In this document: one piece after another, positions 1 through 64,000 of the stretch
How positions within the stretch are numbered: the stretch's first letter is position 1
Layout of the letters: the number at the start of each line of letters is the position of its first letter
DNA from: Halomonas jincaotanensis
GTDB lineage: Bacteria; Pseudomonadota; Gammaproteobacteria; Pseudomonadales; Halomonadaceae
Length of the DNA stretch: 64,000 nucleotides
Direction: 5' to 3'
NCBI RefSeq assembly: GCF_018448785.1
Contig: NZ_JAHCLU010000002.1
Span: 124,001-188,000 of the forward strand
Position numbers and translations under genes: made by a program
Notes under the pieces: generated by a model
What the model was told of the DNA's origin: nothing
Database searches by the model: none
Seen by the model: the letters and a program-made list of their open reading frames with translations, nothing else

Positions 1-2741
1 GTGCCTTCCATCCTGTCCATGCCCGCCACGAGCGTGCGATAGGGCGCAAGCTGGAGGGAGCTCAGGCGTAATCGTCCGTCGAGTTGCGCTTCACCGGTGG
101 GATCGTCAATCCCCAGCTCCAGATTGATGTCACCCACCTCCGCCAGGCTCAGGCCCAGATCCATATCGGCGCGCGTCTGATTCGCATCGGCGGTCAGGGT
201 CACGCTCGATTCCGGTAGCGCCCATGGCTGGCCGTAGGCGTCCACACCGTTCATGGCGAGCTCGCTGTCCAGATCCAACTGTGCCCGCCAGGTACCACCC
301 GCTCCCCATTCGGCGATCAGCTCGGCATTCGTGGCGCCATCAAGCTCCCACTCCGCCGGAACGACTTCATCCAGCAACGACATGGGCAGTGCCTGCAGCG
401 CCAGTTGCGCCCTGCCGCTCTCGGCCGAGGCATCGAGCGGTTCCTGTAGACAGAGCGCGCCGCCCTGGACCCGCTCCAGACAGAAAGGTGCTACCTGAGC
501 GCTGCCTGCCGGCAGGTTGATCTCGAAGGCCAATGCCTCGGCCAGACGAATATCACCGTAAAGGGTATCCACTTCCAACGGGGTCAAGCGACCCGCATAG
601 CGCTCACGCGACTCACCCAGCCCTCCTTCGATCGCCAACGCCGCACGGGAGAGCGGCATGCCTTGGCCAGCATTGGCATCGAGGGTCAGCCGGTGCTCGG
701 ACAGGCGGCCATCGAGGCCCAGGTCGATGGCGTCGAAGCGCTGACCGGCGGCATCGAGACGCTCGATTCCCAGCTCGATATCCAGTGCCGGGTCTTCGAG
801 TCCACTGACCCTGCCGGCAAGCCGCAGACGCTCGAGGCGGTTCTCGGCGAAGCGCAGGCCCTGTCCGGACATTTCTAGGTCCAGTTGGGGCGCCTCGAGC
901 GTCCCGGAGCCAGAGAACTCCCCGCTTAGACTGCCCCCCAGGTCGTCGTACAGGCTGGCCAGTGCCGGCAGGTCGAGCTGTCCTGCGACATCAATCGAGG
1001 TCTCACTGACCTGACCTCTGGCCGTCAGGCGATTCTCGCCCTGGCGGAAGTCCAAGGTGTCGATCTGCCACTGCATTTCGCTGTTGCCTGTTAGGCTTGC
1101 CGCCAACGACAGCGGGCGTTGCTGAAGCTCCCCATCGATCGCCAGGCGAGGTACTTCCACCGACCACCCGGCGACGGATTGGGTGAAGTTGAGCTCGGCG
1201 TCGCCGTCGAGTCGCCCCGGGAGTCCCTCGACGAACGCCTCGGGATCCAGATTATCCAGCCGTGTGATGGCCTCGACATCCAAACCTTCTGCCCAGTCGA
1301 CGCGCCCGCGAGAGACGACCGAGGCCTGGCCAAGACTGAAGGATAACGGGGTCCAGGCAAAATGCTCCAGGTCGCCCGTCCCAGCAAGCGCGAGGCGACT
1401 ATAGGGCAGATCGGGGCCCTCCGCCATCAGAGAGGCAGCGACCCGATAACCTGTCAGGCTGCCGTCGAGCCGCAGGGTGATATCTTCGACCAGCCAGGGG
1501 TCGGTCGGATCCAGTGGCGTGTCACCCAGCTGTTCGGGGTCGGCCAGCGCCGCCGCGCTAGGCAAAGGCCACTGAACCAGCTTGCTGTCCAGAGACGCGG
1601 TAAAAGGCACTGTCGGGTCCAGGGCATCGAGGCGGGCGTCGAATGTTGCCGTAATCGGTCCCGAGAATCCTAGCCGAACGATCAGGTCGCCTAGGTTGCC
1701 GTCCAGGGCCAGGTTGATGCGCTGTCCGGCAAGCTCGGGCATCCTCTCGGGCAGCCATAGCGCCGCTTTCAGGCGAGCCTGCAGCGGATAGTCGTCGCGA
1801 AGCGTCACGTTCGCTTCCAGCCGCGCATCGGCGTCTTCCGTCGTCACCTCGAGCGACGAGATGTCGACCTCATGTTCTTCGGCGGTCAGCGACACCGCCA
1901 GGCGCTCGACGGCGTAATCCATTGGGCCACCGACCACGAAGTCTTCCACCAGCAGTTCCGGTGCCTCGATACGCAATGGCAAGCGGATGTCGGGTAGCTC
2001 GCGACGCGGCTGTTCCTCGAGGGGAGGACCGTCTGGCTCCTGCCCATCGGCAGAAGCCACGGCCGGGGGTGACGAGCCTGCGGCAATAGCGGCATCGATC
2101 GCTGCTGCTGTTATCCGCGGTTGGCTTCGCTCGGCCTGGGGGGTGTTGTCGTCAAGCGCCAACTGCCACCCGGGCGATCCCGGCAGCATCAGCCTCGTGT
2201 CGGACAAACGGGTCGGCGCCAGGGTGACTGTGTCGTCTTCCGCTACTGCGCCGGTGCTGAAATGATCCCAGGCGAGCCGGGTGCCGTCGGCGAGTCTGAC
2301 CTCGACATCGCGCAGAGCCAGCGAGCGGATTTCCACGGGGAACGGCAAGGCGATGGGGCTTGCTGGTTCGCCGGGCTCGCTCTCCTCGGCCGGGGCAGGC
2401 TCGGTCGCCGACACGCGGATTCGAGCGCCTTCGACCTCGAACGTATCTAGGCACAGTCGACCCGACAGCAGGCAATCCTCTGCCCAGGCGATCTCGAGCC
2501 GCTCCGCCGCGATGTTCGCGGGTCCGGCGTCGAGACTCAGGTCACGGAGCACCAGGTGATCCAGGGGCGAGCCCTCGTAGGATTCCAGGGTATAGAAACC
2601 TCGCTTGGCGCCTTCTTCCAGCAGCATGCCAGTTCCCCAAGGCGATAGCCCCAAGCCCAGCAGCAGGAAGATCAGCCCGAACAACCACAGCGGCAACAGT
2701 ATCATTAGGCGTAACATTACCCAGAAAAGGGTCAAGATCAT
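1..2741 (-). CDS. tamB: TamB, translocation and assembly module subunit (5' part; gene runs off the left edge)
   Basis: Inner-membrane-anchored, periplasm-spanning partner of TamA, used in outer-membrane protein assembly and phospholipid transport. The frame stays open from an ATG at 2741 to the window edge, giving about 913 codons. The first ~35 residues are a strongly hydrophobic signal-anchor (starts MILTLFWVMLRLMILLPLWL), followed by the usual SPWGTGMLLEE-like entry into the long beta-helical repeat region. Known family members are about 1200-1400 residues, so the C-terminal DUF490/TamB domain should lie to the left. The start overlaps the tamA stop as TGATG, which implies translational coupling. 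No promoter of its own is visible. The identification rests on the neighbour and the N-terminal features. Confidence 0.88.
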   Translation of the reverse strand, partial: MILTLFWVMLRLMILLPLWLFGLIFLLLGLGLSPWGTGMLLEEGAKRGFYTLESYEGSPLDHLVLRDLSLDAGPANIAAERLEIAWAEDCLLSGRLCLDTFEVEGARIRVSATEPAPAEESEPGEPASPIALPFPVEIRSLALRDVEVRLADGTRLAWDHFSTGAVAEDDTVTLAPTRLSDTRLMLPGSPGWQLALDDNTPQAERSQPRITAAAIDAAIAAGSSPPAVASADGQEPDGPPLEEQPRRELPDIRLPLRIEAPELLVEDFVVGGPMDYAVERLAVSLTAEEHEVDISSLEVTTEDADARLEANVTLRDDYPLQARLKAALWLPERMPELAGQRINLALDGNLGDLIVRLGFSGPITATFDARLDALDPTVPFTASLDSKLVQWPLPSAAALADPEQLGDTPLDPTDPWLVEDITLRLDGSLTGYRVAASLMAEGPDLPYSRLALAGTGDLEHFAWTPLSFSLGQASVVSRGRVDWAEGLDVEAITRLDNLDPEAFVEGLPGRLDGDAELNFTQSVAGWSVEVPRLAIDGELQQRPLSLAASLTGNSEMQWQIDTLDFRQGENRLTARGQVSETSIDVAGQLDLPALASLYDDLGGSLSGEFSGSGTLEAPQLDLEMSGQGLRFAENRLERLRLAGRVSGLEDPALDIELGIERLDAAGQRFDAIDLGLDGRLSEHRLTLDANAGQGMPLSRAALAIEGGLGESRERYAGRLTPLEVDTLYGDIRLAEALAFEINLPAGSAQVAPFCLERVQGGALCLQEPLDASAESGRAQLALQALPMSLLDEVVPAEWELDGATNAELIAEWGAGGTWRAQLDLDSELAMNGVDAYGQPWALPESSVTLTADANQTRADMDLGLSLAEVGDINLELGIDDPTGEAQLDGRLRLSSLQLAPYRTLVAGMDRMEG

Positions 2742-4645
2742 CAGAACTCCGGGCCGATGGCGAAATGAATTCGCCATGAATCGTCTTCGTCAAAGGGGTG
2801 GGCGATATCGAAACGCACCGGTCCCACGGGAGAGACCCAACGAACGCCGAGCCCAGCGCCAGTATTTAAGTCACTGGGGCCCCAGTCATCGAAGGCATCA
2901 CCGGTATCGACGAAGGCGGCGCCCCACCAGTCGCCGGTCACCCGTCGCTGGTATTCGACACTGGCGGTGAACAATTGTTGCCCACCGAGCAACTCTCCTT
3001 CTTCATTGCGAGGCGCCAGGCTCTCGTAGGAATAGCCCCTCACGGTGCGGTCGCCACCGGTAAAGAAACGCAGCGAAGGGGGTATATTGTTGAACTCGCT
3101 GGTCTCGATGGCACCGAAACCGGCCCGACCGACAAAACGGTTGTCGTCACCCAGCATGCGTATCCATTGGGTATCCGCCGTGAGCCGGACAAAGTCAGCC
3201 TGCGAGCCCCATAGGCCATCAGACACCTCGAAGGACAACTGTTGACGATCGCCCCAGGTAGGAAATGTCGGGTTGCGTGTCCGGGTGCGAGACCAGCTGA
3301 TGCCCGGATATAACAGCAGCACCTGCTGTTCCTCGTCGGCCTGGGTGTAGTCTTCAAAGGTACTGCGCAGATATAGCGTCTGCACCCAGTCGTTGTCGAA
3401 CTCCCAGCGACGTGCGGCTTCAATGGTCGCCTGGAGCGACTGGGTATCCTCGTTGTCGAGGTTTCGAAAGCCATACTGGAAACGGTAACTGTCGCGCAGG
3501 GGATCAGCGAGTGGCACCTGGTAGGTGCCGGTGAAGCGCTGCTCAGGCGCCGCCAGGAAAAGCTCGTGGTCCAAGCCATGCCCGTAGCGATTGATCCAGG
3601 GCTGCTTCCAGGAAAAACGCGTACGTGGCCCTACATCGGTGGCATAGCCCAGGCCGATTTCGAATTGATGGCGATCAGCGGGAGTGACGCGCACATCGAT
3701 GGGCACCGCGGGACGCGTGGGTTGATTCAGGCTGGTCGCGGCGGCAAGCGCATCTTCCGACAGCCGTGGCTTGGTCGACGCGTCGCGACTGTCCTGGATG
3801 GCCTGAGCGTAATCGCTCTCGAGCTCAAGCACATTCCAGAAATCCATTTCCCGGTCAGGCAAGGCAAGACTGGCAGATTCCTCGAGTCTTGGGCGCACCG
3901 TGATGGTATTGAACCAGTTGGTTTGCCCCAGGCGCTGATTGAACGTAGCAATCTCGCCGGCCAGGTAGGGATCACCCGGGGTGAAGGAGAGCAGGTTGCG
4001 CAACCGCTGTTCCTCGATATGGCTACCCGTGAAGGTCACGTCACCGAAACGGTAACGCGGGCCACTATCCAGACGGAGATAGAGCCGAGCGCTCTCATCG
4101 TAGGGCCGGACTTCCATACGCCGATCGACGAAGCGCCAATCGAAATAGCCGCGTTCCAGGGAAAGGTTCGCCAACCGCCCACGAAGCCGATCGTAAGGCG
4201 CATGGACGAGAGGATCGCCAATCTCGAGAGGAAAGGCATCGATGGCCTCCTCGAAAGGCGGGTCCTCGGTGGCATCGCCTTCCAGGCTGAAGTCGAGGGT
4301 CTCGATGGCAACGCGTGGGCCGGGCTCGATGGTCAGCTCCACGAATTCGGGCGGGTCATTGTGGTCGAGTTCGTGGGTAATCTGCGGTGAATAGTAGCCA
4401 TAGGCCCGCATCGCTTCACGCGCACGGCGCTGCACGCCGCTCTCGACCCGGCTGCGGCTGAGTTCGGTGGCATCGAGACCTTCCAGGTACTGGCGGATGT
4501 TGGCAGCGACATCACCTTCGATGCCCTCAACACGCGACTCGATACTCAATACGATGGGCGACATTCCGAGCAAGCCGATGCCCAAGCACATCCCTATTAA
4601 GCCCTGGCATGCTCTGGTCGGGCGGACAATCACGGGTTTTTCCAT
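2741..4645 (-). CDS. tamA: TamA, outer-membrane Omp85-family assembly factor
   Basis: Outer-membrane component of the translocation and assembly module; pairs with TamB encoded immediately downstream. The 634-residue protein has an N-terminal signal sequence (hydrophobic stretch around residues 15-33), POTRA repeats to about residue 270, and a C-terminal Omp85 beta-barrel. The last strands carry the family-typical segment GLGVRWVSPVGPVRFDIA, and the chain ends in Phe, as expected for a BAM-targeted barrel. Length is slightly above the E. coli protein (577 residues). The stop codon shares a base with the tamB start. The gene follows a coiled-coil membrane protein by about 40 bp, so the three may be co-transcribed. 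Confidence 0.93.
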   Translation of the reverse strand: MEKPVIVRPTRACQGLIGMCLGIGLLGMSPIVLSIESRVEGIEGDVAANIRQYLEGLDATELSRSRVESGVQRRAREAMRAYGYYSPQITHELDHNDPPEFVELTIEPGPRVAIETLDFSLEGDATEDPPFEEAIDAFPLEIGDPLVHAPYDRLRGRLANLSLERGYFDWRFVDRRMEVRPYDESARLYLRLDSGPRYRFGDVTFTGSHIEEQRLRNLLSFTPGDPYLAGEIATFNQRLGQTNWFNTITVRPRLEESASLALPDREMDFWNVLELESDYAQAIQDSRDASTKPRLSEDALAAATSLNQPTRPAVPIDVRVTPADRHQFEIGLGYATDVGPRTRFSWKQPWINRYGHGLDHELFLAAPEQRFTGTYQVPLADPLRDSYRFQYGFRNLDNEDTQSLQATIEAARRWEFDNDWVQTLYLRSTFEDYTQADEEQQVLLLYPGISWSRTRTRNPTFPTWGDRQQLSFEVSDGLWGSQADFVRLTADTQWIRMLGDDNRFVGRAGFGAIETSEFNNIPPSLRFFTGGDRTVRGYSYESLAPRNEEGELLGGQQLFTASVEYQRRVTGDWWGAAFVDTGDAFDDWGPSDLNTGAGLGVRWVSPVGPVRFDIAHPFDEDDSWRIHFAIGPEF

Positions 4646-4688
4646 AAAAATGATTTCCCTAGCCTAGATGGCACGCCGTCCGCTCTGC

Positions 4689-5528
4689 TCAGGGTTGCAG
4701 GGCTTCCAGCTGGGCGCTCATGGCAAGTTGCCCACGTCGCAACTCGGCAAGCTCATCTTCCAGGACATTCAACCTCTCGACAGTGGCGCTGCTGCGCTGC
4801 TGGTCAGCATCCTGTGATGATTCAACGGATTCAATCGCTTCGGCGAATTGTGACTGACGGCTGTTGAAGTCCTCAAGCTGGCGTTGGGTACTGATCAATC
4901 GCTCTTCCAGCATAGACTGCTCGGTCTCGAGTGTGGCGATCGTCTCATTCTCGAGGGTGTCGATGCGTTGCTGATCACGCTCCCTGGCCTGGGCCATCGC
5001 CGTGAGACGTTCATCCAGCGCGGCTCGACCTTCTTCCCCAGCGCGTTCCAACGCATCCAGCGACATCCGCGCCGAGGCAAGCAAGGCATCGCGCGCCTCC
5101 GCGTCGCTCGCCGCTTCAGCTTGTCGAGTTTCCCATTCATCGAGGCGTTCATCCATGGTGGACAACTGGGCCTGCGCCCTTTCCTGAATGTCTTGGAGAC
5201 GCTCTTCGAAGGCCGAGTCACGCGCTTCGAGTGCCTCGAGACGGGATTCCAGCGATCTCAAGACGTCACCCTCTCCTTGTTGCGCCTCGAAACGTGCATG
5301 GACGTTGGACACCTCCCCGGTAAGCCGGGTCAATTCACGCTCGAATCGCGAACTTTCCTGCCAGCCGGTCCAGGCAAGTACCACGCAGCCAACCATCAGC
5401 AACAACACAAGCAACCACAGGGGCCACACCCGCGGCGCAGGCGGCTGACGCATGCGAGGTGCCAGGCTTGAATCCGGGTCCGGAACGATCGGTCGTGCAT
5501 GTCGGCGGTCTTCCGGGCGCTCTGCCAT
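4689..5528 (-). CDS. Single-pass membrane protein with a long periplasmic or cytoplasmic coiled coil
   Basis: Not assigned to a known function. The 279-residue protein has a short charged/Pro-rich N-terminus, one clear transmembrane segment at about residues 34-54 (WPLWLLVLLLMVGCVVLAW), and then about 210 residues of almost uninterrupted heptad-type coiled coil rich in Glu, Arg, Gln and Ala. There is no lipobox, enzyme motif or cysteine outside the membrane segment. A good purine-rich ribosome site (AAAGGAGTC) lies upstream of the ATG at 5528. It sits directly upstream of tamA on the same strand with a gap of about 40 bp, so an envelope scaffold role linked to TamAB is a reasonable but untested inference. 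Confidence 0.75.
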   Translation of the reverse strand: MAERPEDRRHARPIVPDPDSSLAPRMRQPPAPRVWPLWLLVLLLMVGCVVLAWTGWQESSRFERELTRLTGEVSNVHARFEAQQGEGDVLRSLESRLEALEARDSAFEERLQDIQERAQAQLSTMDERLDEWETRQAEAASDAEARDALLASARMSLDALERAGEEGRAALDERLTAMAQARERDQQRIDTLENETIATLETEQSMLEERLISTQRQLEDFNSRQSQFAEAIESVESSQDADQQRSSATVERLNVLEDELAELRRGQLAMSAQLEALQP

Positions 5529-5785
5529 GGCAGACTCCTTTCTTCGATCTTCATGCTTCGTGCGAATGACCTACCGCGGACGGCAGGGAGCGTCAGGTGA
5601 TGTATTCTCCTAGAGCGAGACGGCGTGTCGACGGCCTATGCAACCCGATACCCTGGTGCCGGGATGATAGTTTCAGAGCGTTTTCATAGTGTAAGGTTTT
5701 TTTCTGGCATGCACACGAGCTCCCGCCAACGCCCCGATGAACACGCCTATCCCCACGATTAACAGCGACGAGCGAGAATGGCCGT

Positions 5786-6379
5786 ATGACCTTCGAATTA
5801 CCCGCCCTTCCCTATGACAGGAACGCTCTGGAGCCCCATCTCTCTGCGGAAGCGCTCGATTATCACTATGGCAGGCTTCACCGCTCACATGTTGCTGCGC
5901 TCAACACATTGGTCGAAGGCACTGCGCTTGAAGGCAAGTCGCTCGAGGAAATTTTGCATGCCTCCAATGGACGCACGTCTGCTCAGGCGGCAGAGGTCTG
6001 GAACCATGCCTTTTACTGGCATTGTCTCGCGCCCAAAGGGGGTGGCGAGCCAACCGGTGCCCTGTCTGACGCCCTCACCGAGGCGTTTGGCGACCTCTCG
6101 ACGTTCAAGCAGGTCTTCCTTGCGAGCGCCATGGATAATGACGCGTCCGGCTGGACCTGGCTGATCAAGACTCCCAATGCCGGCATCGAGATTCTCAGCA
6201 CGGGCCACGCTGACACGCCCATTGCCCACGGTCGTATCCCGCTGCTCGCCATCGATGTCCACGAACATGCCTATGCCCTCGATTACGGCGATTCGCGCAG
6301 TCGCTATCTGGAAAACCTATGGCAGGTGATCAACTGGGATTTTATTGCACAGAACTTTTCTAGCCCTGACCTTCTCTAG
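5786..6379 (+). CDS. sodB: Superoxide dismutase, Fe/Mn family, with unusual second-shell residues
   Basis: Family of cytosolic Fe/Mn superoxide dismutases; 197 residues, the usual SodB length, aligning end to end with E. coli SodB by eye. All four metal ligands are present: His27, His74, Asp157 and His161. Several otherwise near-invariant active-site residues are replaced (E. coli numbering without Met): His30 is Leu (residue 31), Tyr34 is His (residue 35), Gln69 is Glu (residue 70), and Trp158 in the DVWEHAY motif is His (residue 159). These residues gate substrate and hydrogen-bond the metal-bound solvent. The fold is clear; normal dismutase activity is not assured. It stands alone, convergent with the dehydrogenase-like gene to its right. 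Confidence 0.85.
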   Translation: MTFELPALPYDRNALEPHLSAEALDYHYGRLHRSHVAALNTLVEGTALEGKSLEEILHASNGRTSAQAAEVWNHAFYWHCLAPKGGGEPTGALSDALTEAFGDLSTFKQVFLASAMDNDASGWTWLIKTPNAGIEILSTGHADTPIAHGRIPLLAIDVHEHAYALDYGDSRSRYLENLWQVINWDFIAQNFSSPDLL

Positions 6380-6414
6380 CCTCGACCTTTCCTACCCCCC
6401 AAACTTCACGAACC

Positions 6415-6446
6415 CCTGAAAGCCGGCCGATGGCCAGGCCTTCAGG
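6415..6446. terminator. Imperfect inverted repeat between convergent genes
   Basis: CCTGAA (6415-6420) pairs with TTCAGG (6441-6446), with a GC-rich inner part (GGCC-GAT-GGCC). It lies between the stop codons of the superoxide dismutase gene and the convergent UDP-glucose dehydrogenase-like gene, where a bidirectional terminator is expected. There is no clear T-run, so the call is tentative. Confidence 0.35.
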
Positions 6447-6482
6447 TGATTCAGAGGCACTGCGTAGCGCATGGCTGGAGTG

Positions 6483-7781
6483 TCAGCGAGGATCGGCGCG
6501 TCTTCCTATGCCTCGATAGTGCAGCCCCTGGCTCGCCACCCAGTCCGGCTCGAAAATGTTACGACCGTCGAGCAGCAGTTTTTCGCCCAGCAGGCTGACC
6601 AGACGAGGCCAGTCGGGGTTCCAGTAGTCTTTCCACTCGGTCACAAGCAACAACGCGTCGGCGCCCTGGCAGGCCAAGTACGGGTCATCATCGAAGACCT
6701 CCAGCAGCGGGTGCTCGCCGACTTCGGCAAGCAATGCATGGATGGCTGACGGGTCGTGCAGCCGTACATGCACACCCTGGGCCCAGAGCGCACGAAGCAG
6801 GGTCAACACGGGCGCATGGTCGATACGTGCCGTACCCGGCTTGAAGGCCGCTCCCCAGATCGCCACGATGCGACCCTGCAATTGCCCATGGAAATGCGCC
6901 CAGAGCTTGCGGAACAGGGTCTCCTTCTTGTGCTCGTTGATGTCGAGCACCTGGTCGAGCAGCGCCGAGTGGCGGCCGCTCGACGATTGGACATCGGCCA
7001 GTCGCATCAGGTCACGCGAGAAGTTGGGGCCACCGAAGCCACAGCCAGGGTAGAGATATTCGTAGCCGATACGGGAGTCGGCACCCATTCCGCGGCGCAC
7101 GAACTCGACATCCACGTCCAGGGTGTCGGCTAGCCCGGCGATCTCGTTCATATAGCTGATTCGTGTGGCCAGCATGCCGTTGATCGCTAGCTTGGTCAGC
7201 TCCGCAGCCCGTCGCGGCATGCGCTGAATCACCTCGCTACGCCGGTTGAAGGCACGCAAAAGCTCGCGGACGCGCTTGGTGGCCTCCTCATCGTCACAGC
7301 CCAACAGCCAACGGCTAGGTCGCGAGAAAGTCTCCCAGGCGCGTCCCTCCTCCAGCAGGTCGGGAAGCGCGACGGCAGTCCCGCGACCCTGCAGCGAGGC
7401 TTCGAGGCGTTCGGTCTCACCCACCGGAAAAGTCGAATTATTCACCAGCACGAAGCCCTCGGCCACATGCTGAACGAGATGGCTGAGAAGTCGATCGCAA
7501 TCGCCGCGCTGTTCCGGCGACAGGGCCAGCCACAGGATTTCGATATCGTCACCGAGCGACACCAGCGAGTCGGCATTCTCAATCACACGTAGGCTCTTCT
7601 TGGCAACGCTCTCGTTCAGCTGCGCAATGAGCTGCGGTTCGCGAAGCAGCCAGTCGGACGCAGCCAGTTGTGGCCAGGAAGCCGTGGAATGGGGGAGCCA
7701 GATGACCTTGTGTCCCACCCAGGAAAGCGCCGCAGCAGCTGTGGCGGCTGACAGTTCACTGCCGTGTACCAGGATGCGCAT
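6483..7781 (-). CDS. UDP-glucose/GDP-mannose dehydrogenase-family protein lacking the catalytic cysteine
   Basis: The 432-residue protein has the three-part layout of UDP-glucose 6-dehydrogenases (Rossmann domain, central helical domain, C-terminal UDP-binding domain) and keeps the conserved Lys197/Asn201 segment (ELTKLAINGML). Two hallmarks are degraded. The N-terminal dinucleotide loop GxGYVG reads GSELSA (residues 7-12). The catalytic loop GFGGSCFPKD reads GFGGPNFSRD (residues 248-257), with Asn253 in place of the nucleophilic Cys. Cys247 lies six residues upstream, outside the usual position. It follows galU, which makes UDP-glucose, with a 3 bp gap, so the two are one transcription unit. 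A regulatory or binding role in nucleotide-sugar metabolism is possible; true dehydrogenase activity is doubtful. Confidence 0.8.
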   Translation of the reverse strand: MRILVHGSELSAATAAAALSWVGHKVIWLPHSTASWPQLAASDWLLREPQLIAQLNESVAKKSLRVIENADSLVSLGDDIEILWLALSPEQRGDCDRLLSHLVQHVAEGFVLVNNSTFPVGETERLEASLQGRGTAVALPDLLEEGRAWETFSRPSRWLLGCDDEEATKRVRELLRAFNRRSEVIQRMPRRAAELTKLAINGMLATRISYMNEIAGLADTLDVDVEFVRRGMGADSRIGYEYLYPGCGFGGPNFSRDLMRLADVQSSSGRHSALLDQVLDINEHKKETLFRKLWAHFHGQLQGRIVAIWGAAFKPGTARIDHAPVLTLLRALWAQGVHVRLHDPSAIHALLAEVGEHPLLEVFDDDPYLACQGADALLLVTEWKDYWNPDWPRLVSLLGEKLLLDGRNIFEPDWVASQGLHYRGIGRRADPR

Positions 7782-7784
7782 CGG

Positions 7785-8675
7785 TCATTCCCCGCCAGCG
7801 TAGCGGGTCAGTAATTCACGGAACCCTTCCCCGTAGCGGGCATGACGGCGGCCGTAGGCAAGTATCGCCTCCAGGTAACCTAGCTGATGGCCGCAGTCAT
7901 ATGTCTTGCCGCGCATTCGCCAGGCATCAACGCCTTCTTGCACACGCAACGACTCGATGGCATCGGTCAGCTGGATCTCATTCCCTGCGCCCGGTGGTGT
8001 TTCAGCAAGCAGCGGGAAGATACGGCCCGGCAAGGCATAGCGGCCAATCACCGCGAGATTCGAGGGGGCCTCGTCAATATCCGGTTTTTCCACGACGCCG
8101 GCCATCTGACAAGACTCGCTGGGTGCGGGTAATTCGCCACGGGTATCGACGATGCCGTACTTGTACACCATGTCGTGGGGGACCTCCTCGACCATCAGCT
8201 GAGCGTGACCGGTACGATCAAACGCCTCCAGCATGCCGGCGAGATCATTGCGTGAAAGCCCCGTGTCATCGACCAGTACGTCGGGCAGCAGCACAGCAAA
8301 CGGCTCGTCGTCACCGATGATCGGCCGGGCACAGAGGACGGCATGGCCCAGCCCCAACGGCTCGGATTGGCGTATACTGATGATATTGACGTCCTCAGGC
8401 ACGATGGAGCGTAGCTCCTCGAGTAGGTCGTACTTGCCCTTGGCTTCCAAAGTGGCTTCGAGCTCGAAATGCTTGTCGAAGTGGTTTTCGATGGCACTCT
8501 TGCTGCCGTGAGTCACCAGCACGATATCGTGAATACCGGCTGTCACGGCTTCCTGTACCACGTACTGGATCACCGGTCGATCGACGATGGTGATCATTTC
8601 CTTGGGTATCGCCTTGGTGGCGGGGAGGCATCGAGTGCCGAAACCGGCGACGGGTAATACTGCCTTGCGAATCAT
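7785..8675 (-). CDS. galU: UTP-glucose-1-phosphate uridylyltransferase
   Basis: Makes UDP-glucose from UTP and glucose-1-phosphate for surface polysaccharides. The 296-residue protein opens with [20 protein letters not shown] and continues with the KxxPKEM nucleotide-binding signature; the ...[10 protein letters not shown] and EIQLTDAI segments of GalU are also present. The ATG at 8675 is chosen because AAGGA lies 7 nt upstream and the protein then starts exactly where homologues do; an in-frame upstream ATG at 8723 adds a non-homologous extension. The gene is divergent from ubiG and co-transcribed with the dehydrogenase-like gene downstream. Confidence 0.95.
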
Positions 8676-8818
8676 GGAACCATCCTTGTCGGGCGAGTCG
8701 AGATGCAGCCGGGACGATGACATGGGAATGCCGCCCTGGGTACGCGTATAATGTCATGATACCGAACGTTACGCGGCTTGCCACCGTGGCTGACCAAGGA
8801 TTCCAACGGAGGTTTCAG

Positions 8819-9544
8819 ATGACAGACTGCCGACCACAGTCGGACAATGTCGATGCGGCGGAAATCGCCAAGTTCGATACCATGGCCGATCATTGGTGGG
8901 ATCCCGAAGGTGATTTCAAACCCCTCCACGATATCAATCCGTTGCGACTGGATTTCATCGATGCCAGGGCCGGGCTGGCCGAGCAGAAAGTCCTCGATGT
9001 GGGCTGTGGCGGCGGCATCCTTGCCGAGGCCATGGCGCATCGGGGCGCCCGTGTCACCGGGATCGACCTGGGCGAGGCGCCTTTGGCAGTGGCGCGACGG
9101 CATGCTTCGGCAAGCGGCAGGGAGATCGATTATCGCTGGATCAGCGTGGAAGCGCTGGCCGACGAAGCGCCGGGCAACTTCGATGTGGTGACCTGCATGG
9201 AGATGCTCGAGCATGTGCCCGATCCGGCCTCGGTGGTGCGGGCCTGCACCCGCTTGGTCAAGCCTGGTGGCCAGGTGTTCTTCTCGACACTCAACCGCAA
9301 CCCCAAAGCATATGCCCTGGCGATCCTGGGCGCGGAATACGTTTTGCGTATGCTACCTCGCGGTACACACGATTACGCCAAGTTCATCCGCCCTTCCGAA
9401 CTCGCCGGCTGGTGCCGCAAGGCGGGGCTTGAGGTTCGCGAGCAGAGCGGCCTGGTTTACAATCCGGTAACACGGCGCTATCGACTCTCAGCCAACGATG
9501 TATCAGTTAATTATCTCATGCACTGTCGTCGGAATGTCGTCTGA
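8819..9544 (+). CDS. ubiG: Ubiquinone biosynthesis O-methyltransferase
   Basis: SAM-dependent O-methyltransferase that carries out both O-methylation steps of ubiquinone synthesis. The 241-residue protein shows the UbiG opening ([19 protein letters not shown]), SAM motif [16 protein letters not shown], and the [11 protein letters not shown] segment. The ATG at 8819 has GGAGG at suitable spacing. The stop overlaps the next start as TGATG, so it is coupled to mupP. The ubiG-mupP-yciK neighbourhood is the same as in Pseudomonas. Confidence 0.95.
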
Positions 9545-10206
9545 TGCCAGCCGATACGCGCCCCCGAACGCTGCTTTTCGACCTGGACGGTACCCTGGTC
9601 GATACGGCTCCCGATCTCGCCCGAGCGACCAATGAGTTGCGAGAGAGCCATCGGCTTTTGCCGCTGCCCTACTCGGTCATCCGTGCTCAGGTGTCCAACG
9701 GTGGTAGCGCCCTGGTCACTCTTGCCCTCGGCCTGGAGAAGCAAGCCGCTGGCCATGACGCGGCACGGGCCTTCCTGCTTGAAGCCTACGGTCGTGCCGT
9801 GGCGGTGGAGAGTCGTGTCTTCCCGCCGCTGGAGCGACTGCTGACCGCCTGGGAATCGCAAACACGCCCTTGGGGGATCGTGACCAACAAGCCTCGTGCC
9901 TATGCCGAGCCGCTGATCGAGGCGCTGGGGCTGACGCCAGGTGTGCTGATCTGCGCGGACGACCTTCCGGTCAAGAAGCCGGCACCGGAGCCGCTATGGG
10001 AAGCGGCCCGACGGCTGAATTGCACACCTGGCGAGTGCTGGTACATCGGCGATCATCTACGTGACATACAGGCCGCACAAGCCGCCGGCATGCCGGCGGT
10101 CGCGGTAGGTTATGGCTATATCGAGGAAGGGGACGACTATCGAGCCTGGCCGGCCGATCGATGGTTCGACACCTCAGAATCCTTGGTCGAGGCGCTGTTG
10201 AACTGA
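9544..10206 (+). CDS. mupP: HAD phosphatase, N-acetylmuramic acid 6-phosphate phosphatase type (MupP/Gph family)
   Basis: HAD-superfamily phosphatase of 220 residues. Motif I is LLFDLDGTLVDT with nucleophile Asp13 and acid/base Asp15; the motif II region is WGIVTNK; the motif III Lys lies in the PVKKPAP segment; the motif IV region is YIGDHLRDI. In Pseudomonas the gene in this exact position, between ubiG and a yciK-like reductase, is MupP of the peptidoglycan recycling bypass to UDP-MurNAc. The sequence alone cannot separate MupP from phosphoglycolate phosphatase (Gph), so the name leans on context. It overlaps ubiG by one base. Confidence 0.8.
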   Translation: MPADTRPRTLLFDLDGTLVDTAPDLARATNELRESHRLLPLPYSVIRAQVSNGGSALVTLALGLEKQAAGHDAARAFLLEAYGRAVAVESRVFPPLERLLTAWESQTRPWGIVTNKPRAYAEPLIEALGLTPGVLICADDLPVKKPAPEPLWEAARRLNCTPGECWYIGDHLRDIQAAQAAGMPAVAVGYGYIEEGDDYRAWPADRWFDTSESLVEALLN

Positions 10207-10226
10207 CATGTCGTCAGTGCGGGAGG

Positions 10227-10991
10227 TTATACGGTTTTAGGCGGTTGGGCATCGAACCGTTCCCCGTTGTGACCAAGGCTTTCCGGGCCCATCAACCACA
10301 GGTAAGTGGGCATGATTTCCTCGGGCGACCGCAGGGCAATGGGATCCTCGCCAGGGTAAGCGGTCTTGCGCATCTTGGTGCGGGTCGCACCGGGATTGAG
10401 ACTGTTGACGCGAAAGTTGCCTAGATGCTCGATCTCGTCGGCCAGCACCTCGACGAAGCCCTCGGTCGCAAACTTCGACACCGCATAGGCGCCCCAATAG
10501 GCACGTCCCTTGCGCCCGACACTTGAGGAGGTGAAGACCAATGAGGCATCGTTTGATGCCTTGAGCAAGGGCAGCAGCGCCTGGGTCATCCAGATCGGGC
10601 CATTGATATTAATCTGCATTACCTGTTCCCAGAGCTCGGGATTGTACTGCTCGAAGGGGGTGATGCGCCCCAGGATACCGGCATTGTGCAGTAAGCCGTC
10701 GAGCCGCCCGAATTCTCGGTCCAGGGTTTCCGCCATGTCGTGATAGTCCTTGAGGGTGGCGCCCTCGAAGTTCAGCGGAAAGATGGCGGGCTGGGGGGAG
10801 CCTTGGGCTTCAATCTCATCGTAGACTTTTTCCAGCTTGGCGATGGTACGGCCCAGCAGTATTACCGTGGCGCCCGCCGCGGCGTAGGCCAGGGCCGCAG
10901 CCCGACCGATGCCATCTCCCGCACCTGTCACCAGAATAATGCGATCTCGGAGCAGATCCGTCGGTGGCTGGTAGTCGATCTTGCAGGTCAT
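10227..10991 (-). CDS. yciK: YciK-family short-chain dehydrogenase/reductase
   Basis: NAD(P)-dependent oxidoreductase of the classical SDR fold, 254 residues. It shows the cofactor motif TGAGDGIGRA, the NNAG-equivalent HNAGILG, and a Ser-Tyr-Lys catalytic set (SSSVGRKGRAYWGAYAVSK). The opening (YQPPTDLLRDRIILVTGAG) and the end match YciK proteins, whose physiological substrate is not established. It is convergent with mupP, 20 bp away, and lies just downstream of cpoB on the same strand. Confidence 0.85.
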   Translation of the reverse strand: MTCKIDYQPPTDLLRDRIILVTGAGDGIGRAAALAYAAAGATVILLGRTIAKLEKVYDEIEAQGSPQPAIFPLNFEGATLKDYHDMAETLDREFGRLDGLLHNAGILGRITPFEQYNPELWEQVMQININGPIWMTQALLPLLKASNDASLVFTSSSVGRKGRAYWGAYAVSKFATEGFVEVLADEIEHLGNFRVNSLNPGATRTKMRKTAYPGEDPIALRSPEEIMPTYLWLMGPESLGHNGERFDAQPPKTV

Positions 10992-11006
10992 CGGGGCTCC
11001 TTAAAA

Positions 11007-11774
11007 TCAACTGTCCTGGCGCAGGAAATCATTGGCCAGTCCGGCAGCGCTGGTGTCGGGGTGCTCTTCGATCACTCGCTCAAGCAGGGCTCGGCTCTCT
11101 TCCGGCTCGCCTTGGCGCGCCTTGAGCAGGCCGAACTTATAGAGCGTATCGGGCGCCTTGCGGCTTTGTGGAAAGTCATCGAGGACGCGCTGGAACGCCG
11201 ATTCGGCCTGTTCTAGCTCGCCTTCGGCAGCGTACAGTTCCCCGAGCCAGTAATAGGCATTCGCGGTCAAGCCGGTATCGGGATGATTATCGACATACGC
11301 GACGAAGGCATCTATTGCCTCGGTGAATTCGCGTGACTGAACATGCGAGAAGGCAGCCTGATACTCCGACTGAGCCTCGGCGCTGGTGCCGCTGGGGGAT
11401 GGCGCATTCGCCACCTGCTGGGCGGCCTCCGCGTCCACCTCGGCACCGGTATCGACACCCGCCATGCTCGAAGCCAAGCGATCCTCGATATCCAGGTACT
11501 GCTCGCGGGTCTGGCGACGCAGTTGTTCGATCTGATGGCGAAGTTCCTCGACCTGACCGCGCAACTGCCTGATTTCCTCCTTGTGCTGCTCAACCTGGTT
11601 GAACAACACAAGGCTACCACTGGATTCCTCACGTACCTGCGTTTGATCATAGAAAGAGCGCGGCTGATCGGAGAGATCCTCGATCAGCGGCTGTTGTGCC
11701 ATGGCGGGTCCCCATACGGACAGCGGGAGCATCAAGGCTCCCGCACCGCACAGTCCTTTCAGACCGTGTTTCAT
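11007..11774 (-). CDS. cpoB: CpoB (YbgF), Tol-Pal associated periplasmic TPR protein
   Basis: Periplasmic coordinator of the Tol machine and peptidoglycan synthesis (PBP1B) at the division septum. The 255-residue precursor has a signal peptide ending at ...GPAMA (about residue 26), an N-terminal trimerising coiled coil (about residues 55-100, rich in Glu/Arg/Gln), a low-complexity linker, and a C-terminal TPR domain from about residue 130 (three repeats with YxxA/F patterns). It is the last gene of the tol-pal cluster, 30 bp after pal. Confidence 0.93.
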   Translation of the reverse strand: MKHGLKGLCGAGALMLPLSVWGPAMAQQPLIEDLSDQPRSFYDQTQVREESSGSLVLFNQVEQHKEEIRQLRGQVEELRHQIEQLRRQTREQYLDIEDRLASSMAGVDTGAEVDAEAAQQVANAPSPSGTSAEAQSEYQAAFSHVQSREFTEAIDAFVAYVDNHPDTGLTANAYYWLGELYAAEGELEQAESAFQRVLDDFPQSRKAPDTLYKFGLLKARQGEPEESRALLERVIEEHPDTSAAGLANDFLRQDS

Positions 11775-11804
11775 GCGTGTCTCCTTACGTGCAAAGACGC
11801 CGGT

Positions 11805-12344
11805 TCAATAGGCGAACACGACGCGACGGTTCTGGGCATAGGCCTCTTCGTTCTGGCCCCGTGCCGCCGGACGCTCTTCACCATACGCGACAACATCAAT
11901 CTGCGACGGCGAGACGCCTTGTACGTTCAGAAACCGCTCCACCGCATCGGCACGGCGCTCGCTGAGGGCCATATTGTATTCACGGGTACCGCGCTCGTCG
12001 GTATGGCCCTGCAGCACCACGCTGGCATCGGAATTGTTGCGCATGTAGCGGACATGAGACGCCAATACCGGCTCAAATTCTGATTGTATGATGTCACTAT
12101 CATAAGCGAAATAAATGGTACGAACCTCGGGAATGCGTGCGTCGGCTTGCTGTCCCGCCCCATCCCCCATGCGGCTGCCACTGGCCTGGCCGCTGCGGGT
12201 GGCATCGGAGCCGGAGACCCCGTCGCGCGAGCCATCAGCTGAACCCGCCATTCCGTCCTGGCTGCCCCCACGGCTGGCACAGCCGGCCAGTAGCGCCAGA
12301 GAGAGTGCCAGTGCCAGACATTTAGCATAGGGCTTGAGTTGCAT
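11805..12344 (-). CDS. pal: Peptidoglycan-associated lipoprotein Pal
   Basis: Outer-membrane lipoprotein that binds peptidoglycan and TolB. The 179-residue precursor has a type II signal peptide with lipobox LLAGC (lipidated Cys22), a Gly/Ser-rich linker, and an OmpA-like domain with VVLQGHTDERGTREYN and the conserved ALSERRADAV. The ATG at 12344 is chosen because GGAG precedes it at normal spacing and the signal peptide starts there; the longer in-frame ATG at 12401 would bury the signal sequence. Confidence 0.95.
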   Translation of the reverse strand: MQLKPYAKCLALALSLALLAGCASRGGSQDGMAGSADGSRDGVSGSDATRSGQASGSRMGDGAGQQADARIPEVRTIYFAYDSDIIQSEFEPVLASHVRYMRNNSDASVVLQGHTDERGTREYNMALSERRADAVERFLNVQGVSPSQIDVVAYGEERPAARGQNEEAYAQNRRVVFAY

Positions 12345-12413
12345 GTGTTCACTCCGTGTTGGTCTTGCGAATCGACATCGTAAATATGGGAGGTGTGTCA
12401 ACGGCGATGCGTG

Positions 12414-13700
12414 TCAGTCCAGAAATGGGGACCACGCGGGTTCACGCACGTCACCCTCGGCCGAAGGAAGCCGGAAAGAGGATCGGCCATCTGCCGATAC
12501 CGCCCCGAGCACCCCGCGATTTCCTTGTTGGGTGGCGAAGATTACCATGGTCCCGTTGGGGGCAACACTGGGCGACTCGTTCTGCCCGGAATCGCTGAGA
12601 ACGACCAGGCGCCCACTGTCGAGTTCCTGTCGGGCAACCTGATATCCGCGGTCGCCGCGATGGATCAGAAAGAGCGACTCGCCATCCGGCGCAAAGCGGC
12701 CGCGAGCGTTGTAGTTGCCGGTGAACGTCAGCCGCTCCGACTCGCCACTGGCAAGATCATAGCGATAAAGCTGCGGTCCACCGCTGCGGTCGGAGGTGAA
12801 GACCAGGCTTTGGCCGTCGGGTGCCCAACTGGGCTCGGTATCGATGCTCGAGTTGTTGGTCAGACGCTGGAAATCGCGGGAGCCTATATCCATCACGTAG
12901 ATCTCCGGCTGGCCATCCTTTGACAGCGACATCGCCAGTCTGCGTCCGTCTGGCGACCACGCCGGCGCGCCGTTGATGCCCTCGAAAGAGGTGGCGCGTA
13001 CTCGTTCCCCGGAGTTCAGGTTCTGGATGTAGATGGCCGGACGCCCGGTTTCGAAGGAAACGTAGGCTAGTTTGCGGCCATCCGGTGACCAGCTAGGCGA
13101 AAGAATAGGCTCGTCTGACGAAAGAATCTGCTGGCTGTTGTGTCCATCGGCGTCTGCCACATGCAGGACGAAGCGGATGTTATCGCCCGTGCCACGTGCG
13201 GTCACATAGGCGATTCGGGTCGAGAAAGCACCCCGGATATCGGTGATCGCCTCGAAGATCTGGTCGCTGATGTAGTGCCCGGCTCCACGCAACTCGCCAT
13301 TGCCGGCGGTCACGACTTCGCCGAGCATACGTCGCTCGCCGCTGACGTCCATCAGCTCGTACTGGATACGGTAGCCATTCCCTTCCTGAGTGGCCGTCCC
13401 CACCACCAGATAGCGAACCTCCAGGGCACGCCAGTCACCGAAGCGGACCTCGTCGCCCGTGGTCGGACGCTCAAACATCGCGTTGCGCTCGAGCGGATCA
13501 AAATACCCGCTGCGCGCCAGGTTGTCGTGGATGATGCGCGACACGTCTTCGGGCAGCGCGTCGCCACCGCCGAAGGGCACCACGGCAATCGGCGTAGCCC
13601 GGTCGCTGCCACGGGTAATCTCGATGGTCAGGTCAGCCTGGGCCAGGCTGCCGAACACCAGCAACGCGGCCGCAAGCCAGGTCGTTATCAAGGCTTTCAT
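12414..13700 (-). CDS. tolB: Tol-Pal system periplasmic protein TolB
   Basis: Periplasmic beta-propeller that links Pal with TolA. The 428-residue precursor has a signal peptide of about 22 residues ending LAQA, an N-terminal alpha/beta domain, and a six-bladed propeller of repeats of the [13 protein letters not shown] type. The start overlaps the tolA stop as TGATG, so translation is coupled. Length and repeat count are normal for TolB. Confidence 0.96.
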
Positions 13701-14863
13701 CAGCGGATATCCCCCGGTCTGAAGCGTAGATTGAATTGACGGTAATCCCGTTGCACTGATGAGGGCAACTCGCGCAACTCACGAAACGGTGCAGCGGCTT
13801 CCACGGCCTGGACCACCGATCGGTCGAAGGCCCCATCACCGCTACCCCGGGTAATATTGGCAGCAAACAGCTCGCCGGAAGGCCCGAGACGCACCGATAC
13901 CTCAGCACTGGCACCCTCGGGTGAGTTAGGTGGAATAACCCAAGCCTGTTCCACCGCGCGGCGCACCAGCGTAATGAAGCTATTGGCCGCTTGCTGTGCC
14001 TGACGCGCCGCGGCCACGTCCTCGGACTCACCTTCGATGGCGCGATCGAGCCCCTGGCTTGCCGCCTCGGCTGCGCGGCGTGCTGCCTCCTCACGTCGAC
14101 GCTGCTCATCGGCCTGCTGTCGAGCTTGCTCTTGGCGGCGCTGCTCGGCTTCGGCCTGACGTTGCCGCTCAGCCTCGGCTTCGCGCTGTCGCTGCGCCTC
14201 GAGTTCCTGTTGACGCTCGCGTTCTGCCGCTTCCTCGCGCTGGCGTTGCGCTTCGGCTTCTTCCTGACGCTGTTGTTCGGCGGCCTGACGTTGCCGCTCT
14301 GCCTCAGCCTCCGCCTCGCGTGCTCGCTCTGCTGCCGCTTCTTCTTCGCGTCGTGCCTGTTCAGCAGCCTGACGCTCGGCTTCGGCTTCCTGGCGCTGTC
14401 GTTCCTCGGCCTGCTGTTCACGCAGACGTGCCAGCTCCTCGGCCTGCGCGGCACGGCGTTGAGCTTCCGCTTCGGCAGCACGGAGGGCTTCCTCGCGCTC
14501 ACGCGCCTCGACCTCTCGCTGCTGTCGAGCCTCTTCTGCCTGCTGCTGAGCCTCGGCATCTTCCGCCTGCGCGTCTTCCTCGGCCTCGCGTTCTGCTTCT
14601 TCGGCCTCGCGCTCTGCTTCCTCGGACTGACGCCGCTCCTCTTCCTCGCGAGCGAGGGCGCGTGAGCGCGCCTCTTCAGCGCGCTGGGCCTGATCGGTGG
14701 TGGTTTCGGTGCTGACGAGGGTCGCCTGAACGATGGAGCTGCTCGGTGATGCCTCTTCCTGTTGGGGAAAGCGCATCACGCTGAACAGCAAAATACCCAG
14801 GTGCAGGACGATGGCAAGGATGGTCGGCAGACCATAACCCACGCGCTGGTCGTGTCTGGCCAT
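13700..14863 (-). CDS. tolA: TolA, inner-membrane energy-coupling protein
   Basis: Connects TolQ/TolR in the inner membrane with TolB/Pal. The 387-residue protein has one N-terminal transmembrane helix (about residues 12-31), a very long helix of about 250 residues made of Ala, Glu, Arg and Gln (domain II, spanning the periplasm), and a C-terminal globular domain from about residue 295 that holds the TolB/colicin-binding fold. The monotonous composition of domain II leaves long open frames on the opposite strand that are not genes. Confidence 0.93.
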
Positions 14864-14872
14864 GTCGACTCC

Positions 14873-15313
14873 TCAACCCTCGCCGGGGGACGGTTCCGAG
14901 ATCAAGCCGACATCGGCCACCCCGGCGGTCTGCAGCGTGCTCATCAGGGTAATCACCTGACCATAGGAAACGTTGCGGTCTCCTCGGACCAGCACGCGCG
15001 TCGCCGGGTTGCGATCGAGCAGGACAACGACACGGTCGGCGATTTCGTCGAGACTCACTGCCGTCTCCTCACCGCCCAGCGAGATAAAATACTCCCCTTC
15101 ACGGTTCACCGATACGACGATAGGCTCGCTGTTTTCGGCCTCGTCGATCGGTTCAGAACTGGCCTGCGGCAAATCGACCTGAACGCCCTGGGTCAGCATG
15201 GGCGCGGTAATCATGAAGATCACCAGCAACACCAGCATGACGTCGATGAAGGGCACCACGTTGATTTCGCCCATGGGCTTGCGGGTGCCACGGCGATTGA
15301 AAGGTCCATGCAT
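14873..15313 (-). CDS. tolR: TolR, ExbD/TolR-family proton-channel subunit
   Basis: Inner-membrane component of the Tol motor. The 146-residue protein has a single transmembrane helix in the segment [20 protein letters not shown], with the proton-handling Asp in FIDVML, and a periplasmic dimerising domain. It is encoded between tolQ and tolA with gaps of about 10 bp on each side. Confidence 0.95.
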
Positions 15314-15325
15314 GATGCGCCTCCC

Positions 15326-16015
15326 TCAGGCGGTACCGGTTTCGGCCCGGCCCTGCAGGTTGCGATGCAGGATGGAATGGAATTCCTCGGCGAAGTCTTC
15401 GTACTTGCCGAGAAGACGACCGGACTCGGCCGAGAGCCGGTTGTAGAAGATGACCGCCGGGATGGCGGCGAACAGACCCATCGCCGTGGCGATCAACGCC
15501 TCGGCTATCCAGGGGGCTACCGTGGCGAGTGTCGCTTGCTGGGCCATGGAGAGCGACTGGAAGGACCCCATGATCCCCCAGACGGTGCCGAACAGGCCGA
15601 TATAAGGGCTTGCCGACGCGACGGTGGCCAGGAATACCAGATGAAGGTTGAGACGCTCCTCTTCCCGTGACCAGGCCACTCGCATGCTGCGCTGCACGCC
15701 ATCGAGGATCGCCTGTGGACTGCGGGTCTTGGGCAGCAGGCGATTGAATTCGCGAAAACCCGATCGGAACAGGTGCTCGGCGCCCTGAGTTTCCTGCTCG
15801 GAGGGTGTTTCACGGTAGAGTTCATTGAGATCGACACCGGACCAGAAACGTTCCTCGAAGACCTGATGCGCCTTGCGGGCACGGCGCATCACGAAGGTTC
15901 GCTGGAAGATCATGACCCAAGAGATGATCGAGGCGATTATCAGGAGCAGCATAACGCCCTGCACCACGGTGCTCGCATTCATGATCAGGTGGGGAATAGA
16001 CATGGAGTCGTTCAC
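15326..16015 (-). CDS. tolQ: TolQ, MotA/TolQ/ExbB-family proton-channel subunit
   Basis: Polytopic inner-membrane motor protein with three transmembrane helices. It shows the family segments [25 protein letters not shown] and [16 protein letters not shown] place the start at a GTG (16015, reads V-N-D-S-M) because GAGG stands 6 nt before it and the 229-residue product has the length of known TolQ (230). An ATG six bases upstream (16021) and an internal ATG at 16003 are alternatives. It follows ybgC in the usual ybgC-tolQRAB-pal order. Confidence 0.92.
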
Positions 16016-16026
16016 GGGCATCCTCG

Positions 16027-16464
16027 TCAGACTGACTGTTGAGCATCTTGCGGGTGGTCGGAGGCTGATCGAGAGATCAGGGCCGCGGCCAGTGCCGGCG
16101 GCCATTGTGTGGGCTTGAACCGCTTGGCATCGACACAGGCTATGTCGACCCTGGCCTCGCAGAGAGGCTCACTATCGCGTGCCACCGTCTGGGCGAACTG
16201 CAAGCGGCAGCGCCCTTGGGTCAACACCTCGACACCAACGTCCAGGCTGTCATCCAGGCGAGCGGGCCTGGCATAGCGACACTCCAGGCGGTGCACAACC
16301 AGCTGGATGCCGCTCTCGAGCAATGCCTGCTGGGTGAACCCGGAGGCGCGCAGCCACTCGCTGCGGGCCCGCTCCATATATTTCAGATAGTTCACGTAGT
16401 AGACGATACCGCCGGCATCGGTATCTTCGATATAGACGCGCACTGGCCATTGAAACACGCTCAT
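16027..16464 (-). CDS. ybgC: Tol-Pal associated acyl-CoA thioesterase YbgC
   Basis: Hotdog-fold acyl-CoA thioesterase of the 4-hydroxybenzoyl-CoA thioesterase type, standard first gene of tol-pal clusters. The 145-residue protein has the active-site segment RVYIEDTDAGGIVYYVNYL with its catalytic Asp. The ATG at 16464 (MSVFQWPVRVY) is preferred over an upstream ATG at 16515 because homologues start there and a purine-rich site (AAAAAGG) precedes it. The C-terminus (last ~20 residues) is longer than in E. coli and not conserved. Confidence 0.92.
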   Translation of the reverse strand: MSVFQWPVRVYIEDTDAGGIVYYVNYLKYMERARSEWLRASGFTQQALLESGIQLVVHRLECRYARPARLDDSLDVGVEVLTQGRCRLQFAQTVARDSEPLCEARVDIACVDAKRFKPTQWPPALAAALISRSASDHPQDAQQSV

Positions 16465-16489
16465 GGCCGTACCTTTTTCATGGACGTCT

Positions 16490-17527
16490 TCATGGACGTA
16501 CCTCGCCCGGTGCATCCATGGAGTGTTGGTCGGGGGCCAGGTCGAAGTGCTGCCAGGCCTGACGCGTGACCACCCGACCCCGAGCGGTGCGCATCATCAG
16601 CCCTTGCTGTATCAGGTAGGGCTCAATGACATCCTCGATGGTATCGCGCTCCTCGCCGATCGCCGCCGCAAGAGAGTCGACGCCGACCGGGCCGCCGTCG
16701 AACTTCTCTATCATCGCCAGCAACAAGCGGCGATCCATATGGTCGAGGCCATGATGGTCAACATGCAGCATATTGAGCGCCAAGTCGGCGGTATCGGCAT
16801 CGATGTGGCCGTTGCCGCGAACCTCGGCATAGTCGCGAACCCGTCGCAACAGCCGATTGGCGATACGTGGTGTGCCGCGAGAGCGGCGCGCGACTTCCAC
16901 CGCCCCCGGCCGTTCGGTCTCGACGCGCAGCAGTCTCGCCGAGCGGGTGACGATCTCGGTAAGGTCGTCGATGTTATAGAATTCCAGGCGCTCGACGATA
17001 CCGAAGCGGTCGCGCAACGGTGAAGTCAGAAGCCCCGCGCGCGTCGTGGCCCCAACGAGGGTAAAGTTGGGCAAGTCGAGCTTGATCGAACGCGCAGCGG
17101 GACCTTCGCCGATGACGATATCGAGCTGGAAATCCTCCATGGCGGGATAGAGGATTTCTTCGATGACCGGCGACAGGCGGTGGATCTCATCGATAAAGAG
17201 TACGTCGCCGGGTTGCAGGTTGGTCAGCATGGCGGCGAGATCGCCGGCACGCTCGAGCACCGGACCGGAGGTGGACTTGAGTCCGACCCCCATCTCCTCG
17301 GCGATGATGTTGGCGAGTGTCGTCTTGCCAAGCCCAGGCGGGCCAAAGATCAATGTGTGATCGAGGCTCTCACTACGGCCTCGCGCCGCGTCGATGAAGA
17401 TCTCGAGTTGCTCTCGGACCCTGAGTTGTCCAATGTAATCGGCCAGTCGCTTGGGGCGGATGGCACGATCGATATGCCCCTCCCCTTCGCTCGAGTCGGC
17501 GGCGATCAGGCGATCATTCTCCAGCAT
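16490..17527 (-). CDS. ruvB: Holliday junction branch-migration ATPase RuvB
   Basis: Hexameric AAA+ motor that drives branch migration with RuvA. The 345-residue protein has the RuvB opening ([16 protein letters not shown]), Walker [12 protein letters not shown], Walker B FIDEIHRL, sensor 1 GATTRAGLL and the C-terminal winged helix. It lies about 48 bp downstream of ruvA in the order ruvC-ruvA-ruvB. Confidence 0.97.
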
Positions 17528-17575
17528 CGGCGGTTCTCCGGCACGGCAGGGTCGAGACTTGCGACATGAAGGGCA

Positions 17576-18190
17576 TCACCCGGCCAGGCGTCGGCTCAGC
17601 GCCGCCTTTATCATGGCCTCGGTGGAAGGCTCCTGTTCGAGACCGACCAGCATCCTGGCCGCTTCCGCGGGTTTGTATCCCAGGCTGATAAGTGCCGACT
17701 CGGCATCGGCCAGCGGATCCTGACGAGGAGACGATAGTGCGCCAGTGTCGTCCTCGAATGCGGAGAGCGTCTCGCGGGGGGCTTCCCAATGGGGGAAGCG
17801 ATCGCGCATCTCGATGATCAACCGCTCGGCCGTCTTTTTGCCCACCCCGGGTAAACGAGTCAAGGCCTTGGCATCGTCATCCAGCACACAACGAATGAAG
17901 GCGTCTTCGTCCATACCAGAAAGAATGGCCAAGGCAAGACGCGGGCCAACACCATTGACCTTGATCAGGGCACGAAATAACGCTCGTTCCTGTTCCCGGG
18001 CGAAGCCGTAGAGGAGATGGGCGTCGTCACGCACCACCAGATGCGTGAAAATGGACACCAACTCACCACTCACGGGCAGCGACACCAGGGTATTCATTGA
18101 GGCTTCCAGCTCGTAGCCGACGCCATTCACATCTACGACCATCCAGGGCGGCTGTTTCTCGAGCAGGGTGCCACGCAGGCGTCCGATCAT
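17576..18190 (-). CDS. ruvA: Holliday junction DNA helicase RuvA
   Basis: Tetrameric Holliday-junction binding protein. The 204-residue protein opens MIGRLRGTLLEKQPPWMVVD (OB-fold), carries two helix-hairpin-helix motifs (KVNGVGPRLALAIL and LPGVGKKTAERLIIE), and ends with the RuvB-binding UBA-like domain (ALISLGYKPAEAARML). Encoded between ruvC and ruvB. Confidence 0.97.
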   Translation of the reverse strand: MIGRLRGTLLEKQPPWMVVDVNGVGYELEASMNTLVSLPVSGELVSIFTHLVVRDDAHLLYGFAREQERALFRALIKVNGVGPRLALAILSGMDEDAFIRCVLDDDAKALTRLPGVGKKTAERLIIEMRDRFPHWEAPRETLSAFEDDTGALSSPRQDPLADAESALISLGYKPAEAARMLVGLEQEPSTEAMIKAALSRRLAG

Positions 18191-18333
18191 GGGGTTGTCA
18201 TATCCATTGCCATCAATTCCATCGTGATCACTCAGGCCACCGTGCCAATACTATACTGGTCGTCCGAGCGACTGACCAGTCCGCCATCAAACGCCGTTCG
18301 AGAATCGCTGAGGTTGTCGTGAAATGCCGGCGC

Positions 18334-18873
18334 TCAGGGCCGGAAGTCGCGCCAGGACCCCCCCTTGCGTCGGCTAGAATGCCCACCGAAGCTTCCTACG
18401 GTAAGCAGGCCGCTGCGGGCGTGGGCATGGGTCAGGGCAATCGCCAGCCCATCGGCCGCATCGGCCTGGGGCGTTCCGTCGAGCCCCAGAATGGCGGTCA
18501 CCATGTGTTGAACTTGCGACTTGTCGGCATTCCCACTGCCGGTAACGGCCTGCTTGATCTGACGCGGCCCGTACTCGCTCACAGGCAGGCCGTGATTCGC
18601 CGCACAGACGATGGCGGTGCCACGCGCCTGGCCGAGTTTGAGCGCCGAGTCGGCATTCTTGGACATGAATACCTGCTCGATGGCGAATTCGCCCGGCCGG
18701 TGTACCGCGATCAGCTCACCGATGCCGGCGTAGATCTGGGCGAGTCGCTGGGCAAGGTCATCGGCCTGGATGCGGATACAGCCACTGGCCACGTAGCGCG
18801 GTGTAGTACTGGCAGCATCCAGCACCCCGTATCCAGTAATCCGTGAGCCGGGGTCGATACCGAGAATCAGCAT
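18334..18873 (-). CDS. ruvC: Crossover junction endodeoxyribonuclease RuvC
   Basis: Resolves Holliday junctions; RNase H-like fold. With the ATG at 18873 the protein is 179 residues, opening [18 protein letters not shown], where Asp7 is the first catalytic acid. The later acids fall in the FAIEQVF and [14 protein letters not shown] segments. An upstream in-frame ATG (18993) gives a 40-residue non-homologous extension and would run across a hairpin, so it is rejected. In Pseudomonas yebC lies between aspS and ruvC; it is absent here. Confidence 0.95.
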
Positions 18874-18958
18874 AGTGCTCGCGCCATCGCGGTGTTCATG
18901 AACGTCCCGGTCATCACCGATATCCTCAAGCGCACTGGGGCGCCTTGTCATCAAGCTG

Positions 18959-18984
18959 ACACCGGCGCCTGGAGGCGCCGGTGT
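18959..18984. terminator. Perfect GC-rich hairpin between aspS and ruvC
   Basis: An 11-base arm (18959-18969) pairs perfectly with 18974-18984 around a TGGA loop. It sits in the gap between the aspS stop and the ruvC start. There is no following T-run on either strand, so it may attenuate rather than terminate transcription. Confidence 0.45.
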
Positions 18985-19011
18985 GTCGGTCATCGAGATC
19001 GCGCTGACCGC

Positions 19012-20793
<1,782 letters not shown>

Positions 20794-20858
20794 GTCGTAT
20801 CCTGTTCCGTTGCGTTGTCAAAAATGTGTTGCCCGAGGCTCGAGCCTGGAGGCGGCCC

Positions 20859-21149
20859 TCAGGCCGCCGTTTCATCCTTCTTGGTCGCCGGCTTGCTGCT
20901 TGCTGGCGGTTTGTCGCTGGAGCCTGAAGATTCGCTGGAGGAATCCCCGGCCAGATTCTTCTTGCTACCGGACTTGAAATCGGTCTCGTACCAGCCGCTG
21001 CCGGCGAGCCGGAAGCCGGCGGCAGAGATCAGCCGCGTCAGTTCGGGGGTCTCGCAGGCCGGGCAGTCGGTCAGCAGCGGGGCGCTGATCTTCTGCAGCT
21101 TTTCCAGACGATGGCCGCAGGCCTTGCACTCGTATTCGTAGATGGGCAT
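20859..21149 (-). CDS. FmdB-family zinc-ribbon protein
   Basis: Small (96-residue) putative regulatory protein. It opens MPIYEYECKACGHRLEKLQK and has two Cys pairs (CKAC, CPAC) that form a zinc ribbon, followed by a Ser/Lys/Asp-rich disordered tail. The ATG at 21149 is the homologous start; the upstream extension to 21323 is not conserved in type. It is usually found directly upstream of aspS, as here. The molecular role of the family is not established. A GGCGGCC/GGCCGCC inverted repeat overlaps its stop codon (20851-20868). Confidence 0.9.
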   Translation of the reverse strand: MPIYEYECKACGHRLEKLQKISAPLLTDCPACETPELTRLISAAGFRLAGSGWYETDFKSGSKKNLAGDSSSESSGSSDKPPASSKPATKKDETAA

Positions 21150-21349
21150 GGTTTGAATCACTCCGTAAAACGACATTGCCCAGAAAAGGCGACGCCAGGC
21201 GACGATGGGCGTCTCGCCTGACGAATATGTGGCCGGCCCACGGATATTCCAAGCCTGCCCAAAGCCGGTCATTATAGCGTGATCACCACCACTGCGGGCA
21301 AGGTATGCGCCTTCTGACCGCAACAGGGAACCGCCACCAAGGACATCTC

Positions 21350-22285
21350 ATGAAAGCCGTGATTCTCGACGCCGACAGCCTCGGCCACGACATCGACCTT
21401 ACCCCGGTCCGCGACTATGTCGACACCCTCGAGGTCCATTCGCTCACCACCACCGAGCAGAGCACCGAGCGTCTCGCCGGCGCGCGGGTCGCCATCGTTA
21501 ACAAGGTAGTGCTCGACGCCGCAACCCTGGAGGCGCTACCCGAACTGCGTCTGATCTGTGTGCTGGCGACCGGCACCAACAACATCGACATGGCGGCCGC
21601 CGAGCGGCTCGGCATCGAAGTGCGTAACGTCAGCGCCTACGGGACGGCCAGCGTCGCCCAGCATACCCTGATGCTGATATTGGCGCTGGCCAACCGTCTG
21701 CCTCTTTACCAACAGGACGTGCGCAACGACCTCTGGAATCAGAGCCCGATCTTCTGTCTGATGGATCACCGCACTCTACAGCTTGAGGGCAAGCACCTCG
21801 TGATCGTCGGCCAGGGGGAGCTGGGTTTCAAGGTCGCTCAACTGGGTGAGGCGTTCGATATGCGTGTCAGCTTCGCGGCCCGGCCGGGCAACGAAGCCAA
21901 CGACAGTCGCCGAGGATTTCATGAGCTGGCACCCGAGGCCGATGTGATCAGCCTGCACTGCCCATTCACCGAGGCGACGCGTCATCTGGTCGACGCCGAG
22001 TTGCTCGAGAAGTTCAAGCCCGGTGCGCTGCTGATCAATTGTGCTCGCGGCGGCATCATCGACGAACAGGCCGCACTCACCGCCCTGCGTAACGGCCGTC
22101 TGGGTGGACTCGGGGTCGATGTACTGCCCAAGGAGCCGCCGCGTGACGGTCATCCGCTACTCGATGCCCTTGCCGAGCCCCTCAACCTGATCGTCACTCC
22201 CCATAATGCCTGGATCACGCCTGAGGCGCGTCAGCGGATCGTCTCGTTGACCGTGGATAACCTGCGTACCTGGCAAGCCAGCTGA
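21350..22285 (+). CDS. D-2-hydroxyacid dehydrogenase (glycerate dehydrogenase / hydroxypyruvate reductase type)
   Basis: NAD(P)-dependent dehydrogenase, 311 residues. The Rossmann loop reads VIVGQGELGFKVA. The catalytic set Arg-Glu-His falls in INCARGGIIDE, LPKEPP and VTPHNAWI, and the substrate loop in VLATGTNNIDM. The ATG at 21350 has AAGGA upstream and begins with MKAVILDADSLGH, like HprA-type enzymes. It is the first gene of an apparent operon with a ribokinase-like kinase (13 bp gap) and a nucleoside hydrolase. The substrate cannot be fixed by sequence; glyoxylate, hydroxypyruvate or a sugar-acid product are options. Confidence 0.88.
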   Translation: MKAVILDADSLGHDIDLTPVRDYVDTLEVHSLTTTEQSTERLAGARVAIVNKVVLDAATLEALPELRLICVLATGTNNIDMAAAERLGIEVRNVSAYGTASVAQHTLMLILALANRLPLYQQDVRNDLWNQSPIFCLMDHRTLQLEGKHLVIVGQGELGFKVAQLGEAFDMRVSFAARPGNEANDSRRGFHELAPEADVISLHCPFTEATRHLVDAELLEKFKPGALLINCARGGIIDEQAALTALRNGRLGGLGVDVLPKEPPRDGHPLLDALAEPLNLIVTPHNAWITPEARQRIVSLTVDNLRTWQAS

Positions 22286-22298
22286 TCGAGGAGCCTCC

Positions 22299-23207
22299 AT
22301 GCTCTACAACCTTGGCTCTATCAACCTCGACCATTTTTATCGCGTTGCCCATTTCGTCACCCCTGGCGAGACGCTGGCCAGCCATGATTATCGTATTGGC
22401 CTGGGCGGCAAGGGCGCCAACCAGTCGCTGGCCCTGGCGCGTGCGGGTGCCGCGATCGCGCATTGGGGTCGTGTCGGCCGCCAGGATGGCTGGGCACGAG
22501 ACCTTCTTGCCGAGGCCGGCATCGACGTCTCGCGTGTCGAATTGGTGGAGGAGCCCAGCGGCCATGCGATCATTCAGGTCGACGATCAGGGCGAGAATGC
22601 CATCTTGCTCTTTGCCGGCGCCAATCACGGTTTCCTGTCGTCGAACCTTGATGACGCCATCAGCAGTACGCAATCAGGCGACTGGCTGCTGGTTCAAAAT
22701 GAATGCAACGCCCTGTCCCATCAGATGACCCAGGCGAGTGCGCATGGCTTGAATATTGCCTTCAACCCGGCGCCGATGACCGATGAGGTGTTATCGCTTC
22801 CGCTCGAACACTGCCGCTTGTTGTTCGTCAACCGCGGCGAGGCAGCGCGCCTGGTCGAACTGCCGGAATCCACTGCAGCCGAGGCACTGCTGGAGGCTCT
22901 GGCAAGCAAGCTTCCCGCTACCGAGACAGTGTTGACCTTGGGTAGTGAAGGCGCCTGGCGTCAACGAGGTGATGAGCGCCAATATCAACCTGCATTGCCG
23001 GTGACGGCAGTCGATACCACCGCCGCCGGTGATACCTTTATTGGCTATTACCTTGCCGCCCTTCAGGAAGGCAGAAGTGTGACGGATTGCCTACATCGCG
23101 CCACCATTGCCGCCGGCCTGAGCGTTCAGCGCCATGGCGCCACCGACAGTATTCCCCATTTCGCCCAGGTCGAAGAGGCTTTGCAAAGGGCCTCACCATC
23201 GGGCTGA
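22299..23207 (+). CDS. PfkB-family carbohydrate kinase, ribokinase-like
   Basis: Phosphorylates a sugar, probably ribose, using ATP. The 302-residue protein has PfkB signature 1 (GGKGANQSLALARAG) and signature 2 (DTTAAGDTFIGYYLAAL) with the catalytic Asp in AAGD. It starts with YNLGSINLD, as ribokinase-type proteins do. Position between a hydroxyacid dehydrogenase and a nucleoside hydrolase supports ribose as substrate: the hydrolase would release ribose and this enzyme would trap it as ribose-5-phosphate. GAGGAG lies 5 nt before the ATG. Confidence 0.87.
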   Translation: MLYNLGSINLDHFYRVAHFVTPGETLASHDYRIGLGGKGANQSLALARAGAAIAHWGRVGRQDGWARDLLAEAGIDVSRVELVEEPSGHAIIQVDDQGENAILLFAGANHGFLSSNLDDAISSTQSGDWLLVQNECNALSHQMTQASAHGLNIAFNPAPMTDEVLSLPLEHCRLLFVNRGEAARLVELPESTAAEALLEALASKLPATETVLTLGSEGAWRQRGDERQYQPALPVTAVDTTAAGDTFIGYYLAALQEGRSVTDCLHRATIAAGLSVQRHGATDSIPHFAQVEEALQRASPSG

Positions 23208-23280
23208 GTCCCGTCCCACGCCTGAGAGCTCTCTAACCTACGCTTTAACTTGAAAATGTATCGCTCCGAGGAGGCACTTC

Positions 23281-24225
23281 ATGCCCTATCCGATCATCTT
23301 CGATACCGACCCGGGCGTGGACGACGCCCAGGCCATTGCCATTGCCCTGCGCCACCCTGAAATCGAACTTCTGGGCATGACCACTACCTATGGCAATGTC
23401 GACGTGGAAACCGCCACGCACAACGCTCTTCTGCTTGCTGAACTGGCCGGCCAGCCAGTCCCCGTCGCACAAGGCGCAGCTGGACCCTTGGTCAAGCCTC
23501 GCCACCCTGCCCCGGCGCATATTCATGGCGTCAACGGTCTTGGCGACATCGAGTTGCCCGAGGTGAAGGGCAAGGCAGACCCGCGTAGCGCGGCGCAATT
23601 CATCGTCGATACGGTGAACGCTCGCCCCGGTGATGTGACCCTGGTAACCGTCGGTCCGGTGGGTAATCTGGCCGCGGCCCTGCAGCTCGATCCGGGCCTC
23701 ATCGAGAAGGTCAGTCAGGTCGTGGTCATGGGAGGGTCGATCAAGGAGGGCGGTAATGTCACGCCGGTGGCCGAGGCCAACATGTTCAACGACCCGGATG
23801 CCGCCGCCCGAGTGCTGACGGCCGGCTGGCCCTTGGTCCTGGTGGGGCTCGATGTCACCCATCGCTGCGTACTGACCCAGGCCCACATGGATCGCATCGA
23901 ATCCGGCCTAGGTGGACACCTGGGCAGGGTGCTGGCGGAAAGCTACGCTTTCTATCGTGACTTTTACCGCGAATTCCTTGGCATCGACGGCTGCTGTCCG
24001 CACGACAGCTGCGCCCTCGCCTGGCTGCTGCGTCCCGACTTGTTCACCACCGCCCGCGGGCACCTGGGCGTGGCAACCTCCGGTGTTGCCGAGGGGCAGA
24101 CCGTCTTTGCGCCTCAGGGCCGCGGTTTCATCGAGACCCGCTGGTCGAGCACCCCCGTGGTGGACGTCTGCCTTGGCGTCGACGGGAACGCTGTCAGCGA
24201 GTGGATCGCCGACACACTATCCTGA
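23281..24225 (+). CDS. Inosine-uridine preferring nucleoside hydrolase family protein
   Basis: Hydrolyses ribonucleosides to base plus ribose. The 314-residue protein has the Ca2+-binding signature IFDTDPGVDDAQAIAIAL at the N-terminus, the VTVGPVGNLAAAL and VVMGGSI segments, the EANMFNDPDAA substrate loop (usually ExNxxxDPEAA) and the distal active-site HD pair (CPHDSCALAWLL). GAGGAGG is placed 7 nt before the ATG. Third gene of the salvage operon. No nucleoside transporter is in the window. The exact nucleoside preference is not predictable. Confidence 0.92.
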   Translation: MPYPIIFDTDPGVDDAQAIAIALRHPEIELLGMTTTYGNVDVETATHNALLLAELAGQPVPVAQGAAGPLVKPRHPAPAHIHGVNGLGDIELPEVKGKADPRSAAQFIVDTVNARPGDVTLVTVGPVGNLAAALQLDPGLIEKVSQVVVMGGSIKEGGNVTPVAEANMFNDPDAAARVLTAGWPLVLVGLDVTHRCVLTQAHMDRIESGLGGHLGRVLAESYAFYRDFYREFLGIDGCCPHDSCALAWLLRPDLFTTARGHLGVATSGVAEGQTVFAPQGRGFIETRWSSTPVVDVCLGVDGNAVSEWIADTLS

Positions 24226-24255
24226 TGGGTCCGCGGAACGCGATGTTTCGCGCGC

Positions 24256-24528
24256 TCATCGCGTACTGAAGGTGTCCGGGGCATGGGCATCGATCACCTC
24301 GAATTCCACATGAGTGACCCGGGCGCCTGAAGGGCCTTTCCAGAGCCATTCGCTGAGTTTCTTGACCGCCTCACGATCACCGCACAGCAGTACCTCGACG
24401 CGGCCATCGGGCAGGTTTTTCGCATGGCCGGTCACGTTGTGCTGCAGTGCCTGTTCCTGAGTCGCCCCACGGAACCAGACACCTTGAACCTTGCCGGTCA
24501 CCATGGCTTTCACGCAGCATGTCTGCAT
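24256..24528 (-). CDS. acyP: Acylphosphatase
   Basis: Hydrolyses acyl phosphates. The 90-residue protein has the acylphosphatase signature VQGVWFRGATQEQA with the catalytic Arg and the catalytic Asn in GHAKNLPDGRVEV. Standard length. Convergent with the nucleoside hydrolase and upstream of, but not clearly linked to, its neighbours. Confidence 0.95.
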   Translation of the reverse strand: MQTCCVKAMVTGKVQGVWFRGATQEQALQHNVTGHAKNLPDGRVEVLLCGDREAVKKLSEWLWKGPSGARVTHVEFEVIDAHAPDTFSTR

Positions 24529-24587
24529 GGCTCGCCTCCCTTCATTTTCAAAGATCTCGTGGCGTTTTCAACGATCTAATGGCTGAC

Positions 24588-25496
24588 TCACAAGCCGTCG
24601 ACCAGCTCGCGACGCACCAACACCGCCGTATTGCGTGGCACGATATGCCGTCCGCGGCGAAGCATCAGGCATTTGGTGAAAGCCGCCCCGAACAACAGAA
24701 TCAGTGATGAGTAATAGACCCACAGCAGGATCATCACCACCGAGCCCGCCGCGCCATAGGTAGACGCCGTGGCGGTATAGGCCAGGTAAATAGCGATCCC
24801 CCAGCGACCGACCGTAAACAGAACGGCTGTGACCACCGCTCCGGCAAGCACGTCCTGCCAGCTCAACACCACGTCAGGCAATACCTTGAAGATGGTTGCA
24901 AAGAGCGCAGAGATGACCGCCAGGGAAATGAGCAGCTCGGCAGATGTCGTCAGGATTCCCACGACAGGTAGCAAGTCATCGGCTGTTTGCAACACGGCGC
25001 GCAGTGCTACGCCGAAGACCAGCGACACCATCAGGATGAAGCCGATTGACAACACCACCGTCAAGGACAGTACGCGGTTCTTGATGAAGATCAGCAGGCT
25101 ATTACTGCTGGGTCGCGCGGTGACGCCCCAGATCGTGTTCAATGAAAACTGCATCTGCGCGAATACAGTGGTGGCGCCGACCAGCAGGGCGCCGACACCC
25201 AGCAGCGTCGGTAGCAAACCGGATTCCTCGATACGCGACTGAGCGACAGCATCCTCGACCGCCTGAGCGGCATCGGCGCCCATGGTGCTTTGCAACTGGG
25301 CAACGATCTGCCCTTGAGCCGCCTCTTCGCCCATGACCACACCAAGCACGGTCACGGCAATGATCATGGTCGGTGCCAATGAGAACAAGGTATAGAACGC
25401 CAGTGAACCGGCATAACTGAACGCATTGCGCTCCAGCCAGAGTTTGGTGGCATCCTGAACGACCTGCCACCAGAAAAGCACGATCGATATGATCAC
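24588..25496 (-). CDS. YihY/BrkB-family inner-membrane protein
   Basis: The 302-residue polytopic protein has about six transmembrane helices and the YihY/UPF0761 signature near the N-terminus (NAFSYAGSLAFYTLFSLAPT), plus the VGRWGIAIYLAYTATASTYGAAGS segment split over helices 5-6. Family function is not settled (formerly called ribonuclease BN; virulence factor BrkB). It ends close to acyP and is divergent from the NadM-like gene. Confidence 0.9.
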   Translation of the reverse strand: MIISIVLFWWQVVQDATKLWLERNAFSYAGSLAFYTLFSLAPTMIIAVTVLGVVMGEEAAQGQIVAQLQSTMGADAAQAVEDAVAQSRIEESGLLPTLLGVGALLVGATTVFAQMQFSLNTIWGVTARPSSNSLLIFIKNRVLSLTVVLSIGFILMVSLVFGVALRAVLQTADDLLPVVGILTTSAELLISLAVISALFATIFKVLPDVVLSWQDVLAGAVVTAVLFTVGRWGIAIYLAYTATASTYGAAGSVVMILLWVYYSSLILLFGAAFTKCLMLRRGRHIVPRNTAVLVRRELVDGL

Positions 25497-25632
25497 GATG
25501 TTTCCCTGCCATGCGTGTGTCCTCGGTCAAGGATACGTGAATAGACGGGGCTTCGCCGTGAGTTGATCATCATTGCACCATATGGCGGGCGTAACGATAA
25601 TAGTTGATGCCCTTCTTCAGCCAGGATTGCCC

Positions 25633-26727
25633 ATGAGCCATCGACCAGACGAAGATATTCGCGACTCTGATTTCGACTGTCTGGTATTCATCGGCCGCTT
25701 CCAACCTCCTCATTTGGGTCATCTTGCGGTAATCCACGAAGCGCTCAAGCGCGCACGCCAAGTGATTGTCCTGATCGGCTCTGCCTGGCAGGCTCGCTCG
25801 CTGCGAAACCCCTGGCATTACGAAGAGCGCCAACACATGCTGCGCAGCGCTTTCGACGGCGAAGACAACGATCGACTCGAGATCGTCCCGTTGCTGGATG
25901 CTCTTTATAACAATGATGTCTGGGTGCGCGACGTACAGCGCAAGGTGCGCGATATCGCCAGCCCCGACCGAGCACGCTTACCGCGCATCGGCCTGATTGG
26001 CGCCAGTCGAGGGCAATCGAGCTATTATCTGTCGCTGTTTCCTCAATGGGAATCGGTCAGCGTGCCGTTGGTCGAAAGCATCTCGGCTAGCCATATACGC
26101 GAGCGTTTGTTCCGCTCCGTGGCGTCCGCTGAAGATTACCTGAGCACCAACGCCAGCCACGATCTTCCCCCGGGCGTGGTCGGCGGGATCCAGAACTTTC
26201 TCGAGGCAGAGCCCTACCAGCAGCTGGTCGAGGAGCAGCGCTTGCTCGACCAGTATCATTCTGCCTGGGATCAGGCGCCCTACCCCCCGATCTTCGTTAC
26301 CGTCAGCGCGGTGGTCGTACAATCGGGTCATGTGTTGCTGGTTCGACGCACTGCGGCCCCCGGAAAGGGGCTCTTCGCCCTGCCGGGCGGCTTCATCAAT
26401 CCCCATGAGCGGTTACTCGATGGATGCTTGCGCGAGCTTCGCGAACGGATCCGCCTGAAGGTGCCGGAACCTGTCCTTAAGGGCTCACTGCGCGCCCAGC
26501 GGCTATTCGACGAGCCCCACCGTAGCTGGCGAGGACGCACCCTGGCCGAGGCCTTTTACTTTGCGCTGCGTCCCGAGCAACAGCTACCGCAACTAAAACC
26601 CGTCAAGGGCGGTGATCATGCCCGATGGGTAGCGCTGGCCGATCTCGAACCGGAGGGTCTGTTCGAGGATCACTTCTTCATCATCCAGAACTTCCTGGGG
26701 CTTCCCGCGGATTATGCCGGCGCTTGA
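25633..26727 (+). CDS. Bifunctional NMN adenylyltransferase (NadM-like) / Nudix hydrolase fusion
   Basis: The 364-residue protein has an N-terminal nucleotidyltransferase domain with FIGRFQPPHLGHL (the HxGH ATP site) and SISASHIRERL (the ISxxxIR signature), and a C-terminal Nudix domain from about residue 215. This is the layout of the Synechocystis slr0787 and Francisella NadM-Nudix enzymes, which make NAD from NMN and hydrolyse ADP-ribose. The Nudix box GGFINPHERLLDGCLRELRE is followed by Arg-Ile-Arg-Leu, so the last Glu of the REUxEE metal site is Arg here. AGGA precedes the ATG at 25633. Suggests an NMN-based NAD salvage route. Confidence 0.9.
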   Translation: MSHRPDEDIRDSDFDCLVFIGRFQPPHLGHLAVIHEALKRARQVIVLIGSAWQARSLRNPWHYEERQHMLRSAFDGEDNDRLEIVPLLDALYNNDVWVRDVQRKVRDIASPDRARLPRIGLIGASRGQSSYYLSLFPQWESVSVPLVESISASHIRERLFRSVASAEDYLSTNASHDLPPGVVGGIQNFLEAEPYQQLVEEQRLLDQYHSAWDQAPYPPIFVTVSAVVVQSGHVLLVRRTAAPGKGLFALPGGFINPHERLLDGCLRELRERIRLKVPEPVLKGSLRAQRLFDEPHRSWRGRTLAEAFYFALRPEQQLPQLKPVKGGDHARWVALADLEPEGLFEDHFFIIQNFLGLPADYAGA

Positions 26728-26738
26728 GTGTTTCGAAC

Positions 26739-27656
26739 TCAGGCATGAAGGAAGTCTCGTGGCAGCTTCATCATCTGGCGCCAAAGAGTTTCCACGCCAG
26801 GTTTATGCACCAGTGAGCAGCGGTAGAGACGAATCTCCAGCGGCACGTCCCACTTCTGATTGCCAGCCCGAACCAGTCTGCCGCTCGACAGTTCCTCGCG
26901 AATGCAAAAGTCGGGGATCCACGCCATGCCAACGCCCTGCAGCACCATGCCCTTGAGACCTTCGGCCATGGCGGTCTCGTATACGGTTCGCAAGCGCATG
27001 CGCAACGGGTCATTCTTGAGCAACATGCGCACGCTGCGACCAAGGAAGGCCCCTTGGGTATAGGAGAGATACGGGATCGACTCCTGACCTGCCAAGGGAA
27101 ATCGTGGCTTGCCCGCCGCATCAGGCAGCGAGACCGGCAGCATGTTGACCTTGCCGATCGAGAAGGAGGGGAAGACTTCGGCGTCCAGCTGCATGCTGGC
27201 GTAGGGGTCGTAGTAGGCGAGCATCAGATCGCAATTGCCCTCGCGCAACACATGAATGGCCTCGCCGACGTTCATGGCTACCAGCCGTGTAGGTAGTTCC
27301 CCCACGCCTTGCTGGAGCCGCGAGATCCATTGCGGGAAGAAGCTCAGTGCCAGCGAATGCGCGGCGACAATATCAAGGGCTTCGTTAGCCATGGAGAGTC
27401 CGCGCAGATGGCCGAGCGACTCGGTGAGCTGCTCGACGAGATTACGCGCTGTCACCAGAAATAGCTGACCTTCCGATGTAATACCTACCGGCGTGGTGGA
27501 ACGATCGATCAGAATGACACCGATGGCGTGTTCCAGTGACCGGATTCGGCGGCTGAAGGCCGGCTGGGTGACATGGCGCTGACGCGCGGCAGCAGAAAAG
27601 CTTCGGGTATTGGCCAGGGTGACGAAGTCTTCCAGCCATTTGGTCTCGAGGTTCAC
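26739..27656 (-). CDS. LysR-type regulator resembling HypT (YjiE)
   Basis: The 305-residue transcription factor has an N-terminal winged helix (ETKWLEDFVTLANTRSFSAA) and a LysR effector domain. The opening, the AFSRRIRSLEHAIGV segment and the AAHSLALSFFP segment closely resemble E. coli HypT, a regulator activated by hypochlorite through methionine oxidation. Several Met residues are present in the effector domain, but equivalence of the regulatory ones cannot be shown by eye. Convergent with the NadM-like gene with an 11 bp gap. Target genes are unknown. Confidence 0.85.
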   Translation of the reverse strand: MNLETKWLEDFVTLANTRSFSAAARQRHVTQPAFSRRIRSLEHAIGVILIDRSTTPVGITSEGQLFLVTARNLVEQLTESLGHLRGLSMANEALDIVAAHSLALSFFPQWISRLQQGVGELPTRLVAMNVGEAIHVLREGNCDLMLAYYDPYASMQLDAEVFPSFSIGKVNMLPVSLPDAAGKPRFPLAGQESIPYLSYTQGAFLGRSVRMLLKNDPLRMRLRTVYETAMAEGLKGMVLQGVGMAWIPDFCIREELSSGRLVRAGNQKWDVPLEIRLYRCSLVHKPGVETLWRQMMKLPRDFLHA

Positions 27657-27722
27657 CGTGGCTCCCGATCACTGGTGCATTACCGGACAACGTCTTGCTG
27701 CCCTTGGCGAGGCGCTAATGTA

Positions 27723-29141
27723 TCACTGGATTGGCGACAGCAGGTAGGCGGCGCGAGAAACCAACTTGCGCCATAGGGGACGCGAGGTCAGCTCCTCCAA
27801 TGTGATAAGCCGACAACGGGAAAAATCGCGATCGAGCATCTGCCGAACCTCGGCAGCGAAACGCTTGTCGGGTACCACGGCGGTGATCTCAAAATTGAGG
27901 CGAAACGAACGGTTATCGAGATTTACCGTTCCGACACTGGCGGCGACATCGTCGATGAGCATCACTTTCTGATGCAGGAACCCCGGCTGGTAGCGATAGA
28001 CCTTGACCCCGGCTCGCAACATGTCGGGCAGGAAGGAAAACGCCGACAGGAAGACCAGTAGATGATCTGGGCGCTCGGGTATCATGATCCGAACATCGAC
28101 ACCACGCATGGCGGCCAGCCGTAAGGCATCCTGTACCCCCTGGTCGGGCACGAAGTAGGGGCTGGTCACCCAGAACATTTTATTAGCACTGTGGATAGCA
28201 TGCTGGACCAGCAGGCTAGCGGTCTCCTGCCGGTCTGCTGGTCCCGAGGGGACGATAACCACGTTCTGATTATCCTCACAGGTGATCCGTGGGGTCCAGG
28301 CAAGGTTGATCACCTCGCCCGTGGCCCAATGCCAGTCTTCCCAAAAGGCCTCCTGCAGCCCCAGGACGCTGGGCCCCGTCAACTTGAGATGGGTATCACG
28401 CCAGTGGCCATGACGATGATGCTGACCCAAGTACTCTACCCCGACATTAAAGCCCCCCAGCCAGCCTTCGCAGCCGTCGATCACCATCACCTTGCGGTGG
28501 TTGCGGAAGTTGAGCTGAAAGCGATGCCGGAACCCGCGTGATGAGCGGAAAGGGCTGACTTCGATACCCGCCTCGGCAAGCTCGCGCAGGTAGCCGTCTC
28601 GCAAGTTGTGGCTGCCGATTTCATCGTATAGAAAATACACCCGCACGCCACGTTCGACGGCCCTCACCAGGCGCTGTTTTAGATCAATACCCAGGGCATC
28701 GTGGCGCACGATGAAAAACTGGATCAACAAGTAATCCTCGGCTCTTTCGATACCATCGAACAGGCTTTCGAAAGTCGCCTCACCATCGATCAGGAGCCCG
28801 GCACAATTACCCCCGGTCATGGGCATCATCGCCAGCTGTTCGACGGCACGGATGTCGGCTTCCTGCGACTGGGTGATAAACGGTTCGACCCGCTCTCGGT
28901 AACGTGCCAAGACTCGGCGCAGTACGCTGTCGCGTTCGCCACGCGCCGACACGTAGCCGTAGAATCGCGGCCGACCGAAGATCCAGTAAGCGGGAACCGC
29001 CAAGTAGGGAAAGGTGACCAGAGAAATGATCCAGGCGATGGCGCCCTGGGAAGTCCGGCTGGACATCAAGGCCAGTACCGCCGAGAGGAACCCCAGCAGG
29101 TAGATCAGAAAAATCGCCCAACCGATCAACCAGGAAGTCAT
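27723..29141 (-). CDS. cls: Cardiolipin synthase (PLD family, ClsA type)
   Basis: Makes cardiolipin from phosphatidylglycerol at the inner membrane. The 472-residue protein has two N-terminal transmembrane helices (within residues 1-60), and two HKD motifs: HRKVMVIDG at about residue 220 and HQKVMLIDD at about residue 400. I choose the ATG at 29141, which starts the first membrane helix (MTSWLIGWAIF); an ATG 18 nt upstream has no ribosome site. Length is normal. Confidence 0.94.
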   Translation of the reverse strand: MTSWLIGWAIFLIYLLGFLSAVLALMSSRTSQGAIAWIISLVTFPYLAVPAYWIFGRPRFYGYVSARGERDSVLRRVLARYRERVEPFITQSQEADIRAVEQLAMMPMTGGNCAGLLIDGEATFESLFDGIERAEDYLLIQFFIVRHDALGIDLKQRLVRAVERGVRVYFLYDEIGSHNLRDGYLRELAEAGIEVSPFRSSRGFRHRFQLNFRNHRKVMVIDGCEGWLGGFNVGVEYLGQHHRHGHWRDTHLKLTGPSVLGLQEAFWEDWHWATGEVINLAWTPRITCEDNQNVVIVPSGPADRQETASLLVQHAIHSANKMFWVTSPYFVPDQGVQDALRLAAMRGVDVRIMIPERPDHLLVFLSAFSFLPDMLRAGVKVYRYQPGFLHQKVMLIDDVAASVGTVNLDNRSFRLNFEITAVVPDKRFAAEVRQMLDRDFSRCRLITLEELTSRPLWRKLVSRAAYLLSPIQ

Positions 29142-29220
29142 GTTCGCATCCCGTACCATAAGATAGCGGCAGTATGCCGCCCAGAAAAAAACAACGGTCT
29201 ACAGCATACCCTTAAGGACA

Positions 29221-29246
29221 ACGGCCCCACCAGAAGGCGGGGCCGT
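29221..29246. terminator. GC-rich hairpin after the fumarase gene
   Basis: ACGGCCCC (29221-29228) pairs with GGGGCCGT (29239-29246) around a 10 nt loop. It lies about 20 bp past the stop of the minus-strand fumarase gene and before cls. The sequence beyond the hairpin in the direction of transcription (TGTCCTT) is only weakly T-rich. Confidence 0.5.
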
Positions 29247-29267
29247 CGGATCTATTGAGTCATCGCG

Positions 29268-30773
29268 TCAGGCGCGCTCGGCGATGATCTCCTTCCACTT
29301 GGCAGGCCCGGTCTGGTGGATCGAGGTGCCTTGGCTGTCGACCGCTACGGTTACAGGCATGTCCTCCACCTCGAACTCATAGATGGCTTCCATGCCCAGG
29401 TCTTCGAAGCCCACCACTCGTGCCTTCTTGATGGCTTGCGCGACCAGATAGGCAGAGCCGCCCACGGCCATCAGATAGATGGCTTGGTTATCACGGATCG
29501 CCTCGATCGCCGCCTCACCCCGCTCGGCCTTTCCGACCATGCCCAGCAGGCCGGTTTCCTCGAGCATTGTGCGGGTGAACTTGTCCATGCGTGTCGCGGT
29601 AGTCGGACCGGCCGGGCCAACGACTTCGTCGCGTATCGGGTCCACGGGGCCCACGTAATAGATGAAGCGGCCTTTCATGTCGACGGGCAGGCTCTCGCCT
29701 TTCGCCAACATGTCGACCATGCGCTTGTGGGCGGCATCACGACCCGTGAGCAGCTTGCCGTTGAGAAGCAGGGTGTCGCCAGGCTGCCAGGTCTGCACCT
29801 CCTCCGGCGTTACGGTATCGAGGTTGACACGCTTGACGTTGTCACCCGCCTCGCGAGTGATCTCCGGCCAGTCCTCAAGCCTGGGTACCGGCAAGGCCGC
29901 CGGCCCCGATCCATCCAGCGTGAAGTGGGCATGCCGGGTAGCAGCACAGTTGGGGATGATTGCCACCGGCTTGTTGGCGGCATGGGTCGGGAAGTCCTTG
30001 ACCTTGATGTCGAGCACCGTGGTCAAGCCCCCCAGACCCTGGGCACCGATGCCGCTCCTGTTGACCTTGTCGAAGAGCTCGAGGCGCAGCTCCTCGGCAC
30101 GGTTCGATGGACCACGGGCCTGGAGCTCCTGGATATTGATAGGCTCGAGAAGCGATTCCTTTGCAATCTCCATGGCTTTTTCCGCAGTGCCACCGATGCC
30201 GATGCCCAGCATGCCGGGCGGGCACCAGCCGGCGCCCATCTTCGGTAGCTGCTCCATCACCCAATCGACCACGTTATCCGAGGGGTTGAGCATGGCAAAC
30301 TTGGATTTGGCCTCGCTGCCCCCGCCTTTGGCTGCCACGTGAACCTCGATGGTATCGCCGGGCACCAGCTTATGATGGATAACCGCCGGGGTATTGTCGC
30401 CGGTATTCCTGCGGGCGCCGTCCGGGTCAGCCAACACTGAGGCGCGCAGCACGTTGTCAGGCAACTGGTAGGCGCGGCGTACGCCCTCGTTGATCATGAC
30501 GTCGAGACTCATATCGGTCTCGAAGCGCACCTGCATGCCGATGTGGACAAATACGGTGACAATGCCGGTGTCCTGGCAGATGGGACGATGCCCTAAGGCG
30601 CACATACGTGAATTGATCAGGATCTGGGCGATGGCGTCCTTGGCCGCAGGATTTTCTTCTCGTTCGTAGGCAGCTGCCATGGCCTCGATGAAATCCTTGG
30701 GATGGTAGTACGAGATGTATTGTAGGGCATCGGCGACGCTCTGGATCAGATCGTCTTGGTGGATTACGGTCAT
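29268..30773 (-). CDS. fumA: Class I fumarate hydratase ([4Fe-4S], single chain)
   Basis: TCA-cycle enzyme converting fumarate and malate with an oxygen-sensitive iron-sulfur cluster. The 501-residue protein has the N-terminal catalytic region (CQDTGIVTVFVHIG, GGGSEAKSKFAML, CPPGMLGIGIGG, IPNCAATRHAHF), whose cysteines are the expected cluster ligands, and the C-terminal beta domain (YYVGPVDPIRDEVVGPAGPT). ATG at 30773; a TTG six bases upstream is a weaker alternative. GAGGAG lies about 10 nt before the ATG. The upstream region contains a TATAAT box. Confidence 0.94.
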   Translation of the reverse strand: MTVIHQDDLIQSVADALQYISYYHPKDFIEAMAAAYEREENPAAKDAIAQILINSRMCALGHRPICQDTGIVTVFVHIGMQVRFETDMSLDVMINEGVRRAYQLPDNVLRASVLADPDGARRNTGDNTPAVIHHKLVPGDTIEVHVAAKGGGSEAKSKFAMLNPSDNVVDWVMEQLPKMGAGWCPPGMLGIGIGGTAEKAMEIAKESLLEPINIQELQARGPSNRAEELRLELFDKVNRSGIGAQGLGGLTTVLDIKVKDFPTHAANKPVAIIPNCAATRHAHFTLDGSGPAALPVPRLEDWPEITREAGDNVKRVNLDTVTPEEVQTWQPGDTLLLNGKLLTGRDAAHKRMVDMLAKGESLPVDMKGRFIYYVGPVDPIRDEVVGPAGPTTATRMDKFTRTMLEETGLLGMVGKAERGEAAIEAIRDNQAIYLMAVGGSAYLVAQAIKKARVVGFEDLGMEAIYEFEVEDMPVTVAVDSQGTSIHQTGPAKWKEIIAERA

Positions 30774-30854
30774 TGGCAAGCGTCTCCTCAGGTGTTGTCG
30801 TCATGCCCGCGTCGAGGCGATCAAAGGCCGCAGCGGTAGGTTCAAACGGCGGGC

Positions 30855-30860
30855 ATTATA
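30855..30860 (-). promoter_or_regulatory. Candidate -10 element for the fumarase gene
   Basis: A perfect TATAAT on the minus strand in the AT-rich 170 bp between nei and the fumarase start, about 82 bp before the ATG. No good -35 hexamer is seen at 16-18 bp (TGTCAG is the closest). A second TATAAT (30926-30931, plus strand, preceded by TTGTTA at 18 bp) points the other way, into the 3' end of nei. Confidence 0.4.
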
Positions 30861-30944
30861 CCTTCCCCTTTGACTTACTGACATTTACATCTTTATCTGG
30901 GTTGTTAAATAAAAAAAGACAACGGTATAATATTTCCTCAGCGA

Positions 30945-31769
30945 TCAACCTGCTGGCTGGCAGCGAGGACAGAAGTAGAGCCGTCGGGAGGTCACCATCA
31001 CCCGTTCGATGTCCGTGCCGCAGGCGTGGCACGGCAGGCCTTCACGCTCGAACATGGCAAAGCGCCAGCGTCGCCAACTGGCTTCCCGGGCACGCTCGGC
31101 GGCACCCCAGTCGGCACGATTAGTCACCCCCGCCTGGTCGTAAGCCTGGCGCGTCACCGATAGGATGCATGTCGCCAGGCGCGACAGGGCGCCCTCCTCC
31201 AGCTCTCCTGGCCGACTCGTGAAGTGCAGTCCGGCAAAGAACAGGATCTCGGTGCGCAGGTAGTTGCCGATGCCGGCGAACAGCGATTGGTCAAGCAACA
31301 GCCCGCCGAGGCAGCGCCGCTGGAAGCGCGGCTCGAGAAGCGTCGCCCTGACCTGCCCCAGCGTCACGCCATGGGTCAGCAGGTCTGGACCGAGACGCGA
31401 CAGGAAAGGGTGGTCGCCGAGCTGCTCCCCGGCCCATAGCGAGACGTCCGAGGCGCTGTAGAGGCTGGCCGCCCTCCCCTGCGCCACCAGTCGGACGCGC
31501 AGCGAACGGCTGGTATCCGGCTCGCAGTCGGTAGCGTGAACCTTCCAGACTCCGTACAGCTGGTTATGGGAGTAGAGCACGCGGCCGTCGTCAAAGCGGG
31601 TCAGCAACGCCTTGCCCCAGCTGTCCACGGCGATGACCTCGCGACCGACCAGCGAGGCGGCCTGCCCGGCCAGATCGGGAAAGACGAACCAGGCATCGTC
31701 GAGACGCCGGCCGGCGATCTGACGATGCACGCGGTCCGCGGTACGACGGATCTCCGGACCTTCTGGCAT
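30945..31769 (-). CDS. nei: Endonuclease VIII (Nei), DNA glycosylase/AP lyase
   Basis: Excises oxidised pyrimidines. The 274-residue protein begins MPEGPEIRRTADRVHRQIAG with catalytic Pro2 and Glu3, has the GKALLTRF segment with the conserved Lys, the helix-two-turn-helix (FAGIGNYLRTEILFFAGLH), and a C-terminal zinc finger (CHACGTDIERV...CPRC) with its DNA-contacting Arg. This favours Nei over MutM/Fpg. It lies 12 bp downstream of uvrB, so two repair genes are probably co-transcribed. Confidence 0.93.
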   Translation of the reverse strand: MPEGPEIRRTADRVHRQIAGRRLDDAWFVFPDLAGQAASLVGREVIAVDSWGKALLTRFDDGRVLYSHNQLYGVWKVHATDCEPDTSRSLRVRLVAQGRAASLYSASDVSLWAGEQLGDHPFLSRLGPDLLTHGVTLGQVRATLLEPRFQRRCLGGLLLDQSLFAGIGNYLRTEILFFAGLHFTSRPGELEEGALSRLATCILSVTRQAYDQAGVTNRADWGAAERAREASWRRWRFAMFEREGLPCHACGTDIERVMVTSRRLYFCPRCQPAG

Positions 31770-31781
31770 GGCGGGCGGCCG

Positions 31782-33809
31782 TCAGGCGGAGCCAAGGAGC
31801 AACTGGCGCTCCTTCAGCTTGTGGAGGCGATCCCGCAGCCGCGCGGCTTCCTCGAATTCAAGATTCTGCGCGGCTTCGAACATGGCATCCTCGATGCGAG
31901 AGACTTCTTTCAAGAGCTCCTTGGGCGATAGTTCGTCTAGATCGTAGACCGCGGCCCCCTCCGCCACCTGGCGCTCGTTCTTGCGCCGCTTGCTCTTCCC
32001 ACCTGGCGCTTGTGCGGCCTCGAGAATATCGGCGACTGAGCGGGTCACGGTCGTCGGGGTGATCCCGTGCTGCGCGTTGTGGGCAATCTGCTTGTTACGC
32101 CGCCGCTCGGTTTCTTCCATGGCGCGGCGCATCGAGTCGGTGATCCGATCCCCGTAGAGGATCGCCTTGCCGTGAGCGTTGCGTGCCGCTCGCCCCATGG
32201 TCTGGATTAGCGAGCGCTCGTTGCGCAGGAAGCCCTCCTTGTCGGCATCAAGTATCGCCACCAGCGACACCTCGGGGATATCGAGCCCCTCACGCAGCAG
32301 GTTGATGCCTACCAGCACATCGAACTTGCCCAGCCGCAAGTCGCGGATGATCTCCACCCGCTCGACCGTATCAATATCCGAATGCAGATAGCGTACGCGC
32401 ACGCCGTGCTCGTCGAGGTATTCGGTGAGGTCCTCGGCCATGCGCTTGGTCAGGGTCGTCACCAGCACCCGCTCCTCGACTTCCGCCCGCAAATGGATCT
32501 CTGATAGCAGGTCATCGACCTGGGTCGAAGCTGGGCGCACCTCCAGTTGCGGATCGAGCAGGCCGGTCGGGCGCACCACCTGCTCAACGACCTGACCCGC
32601 GTGCTCGGCTTCATAGGGCCCGGGAGTGGCCGACACGAAGATCGTCTGAGGCGAGATCGACTCCCATTCCTGAAAGGTCATGGGGCGGTTATCCAGTGCT
32701 GAGGGGAGCCGGAAGCCATATTCCACCAGCGTTTCCTTGCGTGAGCGGTCGCCCTTGTACATGCCGCCCACCTGAGGAACGCTGACGTGGGACTCGTCGA
32801 TGAAAAGCAACGCATCCGCCGGCAGGTAGTCGAAGAAGGTGGGCGGCGGCTCGCCAGGGTTGCGACCAGACAGATAGCGTGAATAGTTCTCGATGCCGTT
32901 GCAGTAGCCCAGCTCCAGCATCATCTCGATATCGTAGAGGGTGCGCTGCTCCAGGCGCTGGGCTTCCACCAGGCGCTCGTGCTTGCGCAGCCAGTCGAGC
33001 CGCTCGACCAGTTCGGTCTTGATCGCGTCGATAGCCCCGAGGATGGTCTCGCGCGGGGTGACATAATGCGACTTAGGATAGATGGTCATGCGCGGCACCC
33101 TGCCCCGCACTTCGCCGGTCAAGGGGTCGAAGAGGCTGATCGTGTCGATCTCATCGTCGAACAGCTCGACCCGCACCGCCTCGTCCTCGGCATCCGCCGG
33201 GAAAATATCGATCACGTCGCCGCGCACGCGATAGGTGCCACGCTTAAAGTCCATGTCGTTGCGGGTGTACTGAAGTTCCGCCAGGCGTCGGAGCATCTTG
33301 CGTTGGTCGATCAGCTCGCCACGGGAGAAATGCAGTCGCATCTTCAGGTACTGGTCCGGGTCGCCCAGGCCGTAGATCGCCGATACCGAGACCACGATAA
33401 TTGCATCGCGCCGCTCGAGCAGGGCCTTGGTAGCCGACAAGCGCATCTGCTCAATATGGTCGTTGATCGAGGCATCCTTCTCGATGAAGGTGTCCGATGA
33501 CGGCACATAGGCCTCGGGTTGGTAGTAATCGTAGTAGGAGACGAAATACTCAACGGCGTTGTCGGGGAAGAAGGCCTTGAATTCCCCGTAGAGCTGAGCG
33601 GCCAGGGTCTTGTTGGGCGCCATCACGATAGTCGGGCGCTGCAGGCGCTCGACCACGTTGGCCATGGTGAAGGTCTTGCCGGAGCCCGTGACGCCCAGCA
33701 GCGTCTGATGGGTCAGTCCCGAGTCGAGCCCCTCGACGAGACTCTCGATGGCCGCAGGCTGGTCGCCCGCAGGCTTGAACTTCGACTGCAAATGAAACGA
33801 TTTGCTCAT
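31782..33809 (-). CDS. uvrB: UvrABC excinuclease subunit B
   Basis: Damage-verification helicase of nucleotide excision repair. The 675-residue protein shows Walker [15 protein letters not shown], the beta-hairpin region ([15 protein letters not shown]), DESH box [11 protein letters not shown], helicase motifs V and VI ([21 protein letters not shown]), and the C-terminal UVR domain that binds UvrC ([16 protein letters not shown]). Normal length. Confidence 0.97.
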
Positions 33810-33876
33810 GGCATCTTCCGGACGGCGCGGGCGCCATGATGGCGCCCGCGCGAGACGATAATGACCCCAGATCGCG

Positions 33877-34299
33877 TCAGGCGTGAGGCTGGGTAGTTCG
33901 CGTGGTGACTTCTACGGTGGAACTGGTTATCAGCCGGTGTATCGGACACTTGTCACTGATTTCCTCTAGCCGTGCCCGCTGCGCGGGATCGTCGATCCCA
34001 TGGAAGGTCATCAGCACTTCGAGTCGGTACGTGCCGTGGCGTTCCTCGCTGTCATCACGATTGACCGTGACGCTGACCCGTTTCAGGGGCCACGCCTTGC
34101 GCCGCGCATACATCTGCGCCGTGATGGCCTTGCAGGCGCCAAGCGACAGATCGAAGTAATCATGCGGATCCGGCGCGGTCCCTTCACCGCCGAACTCTTC
34201 CGGCACATCGACGAAGAGGTCGTCGAAGCCGTCGAGTTCAACACACTGACGGTAGATATGGTTGCGCTCGCTAATGACTTCAATGGGCTTCTTCTTCAT
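33877..34299 (-). CDS. OsmC/Ohr-family protein
   Basis: The 140-residue alpha/beta protein has the OsmC layout, with the two redox cysteines in [12 protein letters not shown] and DKCPIHRLI. Such proteins reduce organic hydroperoxides or act in thiol stress; the subgroup here (opening [19 protein letters not shown]) resembles YhfA-type members more than Ohr. It is followed upstream on the same strand by a small HMA-fold protein about 35 bp away. Confidence 0.9.
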
Positions 34300-34334
34300 C
34301 CTTTACCTCGACATGATCGGGTGACGTAATGTAG

Positions 34335-34532
34335 TCAAGTCACATTGATAGACAGATCAAGGGCTTCCACCGCCTTGATCAAGGCGTCCCGTCGGACTCG
34401 ACCCTCCACCTCGGCGCCATGCTTACCGACTTCGACACTCTCGACACCGTCGATCAACATGAGCGTAGTCGTGATGCAGTTGACCTGCTCGGCGCTCTCG
34501 ACGCCCTCGAAACTAAGCGACTGGTTCGCCAT
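34335..34532 (-). CDS. Small HMA-fold protein without the CxxC metal site
   Basis: The 65-residue protein has the beta-alpha-beta-beta-alpha-beta pattern of heavy-metal-associated domains (LMLIDGVESVEVGKHGAEVEG, then RRDALIKAVEALD), but the metal-binding CxxC loop is replaced by VESAEQVNC, leaving one Cys. Metal binding in the usual way is therefore unlikely. ATG at 34532 is used; an ATG two codons upstream is equally possible. Same strand as the OsmC gene. Function unknown. Confidence 0.7.
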   Translation of the reverse strand: MANQSLSFEGVESAEQVNCITTTLMLIDGVESVEVGKHGAEVEGRVRRDALIKAVEALDLSINVT

Positions 34533-34676
34533 ACACATTTACGTCCTGACTTGGCATGCCTGACAAGGTTCCAAGTCTAGCATGGCCGCAATACCGCTAA
34601 GGTGGTTGCAATGCGGCACCCAAGCCCGCATTTAGACGTCATGAACGATTTCACCTCATCGCCAGGAGCCCCGGAA

Positions 34677-35714
34677 ATGACCGATTGGATCGCTGCCACA
34701 GGCGGTCGGCAGGAAGCCGAATACAAGGTGTTGTTCGACGCACCGGATCAGGCGCGCCTGGCCCTGGAAGGTACGACACTGACTCCGCTGGCCCACTTTG
34801 GTGTGCTCGACGTAGTCGGCAGCGACGCCGAAACGTTCCTGCAGGGACAGACCAGTGCCCAGGTGGCCCTGGCCGACGGGGACTTCGCTCCACTGACCTG
34901 TTTCTGCACCCCCAAGGGCCGCATGTTGGCCAATGCCCAGTTATGGCGGGTTGCCAAGGATCATTACCGGTTGCTGATGCATGCCAGCCTGGTCAAGGCG
35001 CTGGCCGAGCACCTGGGCAAGTTTGCCGCCTTCTACAAGGTCAACCTCGACATCCGCGACGATCTGGCGCTGCTGGGTCTGGTCGGCCGCGAAGCGGCGG
35101 CCCTCGCCGAGGTACGTTTCGATATTAAGCCGCCCCGGCCATGGCACCAGGCAGCCAACGACGACCTGCAGCTACTGGCCCATCCCGGCCCGCGCCCTCG
35201 CATGCTGGCCTGCCTGTCCGCCGAGCGGGCCATCGAGGCCTGGCAACGGCTGAGCGAACATGCCACGCCGGTTGATAATGCTGTCTGGCGCTTGCACGAC
35301 ATCCAGGCTGGCCTCGCCTGGCTGGATACCAGCCAGCGTGATGCCTACCTACCGCAGATGATCAACTGGGAGGCCCTGGGCGGTATCAGCTTCAAGAAGG
35401 GCTGCTATACGGGCCAGGAAGTGGTCGCTCGGGCGCACTTCCGTGGCCAGGTCAAGAAGCGCCTGGTCCGGGCCCAGCTCGACGGCAATCGGCTTCCCGA
35501 CCCCGGCAGTGCTATCGAGGATGCCGACGGCAAACGTCTCGGCGAGGTGTTCTGCGCCGAGTTGGATGCCTATGGAGAAGCCGAAGTGCTGGCAGTGATC
35601 AGCACCCGGGAAGCGGCCTTGCCGTTGAGTGTCGCGGGCCAGAGGCTCAAGCTGCTGAAACTGCCCTACGAGATAGAACGGTTGGACCCCGAGAGCCTCG
35701 CAACCAGAGGCTAA
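34677..35714 (+). CDS. ygfZ: YgfZ, folate-binding protein for iron-sulfur enzyme maintenance and tRNA modification
   Basis: Folate-dependent helper in Fe-S cluster metabolism. The 345-residue protein has the GcvT-like fold, with the family signature KGCYTGQEVVAR and the LQGQTSAQVA segment near the N-terminus. ATG at 34677 is chosen because AGGAG stands 8 nt upstream; ATGs further upstream would add a non-homologous leader. Divergent from the HMA/OsmC pair and convergent with the TatD gene. Confidence 0.93.
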   Translation: MTDWIAATGGRQEAEYKVLFDAPDQARLALEGTTLTPLAHFGVLDVVGSDAETFLQGQTSAQVALADGDFAPLTCFCTPKGRMLANAQLWRVAKDHYRLLMHASLVKALAEHLGKFAAFYKVNLDIRDDLALLGLVGREAAALAEVRFDIKPPRPWHQAANDDLQLLAHPGPRPRMLACLSAERAIEAWQRLSEHATPVDNAVWRLHDIQAGLAWLDTSQRDAYLPQMINWEALGGISFKKGCYTGQEVVARAHFRGQVKKRLVRAQLDGNRLPDPGSAIEDADGKRLGEVFCAELDAYGEAEVLAVISTREAALPLSVAGQRLKLLKLPYEIERLDPESLATRG

Positions 35715-35717
35715 ACC

Positions 35718-36476
35718 TCAACGTTGGAACAGGCGCTCAGCATTGGCGGTGCTGAGTGCTGCCACCTGATCGATCGTCTGCTCACGCAGCTTCGCCACAT
35801 GCTTACACACCTCGGCAACGTTGGCCGGTTCGTTACGCTCGCCCTGAAGGCCGGCAAGCGGCATGTCGGGGCTGTCGGATTCCAGCACAAAGCCCTCATC
35901 CGTCAGCGACGCGACCGCGCGATGAAGACGCTTGGCGCGCTCATGGGTCAAGGCACCGCCGAGGCCCAGGGTAAAGCCGAGATCGAGAAACTGGCGGGCC
36001 TGTTCGGGGGAACCGGAAAAGGCGTGAATCAGCCCACCAGCCGACAGGTCGAGCTGACGCAAGCGCTTGGCTACCCGATCGTTGGCTTGAACACAGTGAA
36101 TCACCACCGGCAGCCGGTGTCGCTTGGCCAAACGCAACTGAGCATCGAAGAAACGCCACTGATCGCCGAGTGTGTCGGCAAAGCGCGCATCGATGCCGCA
36201 TTCGCCGACTGCCACGATCTCGGGGTGGGCTGCCAAGGCTTGATCCAGTGCCTCGAGATCCGACTCGCGATGCTGGTCGATGAAGTAGGGATGCAGTCCC
36301 AGGCAGACCTCGACGTCATCTCGCTTGCCGAGCACCAGCACCAGATCCCATCGTGCCCGGGTCGTGCCAGGCACCACGAAACCGCGCACCCCTCTGGCCC
36401 TGGCCCGCTCGAAGACCGCCTCGCGGTCGGCATCGAAGTCGGGAAAATCCAGGTGACAGTGGGCGTCTATCAGCAT
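35718..36476 (-). CDS. TatD-family metal-dependent hydrolase (YjjV-like)
   Basis: The 252-residue TIM-barrel hydrolase has the TatD metal-ligand set: DAHCHLDF near the N-terminus, Glu in VAVGECGID, His in LPVVIHC, HAFSG, and Asp in LESDSPDMPL. TatD proteins are deoxyribonucleases or D-aminoacyl hydrolases in quality control; this one looks closer to YjjV than to TatD itself. It is 25 bp downstream of prfC on the same strand, a frequent pairing. Confidence 0.92.
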   Translation of the reverse strand: MLIDAHCHLDFPDFDADREAVFERARARGVRGFVVPGTTRARWDLVLVLGKRDDVEVCLGLHPYFIDQHRESDLEALDQALAAHPEIVAVGECGIDARFADTLGDQWRFFDAQLRLAKRHRLPVVIHCVQANDRVAKRLRQLDLSAGGLIHAFSGSPEQARQFLDLGFTLGLGGALTHERAKRLHRAVASLTDEGFVLESDSPDMPLAGLQGERNEPANVAEVCKHVAKLREQTIDQVAALSTANAERLFQR

Positions 36477-36501
36477 GAGCATCGACCAATACGGAAAAGC
36501 A

Positions 36502-38091
36502 TCAATGTTCGCGTGTGGGCTGGAAGCGGATCTCCGGCCAGCGCTCCTGGGTCATCTGCAGATTGACCCGCGTCGGCGCAATGTAGGTCAGATAACCGCC
36601 GCCATCGATGGCCAGATTGGTGCTGGCCTTGCGCTTGAAGTCATCGAGCTTCTTGGCATCCTCGCTGTAGACCCAACGGGCGGTATGCACGTTCACCGCC
36701 TCGTAAAGACAGTCGACCTTGTACTCTTCCTTCAGCCGATGGGCGACCACATCGAACTGCAGGGTCCCCACCGCGCCGAGAATCAAGTCGTTGTTGTCCA
36801 GTGGCATAAAGACCTGGGTCGCACCCTCCTCGGAGAGCTGCTGCAGGCCCTTCTGCAGTGCCTTCATCTTCAGCGGGTCCTTGAGGCGCACGCGCTTGAA
36901 GAGTTCCGGAGCGAAGTGCGGGATGCCGGTAAAGCGCATGTCCTCGCCCTGAGTGAAGGTATCACCGATCTGGATGGTGCCGTGATTGTGCAGCCCAATG
37001 ATGTCGCCCGGCCACGCCTCCTCGACCTGCGAACGGTCCGAGGCCATGAAAGTCAGGGCATCGGCGATCTTGACATCCTTGGCGATACGCACGTGGCGCA
37101 TCTTCATGTTGCGGTCGTACTTGCCGGAACACACACGCAGGAAGGCAATGCGGTCGCGGTGATTGGGGTCCATGTTGGCCTGTATCTTGAAAACGAAACC
37201 GCTGAAGCGCTCATCCTCAGCTTCGACGGTGCGGACATCAGTATCGCGGGGCTGGGGCGTCGGCGCGTACTCGACGAAGCCATCCATCATCTCGCGCACG
37301 CCGAAATTACCCATGGCGGTGCCGAAATACACTGGTGTCAGCTCGCCACGCCGATACGCCTCCAGATCGAAGTCATGAGAAGCGCCGCGAACCAGATCGA
37401 TTTCCATGCGTAACTCCGCGGCCTGCTCTTCGCCAAGAACCTTATCTACCTCGGGGTTATCGAGTCCCTCAATGCGCTTGTCGTCGGGAATGCGGCTACC
37501 CTGCCCTTGAGTATACAGATGGATAACATCGTTCAGCAGGTGATAGACGCCACGGAAGTGGCGCCCCATGCCGATCGGCCAGGTCATCGGCGCGCACTGG
37601 ATGTTGAGCACCTCCTCGACCTCGTCCATGACCTCGATCGGGTCACGGGTGTCGCGATCCAGCTTGTTGATGAAGGTAAGGATCGGCGTGGTGCGCAGGC
37701 GGCAGACCTCCATCAGCTTGACGGTCCGGGACTCGACGCCCTTGGCACAATCGATGACCATCAGGGCCGAATCCACTGCGGTCAGAGTACGGTAGGTATC
37801 CTCGGAAAAGTCCTCATGCCCTGGTGTGTCGAGCAGATTGACGATGCGACCGCCGTAGGGAAACTGCATGACCGAGGTCGTTACCGAGATACCGCGTTCC
37901 TGCTCCATCTTCATCCAGTCGGAGGTAGCGTGGCGGTCGTTGCGCTTGCTCTTGACCGAGCCAGCCATCTGGATGGCATTGCCGAAAAGCAGCATTTTTT
38001 CGGTGATGGTGGTCTTGCCGGCGTCGGGGTGACTGATGATCGCGAAGGTTCTACGAAGCCCGACTTCACGGGCCAAGGTGGGATTTGACAT
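36502..38091 (-). CDS. prfC: Peptide chain release factor 3
   Basis: Translational GTPase that removes RF1/RF2 after termination. With the ATG at 38091 the protein has 529 residues, equal to E. coli RF3. It shows G1 [14 protein letters not shown]3 [13 protein letters not shown]4 NKLDRDTRD and the RF3-specific [14 protein letters not shown] end. An in-frame ATG 144 nt upstream gives an implausible leader and is rejected. Confidence 0.96.
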
Positions 38092-38234
38092 CGATGCGGA
38101 GCCTGGTCGGGTCTCGAATGGATTCTCGAAAGGCCGCCATGATAGCGCGACAGACCACTGGGCTGCACCCTGGGTATTACACAAACCGGGGTCAAACACG
38201 TTAGGCTGAACACAGCATTCATCGAGGTAGTCCA

Positions 38235-38609
38235 ATGAAGCTGGTTTACGACGGTCAGTGCCCGATGTGTCGGCAATATGTGCGGCTACAACGCATCCGA
38301 CGTGATCTGGGTGAGGTTGGACTGATCGACGCCCGTGAAGATAGCGCCGTTAGAGACGAATTGACCCGCCTCGGCATCGACCTGGACGAAGGCTTCGCGT
38401 TGCAGATTGGCGAATGCTGGTATCACGGCAGTGAGGCGTTGCATCGACTCAGCCTGATGAGTACTCGAAGCGGCCTCGTCAATCGCGGAATGGCGCGCCT
38501 CTTTGCGTCTCCCGAGCGCTCTGCTCGTCTTTACCCGCCGCTCAAGGCTTTCCGAAATACCCTGCTGAGGCTGTTGGGACGCCTTCCTATCCATAACCTG
38601 CGCAAGTAA
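38235..38609 (+). CDS. DCC-family (DUF393) thiol-disulfide oxidoreductase-like protein
   Basis: The 124-residue protein has the family motif at its start: [17 protein letters not shown] (DGxCxxC), the thioredoxin-like active site of DCC/YuxK proteins. Function in the cell is not established. GAGGTAG stands before the ATG. It is divergent from prfC. Just beyond its stop, in another frame, is a remnant of an unrelated coding sequence, which suggests this locus is a rearrangement point. Confidence 0.88.
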
Positions 38610-38812
38610 TCGGGCGGCATTCCCAACTTGCCGTTCACGGAATTATCTACAACGATGAAGCGATCGAGAACGGTGCCTACCTGATGATGCTCGATGTTCC
38701 CGAGGGACGGGAAAATGAGATCGATTCAGTCATTCATCGCCATCATCCCGAAGTGGTCATAGAAAAGGCCACCCCCAAGGAGAAGACATTCTGGGGGCAA
38801 GGCCAGCAATGA
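38597..38812 (+). pseudogene. 3' remnant of a coding sequence (possible stress-protein C-terminus)
   Basis: From 38597 to the TGA ending at 38812 the frame is open and reads like real protein: GIIYNDEAIENGAYLMMLDV followed by PEGRENEIDSVIHRHHPEVV and a Lys-rich end. There is no start codon before the Met pair in the middle of this conserved-looking stretch and no ribosome site. It overlaps the 3' end of the DCC gene in a different frame. The pattern (short mixed beta/alpha with an HHPE motif near the end) resembles C-terminal parts of general-stress/DUF1269-like proteins, but I cannot confirm this. I read it as the tail of a gene whose 5' part was deleted. Confidence 0.45.
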
Positions 38813-38846
38813 TTCCCGCACGCCCCCAACAGATCGACTCGTCGCC

Positions 38847-40802
38847 CTAGCGTGGCCTGAGACGATACCCTACGCCTGTCACGGTCTCGATTCGCGAGGC
38901 CTGGCTGCCTAGCTTGCCTCTCAGGCTATGCACCACGGCATCCACAACGTTGCTGCCGCCCTCATAGCGCGTGCCCCACACATTATGCAGTAATTCGCTG
39001 CGCGATACCGCCTTGCCCTGACGGGCGGCCAGATAACGTGTGACACCAAACTCCAGTGGGGTCAGCGCCACCCGATCTTCCTCCAGCACTAACTCCCGCG
39101 CTTCCACATCGAGCAGTTCCTGACCGTGATGAATACCGAGTTCCGCCGCGGCGATGTCTGACAACCATCCATCCACTGAAGCCGGCCCAAAGTCGAGCAC
39201 GACACTGTGATAAGTGACACCGTTGAGATCGACCTCTCGGTCGGATAACACTTCGAACCCCAGCCGTTCAGCCACCGAAGCATAGGCGGAAAGATCACAC
39301 ACCGTTAGATACACCCGCCGCAGCCTCGGCCGCAGAGTCATGTAGATACGCTTCAGATCTAGCCAGACAGCGGCTTGGACATCGCTGGGCGAGTCGCCTT
39401 CATCGACGCTCAACCAGCGTCGGCACAATAGGGCAATGGCTCCACGGGGCATCGGCCATTGCTCAAGATGCCGGAACCACTGGGCCGTTATCGGATCCTC
39501 GAGAAGCCATGCCGGCTCAGCGGTATCAGAGCGCAGTTTGCAACATACGCCAGCGACACGACCTTTCCGGCCGCGCACGACAGAGAAACTCTGCGGCTGA
39601 CGTCGCCACCATCGCATCAATGCCTCGGCTGCCTCACGGCTCTCGTGCGCATGGACAATAGCCGCTATGGCCTCACTGTCCTGTGGCTGTGCGTGCTCGA
39701 CCATCAATGATGGCGTGCCGCTGGGAAAGAAGGCTTCGCGCACTACCGGATTCTCGATCAGGTAGAGCATGTCGGCTGTGTAGCGCCACAGATCGACGCC
39801 AGCGGCGGCCTCGGCTTCGGTTATCAGCTGCCGCCAGGCAGCGCGCCGATACGCCAGATGGCGACTGGGGTCGCTGGCATGCAGGGAGTGAGCGATCGCA
39901 TCCCTTACGGCGTCGTGGATCACCAGGCCATCACTGGCAATTTCCACGAAGGGTAACTTACGCAGGCGCTCATAAGCATCTTGTGGGGCGATCTCAGGGA
40001 ACAGGGCCCGTAACAATGAAATGGTGACCCGCCGTGCGACGGCGGCCCCTTCCAATACACGGCGAGTGGCCACGTCACCGACATCAGCTAGGAACATCTG
40101 GGTTAGTTCTTCTAGGGCTTTCTGTATCGGGGCTTCTCGCAGCCATTGCCCGGACGGCTCTTCGCGGACCGCAGCGGCTGCAAGCGTCAGGGCCAGAGGA
40201 TGACCGTGAGTCGGGGGAATGATCGACGCCACCTGCTCGGCGTTCATTCCCATACTCGTCAAGAAATCTCTCGCTTCGGTCTCGCTCAATGGCGATATCG
40301 CCACGGATTGCAACAATCGTCCCCAGCCCGGCATATCAGCCCAGGTGTCGAGCGGCCGCTGGCGGCCAAACAGGAACAGCCGGACGTTCTCGGGCAACAT
40401 CGGCACGAAAACTCGGCACAACCAGGTATCGAGAAGACGCAGGACCTCGTAGGTATCCAAGGCCAGAACGGTCGCTGGCCCAAGGTCACCCAAGCGAGCC
40501 GTGAGAGCGCCGATGTCCTGATCCCCACCACCAATGGCATGGCTTAATGCCTTGAGAAAACCGGGTTCCGTCGGCTCCACATTGCGGCAGTCCAGACGAA
40601 CGACAGTGACACCTGCATCCCTGGCCTGTTTGGCAAATCTTTCAAGCAGCGCCGTCTTGCCGATGCCAGCGATGCCGTGGACATGCACCACACGCGCCCC
40701 GTCACGCCCAAGCGCGTCATTCAGGGCATCCAGTTCCGCAGTACGACCGACGAAGGCTTGATGCGCCTGAGTCGCCAACAAGTCTGACATCCGCTGCGGC
40801 AT
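38847..40802 (-). CDS. STAND-type ATPase with GNAT-like middle domain and C-terminal OmpR-type winged helix
   Basis: The 651-residue protein looks like a multidomain transcription regulator. Residues 1-250 form an NB-ARC/AAA-like ATPase: FVGR at 17-20, Walker A GIAGIGKT at 43-50, Walker B ATVLALDTYE around 110-119, and an arginine-bearing segment FLFGRQRP at 143-150. A winged-helix-like part follows at about 260-320. Residues about 367-540 resemble a GNAT acyltransferase fold (QPQDSEAIAAIVHAHE..., MTLRPRLRRVYLTV). Residues 565-651 are an OmpR/PhoB winged helix (LTPLEFGVTRYLAARQGKAV...VVDAVVHSLRGKL...TVTGVGYRL). No TPR/WD repeat sensor is seen. ATG at 40802 follows AGGAGG. Divergent from the DUF1326-DUF2182 operon, its probable target. 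Confidence 0.85.
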   Translation of the reverse strand: MPQRMSDLLATQAHQAFVGRTAELDALNDALGRDGARVVHVHGIAGIGKTALLERFAKQARDAGVTVVRLDCRNVEPTEPGFLKALSHAIGGGDQDIGALTARLGDLGPATVLALDTYEVLRLLDTWLCRVFVPMLPENVRLFLFGRQRPLDTWADMPGWGRLLQSVAISPLSETEARDFLTSMGMNAEQVASIIPPTHGHPLALTLAAAAVREEPSGQWLREAPIQKALEELTQMFLADVGDVATRRVLEGAAVARRVTISLLRALFPEIAPQDAYERLRKLPFVEIASDGLVIHDAVRDAIAHSLHASDPSRHLAYRRAAWRQLITEAEAAAGVDLWRYTADMLYLIENPVVREAFFPSGTPSLMVEHAQPQDSEAIAAIVHAHESREAAEALMRWWRRQPQSFSVVRGRKGRVAGVCCKLRSDTAEPAWLLEDPITAQWFRHLEQWPMPRGAIALLCRRWLSVDEGDSPSDVQAAVWLDLKRIYMTLRPRLRRVYLTVCDLSAYASVAERLGFEVLSDREVDLNGVTYHSVVLDFGPASVDGWLSDIAAAELGIHHGQELLDVEARELVLEEDRVALTPLEFGVTRYLAARQGKAVSRSELLHNVWGTRYEGGSNVVDAVVHSLRGKLGSQASRIETVTGVGYRLRPR

Positions 40803-40884
40803 GGCTCGCCCTCCTCTTGACTTCAGGTTAGTTGGCCAGGGGCAGGTGTGCAGAACGCGTTGGCCTTACGGGGAAGAAAGGTAA

Positions 40885-40917
40885 TTCTCATGATTTTCTC
40901 ATCGCCTCATCACATGT
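40885..40917. promoter_or_regulatory. Candidate operator: TTCTCAT direct repeats at 11 bp period
   Basis: TTCTCAT occurs at 40885-40891 and again at 40896-40902, exactly 11 bp apart, with the AT-rich spacer GATT. A related TCATCAC follows at 40907-40913, on the same 11 bp period. OmpR/PhoB-type winged helices bind such head-to-tail 7-mers with 4 bp spacers. The element lies in the 183 bp between the two divergent starts of the regulator and the DUF1326 gene. Confidence 0.5.
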
Positions 40918-40934
40918 CTTAACCGATTCGGCGC

Positions 40935-40940
40935 TATAAA
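40935..40940 (+). promoter_or_regulatory. Candidate -10 element of the DUF1326-DUF2182 operon
   Basis: TATAAA 46 bp before the DUF1326 ATG. There is no TTGACA-like -35 at 17 bp (ACATGT stands there), which fits an activator-dependent promoter with the direct repeats just upstream. An alternative AT-rich stretch is at 40954-40960. Confidence 0.35.
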
Positions 40941-40985
40941 AAATGCACAGCCAGAATAAAGTTTACAGACGAGAGGAGCAAAACC

Positions 40986-41591
40986 ATGAACACACAATGG
41001 AATATTAAAGGTGAATACCTGGAAAGCTGCAGCTGCCGTGGGGCTTGCCCCTGCGTGTATCTTGGTTCACCCACCGAGGGCGACTGTAGTGCACTGGTCG
41101 GTTGGCACATTAATGCAGGACGCTATGGCGACATCGGGCTCGATGAACTCAATGTTGCCGTTGCACTGAGTTCTCCCGGGGCGATGGCCGAGGGTAACTG
41201 GAAGGTCGTGTTGTATCTCGATCAGCGGGCCGATGAGCGCCAGCAGGAAGCGCTAGGGACAATATTCGGGGGTCAGGCAGGAGGTCATCCAGCCGTGCTT
41301 GCCTCACTTATCAGCGAGGTGCGCGGCGTAGAGCGGCTGCCCATCAGCTACGGGATCGAAGGAGGCCGGCGGCACCTCGCACTGGGTGAGACCGCAGAAG
41401 CCGATATTACGGCTCTTGAAGGCCTGGATGGCGGTGAGATCACTATCACCAACCACCCATTGGCGGTGGCGCCAGGTCAGACCTTGGTGGTGGCGAGCTC
41501 AAAGGCACTGCGACATCAGGCCCACGGCATTGATATTGATCTCAGCGAACGCACGGCATTCTACTCGCCGTTTGCCTATACGGGACCTTGA
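40986..41591 (+). CDS. DUF1326-family protein, Cys-rich N-terminus
   Basis: The 201-residue soluble protein belongs to DUF1326. Its opening holds the family Cys cluster YLESCSCRGACPCVYLG, with Cys15, Cys17, Cys21 and Cys23 in CxCxxxCxC spacing and another Cys in the EGDCSAL segment, which suggests metal or redox chemistry. The central DQRADERQQEALGTIFGGQA segment is also typical. No signal peptide. GAGAGGAG precedes the ATG. A 13 bp gap separates it from the DUF2182 membrane protein, a pair that recurs in other bacteria. No biochemical function is established for the family. Confidence 0.9.
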   Translation: MNTQWNIKGEYLESCSCRGACPCVYLGSPTEGDCSALVGWHINAGRYGDIGLDELNVAVALSSPGAMAEGNWKVVLYLDQRADERQQEALGTIFGGQAGGHPAVLASLISEVRGVERLPISYGIEGGRRHLALGETAEADITALEGLDGGEITITNHPLAVAPGQTLVVASSKALRHQAHGIDIDLSERTAFYSPFAYTGP

Positions 41592-41604
41592 GAGGAGCAT
41601 CGCC

Positions 41605-42369
41605 ATGGAGATGACCATGTCGCGGATTCACTCGCACGAGCGGGTACTGACCGCCACGGCTCTGGTTGCCCTGACGATGCTCGCCTGGTGGCATCTCATC
41701 ATGCAGGGATCAGCCGATGGCATGTCCATGAGCATGCCGGCGTCGAGCGACTGGGGCTTGCAGATGCTGGGGGTAAGCGTACTGATGTGGAGCGTGATGA
41801 TGATCGCCATGATGCTGCCGAGTGCCGGTCCGATGATCCTTACCTATACCCGGGTCTACCAGAAACGACGCGCGAATGGTTCAGCGCTGGTGCCGACCTG
41901 GCTATTCGTGGTGGGTTATCTCACTATCTGGGTGGGCTTCGCGATCTTCGCCGCCCTGGCACAGTGGAGCCTGCACCAGAGCACACTACTGAGTTCCGCG
42001 ATGGGCCACGTCGGTCCGTTACTGGGGGGCAGCCTGCTCATCATGGCGGGTGCCTTTCAGTTCAGTGGCCTCAAACAAGCCTGCCTTGGCAAGTGTCGTA
42101 CGCCGCTCAGTTTCTTGACCACCGAGTGGCGCGAAGGGCGAACTGGGGCATTTACCATGGGCTTAAGACACGGTGCCTTCTGCACTGGATGCTGTTGGGC
42201 GCTGATGCTGCTGATGTTCGTGGGTGGTGTCATGAGTCTCGTCTGGATGGTGGCTCTGGCGGTGTACCTCCTGACCGAAAAACTGCTGCCCCGTGCGGAT
42301 GATATCAGCCGTCTCGTTGGCGGCCTGCTGGTTCTGGCAGGAATCGCGTTACCGCTTGTCATGGCCTGA
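41605..42369 (+). CDS. DUF2182-family polytopic membrane protein, Met/Cys/His-rich
   Basis: The 254-residue integral membrane protein has about six to seven helices. Potential metal ligands cluster near or in the membrane: GMSMSMPASS in the first loop, MWSVMMIAMMLPSAGPM in helix 2, KQACLGKCRTPLSFL in a loop, and RHGAFCTGCCWALMLLMF in a late helix. These are family-conserved motifs of DUF2182, annotated as a predicted metal-binding membrane protein. The ATG at 41605 has AGAGGAG 6-8 nt upstream; a longer frame from 41386 overlaps the DUF1326 gene and is rejected. Same operon as DUF1326. A role in copper or other metal handling is inference. Confidence 0.9.
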   Translation: MEMTMSRIHSHERVLTATALVALTMLAWWHLIMQGSADGMSMSMPASSDWGLQMLGVSVLMWSVMMIAMMLPSAGPMILTYTRVYQKRRANGSALVPTWLFVVGYLTIWVGFAIFAALAQWSLHQSTLLSSAMGHVGPLLGGSLLIMAGAFQFSGLKQACLGKCRTPLSFLTTEWREGRTGAFTMGLRHGAFCTGCCWALMLLMFVGGVMSLVWMVALAVYLLTEKLLPRADDISRLVGGLLVLAGIALPLVMA

Positions 42370-42457
42370 CGAGGACGACGCGCCGTCTTGAATGATGAGA
42401 TAGCGCGACGTCCTTGCTATCGTGAGGAGGCAAGTAATTCTCTATCATTTTTATTTA

Positions 42458-43272
42458 TCAACGAAAGCATTTCCGATAGAACCTCTGCATTATTTGCTTC
42501 GTTGAATCGGGCGTCATTAAAAGCAACTTTCTGCGAAGCTTTAACATCGCTACTCTTGCCAAGTGTTGTTTACCGTGCTTGGCGACTGACTCCATGCCCG
42601 GACGACATACTTCACTCGTTTCCAGACAAAGAACAGGTTTTCCCGAACGCTCTGCCACCCTTTTCGCCACCGGCTCATCTTTTGTAATTAACAGCCGCGT
42701 CACCGAACATCTATAATGATCGGCTTGGCGGATGGCATATTCCCCAGCGCAATCCTTCTTTCTCATCGATGACGCAACGCTCATCATCGGATAGCCATGC
42801 CCTATGTTATTGTCTGCTAGCCAACGTAATGTTGGCTCACGATATTTCTCACTACGATGGGTCATGGCTGTATGCAGTTTATAGAATATCGACGAACTTG
42901 ATGCTATCCCTCTCGATATACACTGCCAGCCGGGTCACCTGACGCGATGTCTTGTCTTGAATTTCCTCAAGCGCAGCCCGCATGGAAACCCCTGTCATGA
43001 CGCCATCATCTACCAGCAATTTTTTTTGGCATCCCAGACGGTATGCAAAGCTCTCGCTCCTTTCCTCGTGCTACCCGAGATTATTCGAGCATCATTGAGG
43101 AGAGGAAGGAGTTCAGATCGGTACATTTGAAGTTAAGTAACAGGCTTATCATATACGCAGGAATCATTCCGCTTCGAGGAATACCGACCACCAAATCGTA
43201 GCCCTCTGCTTGAAGCTTATGAATATTATCCTGAATATCCTTAACCAAATCTTTATATTATTTAAACTACAT
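42458..43272 (-). pseudogene. Broken phosphoribosyltransferase-HAD fusion gene
   Basis: Reading from an ATG at 43272, preceded by AAGGA, the frame is M*FK*YKDLVKDIQDN, with two early stops, then HKLQAEGYDLVVGIPRSGMI and a further stop (43083-43081). In another frame, just past an A8 run (about 43020-43027), comes the PRPP-binding loop LLVDDGVMTGVSMRAALEEI, ending in VDIL-stop. A third frame gives the HAD C-terminal part LHTAMTHRSEKYREPTLRWL through SGKPVLCLETSEV to the stop at 42458. The order and motifs match PRTase-HAD proteins seen in surface-polysaccharide loci; the middle (end of PRTase and the HAD Asp motif) is deleted. The last 135 codons are still open but should not be taken as a gene. 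Confidence 0.75.
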
Positions 43273-43278
43273 AGCTAA

Positions 43279-43464
43279 TCCTTACCGGCATTTCTCAAAA
43301 GACTACTTATTGAACAGATTGATCAAGAAAAATTAAAAATACAGTCACTGAAGGACTAGATTTATCATCAAGGACTAACATGGGATAAGCCCGCTTCCAT
43401 CTTGGATATCGAATCTAAAAAGAGATTAGCACGCTTCAACTCATGGGCACAAACATTTCGATAG
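43279..43464 (+). pseudogene. Decayed reading frame with one internal stop, unknown family
   Basis: A single frame reads SLPAFLKRLLIEQIDQEKLK through IQSLKD, then TAG (43357-43359), then IYHQGLTWDKPASILDIESK and KRLARFNSWAQTFR before TAG at 43462. Both halves look like genuine helical protein sequence in the same frame and lie in AT-rich DNA. No start codon or ribosome site fits. It begins 7 bp from the start of the broken phosphoribosyltransferase gene on the other strand, so the original 5' part must have been lost. I cannot assign a family. Confidence 0.35.
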
Positions 43465-43859
43465 CATGACAGACAATGAACCCTCATCTTACAAGTGGCC
43501 ATTTTTCTTACGTCGTGATCTGGCGACAACTACGTTGACAGATAGGGAGCACGGCAACGACCACTTACGCAGCATATAGTGATCATTTTTTTTATATCTT
43601 TGATTAGCATGTTAATGCTTTTATTATTTTTTAGTTATTGATCACACTGAAACTTACTACATCTTCATTATGACGATAGCCAAGATTGAATGATCCTCAG
43701 CATCTTCATCGTCTCGCTCGAAGCACCAGAAAGGTGAATCACGTTGCTTCAGAACACTTTTGGGGATAGATATCGTTTTTCAGACGCTCCAGCACTGGCA
43801 TTGTCGGCGAGCCATGCGCGATCGGGTATCATCTAGGCGTCGTGAAACTTGGAGAGATC

Positions 43860-45131
43860 ATGCTCGCCGCCCTGCCCCTGCCGCTTTCTACCCCCGGCCG
43901 TAACCTGGTACGCCTAACCTTCGTACGCGGCATCACCTGGACCGGTTTTCTTGCCGGTATCATCATCGGTATCGAGGTGCTGGATTTTGCGCTCGATGTG
44001 ACCACCGTCATCGCGGTGATCGTGAGCATGGCCCTGATCAATGTCACTACCTGGTGGCGTCTCGGCCGCCCGCGTGCAGTCACCCACGGCGAGTATCTTG
44101 CCCACTTGATGGCCGATGTCGCTGGGCTGACCTTGCTGTTCTACTTTACGGGCGGCTCCACCAACCCGTTCATTACTTACTATCTCGTGCCGGTCACCAT
44201 CGCTGCTGCCACCCTGCCCTGGCGCCACGCCTGGACTGTCGCTGCAGCAGCGATGCTGGCCTACTCGGTGCTGATGTTTCATTATCAGCCGATTCCCCAG
44301 CTGAGCCATGGCCATACCAGTGGCAACCTTAATCTGCACGTGCTGGGTATGTGGCTGAATTTTGGCCTTTCTGCGGGACTGGTGACGTTCTTCATCTTCA
44401 AGATGGCCCACGCTCTGCGCGGCCGTGACCAGGCATTGTCACGCACCCGTGAGGCGGCACTACGTAACGAGCAGGTACTGGCCGTGGCCACCCAGGCCGC
44501 CGGCACGGCACACGAGCTGGGAACTCCGCTGTCGACCATGGCGGTGCTTCTCAGCGAGATGCGTGAGGAGGTCCGAGGCAATGCCCTTCTCGAGAAGGAT
44601 CTGGCGGTTCTGCGTGACCAAGTGGATACCTGCAAGTCGCGATTGCTCCATCTTGTGGAAAATGCCGACCGAAGGCGTATGGCTGAGCCCGAGATCCTCG
44701 ATGCCAACCTCTGGCTGGCCCGAGTGGTTCAACGCTGGCTGGTGCTGCGCCCCGACGTCAGCTACCGCCTTGAGGTCGCCGATCGCCGAGGTCGGCCGTG
44801 GCTGGCCGTGGATACTACTCTCGATCAGGCGCTGACCAACCTGCTCAACAATGCCGCCGATGCCAACTCGGACGATATCCTCATTCATCTCGACTGGACG
44901 GCGGAGGATGTGGTGATCGACATCCGTGACCATGGCCCCGGCGTAGCCATGTCCATCGCCGACCAGCTCGGTGAGACCTTCGTTTCCACCAAGAGCAAGG
45001 GCCTGGGTATGGGACTCTTCCTGACACATGCCACCATCAACCGTTTTGGTGGCGGCGTCAGACTGTACAATCACCCCGAAGGCGGAACCCTCACCGAGGT
45101 TACCCTGCCACGTAGTGAACCTGCTGTCTGA
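43860..45131 (+). CDS. regB: RegB/PrrB/RoxS-type redox sensor histidine kinase
   Basis: Membrane sensor kinase that responds to redox state and phosphorylates RegA. The 423-residue protein has about six transmembrane helices (to about residue 185) carrying the ubiquinone-site heptapeptide GGSTNPF (98-104), the H-box HELGTPLSTM with phospho-acceptor His218, the redox-active cysteine at 258 in LRDQVDTCKSRLL, and the ATPase domain (NLLNNAADA, DHGPGV, GLGMGLFL). ATG at 43860 is preferred over a GTG at 43842 because the ribosome site GGAGAG lies between them. Followed by regA after 35 bp. Confidence 0.95.
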   Translation: MLAALPLPLSTPGRNLVRLTFVRGITWTGFLAGIIIGIEVLDFALDVTTVIAVIVSMALINVTTWWRLGRPRAVTHGEYLAHLMADVAGLTLLFYFTGGSTNPFITYYLVPVTIAAATLPWRHAWTVAAAAMLAYSVLMFHYQPIPQLSHGHTSGNLNLHVLGMWLNFGLSAGLVTFFIFKMAHALRGRDQALSRTREAALRNEQVLAVATQAAGTAHELGTPLSTMAVLLSEMREEVRGNALLEKDLAVLRDQVDTCKSRLLHLVENADRRRMAEPEILDANLWLARVVQRWLVLRPDVSYRLEVADRRGRPWLAVDTTLDQALTNLLNNAADANSDDILIHLDWTAEDVVIDIRDHGPGVAMSIADQLGETFVSTKSKGLGMGLFLTHATINRFGGGVRLYNHPEGGTLTEVTLPRSEPAV

Positions 45132-45166
45132 CTGCGCATTGTTGTCAACATCCCTGCGAGGACGCC

Positions 45167-45706
45167 ATGCAAGAGAGCACACAACACCTGCTGATCATCG
45201 ACGATGATGAGATGTTCTGCCATGTACTACACCGTGCCATGAGCCGGCGGGGTTACGAAGTACTGGTGGCTCGCAATGCCGGCGAGGCGTTGACCCTGGC
45301 CAGACGCCACCTACCGGAAATAGCCACACTGGATCTCAAGCTCGAGAATGAATCTGGCCTCAAGCTGCTGCCCGAGTTGCTGGAACTGGTGCCGGCTTGC
45401 CGGGTGGTGGTCCTGACCGGTTATTCCAGTATTGCCACGGCGGTGGAAGCGATCAAGCTGGGCGCGGTGAACTATCTGTGCAAGCCGGCCGATGCCGACG
45501 AGATTCTAGCCGCCCTTCAGAAGCAACAAGGTGACCCTGACACCGAAGTGGCGGACAAGCCGCCGTCGATCAATCGCATCACCTGGGAGCACATCCAGAA
45601 GGTACTGCAGGAACACGACGGCAATATCTCGGCGACTGCCCGCGCATTGGGGATGCACCGACGCACTCTTCAGCGCAAGCTGCAAAAGCGGCCGGTGCGA
45701 CGCTAA
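45167..45706 (+). CDS. regA: RegA/PrrA/RoxR-type response regulator
   Basis: Partner of the RegB-like kinase. The 179-residue protein has a receiver domain (IIDDDEMFCHVL, phospho-acceptor Asp in ATLDLKLEN, VLTGYSSIATAVEAIKLGA, CKPADADE) and a C-terminal Fis-type helix-turn-helix with the highly conserved RegA end (ISATARALGMHRRTLQRKLQKR). Such regulators control respiration, carbon and nitrogen metabolism according to quinone/redox state. It ends 12 bp from the convergent bdhA. Confidence 0.95.
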   Translation: MQESTQHLLIIDDDEMFCHVLHRAMSRRGYEVLVARNAGEALTLARRHLPEIATLDLKLENESGLKLLPELLELVPACRVVVLTGYSSIATAVEAIKLGAVNYLCKPADADEILAALQKQQGDPDTEVADKPPSINRITWEHIQKVLQEHDGNISATARALGMHRRTLQRKLQKRPVRR

Positions 45707-45718
45707 GGATTAACGCAA

Positions 45719-46489
45719 TTACTGCGCCGTCCAGCCCAGATCGATATTCCAGCTGGAGCCGGTCACCGCGCCGGCCGCATCCGAGGCCATATAGGCGACC
45801 AGCTCGGCGACCTCGGAAGGTTCGATCAGACGCTTGACCGCCGCATTCTTGAGCATGATTTGCTCGATCACTTCCTGCTCCTGCATGCCGTGCATTCTGG
45901 CCTGGTCAGCAATCTGATTGTCGACCAGCGGGGTTTTCACGTAAGCCGGACAGATGGCGTTGGCGGTGATGCCCTGAGCGCCACCCTCCAGCGCTGCGGT
46001 CTTGGTCAAACCGATCATGCCATGCTTGGCACTGATATAAGCCGACTTGCCGGGTGAGGCCACCTGAGCATGCACAGAAGCGATATTGATGATGCGCCCC
46101 CAGCCGTTCTCGCGCATGGAGGGCCAAACAGCCTGGCTTAGCAGGAAGGGTGCCGTGAGCATCAGATCGATGATGCGACGCCACTGGGACTCGGGAAACT
46201 CCTCGATGGGGGCAACGTGCTGGATGCCGGCATTATTGACCAGGATATCAACCCTGCCGTAGCGCTTGATGGCATCGGCCGCCGCCGCCTTGCAGGCCTC
46301 ACCGTCGGTCAGGTCTGCCTGATAAAAAGCCGCCCCAACCGACTCCGCAAGCGCCTTACCATCCGGATTGAAATCCACTGCCAGGACCTGGTGGCCCAGT
46401 TCGCGAAAGTGGCGGACCACGGCCTCACCGATACCGCTACTGGTGCCGGTCACCAAGGCGACGCGGGGAGTGGCTGCGCTCGATGTCAT
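45719..46489 (-). CDS. bdhA: D-3-hydroxybutyrate dehydrogenase
   Basis: SDR enzyme interconverting 3-hydroxybutyrate and acetoacetate in PHB/ketone-body metabolism. The 256-residue protein has VTGTSSGIGEAV, NNAGIQHVAPIEEF, the catalytic SAY..K set (KSAYISAKHGMIG), and the BDH-typical CPAYVKTPLVDNQI. ATG at 46489 has AAGGAGAG upstream. The product acetoacetate would be activated by the CoA-transferase encoded 3 kb to the right (scoAB), so the two loci complement each other. Confidence 0.92.
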   Translation of the reverse strand: MTSSAATPRVALVTGTSSGIGEAVVRHFRELGHQVLAVDFNPDGKALAESVGAAFYQADLTDGEACKAAAADAIKRYGRVDILVNNAGIQHVAPIEEFPESQWRRIIDLMLTAPFLLSQAVWPSMRENGWGRIINIASVHAQVASPGKSAYISAKHGMIGLTKTAALEGGAQGITANAICPAYVKTPLVDNQIADQARMHGMQEQEVIEQIMLKNAAVKRLIEPSEVAELVAYMASDAAGAVTGSSWNIDLGWTAQ

Positions 46490-46583
46490 TTGTCTCTCCT
46501 TAACAATATTGATCGGGATTCGGATAGGGATTTGGCAAGCGTTCGCCCTGCCCAGCATACGGATGCGGCCAGGATGTCACCAG

Positions 46584-47000
46584 TCAGCCATCGTCGGGCG
46601 TCATGACGCGCTCCATGAGCTGCTGAGCCAGACGGCTAGCTTGCTGTAGCGACTCAATATCCGAGAGATCATCCAGCACCTGGCAGCGCCACCACCAGAT
46701 ACCCACCTCGAGTCGTTCAGCTACAAAATCGTAGCCACCCGAGGGCAAAGCAACATGGCGTGTGGCACCATTGTCCGGCACCAATGCCGCCGAGTCTTGG
46801 GGCAGCATCGCCAGCGACAGTGACAGCGGCGTGATCAGCGCCCCCAGCAGTTGGTTATCCACCGGTTGAAAACACAAGGCATCGACGCCGAGTCGCGGAT
46901 TGAAATGCGGATCACGCTTGGCCGATTTGAGATGGCGACGTGTCCAGGCATCGGCAAACTGGCGCAGCCGTCCATACTGTTCGGGGCTCAAGGACTGCAT
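46584..47000 (-). CDS. HybE-family ([NiFe]-hydrogenase chaperone-like) protein
   Basis: The 138-residue protein has the HybE/rubredoxin-region fold signature: HFNPRLGVDALCFQPVDNQL, LLGALITPLSLSLAMLP and ALPSGGYDFV. HybE assists maturation of exported [NiFe]-hydrogenases, but no hydrogenase gene is in the window, so its client is unknown. ATG at 47000 has GGGAGGAG upstream. It lies 94 bp upstream of bdhA on the same strand. Confidence 0.8.
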   Translation of the reverse strand: MQSLSPEQYGRLRQFADAWTRRHLKSAKRDPHFNPRLGVDALCFQPVDNQLLGALITPLSLSLAMLPQDSAALVPDNGATRHVALPSGGYDFVAERLEVGIWWWRCQVLDDLSDIESLQQASRLAQQLMERVMTPDDG

Positions 47001-47111
47001 CGACTCCTCCCTAGGTTGCACGCCATGATACCCAGCCATCGAGGTGTTCGGCAGCGCCGTTGTGAACTGCTAGCATAAGTCATTCGTCCCGCTGCCGATA
47101 AGTTGACCGCC

Positions 47112-47936
47112 ATGTCCCCTGCCGAGCGCCTGAAGATAACCGTGAACATCGCCAAGGAGGCGGGCCAAATGATTGTAAAGGCTCGTCAGGAAAAGAATTT
47201 CGCGCACCGCTACAAGGATCAGGGGCGTGAACTGGTCACCGATGTCGACGTGGCGGTAGATACTCTGATCAGTGAACGCCTTCAGTACCACTTCGGCAAC
47301 GAAGCGCGCCTCAGCGAAGAACTTGCTCCTAACCGAGACGCTCTGGGACAGCAAGGACCGCTCTGGGTCATCGACCCGATCGACGGCACCGTCAACTTCG
47401 CCCATGGTTTGGCCCATGTCGCGGTTTCCATTGCCTGGGTGCTCGATGGCCGGGTTCGCATCGGCGTGGTGCATGCACCTTTTCTCGGTGAGACCTTCAC
47501 CGCCATCGCCGCACGAGGTGCCTGGTGCAATGATACCCCCATTCAGGCAAGTCGGAGCGACGATCTAGAGCGTTGCCTGGTGGCCACCGGATTTCCCTAT
47601 CAACGCGACATCCGCCTCCCTCTGATGCGCCGCTTCGCCGTCGTTCTCTCTCGTTGCCAAGATGTGCGACGCAATGGGTCGGCGGCACTGGACCTGTGCG
47701 ATGTCGCTTGCGGTCGTCTCGATGCCTATTACGAGAGCGTCTCACCTTGGGACTTTGCCGCTGGCTGGTTGATTGCCCGTGAAGCAGGCGCCCGAACCGG
47801 CCATCTGTACGCCTGCCCGGCGGGGATTCCCGAAGATTTGTTCGGTGAGAACCTGCTGGTCGCAAGCCCGGCGATCTACGACGAACTTGGCGAATTACTG
47901 CGTCTCGCTGATGACAGTGCAGCGACTCCCGGGTAA
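47112..47936 (+). CDS. Inositol monophosphatase-family phosphatase (SuhB-like)
   Basis: Li+-sensitive phosphatase family, 274 residues. Metal-site motifs are present: SEELAP (Glu pair), WVIDPIDGTVNFAHG, and SPWDFAAGWLI. Possible substrates are inositol-phosphate, 3'-phosphoadenosine phosphates or sugar phosphates; the sequence does not decide. ATG at 47112; a TTG three codons earlier is possible and no strong ribosome site is seen. Divergent from the HybE-like gene. Confidence 0.9.
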   Translation: MSPAERLKITVNIAKEAGQMIVKARQEKNFAHRYKDQGRELVTDVDVAVDTLISERLQYHFGNEARLSEELAPNRDALGQQGPLWVIDPIDGTVNFAHGLAHVAVSIAWVLDGRVRIGVVHAPFLGETFTAIAARGAWCNDTPIQASRSDDLERCLVATGFPYQRDIRLPLMRRFAVVLSRCQDVRRNGSAALDLCDVACGRLDAYYESVSPWDFAAGWLIAREAGARTGHLYACPAGIPEDLFGENLLVASPAIYDELGELLRLADDSAATPG

Positions 47937-48132
47937 GGCGGCATATTGGCGAGCAAGTCTTGTCAAGCAGGAAGAACGGAAGGCCTGATGACATAGCGGG
48001 GCATTATGGGCCCGCTAGCCGGCCGCTATTGGTCAGCACTTTCGCTGATTGACAAAATGAACACACATCGCTCTCTAACCTTATCCCGCTCTACTCACTA
48101 CATTGCGCGCTTCAGGCGCCAGGAGATTTTTC

Positions 48133-48408
48133 ATGTTCGTGGTCATTTATGGTCGTCCCGGCTGTTCCTTCTGCATACGCGCCTTGCAGCTGGCCAAATC
48201 CCTTGAAGCGGCAAGCGCTATCGAGGGCCTGCGCTATGTCGACATCCATGCCGAAGGCATCACCAAAGCGGATCTAGGCAAGACTATCGGCAAGCCGGTA
48301 CATACCGTGCCGCAGATCCTCGTCGACGAGACGCATGTCGGCGGATTTACCGAGTTCGATCGCTATGTGCGCGATCACGACCTCCTGGCCGTCGCTAGTC
48401 CGCGCTGA
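48133..48408 (+). CDS. Glutaredoxin, GrxA type, with CSFC active site
   Basis: Thioredoxin-fold disulfide reductase of 91 residues. It opens MFVVIYGRPGCSFCIRALQL like GrxA but with CSFC in place of the usual CPYC, and keeps TVPQILVDETHVGGFTEF, including the cis-Pro and the GG glutathione site. GGAG precedes the ATG at 48133. The second gene-free gap (47937-48132) upstream holds nothing I recognise. Confidence 0.92.
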   Translation: MFVVIYGRPGCSFCIRALQLAKSLEAASAIEGLRYVDIHAEGITKADLGKTIGKPVHTVPQILVDETHVGGFTEFDRYVRDHDLLAVASPR

Positions 48409-48583
48409 GTACTGAGAAAATTGTCTTGAAGATCCCGTCGTCGCTCGACAGCGGCGTTGGCAAGGGCGTTAGCCTGTCACAGCGTCATCCCCTCGTTGAA
48501 TGCCTTCATGATCCCTCTGCCTATACTTTTGGCCGAGACGTCACGGCGAAAGCCGAAGCTTCATGACCGAGGGATATGCCACG

Positions 48584-49351
48584 ATGCAGCGGGAAGAGTT
48601 CATCCAGCAGCTATGGCTGGACTACGTCCATCAGCACCCCGATATCAGTGGGCTTAGACTCTGGCCAGTCGATGCACCGATGGAGTACATGGCTCTGCTG
48701 ACCCTGAACCATGGGGAGTATGCCATGGACAGGCTGTTACCGATCCTGGCGCTTCTTGGTTATCGCCGTGTGCATCGCCATGCCATGGCCGACCGTGGCC
48801 TGCTGGTGTCCCTGCTCTCTCCCCCCGACAATAGCGCCTGGCTGCTGCTGGCCGAGCTGCAACTCGGCACTCTGTCGCGTCATCCTCGCGACACACTCAA
48901 GACGCTGGTGTCGGATACGCCGCCGGGATTACGGCAAGACCAGAATCTATTGCACAATGGTCGCCCCTGGGCAATGCCCGCCTGGTCGACGTATCAAGCG
49001 TTACATCTCGCCCACCCCTTGGCCGGCTGGCTAGCGGTGATGGGTCCACGGCTGCATCACGTCGGATTCGATTGCACACAGTTGGGTTGCGATATCGAGG
49101 TGCTGGATCAGCAGTTGGATCAGGCGGGGCTTGACGGCCACCGCAACCGCCACCAAGGCGTCTTTCCCGTCTCCCCTCTGCTCGACTTTCGTTTTTACCC
49201 CACACGCTCTCGACGCATGGCCTTCGCCCAAGGCGATGAGCATCGCATCGAACTAGGTGGCCTGGCGCTGGTGCAAAAGCAAGTCAGCGCCAACCAGGAG
49301 CGCACTTCGGAGCTGTTGTTGCCGCACCATACTCGCTGTGAGATGTCCTGA
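48584..49351 (+). CDS. DUF1338-family protein, short form, with an altered metal site
   Basis: The 255-residue protein aligns with short DUF1338 proteins (relatives of 2-oxoadipate dioxygenase/decarboxylase): REEFIQQLWLDYV at the start, LLLAELQLGTLS, PAWSTYQALHLAHPLAGWL, and a HHVGFD segment for the usual NHFT. The first metal ligand, the His of the normal NDHIAxRT motif, is replaced: the segment reads MEYMALLTL. The Glu near the end (HRIELGG) is kept. A normal mononuclear metal site is therefore unlikely. ATG at 48584 is preferred (GAGGGA nearby); an ATG at 48563 is possible. Confidence 0.7.
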   Translation: MQREEFIQQLWLDYVHQHPDISGLRLWPVDAPMEYMALLTLNHGEYAMDRLLPILALLGYRRVHRHAMADRGLLVSLLSPPDNSAWLLLAELQLGTLSRHPRDTLKTLVSDTPPGLRQDQNLLHNGRPWAMPAWSTYQALHLAHPLAGWLAVMGPRLHHVGFDCTQLGCDIEVLDQQLDQAGLDGHRNRHQGVFPVSPLLDFRFYPTRSRRMAFAQGDEHRIELGGLALVQKQVSANQERTSELLLPHHTRCEMS

Positions 49352-49368
49352 TAGCGGCACCCCGAATC

Positions 49369-49387
49369 ATCCACAGATTCTGTGGAT
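49369..49387. repeat. Inverted pair of DnaA-box-like 9-mers
   Basis: ATCCACAG-ATT-CTGTGGAT is a perfect 8 bp inverted repeat. On the minus strand 49389-49381 reads TTATCCACA, a perfect consensus DnaA box, and on the plus strand 49367-49375 reads TCATCCACA, one mismatch from it. It lies between the convergent DUF1338 and scoB genes, where it may also act as a weak hairpin. Two boxes alone do not make an origin. Confidence 0.45.
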
Positions 49388-49552
49388 AACGCTGTGCAGG
49401 AGCCGCTGGCAAGCGGTGACAAGCGCCGAGATGACCGGCTTGAGCAAGACTGGTCAGTTTTTCGACATCGGCGCGCCGATCATTCCCCACAACACACGAC
49501 GACCCGAATCATCGCCTCCGGGCCGTCATGCGCTGTCCAATCAGGCCATCGA

Positions 49553-50215
49553 TCAGACGTCGAATGTCATTTCCGGCACATGGTCGGGGACGATCAGCTT
49601 ACCGGCGGTCTTCTCGATAATTTCCTCGACGCTGATCCCCGGCGCACGTTCCTTGAGGATGAACGCGCCGTTCTCGATCTCCAGGTAGGCGAGATCGGTC
49701 AGCACGCGGTTGATGCAACCTGCGCCAGTCAACGGCAGGTTACAGGACTCCAGAAGCTTGGATTCGCCATGCTTGGAGGCGTGGGTCATGGTGCAGATGA
49801 TGTTCTCGGCCCCGGCCACCAGGTCCATGGCGCCGCCCATGCCCTTGATCAACTTGCCGGGGATCATCCAGGAAGCGATGTTGCCGTTCTGGTCGATTTC
49901 AAAGGCGCCCAGCACGGTCAGGTCGACGTGACCACCACGGATCATGGCGAAGGATTCAGCCGAATTGAAGATTGCCGCGCCGGGCCGGGCGGTGACCGTC
50001 TCCTTGCCGGCGTTGATCATGTCGGGGTCGAGCTCTTCCTCGGTGGGGTAGCGCCCCATACCCAGCAGGCCGTTCTCGGACTGCAGCATCACGTCGATGC
50101 CGTCGGGGATGTAGTTGGCGACCAGGGTGGGGATGCCGATGCCCAGGTTGACGTAGAAGCCGTCCTCGAGTTCGCGCGCCACGCGCATTGCCATCTGTTC
50201 GCGGGTGAGTGCCAT
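49553..50215 (-). CDS. scoB: 3-oxoacid CoA-transferase subunit B
   Basis: Beta subunit of succinyl-CoA:3-ketoacid CoA-transferase, which moves CoA from succinyl-CoA to acetoacetate. The 220-residue protein has the VNLGIGIPTLVANYIPDGID segment and the catalytic Glu in SENGLLGMG. It follows scoA by about 80 bp on the same strand. Together with bdhA it would feed 3-hydroxybutyrate into central metabolism. Confidence 0.95.
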   Translation of the reverse strand: MALTREQMAMRVARELEDGFYVNLGIGIPTLVANYIPDGIDVMLQSENGLLGMGRYPTEEELDPDMINAGKETVTARPGAAIFNSAESFAMIRGGHVDLTVLGAFEIDQNGNIASWMIPGKLIKGMGGAMDLVAGAENIICTMTHASKHGESKLLESCNLPLTGAGCINRVLTDLAYLEIENGAFILKERAPGISVEEIIEKTAGKLIVPDHVPEMTFDV

Positions 50216-50296
50216 GGTGTTGCCTCTTGTGATCGGTAACGCCGAGGGGGATGAGCGCCCTGGCGGTGGTGTCTGTGTCGACGGTGTGACCGGTGG

Positions 50297-50998
50297 TCAG
50301 CCCTGGTGCACGGTGCGCTTCTCGATGCGCTTCTCGAAGGTGCCCTGAATGATGCGGTCCACATAGATGCCTGGGGTGTGGATCTGGTCGGGCTTGAGCT
50401 CGCCGGGCTCGACGATTTCCTCGACCTCGACCACGGTGATCTTTCCTGCGGTGGCCGCCATTGGGTTGAAGTTCTGGGCGGTGTCGCGATAGACGACGTT
50501 GCCGTAGCGGTCGGCCTTCCAGCCCTTGACGATGGCGAAGTCGCCGACCACTGACTCCTCGAGAATGTAGTGACGCCCGTTGAACTCGCGAACCTCCTTG
50601 CCTTCACCGATCGGCGTGCCATAACCGGTGGCGGTGTAGAAGGCCGGGATACCGGCGCCGCCGGCACGCATTTTTTCCGCCAAGGTGCCCTGCGGAGTCA
50701 GAACCACCTCGATCTCGTCGTTGAGCATCTGTTTCTCAAAGAGGGCATTCTCGCCGACGTAGGAAGCATGGATCCGGCGGATCTGCTTATCTTCCAGCAG
50801 CACACCCAGGCCGAAGCCATCGACGCCGCAGTTGTTGGACCACACCGTCAAGTCCTTGACGCCGCGACGCTTGATTTCGCCGATCAGGTTTTCGGGAATG
50901 CCGCAGAGCCCGAAGCCGCCGGCGATCACGGTCATTCCGCTCTCGATGCCGTCCATCGCGTCTTCATAGGAGTAAACTCGCTTGTCGAATCCGGCCAT
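50297..50998 (-). CDS. scoA: 3-oxoacid CoA-transferase subunit A
   Basis: Alpha subunit of the CoA-transferase. The 233-residue protein has the [19 protein letters not shown] CoA-binding segment and [19 protein letters not shown] at 50998 ([17 protein letters not shown]) has GAGGCG upstream; the longer frame to 51067 adds an unlikely leader. First gene of scoAB, divergent from a LysR regulator 159 bp away, which probably controls it. Confidence 0.95.
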
Positions 50999-51157
50999 AG
51001 TGGCGCCTCGTGATGTTGTGAAGAGAATATTCAGCGTAGTTGTCGCCAAAGGGCATGACGCTTTCACACAGTGTTGTACGTCAGGATATATTTGTTAAGT
51101 TTGTTTTTCTTATCGATTGACTCTTTATACCAATAAATTAGACCTTGGTAGCATGCC

Positions 51158-52057
51158 ATGACCATTAAACAGCTGCGCGCCTTTCTCGCCGTGGCCCAGA
51201 CCCTGAGTTTCACCCAGGCATGCGAGGTGCTCCATCTTTCGCAACCCGCCCTCAGCCTGGCCATCAAGGGTCTGGAGGAGAGCCTCGGGGGCCGCCTACT
51301 GATTCGCAGCACCCGCAGCGTACGCCTGACCCCCGAAGGCGAGTCGCTGGTCCCACTGGCAAAGCGTCTGCTGGCTGACTGGGACAATACCGAAGAGATG
51401 CTGCGCCAGCGCTTCACCCTGCAGCTTGGACGCCTCACGGTCGCTACCATGCCCTCCTTCGCAAGCAACTTGCTACCGCCAGCGCTGATGGCATTCCGGC
51501 GACGTCATCCCAAGGTCAATATCACCGTCCACGATGTCATCAACGAGCAGGTCATCGACATGGTGCGCAATCGCCAAGTGGAACTCGGCATTGCCTTCGA
51601 ACCCGAGGCCACCGGCAGTCTCACCTTTGCCCCGTTGTTCGTCGATCGTTTCGTCGCCGTGGTTCCGGCGAACTCGATGCTTGCCAGCCATTCCCGGCTC
51701 GAGTGGTCGACGCTGTTGACGCATGACTTCATCGCACTTCAGCGCCCCTCCATGGTACGCCGCCTACTCGATCGGCAGCTCGTTGAAAGGAACATTCATT
51801 TGCCGATCGCCTTCGAAAGTCATCAATTGGCTACCGTAGGTAGGATGGTCACAAGCGGTCTGGGGGTCAGTGCGGTGCCTTCACTATGCCTTCGCCAGAT
51901 GCAGGAACTCGGTGCGGTCTGCCTGCCGCTTACCCAGCCGGTCATCGAACACGCCGTCGGCGTGCTCACCTATGGTACTCACGAGCTCTCGGTCGCAGCC
52001 CTGGCGTTGCAGCAAGTGCTCGCCGAGACGATCGATAACTCCACTATTGATTCGTGA
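51158..52057 (+). CDS. LysR-type transcriptional regulator, probable regulator of scoAB
   Basis: The 299-residue protein has the LysR winged helix at the N-terminus (MTIKQLRAFLAVAQTLSFTQ, then HLSQPALSLAIKGLEESLG) and a periplasmic-binding-protein-like effector domain. It is transcribed away from scoA; such divergent LysR genes usually control the adjacent operon. The shared 159 bp region is AT-rich but I could not single out a clear T-N11-A operator. Confidence 0.92.
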   Translation: MTIKQLRAFLAVAQTLSFTQACEVLHLSQPALSLAIKGLEESLGGRLLIRSTRSVRLTPEGESLVPLAKRLLADWDNTEEMLRQRFTLQLGRLTVATMPSFASNLLPPALMAFRRRHPKVNITVHDVINEQVIDMVRNRQVELGIAFEPEATGSLTFAPLFVDRFVAVVPANSMLASHSRLEWSTLLTHDFIALQRPSMVRRLLDRQLVERNIHLPIAFESHQLATVGRMVTSGLGVSAVPSLCLRQMQELGAVCLPLTQPVIEHAVGVLTYGTHELSVAALALQQVLAETIDNSTIDS

Positions 52058-52136
52058 CGTTGATGGCACCGTCTGGGCAGCTCGGGCATGATCTATTAGC
52101 ATGAGCGCTTTCGCATCCTGCCGCGGGGTCCATGGC

Positions 52137-53009
52137 ATGTCGTTGCTCAAGGGAATCGTCAGCGTCTTGCTACTGTTTCTCAGTACAATTTTTTGGGGGG
52201 TGCCGTTGATCCTGCTGACACTCCTCAAGCTGATCACGCCGAGCCGCCCGCTACGTCGACGCGTATTGGCAGGCCTCAACGGGATAGCACTCAACTGGAT
52301 CGGGACCAATCTGTGGTGGATGCGCCGCTGGCTGAAGCCGCCACTCGATATCCAACTGCCGGAAGGGTTGAGTCGTGATAAGTGGTGGTTGGTGCTGTCC
52401 AACCACCGCAGCTGGACCGATATTTTTCTGTTGTTCATCGCTCTGCATCGCCGCATTCCCATGCCGCACTTCTTCGTCAAGCGTCAATTGATCTGGATTC
52501 CCGTCGTCGGCCTGGCCTTCTGGGCCATGGAGTTTCCGATGTTGCGTCGCCTTACACGCGAACAACGCGAACGCAACCCCGAGCTGGCACGCCGGGATCG
52601 CGATGCCACCGAGCGGATGTGCCGCCATGCCAGGGAGCGGCCGATCGCCATCTACAATTTCGTTGAAGGTACACGCTTCACGCCGGCCAAGCATGTCGCC
52701 CAGGCGTCGCCATACGGTCACCTGCTGCGTCCACGCGCCGGCGGCGTTGCTCAGGTGCTGAACCTGCTGGGTGATCGCCTGGATGGTATCCTCGACGTGA
52801 CGCTGTGCTACAACAATCCCCAGCCGAGTTTCTGGAGCTTTCTCTGTGGGCGCGAGGATCGCGTGACGCTGCATGCGAAACGACTCGACATCCCCCCCTG
52901 GATGATGCACGGCAATTATCATGACGATCCGCTGACCAAGGAACGCTTCCATTCATGGCTGAACGCCCTGTGGCAGGAAAAGGACGACATCCTTTCGCGC
53001 CCCCGATAG
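52137..53009 (+). CDS. Lysophospholipid acyltransferase-family protein (YihG/PlsC-like)
   Basis: Membrane acyltransferase of 290 residues. An N-terminal hydrophobic stretch (about residues 5-30) precedes the catalytic block I NHRSWTDI (HX4D) and block III FVEGTRFT. The order and the WWLVLSNHRSWTDIFLLF context match YihG/YcbB-type acyltransferases that acylate lysophospholipids. ATG at 52137 starts the membrane segment; an ATG 36 nt upstream has no ribosome site. Its end overlaps the next gene by 55 bp. Confidence 0.88.
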   Translation: MSLLKGIVSVLLLFLSTIFWGVPLILLTLLKLITPSRPLRRRVLAGLNGIALNWIGTNLWWMRRWLKPPLDIQLPEGLSRDKWWLVLSNHRSWTDIFLLFIALHRRIPMPHFFVKRQLIWIPVVGLAFWAMEFPMLRRLTREQRERNPELARRDRDATERMCRHARERPIAIYNFVEGTRFTPAKHVAQASPYGHLLRPRAGGVAQVLNLLGDRLDGILDVTLCYNNPQPSFWSFLCGREDRVTLHAKRLDIPPWMMHGNYHDDPLTKERFHSWLNALWQEKDDILSRPR

Positions 53010-53935
53010 TTCTTACGTTAGTTCTGACGATGGTTTTGTTGATACTTGCCGGCTGCGCCTCGAGTTCCGACAGGTCAACACAGCGCGATCGCGCTACCAT
53101 GGCGGGCAATTGGGTCAGCGTCCAACGTGGCGATACGCTGGGAGAGCTTGCGCGACGCGGTGGCGTCCCGCTCGAGCGCCTGCAGCGGTTCAATCCCGGC
53201 GTCGATTCGCGCAAGCTGGCGGTCGGTCAACGCCTGTTGCTGCCGACCCAGAATGAGCGTGCACCCGCAAACGGCCCCTATCGCTACCAGATTCGCCCCG
53301 GTGATACCTATACCAGTATCGCCAGACGCTTCAATACTCGCGCATCACGTGTGCAAGCAGCCAACCCCGGCATGTCGGCCACTGCGCTCAAGGTCGGCCA
53401 GATCATCTCGGTGCCCCTCACTGGCCCAGGTTCCACGGGTCAGGCCAGCACCGGAGGCGCCAAGGCTAGTGATAACAAGGGCAGTGATACCACGAAGACC
53501 CGCTCTGCCAGTGCAGCGACACGAACGGCCAGCCTGCCCGATCCGGGCAACCTGCCCATCTCGGCCCGCCAATGGCCTTGGCCATTGCAGGACTACCGCA
53601 TCGTCAGGCGCTTCGGTAGTGATAGCCGAGGCACGCTGCAGCCAATGCTGCTGGCGACGGAGCGTGGCGTTCGTGCTCGGTCGGTGGCCGACGGCGACGT
53701 GCGCTTTGCCGACAGCATGCGCCAACTCGGTCAGGTTGTGATCGTCCATCACGCCGACAACATCCAGAGCGTCTATGCCCTGTGCGACGATACGCTAGTC
53801 ACCAACGGCGATCGGGTCAGCCGTGGCGACGAACTGTGCGAGGTGGGGTACAACAACGCAAGCGAACGCTTTGATCTGCTCTTCGATCTACGTCATGGGG
53901 GGAAACCTATCGATCCACGGCAGGTCTTGAGGTAG
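52955..53935 (+). CDS. LysM lipoprotein with a degenerate LytM (M23) domain
   Basis: The 326-residue protein has a type II signal peptide with lipobox LILAGC (Cys34), two LysM repeats (VSVQRGDTLGELARRGGV... and YQIRPGDTYTSIARRFNT...), a Ser/Thr/Ala-rich linker, and a C-terminal LytM-like domain from about residue 205. The zinc ligands of active M23 peptidases are missing: no HxxxD near RRFGSDSRGTLQP, and the HxH motif reads RFDLLF. Like NlpD/EnvC it could activate an amidase instead of cutting peptidoglycan itself. Starts inside the acyltransferase gene; AAGGA is 12 nt upstream of its ATG. Confidence 0.85.
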   Translation: MAERPVAGKGRHPFAPPIVLTLVLTMVLLILAGCASSSDRSTQRDRATMAGNWVSVQRGDTLGELARRGGVPLERLQRFNPGVDSRKLAVGQRLLLPTQNERAPANGPYRYQIRPGDTYTSIARRFNTRASRVQAANPGMSATALKVGQIISVPLTGPGSTGQASTGGAKASDNKGSDTTKTRSASAATRTASLPDPGNLPISARQWPWPLQDYRIVRRFGSDSRGTLQPMLLATERGVRARSVADGDVRFADSMRQLGQVVIVHHADNIQSVYALCDDTLVTNGDRVSRGDELCEVGYNNASERFDLLFDLRHGGKPIDPRQVLR

Positions 53936-54013
53936 GTTCGCTTGCATCGCTTGCGTCATGGTCTATTCATCGGCATGTCGCCGTAATGTCATCCTTTAAC
54001 ACCATTCTTGTCC

Positions 54014-54040
54014 TTGAAGTGGCCCAGCCAGGGCCTTCAA
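54014..54040. repeat. Inverted repeat ahead of the glycosyltransferase gene
   Basis: TTGAAGTGGCCC (54014-54025) faces GGGCCTTCAA (54031-54040) with one bulged T and an AGCCA loop. It ends 17 bp before the glycosyltransferase ATG, just upstream of its ribosome site. Could be a terminator for the LysM gene or a leader hairpin. No T-run follows. Confidence 0.35.
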
Positions 54041-54056
54041 CAGGACGAGGAATGTC

Positions 54057-55217
54057 ATGCGCATCGCGCTGGTCAGTGAAACCTGGTCACCCGACATCAA
54101 CGGCGTGGCTCATACCCTGAAGCAGATCGACAACGAGTTGCGCAGCCGTGGTCATGCGTTGCAGCTAATTCGACCGCGGCCTGCCGATGGCAGCTACTCT
54201 CGTGCCGATGGCATGGACGCCGAACTTCAGGTTAGGGGTATGTCGGTCCCGAGCTATCGCCAGGTGCGATTCGGCATACCCGACACGCGCGCCATTGTCC
54301 GCCTGTGGCGCGAGCAGCGACCCGATGTCGTCTACCTCGCCACCCAAGGTCCGTTGGGGTGGTCCGCGCAGCGCGCCGCGCAGCGTCTGTCGATACCGGT
54401 CGTCGGGGGCTGGCACACCAACTTCGATCATTATTGCACCGATTATGGTCTCGCCTGGCTGACCCCGCTGGTCATGCAGCGACTCCGCACCTTTCATAAC
54501 CGCTGCGCGGCCACGCTGGTCCCCACCCGCCAACAAGCCAATCGTCTCAGCGACCAGGGTTTCGACAATCTTCGCATCATGGCCCGCGGTATCGACGGGG
54601 AGTGTTTCTCACCGGTAAAGCGCGACCCTGCCCTGCGTCAATGGTGGGGCGCTGACGCGCATGGGCCGGTGGCACTGCATGTGGGTCGACTGGCACCCGA
54701 AAAGAACCTCGATCAGTTGCGAGAAACCTTCCATGCCATGCTGGCCGCGCGTCCGGATCTGACGCTGGTCGTCGTCGGTGATGGCCCGGGCCGACAGGCA
54801 CTACAAAAGGCCCTACCCGAGGCGTACTTTACCGGCTTCATTGACCTAGAAAGCCTGACACGTCACTACGCTAGCGCAGATATCTTCGTTTTTCCCTCCC
54901 TTTCCGAAACTTGGGGGAATGTCGTACTGGAAGCCATGGCCAGCGGTCTCGCGGTGGTGACGTATCGCCATGCAGCCGGCGATGAACTGATCGATAACGA
55001 CCTCACCGGTGTCAGCCTGCCGACGGACGATACCGCGGGATTTCGCGATGCGGCGGCGAATCTCTGCCTCCACTCTGCCCGCTATGCCCGGCTAGGGCGA
55101 GCCGCCAGAACTCGCGCTCTAACCTATCGGTGGTCGGCCATTACCGACGACTTCATCGCCACCCTCGAATTTGCTCGGGAGAGCCGCCATGAAACCACGA
55201 GCACCTGCCGTGTTTGA
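54057..55217 (+). CDS. Family 4 (GT-B) glycosyltransferase
   Basis: The 386-residue GT-B enzyme opens MRIALVSETWSPDINGVAHT, has the donor-site segment LHVGRLAPEKNLDQL and the family EX7E motif in SLSETWGNVVLEAMASG. It resembles MgtA/PimB-like mannosyl- or glucosyltransferases acting on lipids. GACGAGGA precedes the ATG. Its end overlaps the PAP2 phosphatase gene, which points to a common function in glycolipid or undecaprenyl-linked sugar metabolism. Confidence 0.9.
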   Translation: MRIALVSETWSPDINGVAHTLKQIDNELRSRGHALQLIRPRPADGSYSRADGMDAELQVRGMSVPSYRQVRFGIPDTRAIVRLWREQRPDVVYLATQGPLGWSAQRAAQRLSIPVVGGWHTNFDHYCTDYGLAWLTPLVMQRLRTFHNRCAATLVPTRQQANRLSDQGFDNLRIMARGIDGECFSPVKRDPALRQWWGADAHGPVALHVGRLAPEKNLDQLRETFHAMLAARPDLTLVVVGDGPGRQALQKALPEAYFTGFIDLESLTRHYASADIFVFPSLSETWGNVVLEAMASGLAVVTYRHAAGDELIDNDLTGVSLPTDDTAGFRDAAANLCLHSARYARLGRAARTRALTYRWSAITDDFIATLEFARESRHETTSTCRV

Positions 55218-55731
55218 TCGTCTCGACCTGCTCGAATGGCAACTCTGTCAGCGTATGGCCGGCTTGAGCGTTCATCGCCGCTGGCTTTCCACCCTAAGGC
55301 TTGCCAGCAAACTGGGAGACTGGCCGGTATGGGTGGCTTTGATCGCGCTACAACCGCTGCTGCATGAGCCCCACGGGTGGGTTTACTTGCTTCAATATAG
55401 CGTTACGGCACTGCTCGCTGTCGGTGTGTATCGTCTGCTCAAGACACGCCTGTGCCGCGAGCGTCCCTTTATTACTTTCGATGGCACCATCGCCTGCACT
55501 GAACCCGCGCGCGATCGTTACAGCTTTCCCAGCGGGCACACGATGCATGCGGTCATGTTCTGTTTGCTCACCGCCAGTCACAGCCCCTGGGTACTGATTC
55601 TGCTGGCACCACTATCGCTACTGATTGCCATCTCCCGAGTCGGCCTGGGCCTGCACTATTTCAGTGATGTCATCGCCGGCGCCTTGATAGGCATCACCTT
55701 TGCCTGGGCAAGCCTGCAATTGGTGGGTTAG
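55189..55731 (+). CDS. PAP2-family lipid phosphatase
   Basis: The 180-residue membrane protein has the three acid phosphatase motifs: KTRLCRERPF (KX6RP), PSGHT, and SRVGLGLHYFSDVIAG (SRX5HX3D). It has about five helices. Likely substrates are phosphatidic acid, PGP or undecaprenyl pyrophosphate. ATG at 55189 has GGGAGAG upstream and lies 28 bp inside the glycosyltransferase gene. Confidence 0.93.
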   Translation: MKPRAPAVFDRLDLLEWQLCQRMAGLSVHRRWLSTLRLASKLGDWPVWVALIALQPLLHEPHGWVYLLQYSVTALLAVGVYRLLKTRLCRERPFITFDGTIACTEPARDRYSFPSGHTMHAVMFCLLTASHSPWVLILLAPLSLLIAISRVGLGLHYFSDVIAGALIGITFAWASLQLVG

Positions 55732-55784
55732 CTACTCGCAACCGGTCGCTGGCTCGATAACACAGTCCATGGCATCCTGATGCC

Positions 55785-56390
55785 ATGCGTCATGCCGATA
55801 ACCACCTCCTGCTCGCCTCGCCGGTCATCAGGCGATTCGACACGCTGCTTGGAGAGACAACGGCCGGTTTGGCATTAACGTGCCTGGATGAAACTCTCGA
55901 TTGGCAGCAGCCACGCCTGCGCCTCTTCGGGCGTGAGCACCCCATCCCGCGACGCCAGGTATGGATGGGTGACGCCGAAGCCCGTTACCGCTACTCCGGA
56001 CAAATTTTCTCGCCCGACAGCTGGCATCCCATCGTCTTGGACATCCGCAATGCGGTTATTGCCCGACTCGATCGCGCCGGCATCGTAGCGGACTTCAATA
56101 GTGTATTGCTCAACCGCTACGGCACTGGCCAGGAACGGATGGGGTGGCACAGCGATGATGAACCTGAACTCGGCTCGACCCCCTTGATCGCCGCTGTAAG
56201 TCTCGGATGTGAACGCCCCTTGCGGTTTCGCTGGAAGCACAAGGAAGGGTCTGCCTTCAACGTCTGCTTGCCTCACGACAGTTTACTGGTGATGGGCCCT
56301 GGCGTTCAGGCTCGTCTGCAGCATGCGCTTTTGTCACGCCGGGCGCCTGGGTTGCGCATCAGCCTGACGTTCCGTTGGGTGTATTTTTAA
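55785..56390 (+). CDS. alkB: AlkB-family 2-oxoglutarate/Fe(II) dioxygenase (ALKBH2-like)
   Basis: Oxidative DNA/RNA demethylase family. The 201-residue protein has FNSVLLNRYGTGQERMGWHS with the HxD iron ligands (GWHSDDEP), the distal His in RLQHALLSRRAPG, and the 2-oxoglutarate Arg in LRISLTFRW. The layout is closer to the ALKBH2/3 group (PRRQVWMGDAEARYRYSG) than to E. coli AlkB. Follows the PAP2 gene by 53 bp. Confidence 0.92.
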   Translation: MRHADNHLLLASPVIRRFDTLLGETTAGLALTCLDETLDWQQPRLRLFGREHPIPRRQVWMGDAEARYRYSGQIFSPDSWHPIVLDIRNAVIARLDRAGIVADFNSVLLNRYGTGQERMGWHSDDEPELGSTPLIAAVSLGCERPLRFRWKHKEGSAFNVCLPHDSLLVMGPGVQARLQHALLSRRAPGLRISLTFRWVYF

Positions 56391-56391
56391 A

Positions 56392-56411
56392 GTCGTTTCA
56401 CAAAAAACGAC
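56392..56411 (-). terminator. Hairpin past the gcvT stop
   Basis: GTCGTTT (56392-56398) pairs with AAACGAC (56405-56411). Read from the minus strand it is followed by TTTAAAAAT, which would suit gcvT, about 80 bp upstream. AT-rich and short, so weak. Confidence 0.35.
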
Positions 56412-56491
56412 CACCCATGTATCGGCTAGTTCTCGAGTGCAATCGAAATTAGATAACGGTATAAATCTACCGACGAAACCCTCGAGAGCCT

Positions 56492-57601
56492 TCAGCCGCG
56501 GTAGTAGCCTGGCGTAACGAAAGGCGTCTTGCTGACGATCATGGGCAATCGCTTGCCTCGCACCTCGGCGAACACTTGCGTACCCACCTCGGATTGCTCG
56601 ATATCCACATAGCCCATGGCCACAGGCTTACCGATGCTGGGCCCGAAACCGCCAGAGGTCACCACACCGATATGCTTGTCATCCTCGGTGTATAGTTCGG
56701 CACCCTCGCGTACGGGAGCGCGACCCTCGCCAAGCAGCCCCACTCGTTTACGGCGATGATCCTTCTCGGCCACTTGATGCAGGATGAGATCGGCACCCGG
56801 AAAACCGCCCGGGCGCTCACCACCTCGACGACGCGGTTTGCCGATCGCCCAGATCAACCCTGCTTCCACTGGCGTGGTGTGGGTATCGATATCGTGACCA
56901 TACAGGCAAAGCCCGGCCTCCAGACGCAATGAATCCCGTGCGCCCAGACCGATGGCCGCCACTTCTGGCTCAGCCAGCAAACGACGCGCCAGGGCCTCAG
57001 CGTTTTGGGCAGCAACGGATATCTCGAATCCGTCTTCGCCAGTGTAGCCACTGCGGCTGACCCATACGTCAATGCCGCCGATTGTGAACCTGCCATGTTG
57101 CATGAACACCATGTCACAGGCTTCGGGACAGCACCGCTGCATCACGGCCGCCGCCGCGGGCCCCTGCAGGGCCATCAGCCCGCGGTCCAGCACCTCGACC
57201 TCGTGCTCGCCTAGCCCACGCCGCAAGTGAGCCACGTCCTGGTCCTTACAGGCGGCATTGACCACCAGATACAGATGATCGCCTGCATTCACGATCATCA
57301 GGTCATCAAGGATGCCCCCTTCTTCGCTGGTGAACAGGCCATAGCGCTGCATGCCATTGGCCAACCCAAGCAGGTCGGACGGCACGAGCGTCTCGAGTGA
57401 CTCGGCCGGGTGCGGTCCTCTTACCAGCACCTGGCCCATGTGCGACACATCGAACAGGCCACAGGCTGCCCGTGTGTGCTCATGCTCCTTCTTCACGCCC
57501 AACGGATACTGGACCGGCATTTCATAGCCGGCAAAGGGCACCATCTTGCCGCCGAGCTCTTCGTGCAGCGCATGCAAAGGGGTTTGTTTCAGTTGGCTCA
57601 T
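56492..57601 (-). CDS. gcvT: Aminomethyltransferase (glycine cleavage T protein)
   Basis: Transfers the aminomethyl carbon from lipoyl-GcvH to tetrahydrofolate, releasing ammonia. The 369-residue protein has the GcvT hallmarks GLFDVSHMGQ, GGILDDLMI with its catalytic Asp, LMALQGPAA, SRSGYTGEDGFEI, and the ARDSLRLEAGLCLYG segment. ATG at 57601 is chosen over one 15 nt upstream on ribosome-site spacing. Encoded apart from gcvHP, about 85 bp upstream of the 3' end of a symporter gene on the same strand. Confidence 0.95.
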   Translation of the reverse strand: MSQLKQTPLHALHEELGGKMVPFAGYEMPVQYPLGVKKEHEHTRAACGLFDVSHMGQVLVRGPHPAESLETLVPSDLLGLANGMQRYGLFTSEEGGILDDLMIVNAGDHLYLVVNAACKDQDVAHLRRGLGEHEVEVLDRGLMALQGPAAAAVMQRCCPEACDMVFMQHGRFTIGGIDVWVSRSGYTGEDGFEISVAAQNAEALARRLLAEPEVAAIGLGARDSLRLEAGLCLYGHDIDTHTTPVEAGLIWAIGKPRRRGGERPGGFPGADLILHQVAEKDHRRKRVGLLGEGRAPVREGAELYTEDDKHIGVVTSGGFGPSIGKPVAMGYVDIEQSEVGTQVFAEVRGKRLPMIVSKTPFVTPGYYRG

Positions 57602-57685
57602 GTTGTCATCACTCATGGCTCATGATGAAGAACGCTGCTCCGCCAAGAGAGGTGCCGGATCGGCACCTCTCGGCAGGCATGACAT

Positions 57686-59092
57686 TCAGGATTTGTCGTG
57701 ATCGAGCTCTTCGCCCGGCAGAATATCCTTGCCGTCGAAATAGTCCCGAGCCAGCTTGAATACCACCGGCGACAGAAGCGCCAGCGCGATCAGGTTGGGA
57801 ATGGCCATCATGGCATTGAAGGTATCGGCCATTAGCCAGATGAAGCCCAGGTTAGCCATGGCGCCCAACGGAATCGCCAGCACGAAGAGCACTCTGTAGA
57901 GCATGATCGAACGCGTCCCGAAGAGAAACTGGAAGCATTTCTCACCGTAGAAGGACCAGCCTAGGATGGTGGTGAAGGCGAATATGGCCAGCGCCACTGA
58001 CACTATCTGGTTGCCCATCCCCGGCAAGGCCTCGTCGAAAGAAAGCGCGGTCAGTGATGCCCCGGCTTCACCGGTTTCCCAGACCCCGGCGGTCAGGATC
58101 ACCAGGGCGGTGATGGAACAGACGATGATGGTGTCGATGAAGGTTCCCAGCATGGCGATCAGACCCTGGCGGACCGGATTCTTGGTCTGTGCCGCGGCGT
58201 GGGCGATGGGCGCACTGCCCAGGCCGGCCTCGTTGGAGAAGATGCCGCGCGCTACACCAAAACGGATCGCCGCCATTACCGCCGCGCCCGCAAAACCGCC
58301 CATGGCCGCATGGGGGTTGAAGGCGTAGTAAAAAATCATGCTGAATGCCTCGCCGATCTGGCCAGCGTTGATGATCAGCACGGCCAGGCCGGCGAGCACG
58401 TAGAGAATCCCCATGATTGGCACCAGCTTTCCCGCCACCTTGGCGATACGCTTGATGCCACCGAGAATCACGGCACCGGCCAACACCATGATCACCACGC
58501 CGGTGATCCAGTGAGGAAAGCCGAAGGTTGAGTCCAGCGCATCCGCCACGGAATTCGACTGAACTGTATTACCAATGCCAAACGCCGCCACGGCGCCGAA
58601 GAACGCAAAGGCACCACCAAGCCAAAGCCACTTATGCCCTAGGCCATTCTTGATGTAGAACATTGGACCACCGACGTGATAGCCCGTGCTGTCAGTCTCA
58701 CGATAACGCACCGCCAAAACCGCCTCGGCGAACTTGGTCGCCATCCCCACCAGCGCGGTGATCCACATCCAGAACACTGCGCCTGGGCCCCCCAAGGCAA
58801 TGGCTGTCGCCACGCCCGCAATGTTGCCGGTACCGATAGTTGCCGACAGGGCGGTCATCAAAGCGTTAAATGGCGAGATTTCCCCCTCATCCAGAACCTT
58901 GGCCTTGTCTCCTGGCCGAGGCTTTCGATCCCGCCCCTGCCACATCAGCCTGAAACCCGTACCGAGCTTGCGAATCGGCATGAATTTCAGCCCAAGCTGG
59001 AGGTAAAGGCCCACCCCCAACAGCAAAATCAGCATCAACGGCCCCCAGACCACGCCATTGATGGCACCAAATATATTGTTCAAGGTTTCCAC
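57686..59092 (-). CDS. Sodium:alanine/glycine symporter (AGCS family)
   Basis: Inner-membrane Na+-coupled amino-acid carrier of 468 residues with about eleven helices. Family signatures: FNALMTALSATIGTGNIAGV, GPGAVFWMWITALVGMATKF and RGIFSNEAGLGSAPIAHAAA. Start placed at a GTG (59092), because GGGAGG lies 6 nt before it and the product then begins like homologues (ETLNNIFGAING). Position next to gcvT and facing gcvHP suggests glycine import for the cleavage system, though alanine is equally possible. Confidence 0.95.
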   Translation of the reverse strand: METLNNIFGAINGVVWGPLMLILLLGVGLYLQLGLKFMPIRKLGTGFRLMWQGRDRKPRPGDKAKVLDEGEISPFNALMTALSATIGTGNIAGVATAIALGGPGAVFWMWITALVGMATKFAEAVLAVRYRETDSTGYHVGGPMFYIKNGLGHKWLWLGGAFAFFGAVAAFGIGNTVQSNSVADALDSTFGFPHWITGVVIMVLAGAVILGGIKRIAKVAGKLVPIMGILYVLAGLAVLIINAGQIGEAFSMIFYYAFNPHAAMGGFAGAAVMAAIRFGVARGIFSNEAGLGSAPIAHAAAQTKNPVRQGLIAMLGTFIDTIIVCSITALVILTAGVWETGEAGASLTALSFDEALPGMGNQIVSVALAIFAFTTILGWSFYGEKCFQFLFGTRSIMLYRVLFVLAIPLGAMANLGFIWLMADTFNAMMAIPNLIALALLSPVVFKLARDYFDGKDILPGEELDHDKS

Positions 59093-59684
59093 GAGTGCCT
59101 CCCTTTTTCGCTTGTACTTTTCATTTGGACTGTTCGCTTGACGCTGCGCCTCGCACCCTTGCACACAAGACTCAACAGATGATTGTGTTGTCTGACCAGC
59201 GATTCATGACACGATCACCAGTCAGTTCACGCGTACCTTAGCGGAATATGTCTGTCCGAGACCAGAGAAGCGAAACGAATCGACGGCATTTTTGACACAC
59301 AAAGCTGTCAAGACCAGCCCAAGAGGAACAAATTTCGTATCGGAAACCAACGCTGATCCAGATTTCACAGCATGCTGAACGATGACTCCCCCGCCCCGTC
59401 CACCGCCTTACGACATGGTTAACAACGATCGCTTTCAAGCAAGGCCCCATGGCAGCACCCCTTGCAGCATAGGAACAATAACCGCATTAGTGCCCGTGGT
59501 TTTTTCAGAAGTTGAAAGTGAGAGGCGTCGATGGCTGGACGACGCATCACGACCGGGCCACTCTGAAGGGCGGCATGAGTAGTGGCTAGCATGCCACCGA
59601 CATGCCAAGGTCAGACTCGCCAAACGCCTCCAACGGCGTTAGCATTCGGGTATTCTGAAAACCTTTTTCGTATAGGAAACCGAG
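59093..59684. other. 592 bp divergent intergenic region upstream of the symporter and gcvH
   Basis: No gene is convincing here; a 66-codon frame at 59382-59582 has no ribosome site or protein-like composition. I searched both strands for the glycine-riboswitch core and did not find it. The part 59524-59600 holds several inverted repeats: GCGTCG/CGACGC (59525-59545), GCCACT/AGTGGC (59557-59586), GGCATG/CATGCC (59572-59595), and AACGCC/GGCGTT lies closer to gcvH. This could be a structured leader or a small RNA. Confidence 0.5.
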
Positions 59685-60077
59685 ATGAGCACGATTCCTG
59701 CCAATCTGCGCTATGCCGAGACACATGAATGGGTGCTGGACAACGGTGACGGCACCGTAACGATCGGCATCACGGATCATGCCCAGCAGGCATTGGGCGA
59801 TGTGGTGTTTGTCGAACTGCCAGACGTCGGCACTCAGTTGGGGCACAAGCAAGAATTCGGGGTTATCGAATCGGTCAAGGCTGCATCCGATCTCTACGCC
59901 CCGGTGGCCGGTGAGATTCTCGAGGTCAACGAAGCACTCGAAGATTCACCCGAAACCGTTAACGAATCTCCCTATGAAGACGGCTGGATCATGAAGGTAC
60001 AACTCGAGGACCACAGCGCACTCGACGCCTTGCTCGATGCCGACGCCTATCAGGCTGCAACCGACGCCGACGATTAA
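59685..60077 (+). CDS. gcvH: Glycine cleavage system H protein
   Basis: Lipoyl carrier of the glycine cleavage complex, 130 residues. Opens LRYAETHEWVLDNGDGTVTI; the lipoylated Lys is in the conserved EFGVIESVKAASDLY segment. AGGAAACCGAG precedes the ATG. It is followed by a strong hairpin-plus-T-run and then gcvP. Confidence 0.96.
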   Translation: MSTIPANLRYAETHEWVLDNGDGTVTIGITDHAQQALGDVVFVELPDVGTQLGHKQEFGVIESVKAASDLYAPVAGEILEVNEALEDSPETVNESPYEDGWIMKVQLEDHSALDALLDADAYQAATDADD

Positions 60078-60096
60078 AAGCTAGATGCTGCTATCC

Positions 60097-60128
60097 GCCG
60101 CTCCGGGCCGATGCCCGGGGCGGCTTTT
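60097..60128 (+). terminator. Rho-independent terminator/attenuator between gcvH and gcvP
   Basis: A 12 bp GC-rich stem (60097-60108 with 60113-60124, one T-G pair) and a CGAT loop, followed by TTTT. It lies in the 96 bp between gcvH and gcvP, so it would lower gcvP transcription relative to gcvH or be partly read through. Confidence 0.7.
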
Positions 60129-60173
60129 CCATGACCCGGGGCTCTGGTCCCGCCACACTGAATAGGGTGTTTC

Positions 60174-63068
<2,895 letters not shown>

Positions 63069-63095
63069 CCCAATTGGTTGTCCTCGCCAGACCAA

Positions 63096-63124
63096 GCCCT
63101 CGACATTCTGTGTCGAGGGCTTTT
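63096..63124 (+). terminator. Rho-independent terminator of gcvP
   Basis: Perfect 10 bp stem GCCCTCGACA/TGTCGAGGGC with a TTCTG loop, followed by TTTT, 27 bp past the gcvP stop. A textbook intrinsic terminator. Confidence 0.85.
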
Positions 63125-63199
63125 GCATGGCACGCTGCGTCGGAATCATGGGCCATGTTAGCATCGCGACATCACCCCCCAGCGAGAACCCTATCCCCG

Positions 63200-64000
63200 A
63201 TGCCCGAAACTATTTCAACCACCATTTCACCGGAAGGCAGCCTGGAGATTCTTTCGCAGCATGAGGTCAGTCGTCTACACGACACCTCGCGTTCCGGTTT
63301 GCATGACCTGCTGCGTCGGTGCGCCCTGGCTGTCCTCAACTGCGGCACTCCTACAGACGATAGCCTGGCGCTGATGGAAGCCTATCGGGACTTCGATATC
63401 GAGGTCATACAGCAGGACCGTGGCGTGCGGCTGAAGCTTACCAATGCGCCTGCCGAAGCCTTCGTTGATGGCCGCATGATTCGTGGCATTCGGGAGCACC
63501 TATCGGCGATCCTGCGCGATATCGTCTATGTCTACAACGAGATTCAAGGCCACCAGCGCTTCGACCTGAGCACGGCCGAGGGCACAACCAATGCGGTATT
63601 TCATATCCTGCGCAAGGCGGGCACCTTGAAGCCCGGCCGCGACCCGAGCCTGGTGGTGTGCTGGGGCGGTCACTCCATCAGCCGAGAAGAATACGAGTAC
63701 ACCAAGGACGTCGGCTATCATCTGGGCCTGCGCGATCTGGATATCTGCACGGGTTGCGGCCCCGGGGCCATGAAGGGCCCCATGAAGGGTGCCAACGTGG
63801 CCCATGCCAAGCAGCGCCGTTATCAGGGTCGCTATCTCGGGGTGTCGGAGCCCGGAATCATCGCCGCCGAGGCGCCCAACCCGATCGTCAACGAACTGGT
63901 GGTGATGCCGGACATCGAGAAACGGCTCGAGGCCTTCGTGCGCCTGGGCCATGGCATCATTGTCTTCCCCGGCGGCGTGGGGACCGCCGAGGAGATACTC
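63200..64000 (+). CDS. ppnN: Pyrimidine/purine nucleotide 5'-monophosphate nucleosidase (PpnN/YgdH); 3' end cut by the window
   Basis: LOG-family nucleosidase that splits nucleoside monophosphates into base and ribose-5-phosphate and responds to (p)ppGpp in E. coli. The 267 codons inside the window match the N-terminal half of the ~454-residue protein: [36 protein letters not shown], the [20 protein letters not shown] Rossmann segment, and the LOG signature [11 protein letters not shown] at the very edge. The ATG at 63200 has only a weak GAG upstream. C-terminal part missing. Confidence 0.94.

Follow-up and report, generated by a model that had tools for sequence, protein, structure and literature searches.

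A sodB orthologue with an altered active site

Positions 5786..6379 (+ strand) of the window, the whole 64,000-nucleotide stretch of Halomonas jincaotanensis DNA analysed here, hold an intact reading frame of 197 aa that runs from an ATG start to a TAG stop. Its frame, Pfam matches and alignment identify it as a full-length, altered sodB orthologue. The product matches Pfam Sod_Fe_N with 78.3 bits (cut-off 27) and Sod_Fe_C with 110.6 bits (cut-off 20.9). Its nearest type is the E. coli-type FeSOD, NCBIfam PRK10543 (the superoxide dismutase [Fe] equivalog), against which it scores 257.6 bits, below the curated cut-off of 348. Two conserved neighbours on the – strand mark the ancestral sodB locus: a gene for a coiled-coil protein (4689..5528) and a ugd-like gene for a UDP-sugar dehydrogenase (6483..7781). 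The gene is best explained as the vertically inherited sodB of the genus at its ancestral locus. A role deduced from the neighbours (TamA-like protein, coiled coil, UDP-sugar dehydrogenase) was rejected, since the same neighbours are found at the canonical SodB locus. The stretch upstream of the SOD start (5766-5785) reads GAGCGAGAATGGCCGT and is partly common to G039, a second species described below; many canonical genes carry AAGGAGA-type sites. An out-of-frame ATG GCC GTA TGA overlaps the SOD start in the window.

Alignment to E. coli SodB (mature numbering, used throughout) showed that all four metal ligands are kept: His26 (5864..5866, + strand, as for all residues below), His73 (6005..6007), Asp156 (6254..6256) and His160 (6266..6268), which are residues 27, 74, 157 and 161 of the reading frame. 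The three histidines and one aspartate of a functional FeSOD are thus in place. The second shell is changed by H30L (CTT, 5876..5878) and Y34H (CAT, 5888..5890), which replace gate residues, by Q69E (GAG, 5993..5995), which replaces the second-shell glutamine, and by W158H (6260..6262); these are residues 31, 35, 70 and 159 of the reading frame. The sequence-only reading had named the same four ligands and the same four changes, and its residues were right. It mixed two numberings, giving ligands by reading frame and changes by E. coli position, and its list of changes was incomplete, as it left out K29R, F64S, F118D, G119A and Y163A among others. In all, 19 of 82 reference sites (at least 97% identical across the 73 canonical SodBs of the family) differ in the window. 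Among them are the conserved aromatic residue at 64 (5978..5980), the conserved pair 118 and 119 (6140..6145), of which 118 belongs to the dimer interface in a related FeSOD, and Tyr163 (6275..6277), the cross-dimer partner of His30. Trp122 is unchanged. With Leu30, His34, Glu69, His158 and Ala163 the protein lacks the relay of a functional FeSOD. Nor is it a Mn-type SodA, defined here by Gly69 and by an active-site Gln that the C-terminal half contributes at the position aligned to 141: it has Glu69 and Ala141.

A SodB 77% identical to that of the window is encoded in G039 at the same locus, between the coiled-coil gene and the UDP-sugar dehydrogenase gene. It carries H30I, Y34H, Q69E, W158H, F118E, G119S and Y163A with unchanged ligands. 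Because a second species has a matching set at the same locus, the changes in the window are not due to chance or sequencing error. The changed positions had been described as highly conserved, and this held among the best 80 gammaproteobacterial SodBs from a profile search of genome contigs (mostly canonical, some of them family members): the ligands, His30 and Trp158 are intact in 80/80, and Tyr34 and Gln69 in 79/80 each. Outside the family these residues are fixed.

Expected activity and the Q69E step

Trp122-Gln69-Tyr34-water-His30-Tyr is the relay described for Plasmodium falciparum FeSOD, its last Tyr belonging to the other subunit; 15% of the buried dimer surface there comes from Phe118 (PMC1618392). 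By this order, every link beyond Trp122, together with the cross-dimer end, is replaced in the window protein. The residue equivalent to Tyr163 in human MnSOD is presumably Tyr166. For that enzyme k1 is listed as 1.5 in the wild type and drops to 0.2 with Y166F, 0.07 with Y34H and about 0.005 with H30V (PMC9208312, Table 1), each a single change in a human Mn enzyme rather than a bacterial Fe enzyme. All three sites are changed in the window, where Y34H is identical, position 30 is again aliphatic and 163 is Ala, in addition to Q69E and W158H. By analogy, little dismutase activity is a sensible forecast for the window protein.

By parsimony on a tree of neighbouring proteins, Gln69 was replaced 16 times, and 9 of these replacements were separate origins of Q69E. 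No other change at the 82 sites arose as often, Y34H and Y34C having 6 and 5 origins, respectively. Glu69 is also present in G172 and G226, both outside this tree. The canonical codon for Gln69 is CAG in 64/73 genes and CAA in 9/73, so that Glu is only one of several single-base neighbours. For E. coli FeSOD, Q69E is reported to increase the potential of the iron by more than 0.6 V. The corresponding change in MnSOD is reported to stabilise the metal-free protein, and the title of one paper refers to apo-MnSOD being stabilised by 35 degrees through an outer-sphere mutation. Two genes with partial ligand loss (G040 and G247) keep Gln69, which counts against a fixed order of steps.

Graded and recurrent loss of the active site across the family

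From each of 128 genomes of the family one SodB was read; these include every SodB, 88 in number, that turned up in the 90 genomes of the window's genus. Of the 128, 73 are canonical, 21 keep the ligands with a changed second shell and 34 have lost ligands; a manual tally of the 88 gave 63, 8 and 17, respectively. Living genomes present a series of steps: Y34H alone (G031); Y34H with Q69E (G007, G002); Y34C with Q69E (G107); H30Y, Y34C and Q69E (G029); the set seen in the window; then forms such as R26/L73/E156/R160 (G034) and L26/L73/A156/E160 (G214, genus g40). Tyr34 is changed in 34/34 ligand-loss genes. Nearly all altered SodBs (54 of 55) adjoin a ugd-, coiled-coil- or tamA-like neighbour, the exception being G247. 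In g40 the ligand-less gene has stayed at this locus in 16/16 genomes read, out of 18 covered by the search.

The tree of neighbouring proteins, built by a quick method for 95 of the 128 genomes, requires no fewer than 11 switches between the canonical and the altered state, of which well-supported branches force 8, and no fewer than 5 separate ligand-loss events, of which they force 5. The window and G039 form one pair on it, beside the canonical G019 and G113 and beside G002 (Y34H, Q69E). Support for the fork that joins them is 94%, below the level taken as well supported.

Second-shell sets from other genera include Y34S+Q69D (G132, L168), Y34I+Q69K+W158C (G131, L108), Y34F+Q69E (G172, L310), Y34S+Q69E (G226, L311) and H30Q+Q69E (G206, L169). 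All ten genomes of genus g49 carry H30V/I/Y with dN/dS of 0.08-0.10, comparable to canonical SodB. These otherwise strongly constrained genes (L113, L115, L117-L119, L127, L162-L165) also have G119M/Q. The g49 SodB may have remained active, with its gate built differently; its canonical-like constraint means that one second-shell change need not imply lost function.

Within the window's genus, 24 of the 88 SodBs (e.g. L132, L058, L020) are without a ugd or coiled-coil neighbour in the 2.2-4.6 kb retrieved, some of these loci ending at contig borders. All 24 are canonical, and sodB seems to have been moved or replaced in these genomes.

Altered SodBs occur in genomes with a second Fe/Mn-SOD

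A second, canonical sod, which the sequence-only reading had proposed to look for, was found in the window's genome: a Mn-type SodA with Gly69 and Gln141 (G000:C1:140960-141553), all of its residues intact. One Cu,Zn-type SOD match is also present. Adding 40 SodBs to the 128, we tallied 168 by hand, a few of them from incomplete genomes, and compared genomes with and without any other SodFM match. None of 43 SodB-only genomes has an altered SodB, compared with 57 of 125 genomes with a second SodFM (Fisher p 8e-10, a value that ignores kinship). Thus, a second Fe/Mn-SOD gene accompanies every one of the 57 altered SodBs, and it is a Mn-type SodA wherever it was read. The 22 SodA genes read all keep the ligands, His30, Tyr34 and Trp158. 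One g40 genome (G211) has three SodFM matches, namely one ligand-less SodB and two that are SodA-like by score.

In the sister genus g59, 76 of 82 genomes are without a SodB-type match, most of them keeping a SodA-type gene alone. This absence and the link with SodA indicate that SodB is dispensable where SodA is present. Three g59 genomes (G240, G241, G259; L166, L167, L122) carry a diverged SodB whose residues are canonical and whose ancestral neighbours are missing; it looks acquired.

SodA-SodB heterodimers occur in E. coli. Against the idea that altered SodBs serve as partners in such heterodimers, the ligand-less SodBs lose His160 and mostly Tyr163 at the interface.

Ligand-less SodBs are under purifying selection

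We estimated dN/dS by NG86 counting, which is crude for GC-rich genomes, in pairs that share species and so are not independent. Thirteen ligand-less pairs gave values of 0.12-0.52 with upper bootstrap limits of at most 0.74, and in each of them dN reached or exceeded dS in 0 of 1000 bootstraps; nine canonical pairs gave 0.05-0.21. The distance of SodB relative to that of neighbouring proteins rises from a median of 0.30 in canonical forms (33 tips) to 1.29 in second-shell forms (21) and 3.73 in ligand-less forms (32), the window SodB standing at 1.46. Constraint on ligand-less SodB is therefore weaker than on working SodB, yet present. The ligand-loss genes are open over 181-221 codons in 33 of 34 cases. 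In the remaining one, G122 (L151 4001-4600, from a draft that is 76% complete), the gene is frameshifted near the GWVWL motif.

The SOD fold is predicted to be kept in both the window protein and the ligand-less proteins. The model of the former has a pLDDT of 93.8 and superposes on 2nyb with a VIA-align Z of 31.3 and 1.0 A over 192 residues; that of the ligand-less G057 protein has a pLDDT of 90.4 and a TM of about 0.90 to FeSODs. Both were built from alignments of relatives and bear on the fold, not on metal or oligomer. Given purifying selection, open frames and the predicted fold, the ligand-less forms look like pseudoenzymes and not like debris; judged by sequence, the ligand-loss relatives tested would qualify as such, except for the frameshifted G122. 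The window protein has lost its second shell, keeps its ligands and shows a dN/dS of 0.22 (0.14-0.35) with its G039 counterpart.

Interpretation

We consider the window protein to be probably an FeSOD released by redundancy, which would have little dismutase activity and be on its way to a non-SOD role. With a canonical Mn-type SodA encoded at another locus, dismutation by SodB would be dispensable, and the proton relay and cross-dimer gate (Tyr34, Gln69, His30, Trp158, Tyr163, Phe118) would then have been lost with the primary metal site still intact. In this state the protein would most likely bind Fe or another divalent metal and dismutate superoxide poorly or not at all. Parallel lineages appear to have continued on the same path to loss of all ligands, with the protein retained by selection. 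Since the ligand-less proteins are so retained, the window protein probably serves, or is gaining, a function that depends on the fold rather than on the chemistry. Q69E would be the bridge, because a buried acid would both stabilise the metal-free protein and lock bound iron as Fe(II): if the effects reported for this change hold, iron would be locked first and the fold then freed from the need for metal. Counted against this reading are the unchanged ligands of the window and G039, though two 77%-identical sequences carry little weight, the His30 changes in g49 under canonical-like constraint, the lack of Q69E in two ligand-loss lineages (G040 and G247), and the G122 frameshift, as expected of decay.

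Decay without any new role would offer a simpler course, in which a redundant SodB under relaxed constraint is heading for loss and the ligand-less genes are slow-dying relics. The raised dN/dS and relative distance of the altered forms agree with it, as do the frameshift in G122, the changed ribosome-binding stretch of the window and G039 compared with canonical genes, and the 76 of 82 g59 genomes without a SodB-type match, most of them with a SodA-type gene alone. We nevertheless regard it as unlikely: neutrality was rejected in all 13 ligand-less pairs tested, all but one of the 34 ligand-less genes have an open frame (181-221 codons), and all 16 g40 genomes read have kept the gene in place. 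Constraint that is weaker but present makes co-option preferable to mere decay. It is harder still to credit that the ligands together with His34, Glu69, His158 and Asp118 serve a different or an additional metal, or a reaction of peroxidase or reductase type, even though the window and G039 keep all four ligands and share Y34H, Q69E and W158H, and second-shell residues set metal use in SodFMs, as stated in parts of PMC10172142 and PMC13008324. Relatives with the same early steps went on to lose their ligands, which is incompatible with a new metal reaction, and other gate sites vary between the window and G039 (H30L/I, F118D/E, G119A/S). The suggestion of the sequence-only reading that the enzyme has another metal or redox chemistry found no support here over erosion, although the ligands of the window are intact. 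Its other suggestion, a structural role, agrees with the comparative data, as does a loss of normal chemistry: sister lineages lost every ligand and the protein is still under purifying selection. Least probable is an ordinary active SOD in which unusual residues are tolerated. The H30V/I/Y changes under strong constraint in g49 set a precedent, but Y34H, H30V and Y166F singly cut k1 of human MnSOD about 7- to 300-fold (PMC9208312), and the window combines changes at those three sites with Q69E and W158H.

Beyond the preferred reading of the window protein as a redundancy-released FeSOD, we tentatively put forward a broader one, about which we are less confident. Nature may here have made pseudoenzymes repeatedly: under cover of SodA, the relay would be lost first (Tyr34, then Q69E) and the ligands next, and the emptied fold would be kept for a non-catalytic function in several lineages. 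Relay loss through Gln69 to Glu would itself render the metal-free protein stable. The window gene might then be a living intermediate in a series of which species at each step are extant.

The window protein resembles E. coli SodB (PDB 1isa) in sequence (51% identity), in its predicted fold over 192 residues and in its four ligands, and differs from it in that His30, Tyr34, Gln69, Trp158, Tyr163 and Phe118 are all replaced. The engineered E. coli FeSOD Q69E (PDB 2nyb, 2bkb), which has the same Gln69 to Glu change, is its top sequence match and among its top structural matches. There the change is single and engineered, whereas in the window it is natural and combined with others.

Parallels of this kind are already known, as inactive Cu,Zn-SOD decoys and as FeSODs that are RNA-polymerase subunits. 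The Cu,Zn-SOD fold is unrelated to the Fe/Mn-SOD fold, and the mitoribosomal mS42 and mS43 have the SOD fold but no catalytic metal site. Leporipoxvirus SOD decoys, as described in part of PMC10211241, are likewise catalytically inert dismutase homologues kept as proteins, although they are viral, belong to the Cu,Zn-SOD family and target a copper chaperone. PAP9/FSD2 and PAP4/FSD3 of the plastid RNA polymerase are FeSOD-fold proteins built into a complex, and recombinant PAP9 held zinc; these are eukaryotic and, in the excerpts of PMC8278866 that describe them, have conserved metal ligands. Part of PMC9892005 presents mS42 and mS43 as yeast mitoribosome proteins that bind rRNA; the word "superoxide" is absent from its text on them, and our literature search found no paper linking the two with superoxide dismutase. 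A search of the literature on SodFM pseudoenzymes and on Halomonas or Halomonadaceae superoxide dismutase found no published bacterial SodB parallel; the main text of PMC10172142 has neither "Halomonas" nor "pseudo", and that of PMC13008324 has no "Halomonas".

Homology-based annotation would label the altered sodB genes superoxide dismutase. The active site of Fe/Mn-SOD is a standard example of one regarded as frozen by function. A single family here displays its graded and independent dismantling in living species, with recurrent early steps and in strict association with a back-up enzyme. This opens to study the order in which an active site is disassembled, the part of Q69E as a stabilising bridge to a metal-free fold, and the use that a cell makes of an empty SOD.

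Follow-up and report, generated by a model that had tools for sequence, protein, structure and literature searches.

The regulator, DUF1326 and PpoB2 genes, found side by side in several genera, form a real, conserved and previously undescribed regulatory unit. Ahead of the operon lies a specific DNA site predicted to be the regulator's target, and the regulator therefore very likely controls DUF1326-PpoB2 directly. Overall, we consider it somewhat probable that the three genes make up a single-target module, in which a MalT-like STAND activator would switch on a pair of copper-handling proteins. In the window (the whole 64,000-nucleotide stretch of Halomonas jincaotanensis DNA that was analysed), the regulator gene (38847..40802, minus strand, 651 aa) is divergent from the plus-strand genes for DUF1326 (40986..41591, 201 aa) and DUF2182, or PpoB2 (41605..42369, a membrane protein of 254 aa), which are separated by 13 bases. 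The coordinates, the gene order and the STAND/GNAT-like/OmpR-type wHTH build of the divergent regulator, all given in the preliminary description, were borne out by gene calls, Pfam, AlphaFold and Foldseek. Its statement that the locus sits between gene remnants was partly right: no recognised gene was found in the right flank (~42.4-43.8 kb, GC 0.44-0.52), and an open stretch of 62 aa on the regulator's left had no Pfam match, yet intact genes lie beyond both, namely prfC (recognised from its translation) and DCC1-like genes farther left and a histidine kinase/response regulator pair farther right.

The preliminary description had also proposed looking for regulator homologues standing apart from DUF1326/DUF2182 in other genomes. 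Full-length homologues (45-66% identity) came from 3 named Marinobacter genomes, from 10 further genomes of 201 sampled from the window's family and from 2 genomes outside the family among 398 sampled from the phylum. All 15 of them, as well as the window's copy, adjoin DUF1326-PpoB2 (16/16); 15 are divergent and one, in locus L137, is co-directional. Such linkage is conserved far beyond chance, and, because the genes flanking the triad vary between subgroups, the three-gene set itself is the conserved unit. One homologue (L044) was considered as a broken gene, which its frame, open over 649 aa, ruled out. DUF1326 was present in 35 of the 201 family genomes (34 over the curated cut-off), including all 11 regulator-bearing ones; the converse fails, as there are many DUF1326-PpoB2 pairs without the regulator, a second pair in this very genome among them. 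In the regulator tree, the window's copy lies nearer to Marinobacter and another genus of the family than to its own genus, with joining branches that are not strongly supported; this departure from the host genus makes horizontal transfer of the regulator plausible. The earlier suggestion of a mobile accessory module nevertheless found no support: viral contigs yielded no homologue, and plasmids yielded no full regulator copy, only partial or remote proteins (best 26% identity).

The first gene of the operon matches the DUF1326 profile (PF07040; E 7.9e-53, 179.6 bits against a curated cut-off of 25). Its product has no signal peptide apparent by eye, and the cysteines of C15-x-C17-x3-C21-x-C23, together with C34, are invariant across 15 aligned proteins. 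The DUF2182 profile is PF09948, named PpoB2, copper chaperone, in the present Pfam (E 4e-68, 229.5 bits against a curated cut-off of 28.7), and C160xxxC164, C193xxC196C197 and M201 are each kept in 35 or 36 of 36 copies. PpoB2 of Marinomonas mediterranea is described as the first member of COG5486 to be given a physiological role, the specific transfer of copper to the tyrosinase PpoB1 (PMC2855505), and a full-text literature search by the names of the DUF1326 and DUF2182/PpoB2 families found this case only. Hence, the earlier claim that both DUFs lack a biochemical role stands for DUF1326, to which none is assigned, and falls for DUF2182. As for structure, a sequence search of the PDB gave insignificant FliN/FliM matches for DUF1326 and nothing for PpoB2; the best AlphaFold model of DUF1326 had a pLDDT of 80 and the remaining four 47-64, and a weak Foldseek match of DUF1326 to acetoacetate decarboxylase (E 7e-5, TM 0.40, rmsd ~15 A) was not used. 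On one mycobacterial plasmid, a DUF1326 gene adjoins copC and a gene for a metal-sensitive regulator.

Given the known copper role of PpoB2 and the invariant Cys/Met residues that PpoB2 and DUF1326 keep, copper is our best guess for the pair, and we lean slightly towards a function in its handling; the metal-handling membrane module of the preliminary description likewise draws its support from homology to a copper-transfer protein. It is rather unlikely, in our opinion, that the regulator-operator circuit holds while the operon serves another metal, thiol/redox chemistry or an enzyme not yet linked to it. This reading gains from the fact that the copper role goes back to a single PpoB2 that has been characterised and that serves a tyrosinase, that no copper gene or enzyme is conserved next to the 16 triads, that the tyrosinase profile (PF00264) found no match in the same genome (where the controls were likewise silent) and that DUF1326 has no assigned fold or function. 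However, Pfam calls the membrane partner a copper chaperone, its Cys/Met sites are invariant, and copper-gene neighbours do occur occasionally elsewhere.

Turning to the regulator, Pfam recognised AAA_16 at residues 17-93 (E 9.8e-13) and Trans_reg_C at residues 577-648 (E 2.7e-19, 69.4 bits against a curated cut-off of 26.2). From Pfam, the 16 homologues, the AlphaFold model and Foldseek, we assign a STAND NOD (~17-300), a helical arm (~300-360), a GNAT-fold domain (~366-540) and an OmpR/PhoB-type wHTH (577-648). Walker A (GIAGIGKT/S, pattern GxxGxGK[TS]), Walker B (hhhhD; D116), the sensor-1 R147, the GxP motif 'HGHPLA' (HG-x-P) and the MHD-like winged-helix H296 are each present in 16/16 regulators. 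Pfam gave no GNAT match for the middle part; the order of strands and helices over residues 367-537 of the AlphaFold model agrees with this fold (means over 10-residue blocks of mostly 84-94 as far as residue ~470 and 63-84 beyond), and Foldseek matched it to dopamine N-acetyltransferase (8wme, E 4e-6). The canonical acetyl-CoA loop [QR]xxGx[GA] (beta-4/alpha-3) is absent from 14/16 regulators, the other two having unconserved RWLGEA/RWLGRA; consequently, the domain is more likely to be a sensor than an enzyme. For the whole protein, the top Foldseek match was MalT (8bob, E 1.9e-9, prob 1.00), which makes a MalT-like NOD-arm-sensor-HTH order and fold the best match, with a low overall TM (0.27), an overall pTM of 0.43 and confidence varying among the five models. 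The alignment of the 16 proteins contained no conserved Cys/His/Met cluster or multi-Cys site pointing to direct sensing of metal (copper), the sole conserved cysteine being C421, in 15/16.

The gap between the regulator and DUF1326 contains two copies of (A)TTCTCAT at an 11-bp period and a third, weaker one. Locus comparison, shuffles and a genome scan define the predicted operator here (40884..40916, plus strand) as three tandem 11-bp units, ATTCTCATGAT-TTTCTCATCGC-CTCATCACATG, with two TTCTCAT sites separated by a 4-bp spacer and a degenerate third. The same tandem direct repeat, TTCTCAT-N4-TTCTCAT with a degenerate third copy, lies upstream of DUF1326 in 16/16 triads, in the layout of a pho box. 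When the repeat score was compared with dinucleotide-preserving shuffles in 14 loci, it was reached in 0/1000 shuffles for 13 loci and in 8/1000 for one. The core pair CTCAY-N6-CTCAY precedes DUF1326 in 16/16 triads vs 0/21 regulator-less loci (Fisher p 8e-11, a value that ignores the kinship of the loci). In the 4.13-Mb genome there is a single exact copy of the box; therefore, the regulator looks dedicated to the DUF1326-PpoB2 operon. A box with one mismatch elsewhere in the genome was rejected as a regulon member, lying inside a coding sequence that resembles, by eye, a PemK-type toxin gene.

It is also important that the repeats stand at a fixed place in the promoter. A -10-like element, GCTATA, was found at 40933..40938 (plus strand), its start 49 bp after the start of repeat 1, and in 14/14 loci compared GCTATA or GCTATT occurs at exactly this distance. 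With CCTATA in L136 counted, a GCTATA-like element at 49 bp is present in 15/16 loci overall; L137 has a diverged -10, and its two best repeats are copies 2 and 3. No recognisable -35 element was found (best matches 1-4/6 across loci, 1/6 here). Counted from the start site that the -10 implies, the three repeats lie near -58, -47 and -36. With the predicted operator immediately ahead of a -10 and no -35, the layout suggests an activator. We hold it highly probable that the repeats regulate the operon and likely, at a lower level of confidence, that this regulation is activation. The preliminary description had the regulator turning the operon on: the unit conserved in 16/16 cases and the specific predicted DNA target speak for control of the operon by the regulator, and the promoter layout suggests that this control is a switching on.

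Loci that lack the regulator are instructive in this respect. In L115, the regulator is missing from a locus otherwise syntenic with L075 (~74-81% DNA identity in the longest pieces of both flanks); both half-site cores of its box are damaged and the -10 is kept, so that, judged by its sequence, L115 represents a naturally occurring deletion of the regulator, with an operator that is damaged. Such a state fits an activator and a repressor alike. Another locus, L128, whose DUF1326 is 75% identical to that of the window, has neither regulator nor box and keeps GCTATA.

That the regulator represses, or acts on both divergent promoters as a dual regulator, and is not a dedicated activator seems to us quite improbable. 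In Marinobacter, a mere 19 bp separate the repeats from the start codon of the regulator, which makes autoregulation plausible. However, besides the activator layout, the spacing of the repeats to the DUF1326 -10 is fixed, while their distance to the regulator start ranges over 19-121 bp across 14 loci, and in L137 the box still precedes DUF1326, even though transcription of the regulator runs towards it; for both reasons, the box belongs to DUF1326. Moreover, MalT-type STANDs are activators. That the regulator merely travels with the pair through shared transfer, with no regulation, could account for the linkage and for gene relationships departing from the host genus, but it is very improbable in view of a predicted operator that co-occurs with fixed promoter geometry, is absent from regulator-less loci and is damaged in L115.

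Taking linkage, operator, promoter geometry and domains from sequence analysis, we propose the following scenario for the activator. The resting regulator would be an ADP-bound monomer; a signal acting at the arm and the GNAT-fold sensor would open it, and it would swap ADP for ATP and multimerise. The multimer would line up its wHTH domains along the tandem 11-bp TTCTCAT repeats, whose centres lie ~36, 47 and 58 bp before the presumed start site, and would recruit RNA polymerase to this promoter, which has a -10 and lacks a -35, turning on DUF1326-PpoB2. PpoB2 might then act as a membrane Cys/Met copper-transfer protein and DUF1326 as its probably cytosolic Cys-rich partner, the two supplying or routing copper, or another thiophilic metal like it, to cuproenzymes outside the cytoplasm, or else buffering it. 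The STAND switch, with its ADP/ATP exchange and multimerisation, and the copper role of PpoB2 are carried over from homologues; activation, the metal and the signal we infer.

It is tempting to go one step further. The STAND and GNAT parts recur in remote homologues, which differ in the DNA-binding domain: two carry a C-terminal LuxR-type domain, two have other HTH-like ends without a Pfam match, and one has a wHTH-like region, read by eye, at the N-terminus; DUF1326 was not found near any of them within the stretch searched. It is possible, if on the doubtful side, that our STAND ATPase, with a GNAT-fold sensor no longer using acetyl-CoA in the usual way, is a dedicated copper- or cuproenzyme-status switch, and that it belongs to one branch of a larger STAND-GNAT family in which the DNA-binding domain was exchanged repeatedly. 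If true, neither the signalling architecture nor the copper-homeostasis circuit would have a described precedent; our literature search found nothing on STAND-GNAT transcription factors. In any case, a regulator, an operator and a promoter are now predicted to the base for DUF1326, a family with no assigned function, and PpoB2, a family with one studied member. A reporter carrying the box could serve to screen for the inducing signal and would in this way reveal the role of the pair, and, as a compact bacterial STAND whose sensor is a single domain and whose predicted target is a simple tandem repeat, the regulator should be useful for learning how STAND oligomers build on DNA.

Finally, we would like to place the unit among known systems. 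With the PpoB1-PpoB2 operon of Marinomonas mediterranea (PMC2855505) it shares the PpoB2/COG5486 membrane protein; the partner there is a tyrosinase, and here it is DUF1326 with a STAND regulator. The PhoB target, the pho box CTGTCAT-N4-CTGTCAT, exemplifies the 7-bp direct repeats with 4-bp spacer of OmpR/PhoB-type wHTHs (PMC4832192), and both the wHTH family and this format, with its 11-bp period, recur in our regulator and its predicted operator. Unlike OmpR/PhoB response regulators, the protein has no receiver domain, oligomerisation would be by the STAND part, and TTCTCAT replaces CTGTCAT. AfsR-type regulators have an N-terminal wHTH with a BTAD domain and TPRs, whereas the wHTH of our regulator is C-terminal and Pfam detected no BTAD or TPR in it. 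In the outline that the source gives of them, AfsR regulators comprise SARP, NOD and TPR parts (PMC10936776), and AfsR/SARP STAND regulators have in common with ours a NOD and an OmpR-like wHTH. MalT passes from a closed ADP-bound monomer to an ATP-bound multimer on inducer and in the latter form binds cooperatively to promoter boxes that occur in repeats (PMC4381067). Like MalT and other STAND activators, the regulator has a NOD with Walker A/B, sensor-1 Arg, GxP and winged-helix His, an arm and sensor, a C-terminal DNA-binding domain and a predicted repeated target, although, unlike MalT, it apparently has one target operon in the genome. By analogy, it would work like MalT without being a MalT, having a single GNAT-fold domain where MalT has a sensor of TPR repeats and a C-terminal OmpR-type wHTH (Trans_reg_C) where MalT has a LuxR-type HTH.

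To the right of the DUF1326-PpoB2 pair, an AT-rich tract (42370-43840), with GC as low as 0.44, contains no recognised genes and is probably decayed sequence; next to it come the genes of a histidine kinase and a Fis-type response regulator, a pair spanning 43842-45706. Elsewhere in the window, an ordinary minus-strand gene for a TolA-like coiled-coil protein accounts for the strong AT skew at 14001-15000 (-0.39).

Another DUF1326-PpoB2 pair occurs in the same genome (L070:10072-11474; G000:C1, about 272.1-273.5 kb), being only about 29% (DUF1326) and 42% (PpoB2) identical to that of the window, and both the STAND regulator and the predicted operator are absent there. Among such regulator-less pairs, the nearest to the window's is that of locus L128, with a Cupin_6/AraC regulator located downstream (L128:5853-6845), possibly as a replacement for the STAND regulator.

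Loci L013-L016 and L138 represent a broader STAND-GNAT protein family with swapped DNA-binding domains, namely C-terminal LuxR-type ends, other HTH-like ends and an N-terminal wHTH-like region; no DUF1326 lies in their vicinity. At L139 / L159 (G764:C1:3330083), an alpha/beta-hydrolase-like protein carries a fused wHTH at its C-terminus, which shares 50% identity with the wHTH of the window regulator. TCTCAT repeats with an 11-bp period are oriented there away from the hydrolase-wHTH gene and face a small divergent ORF, suggesting that this protein shares the DNA specificity of the window regulator and carries a different sensor.
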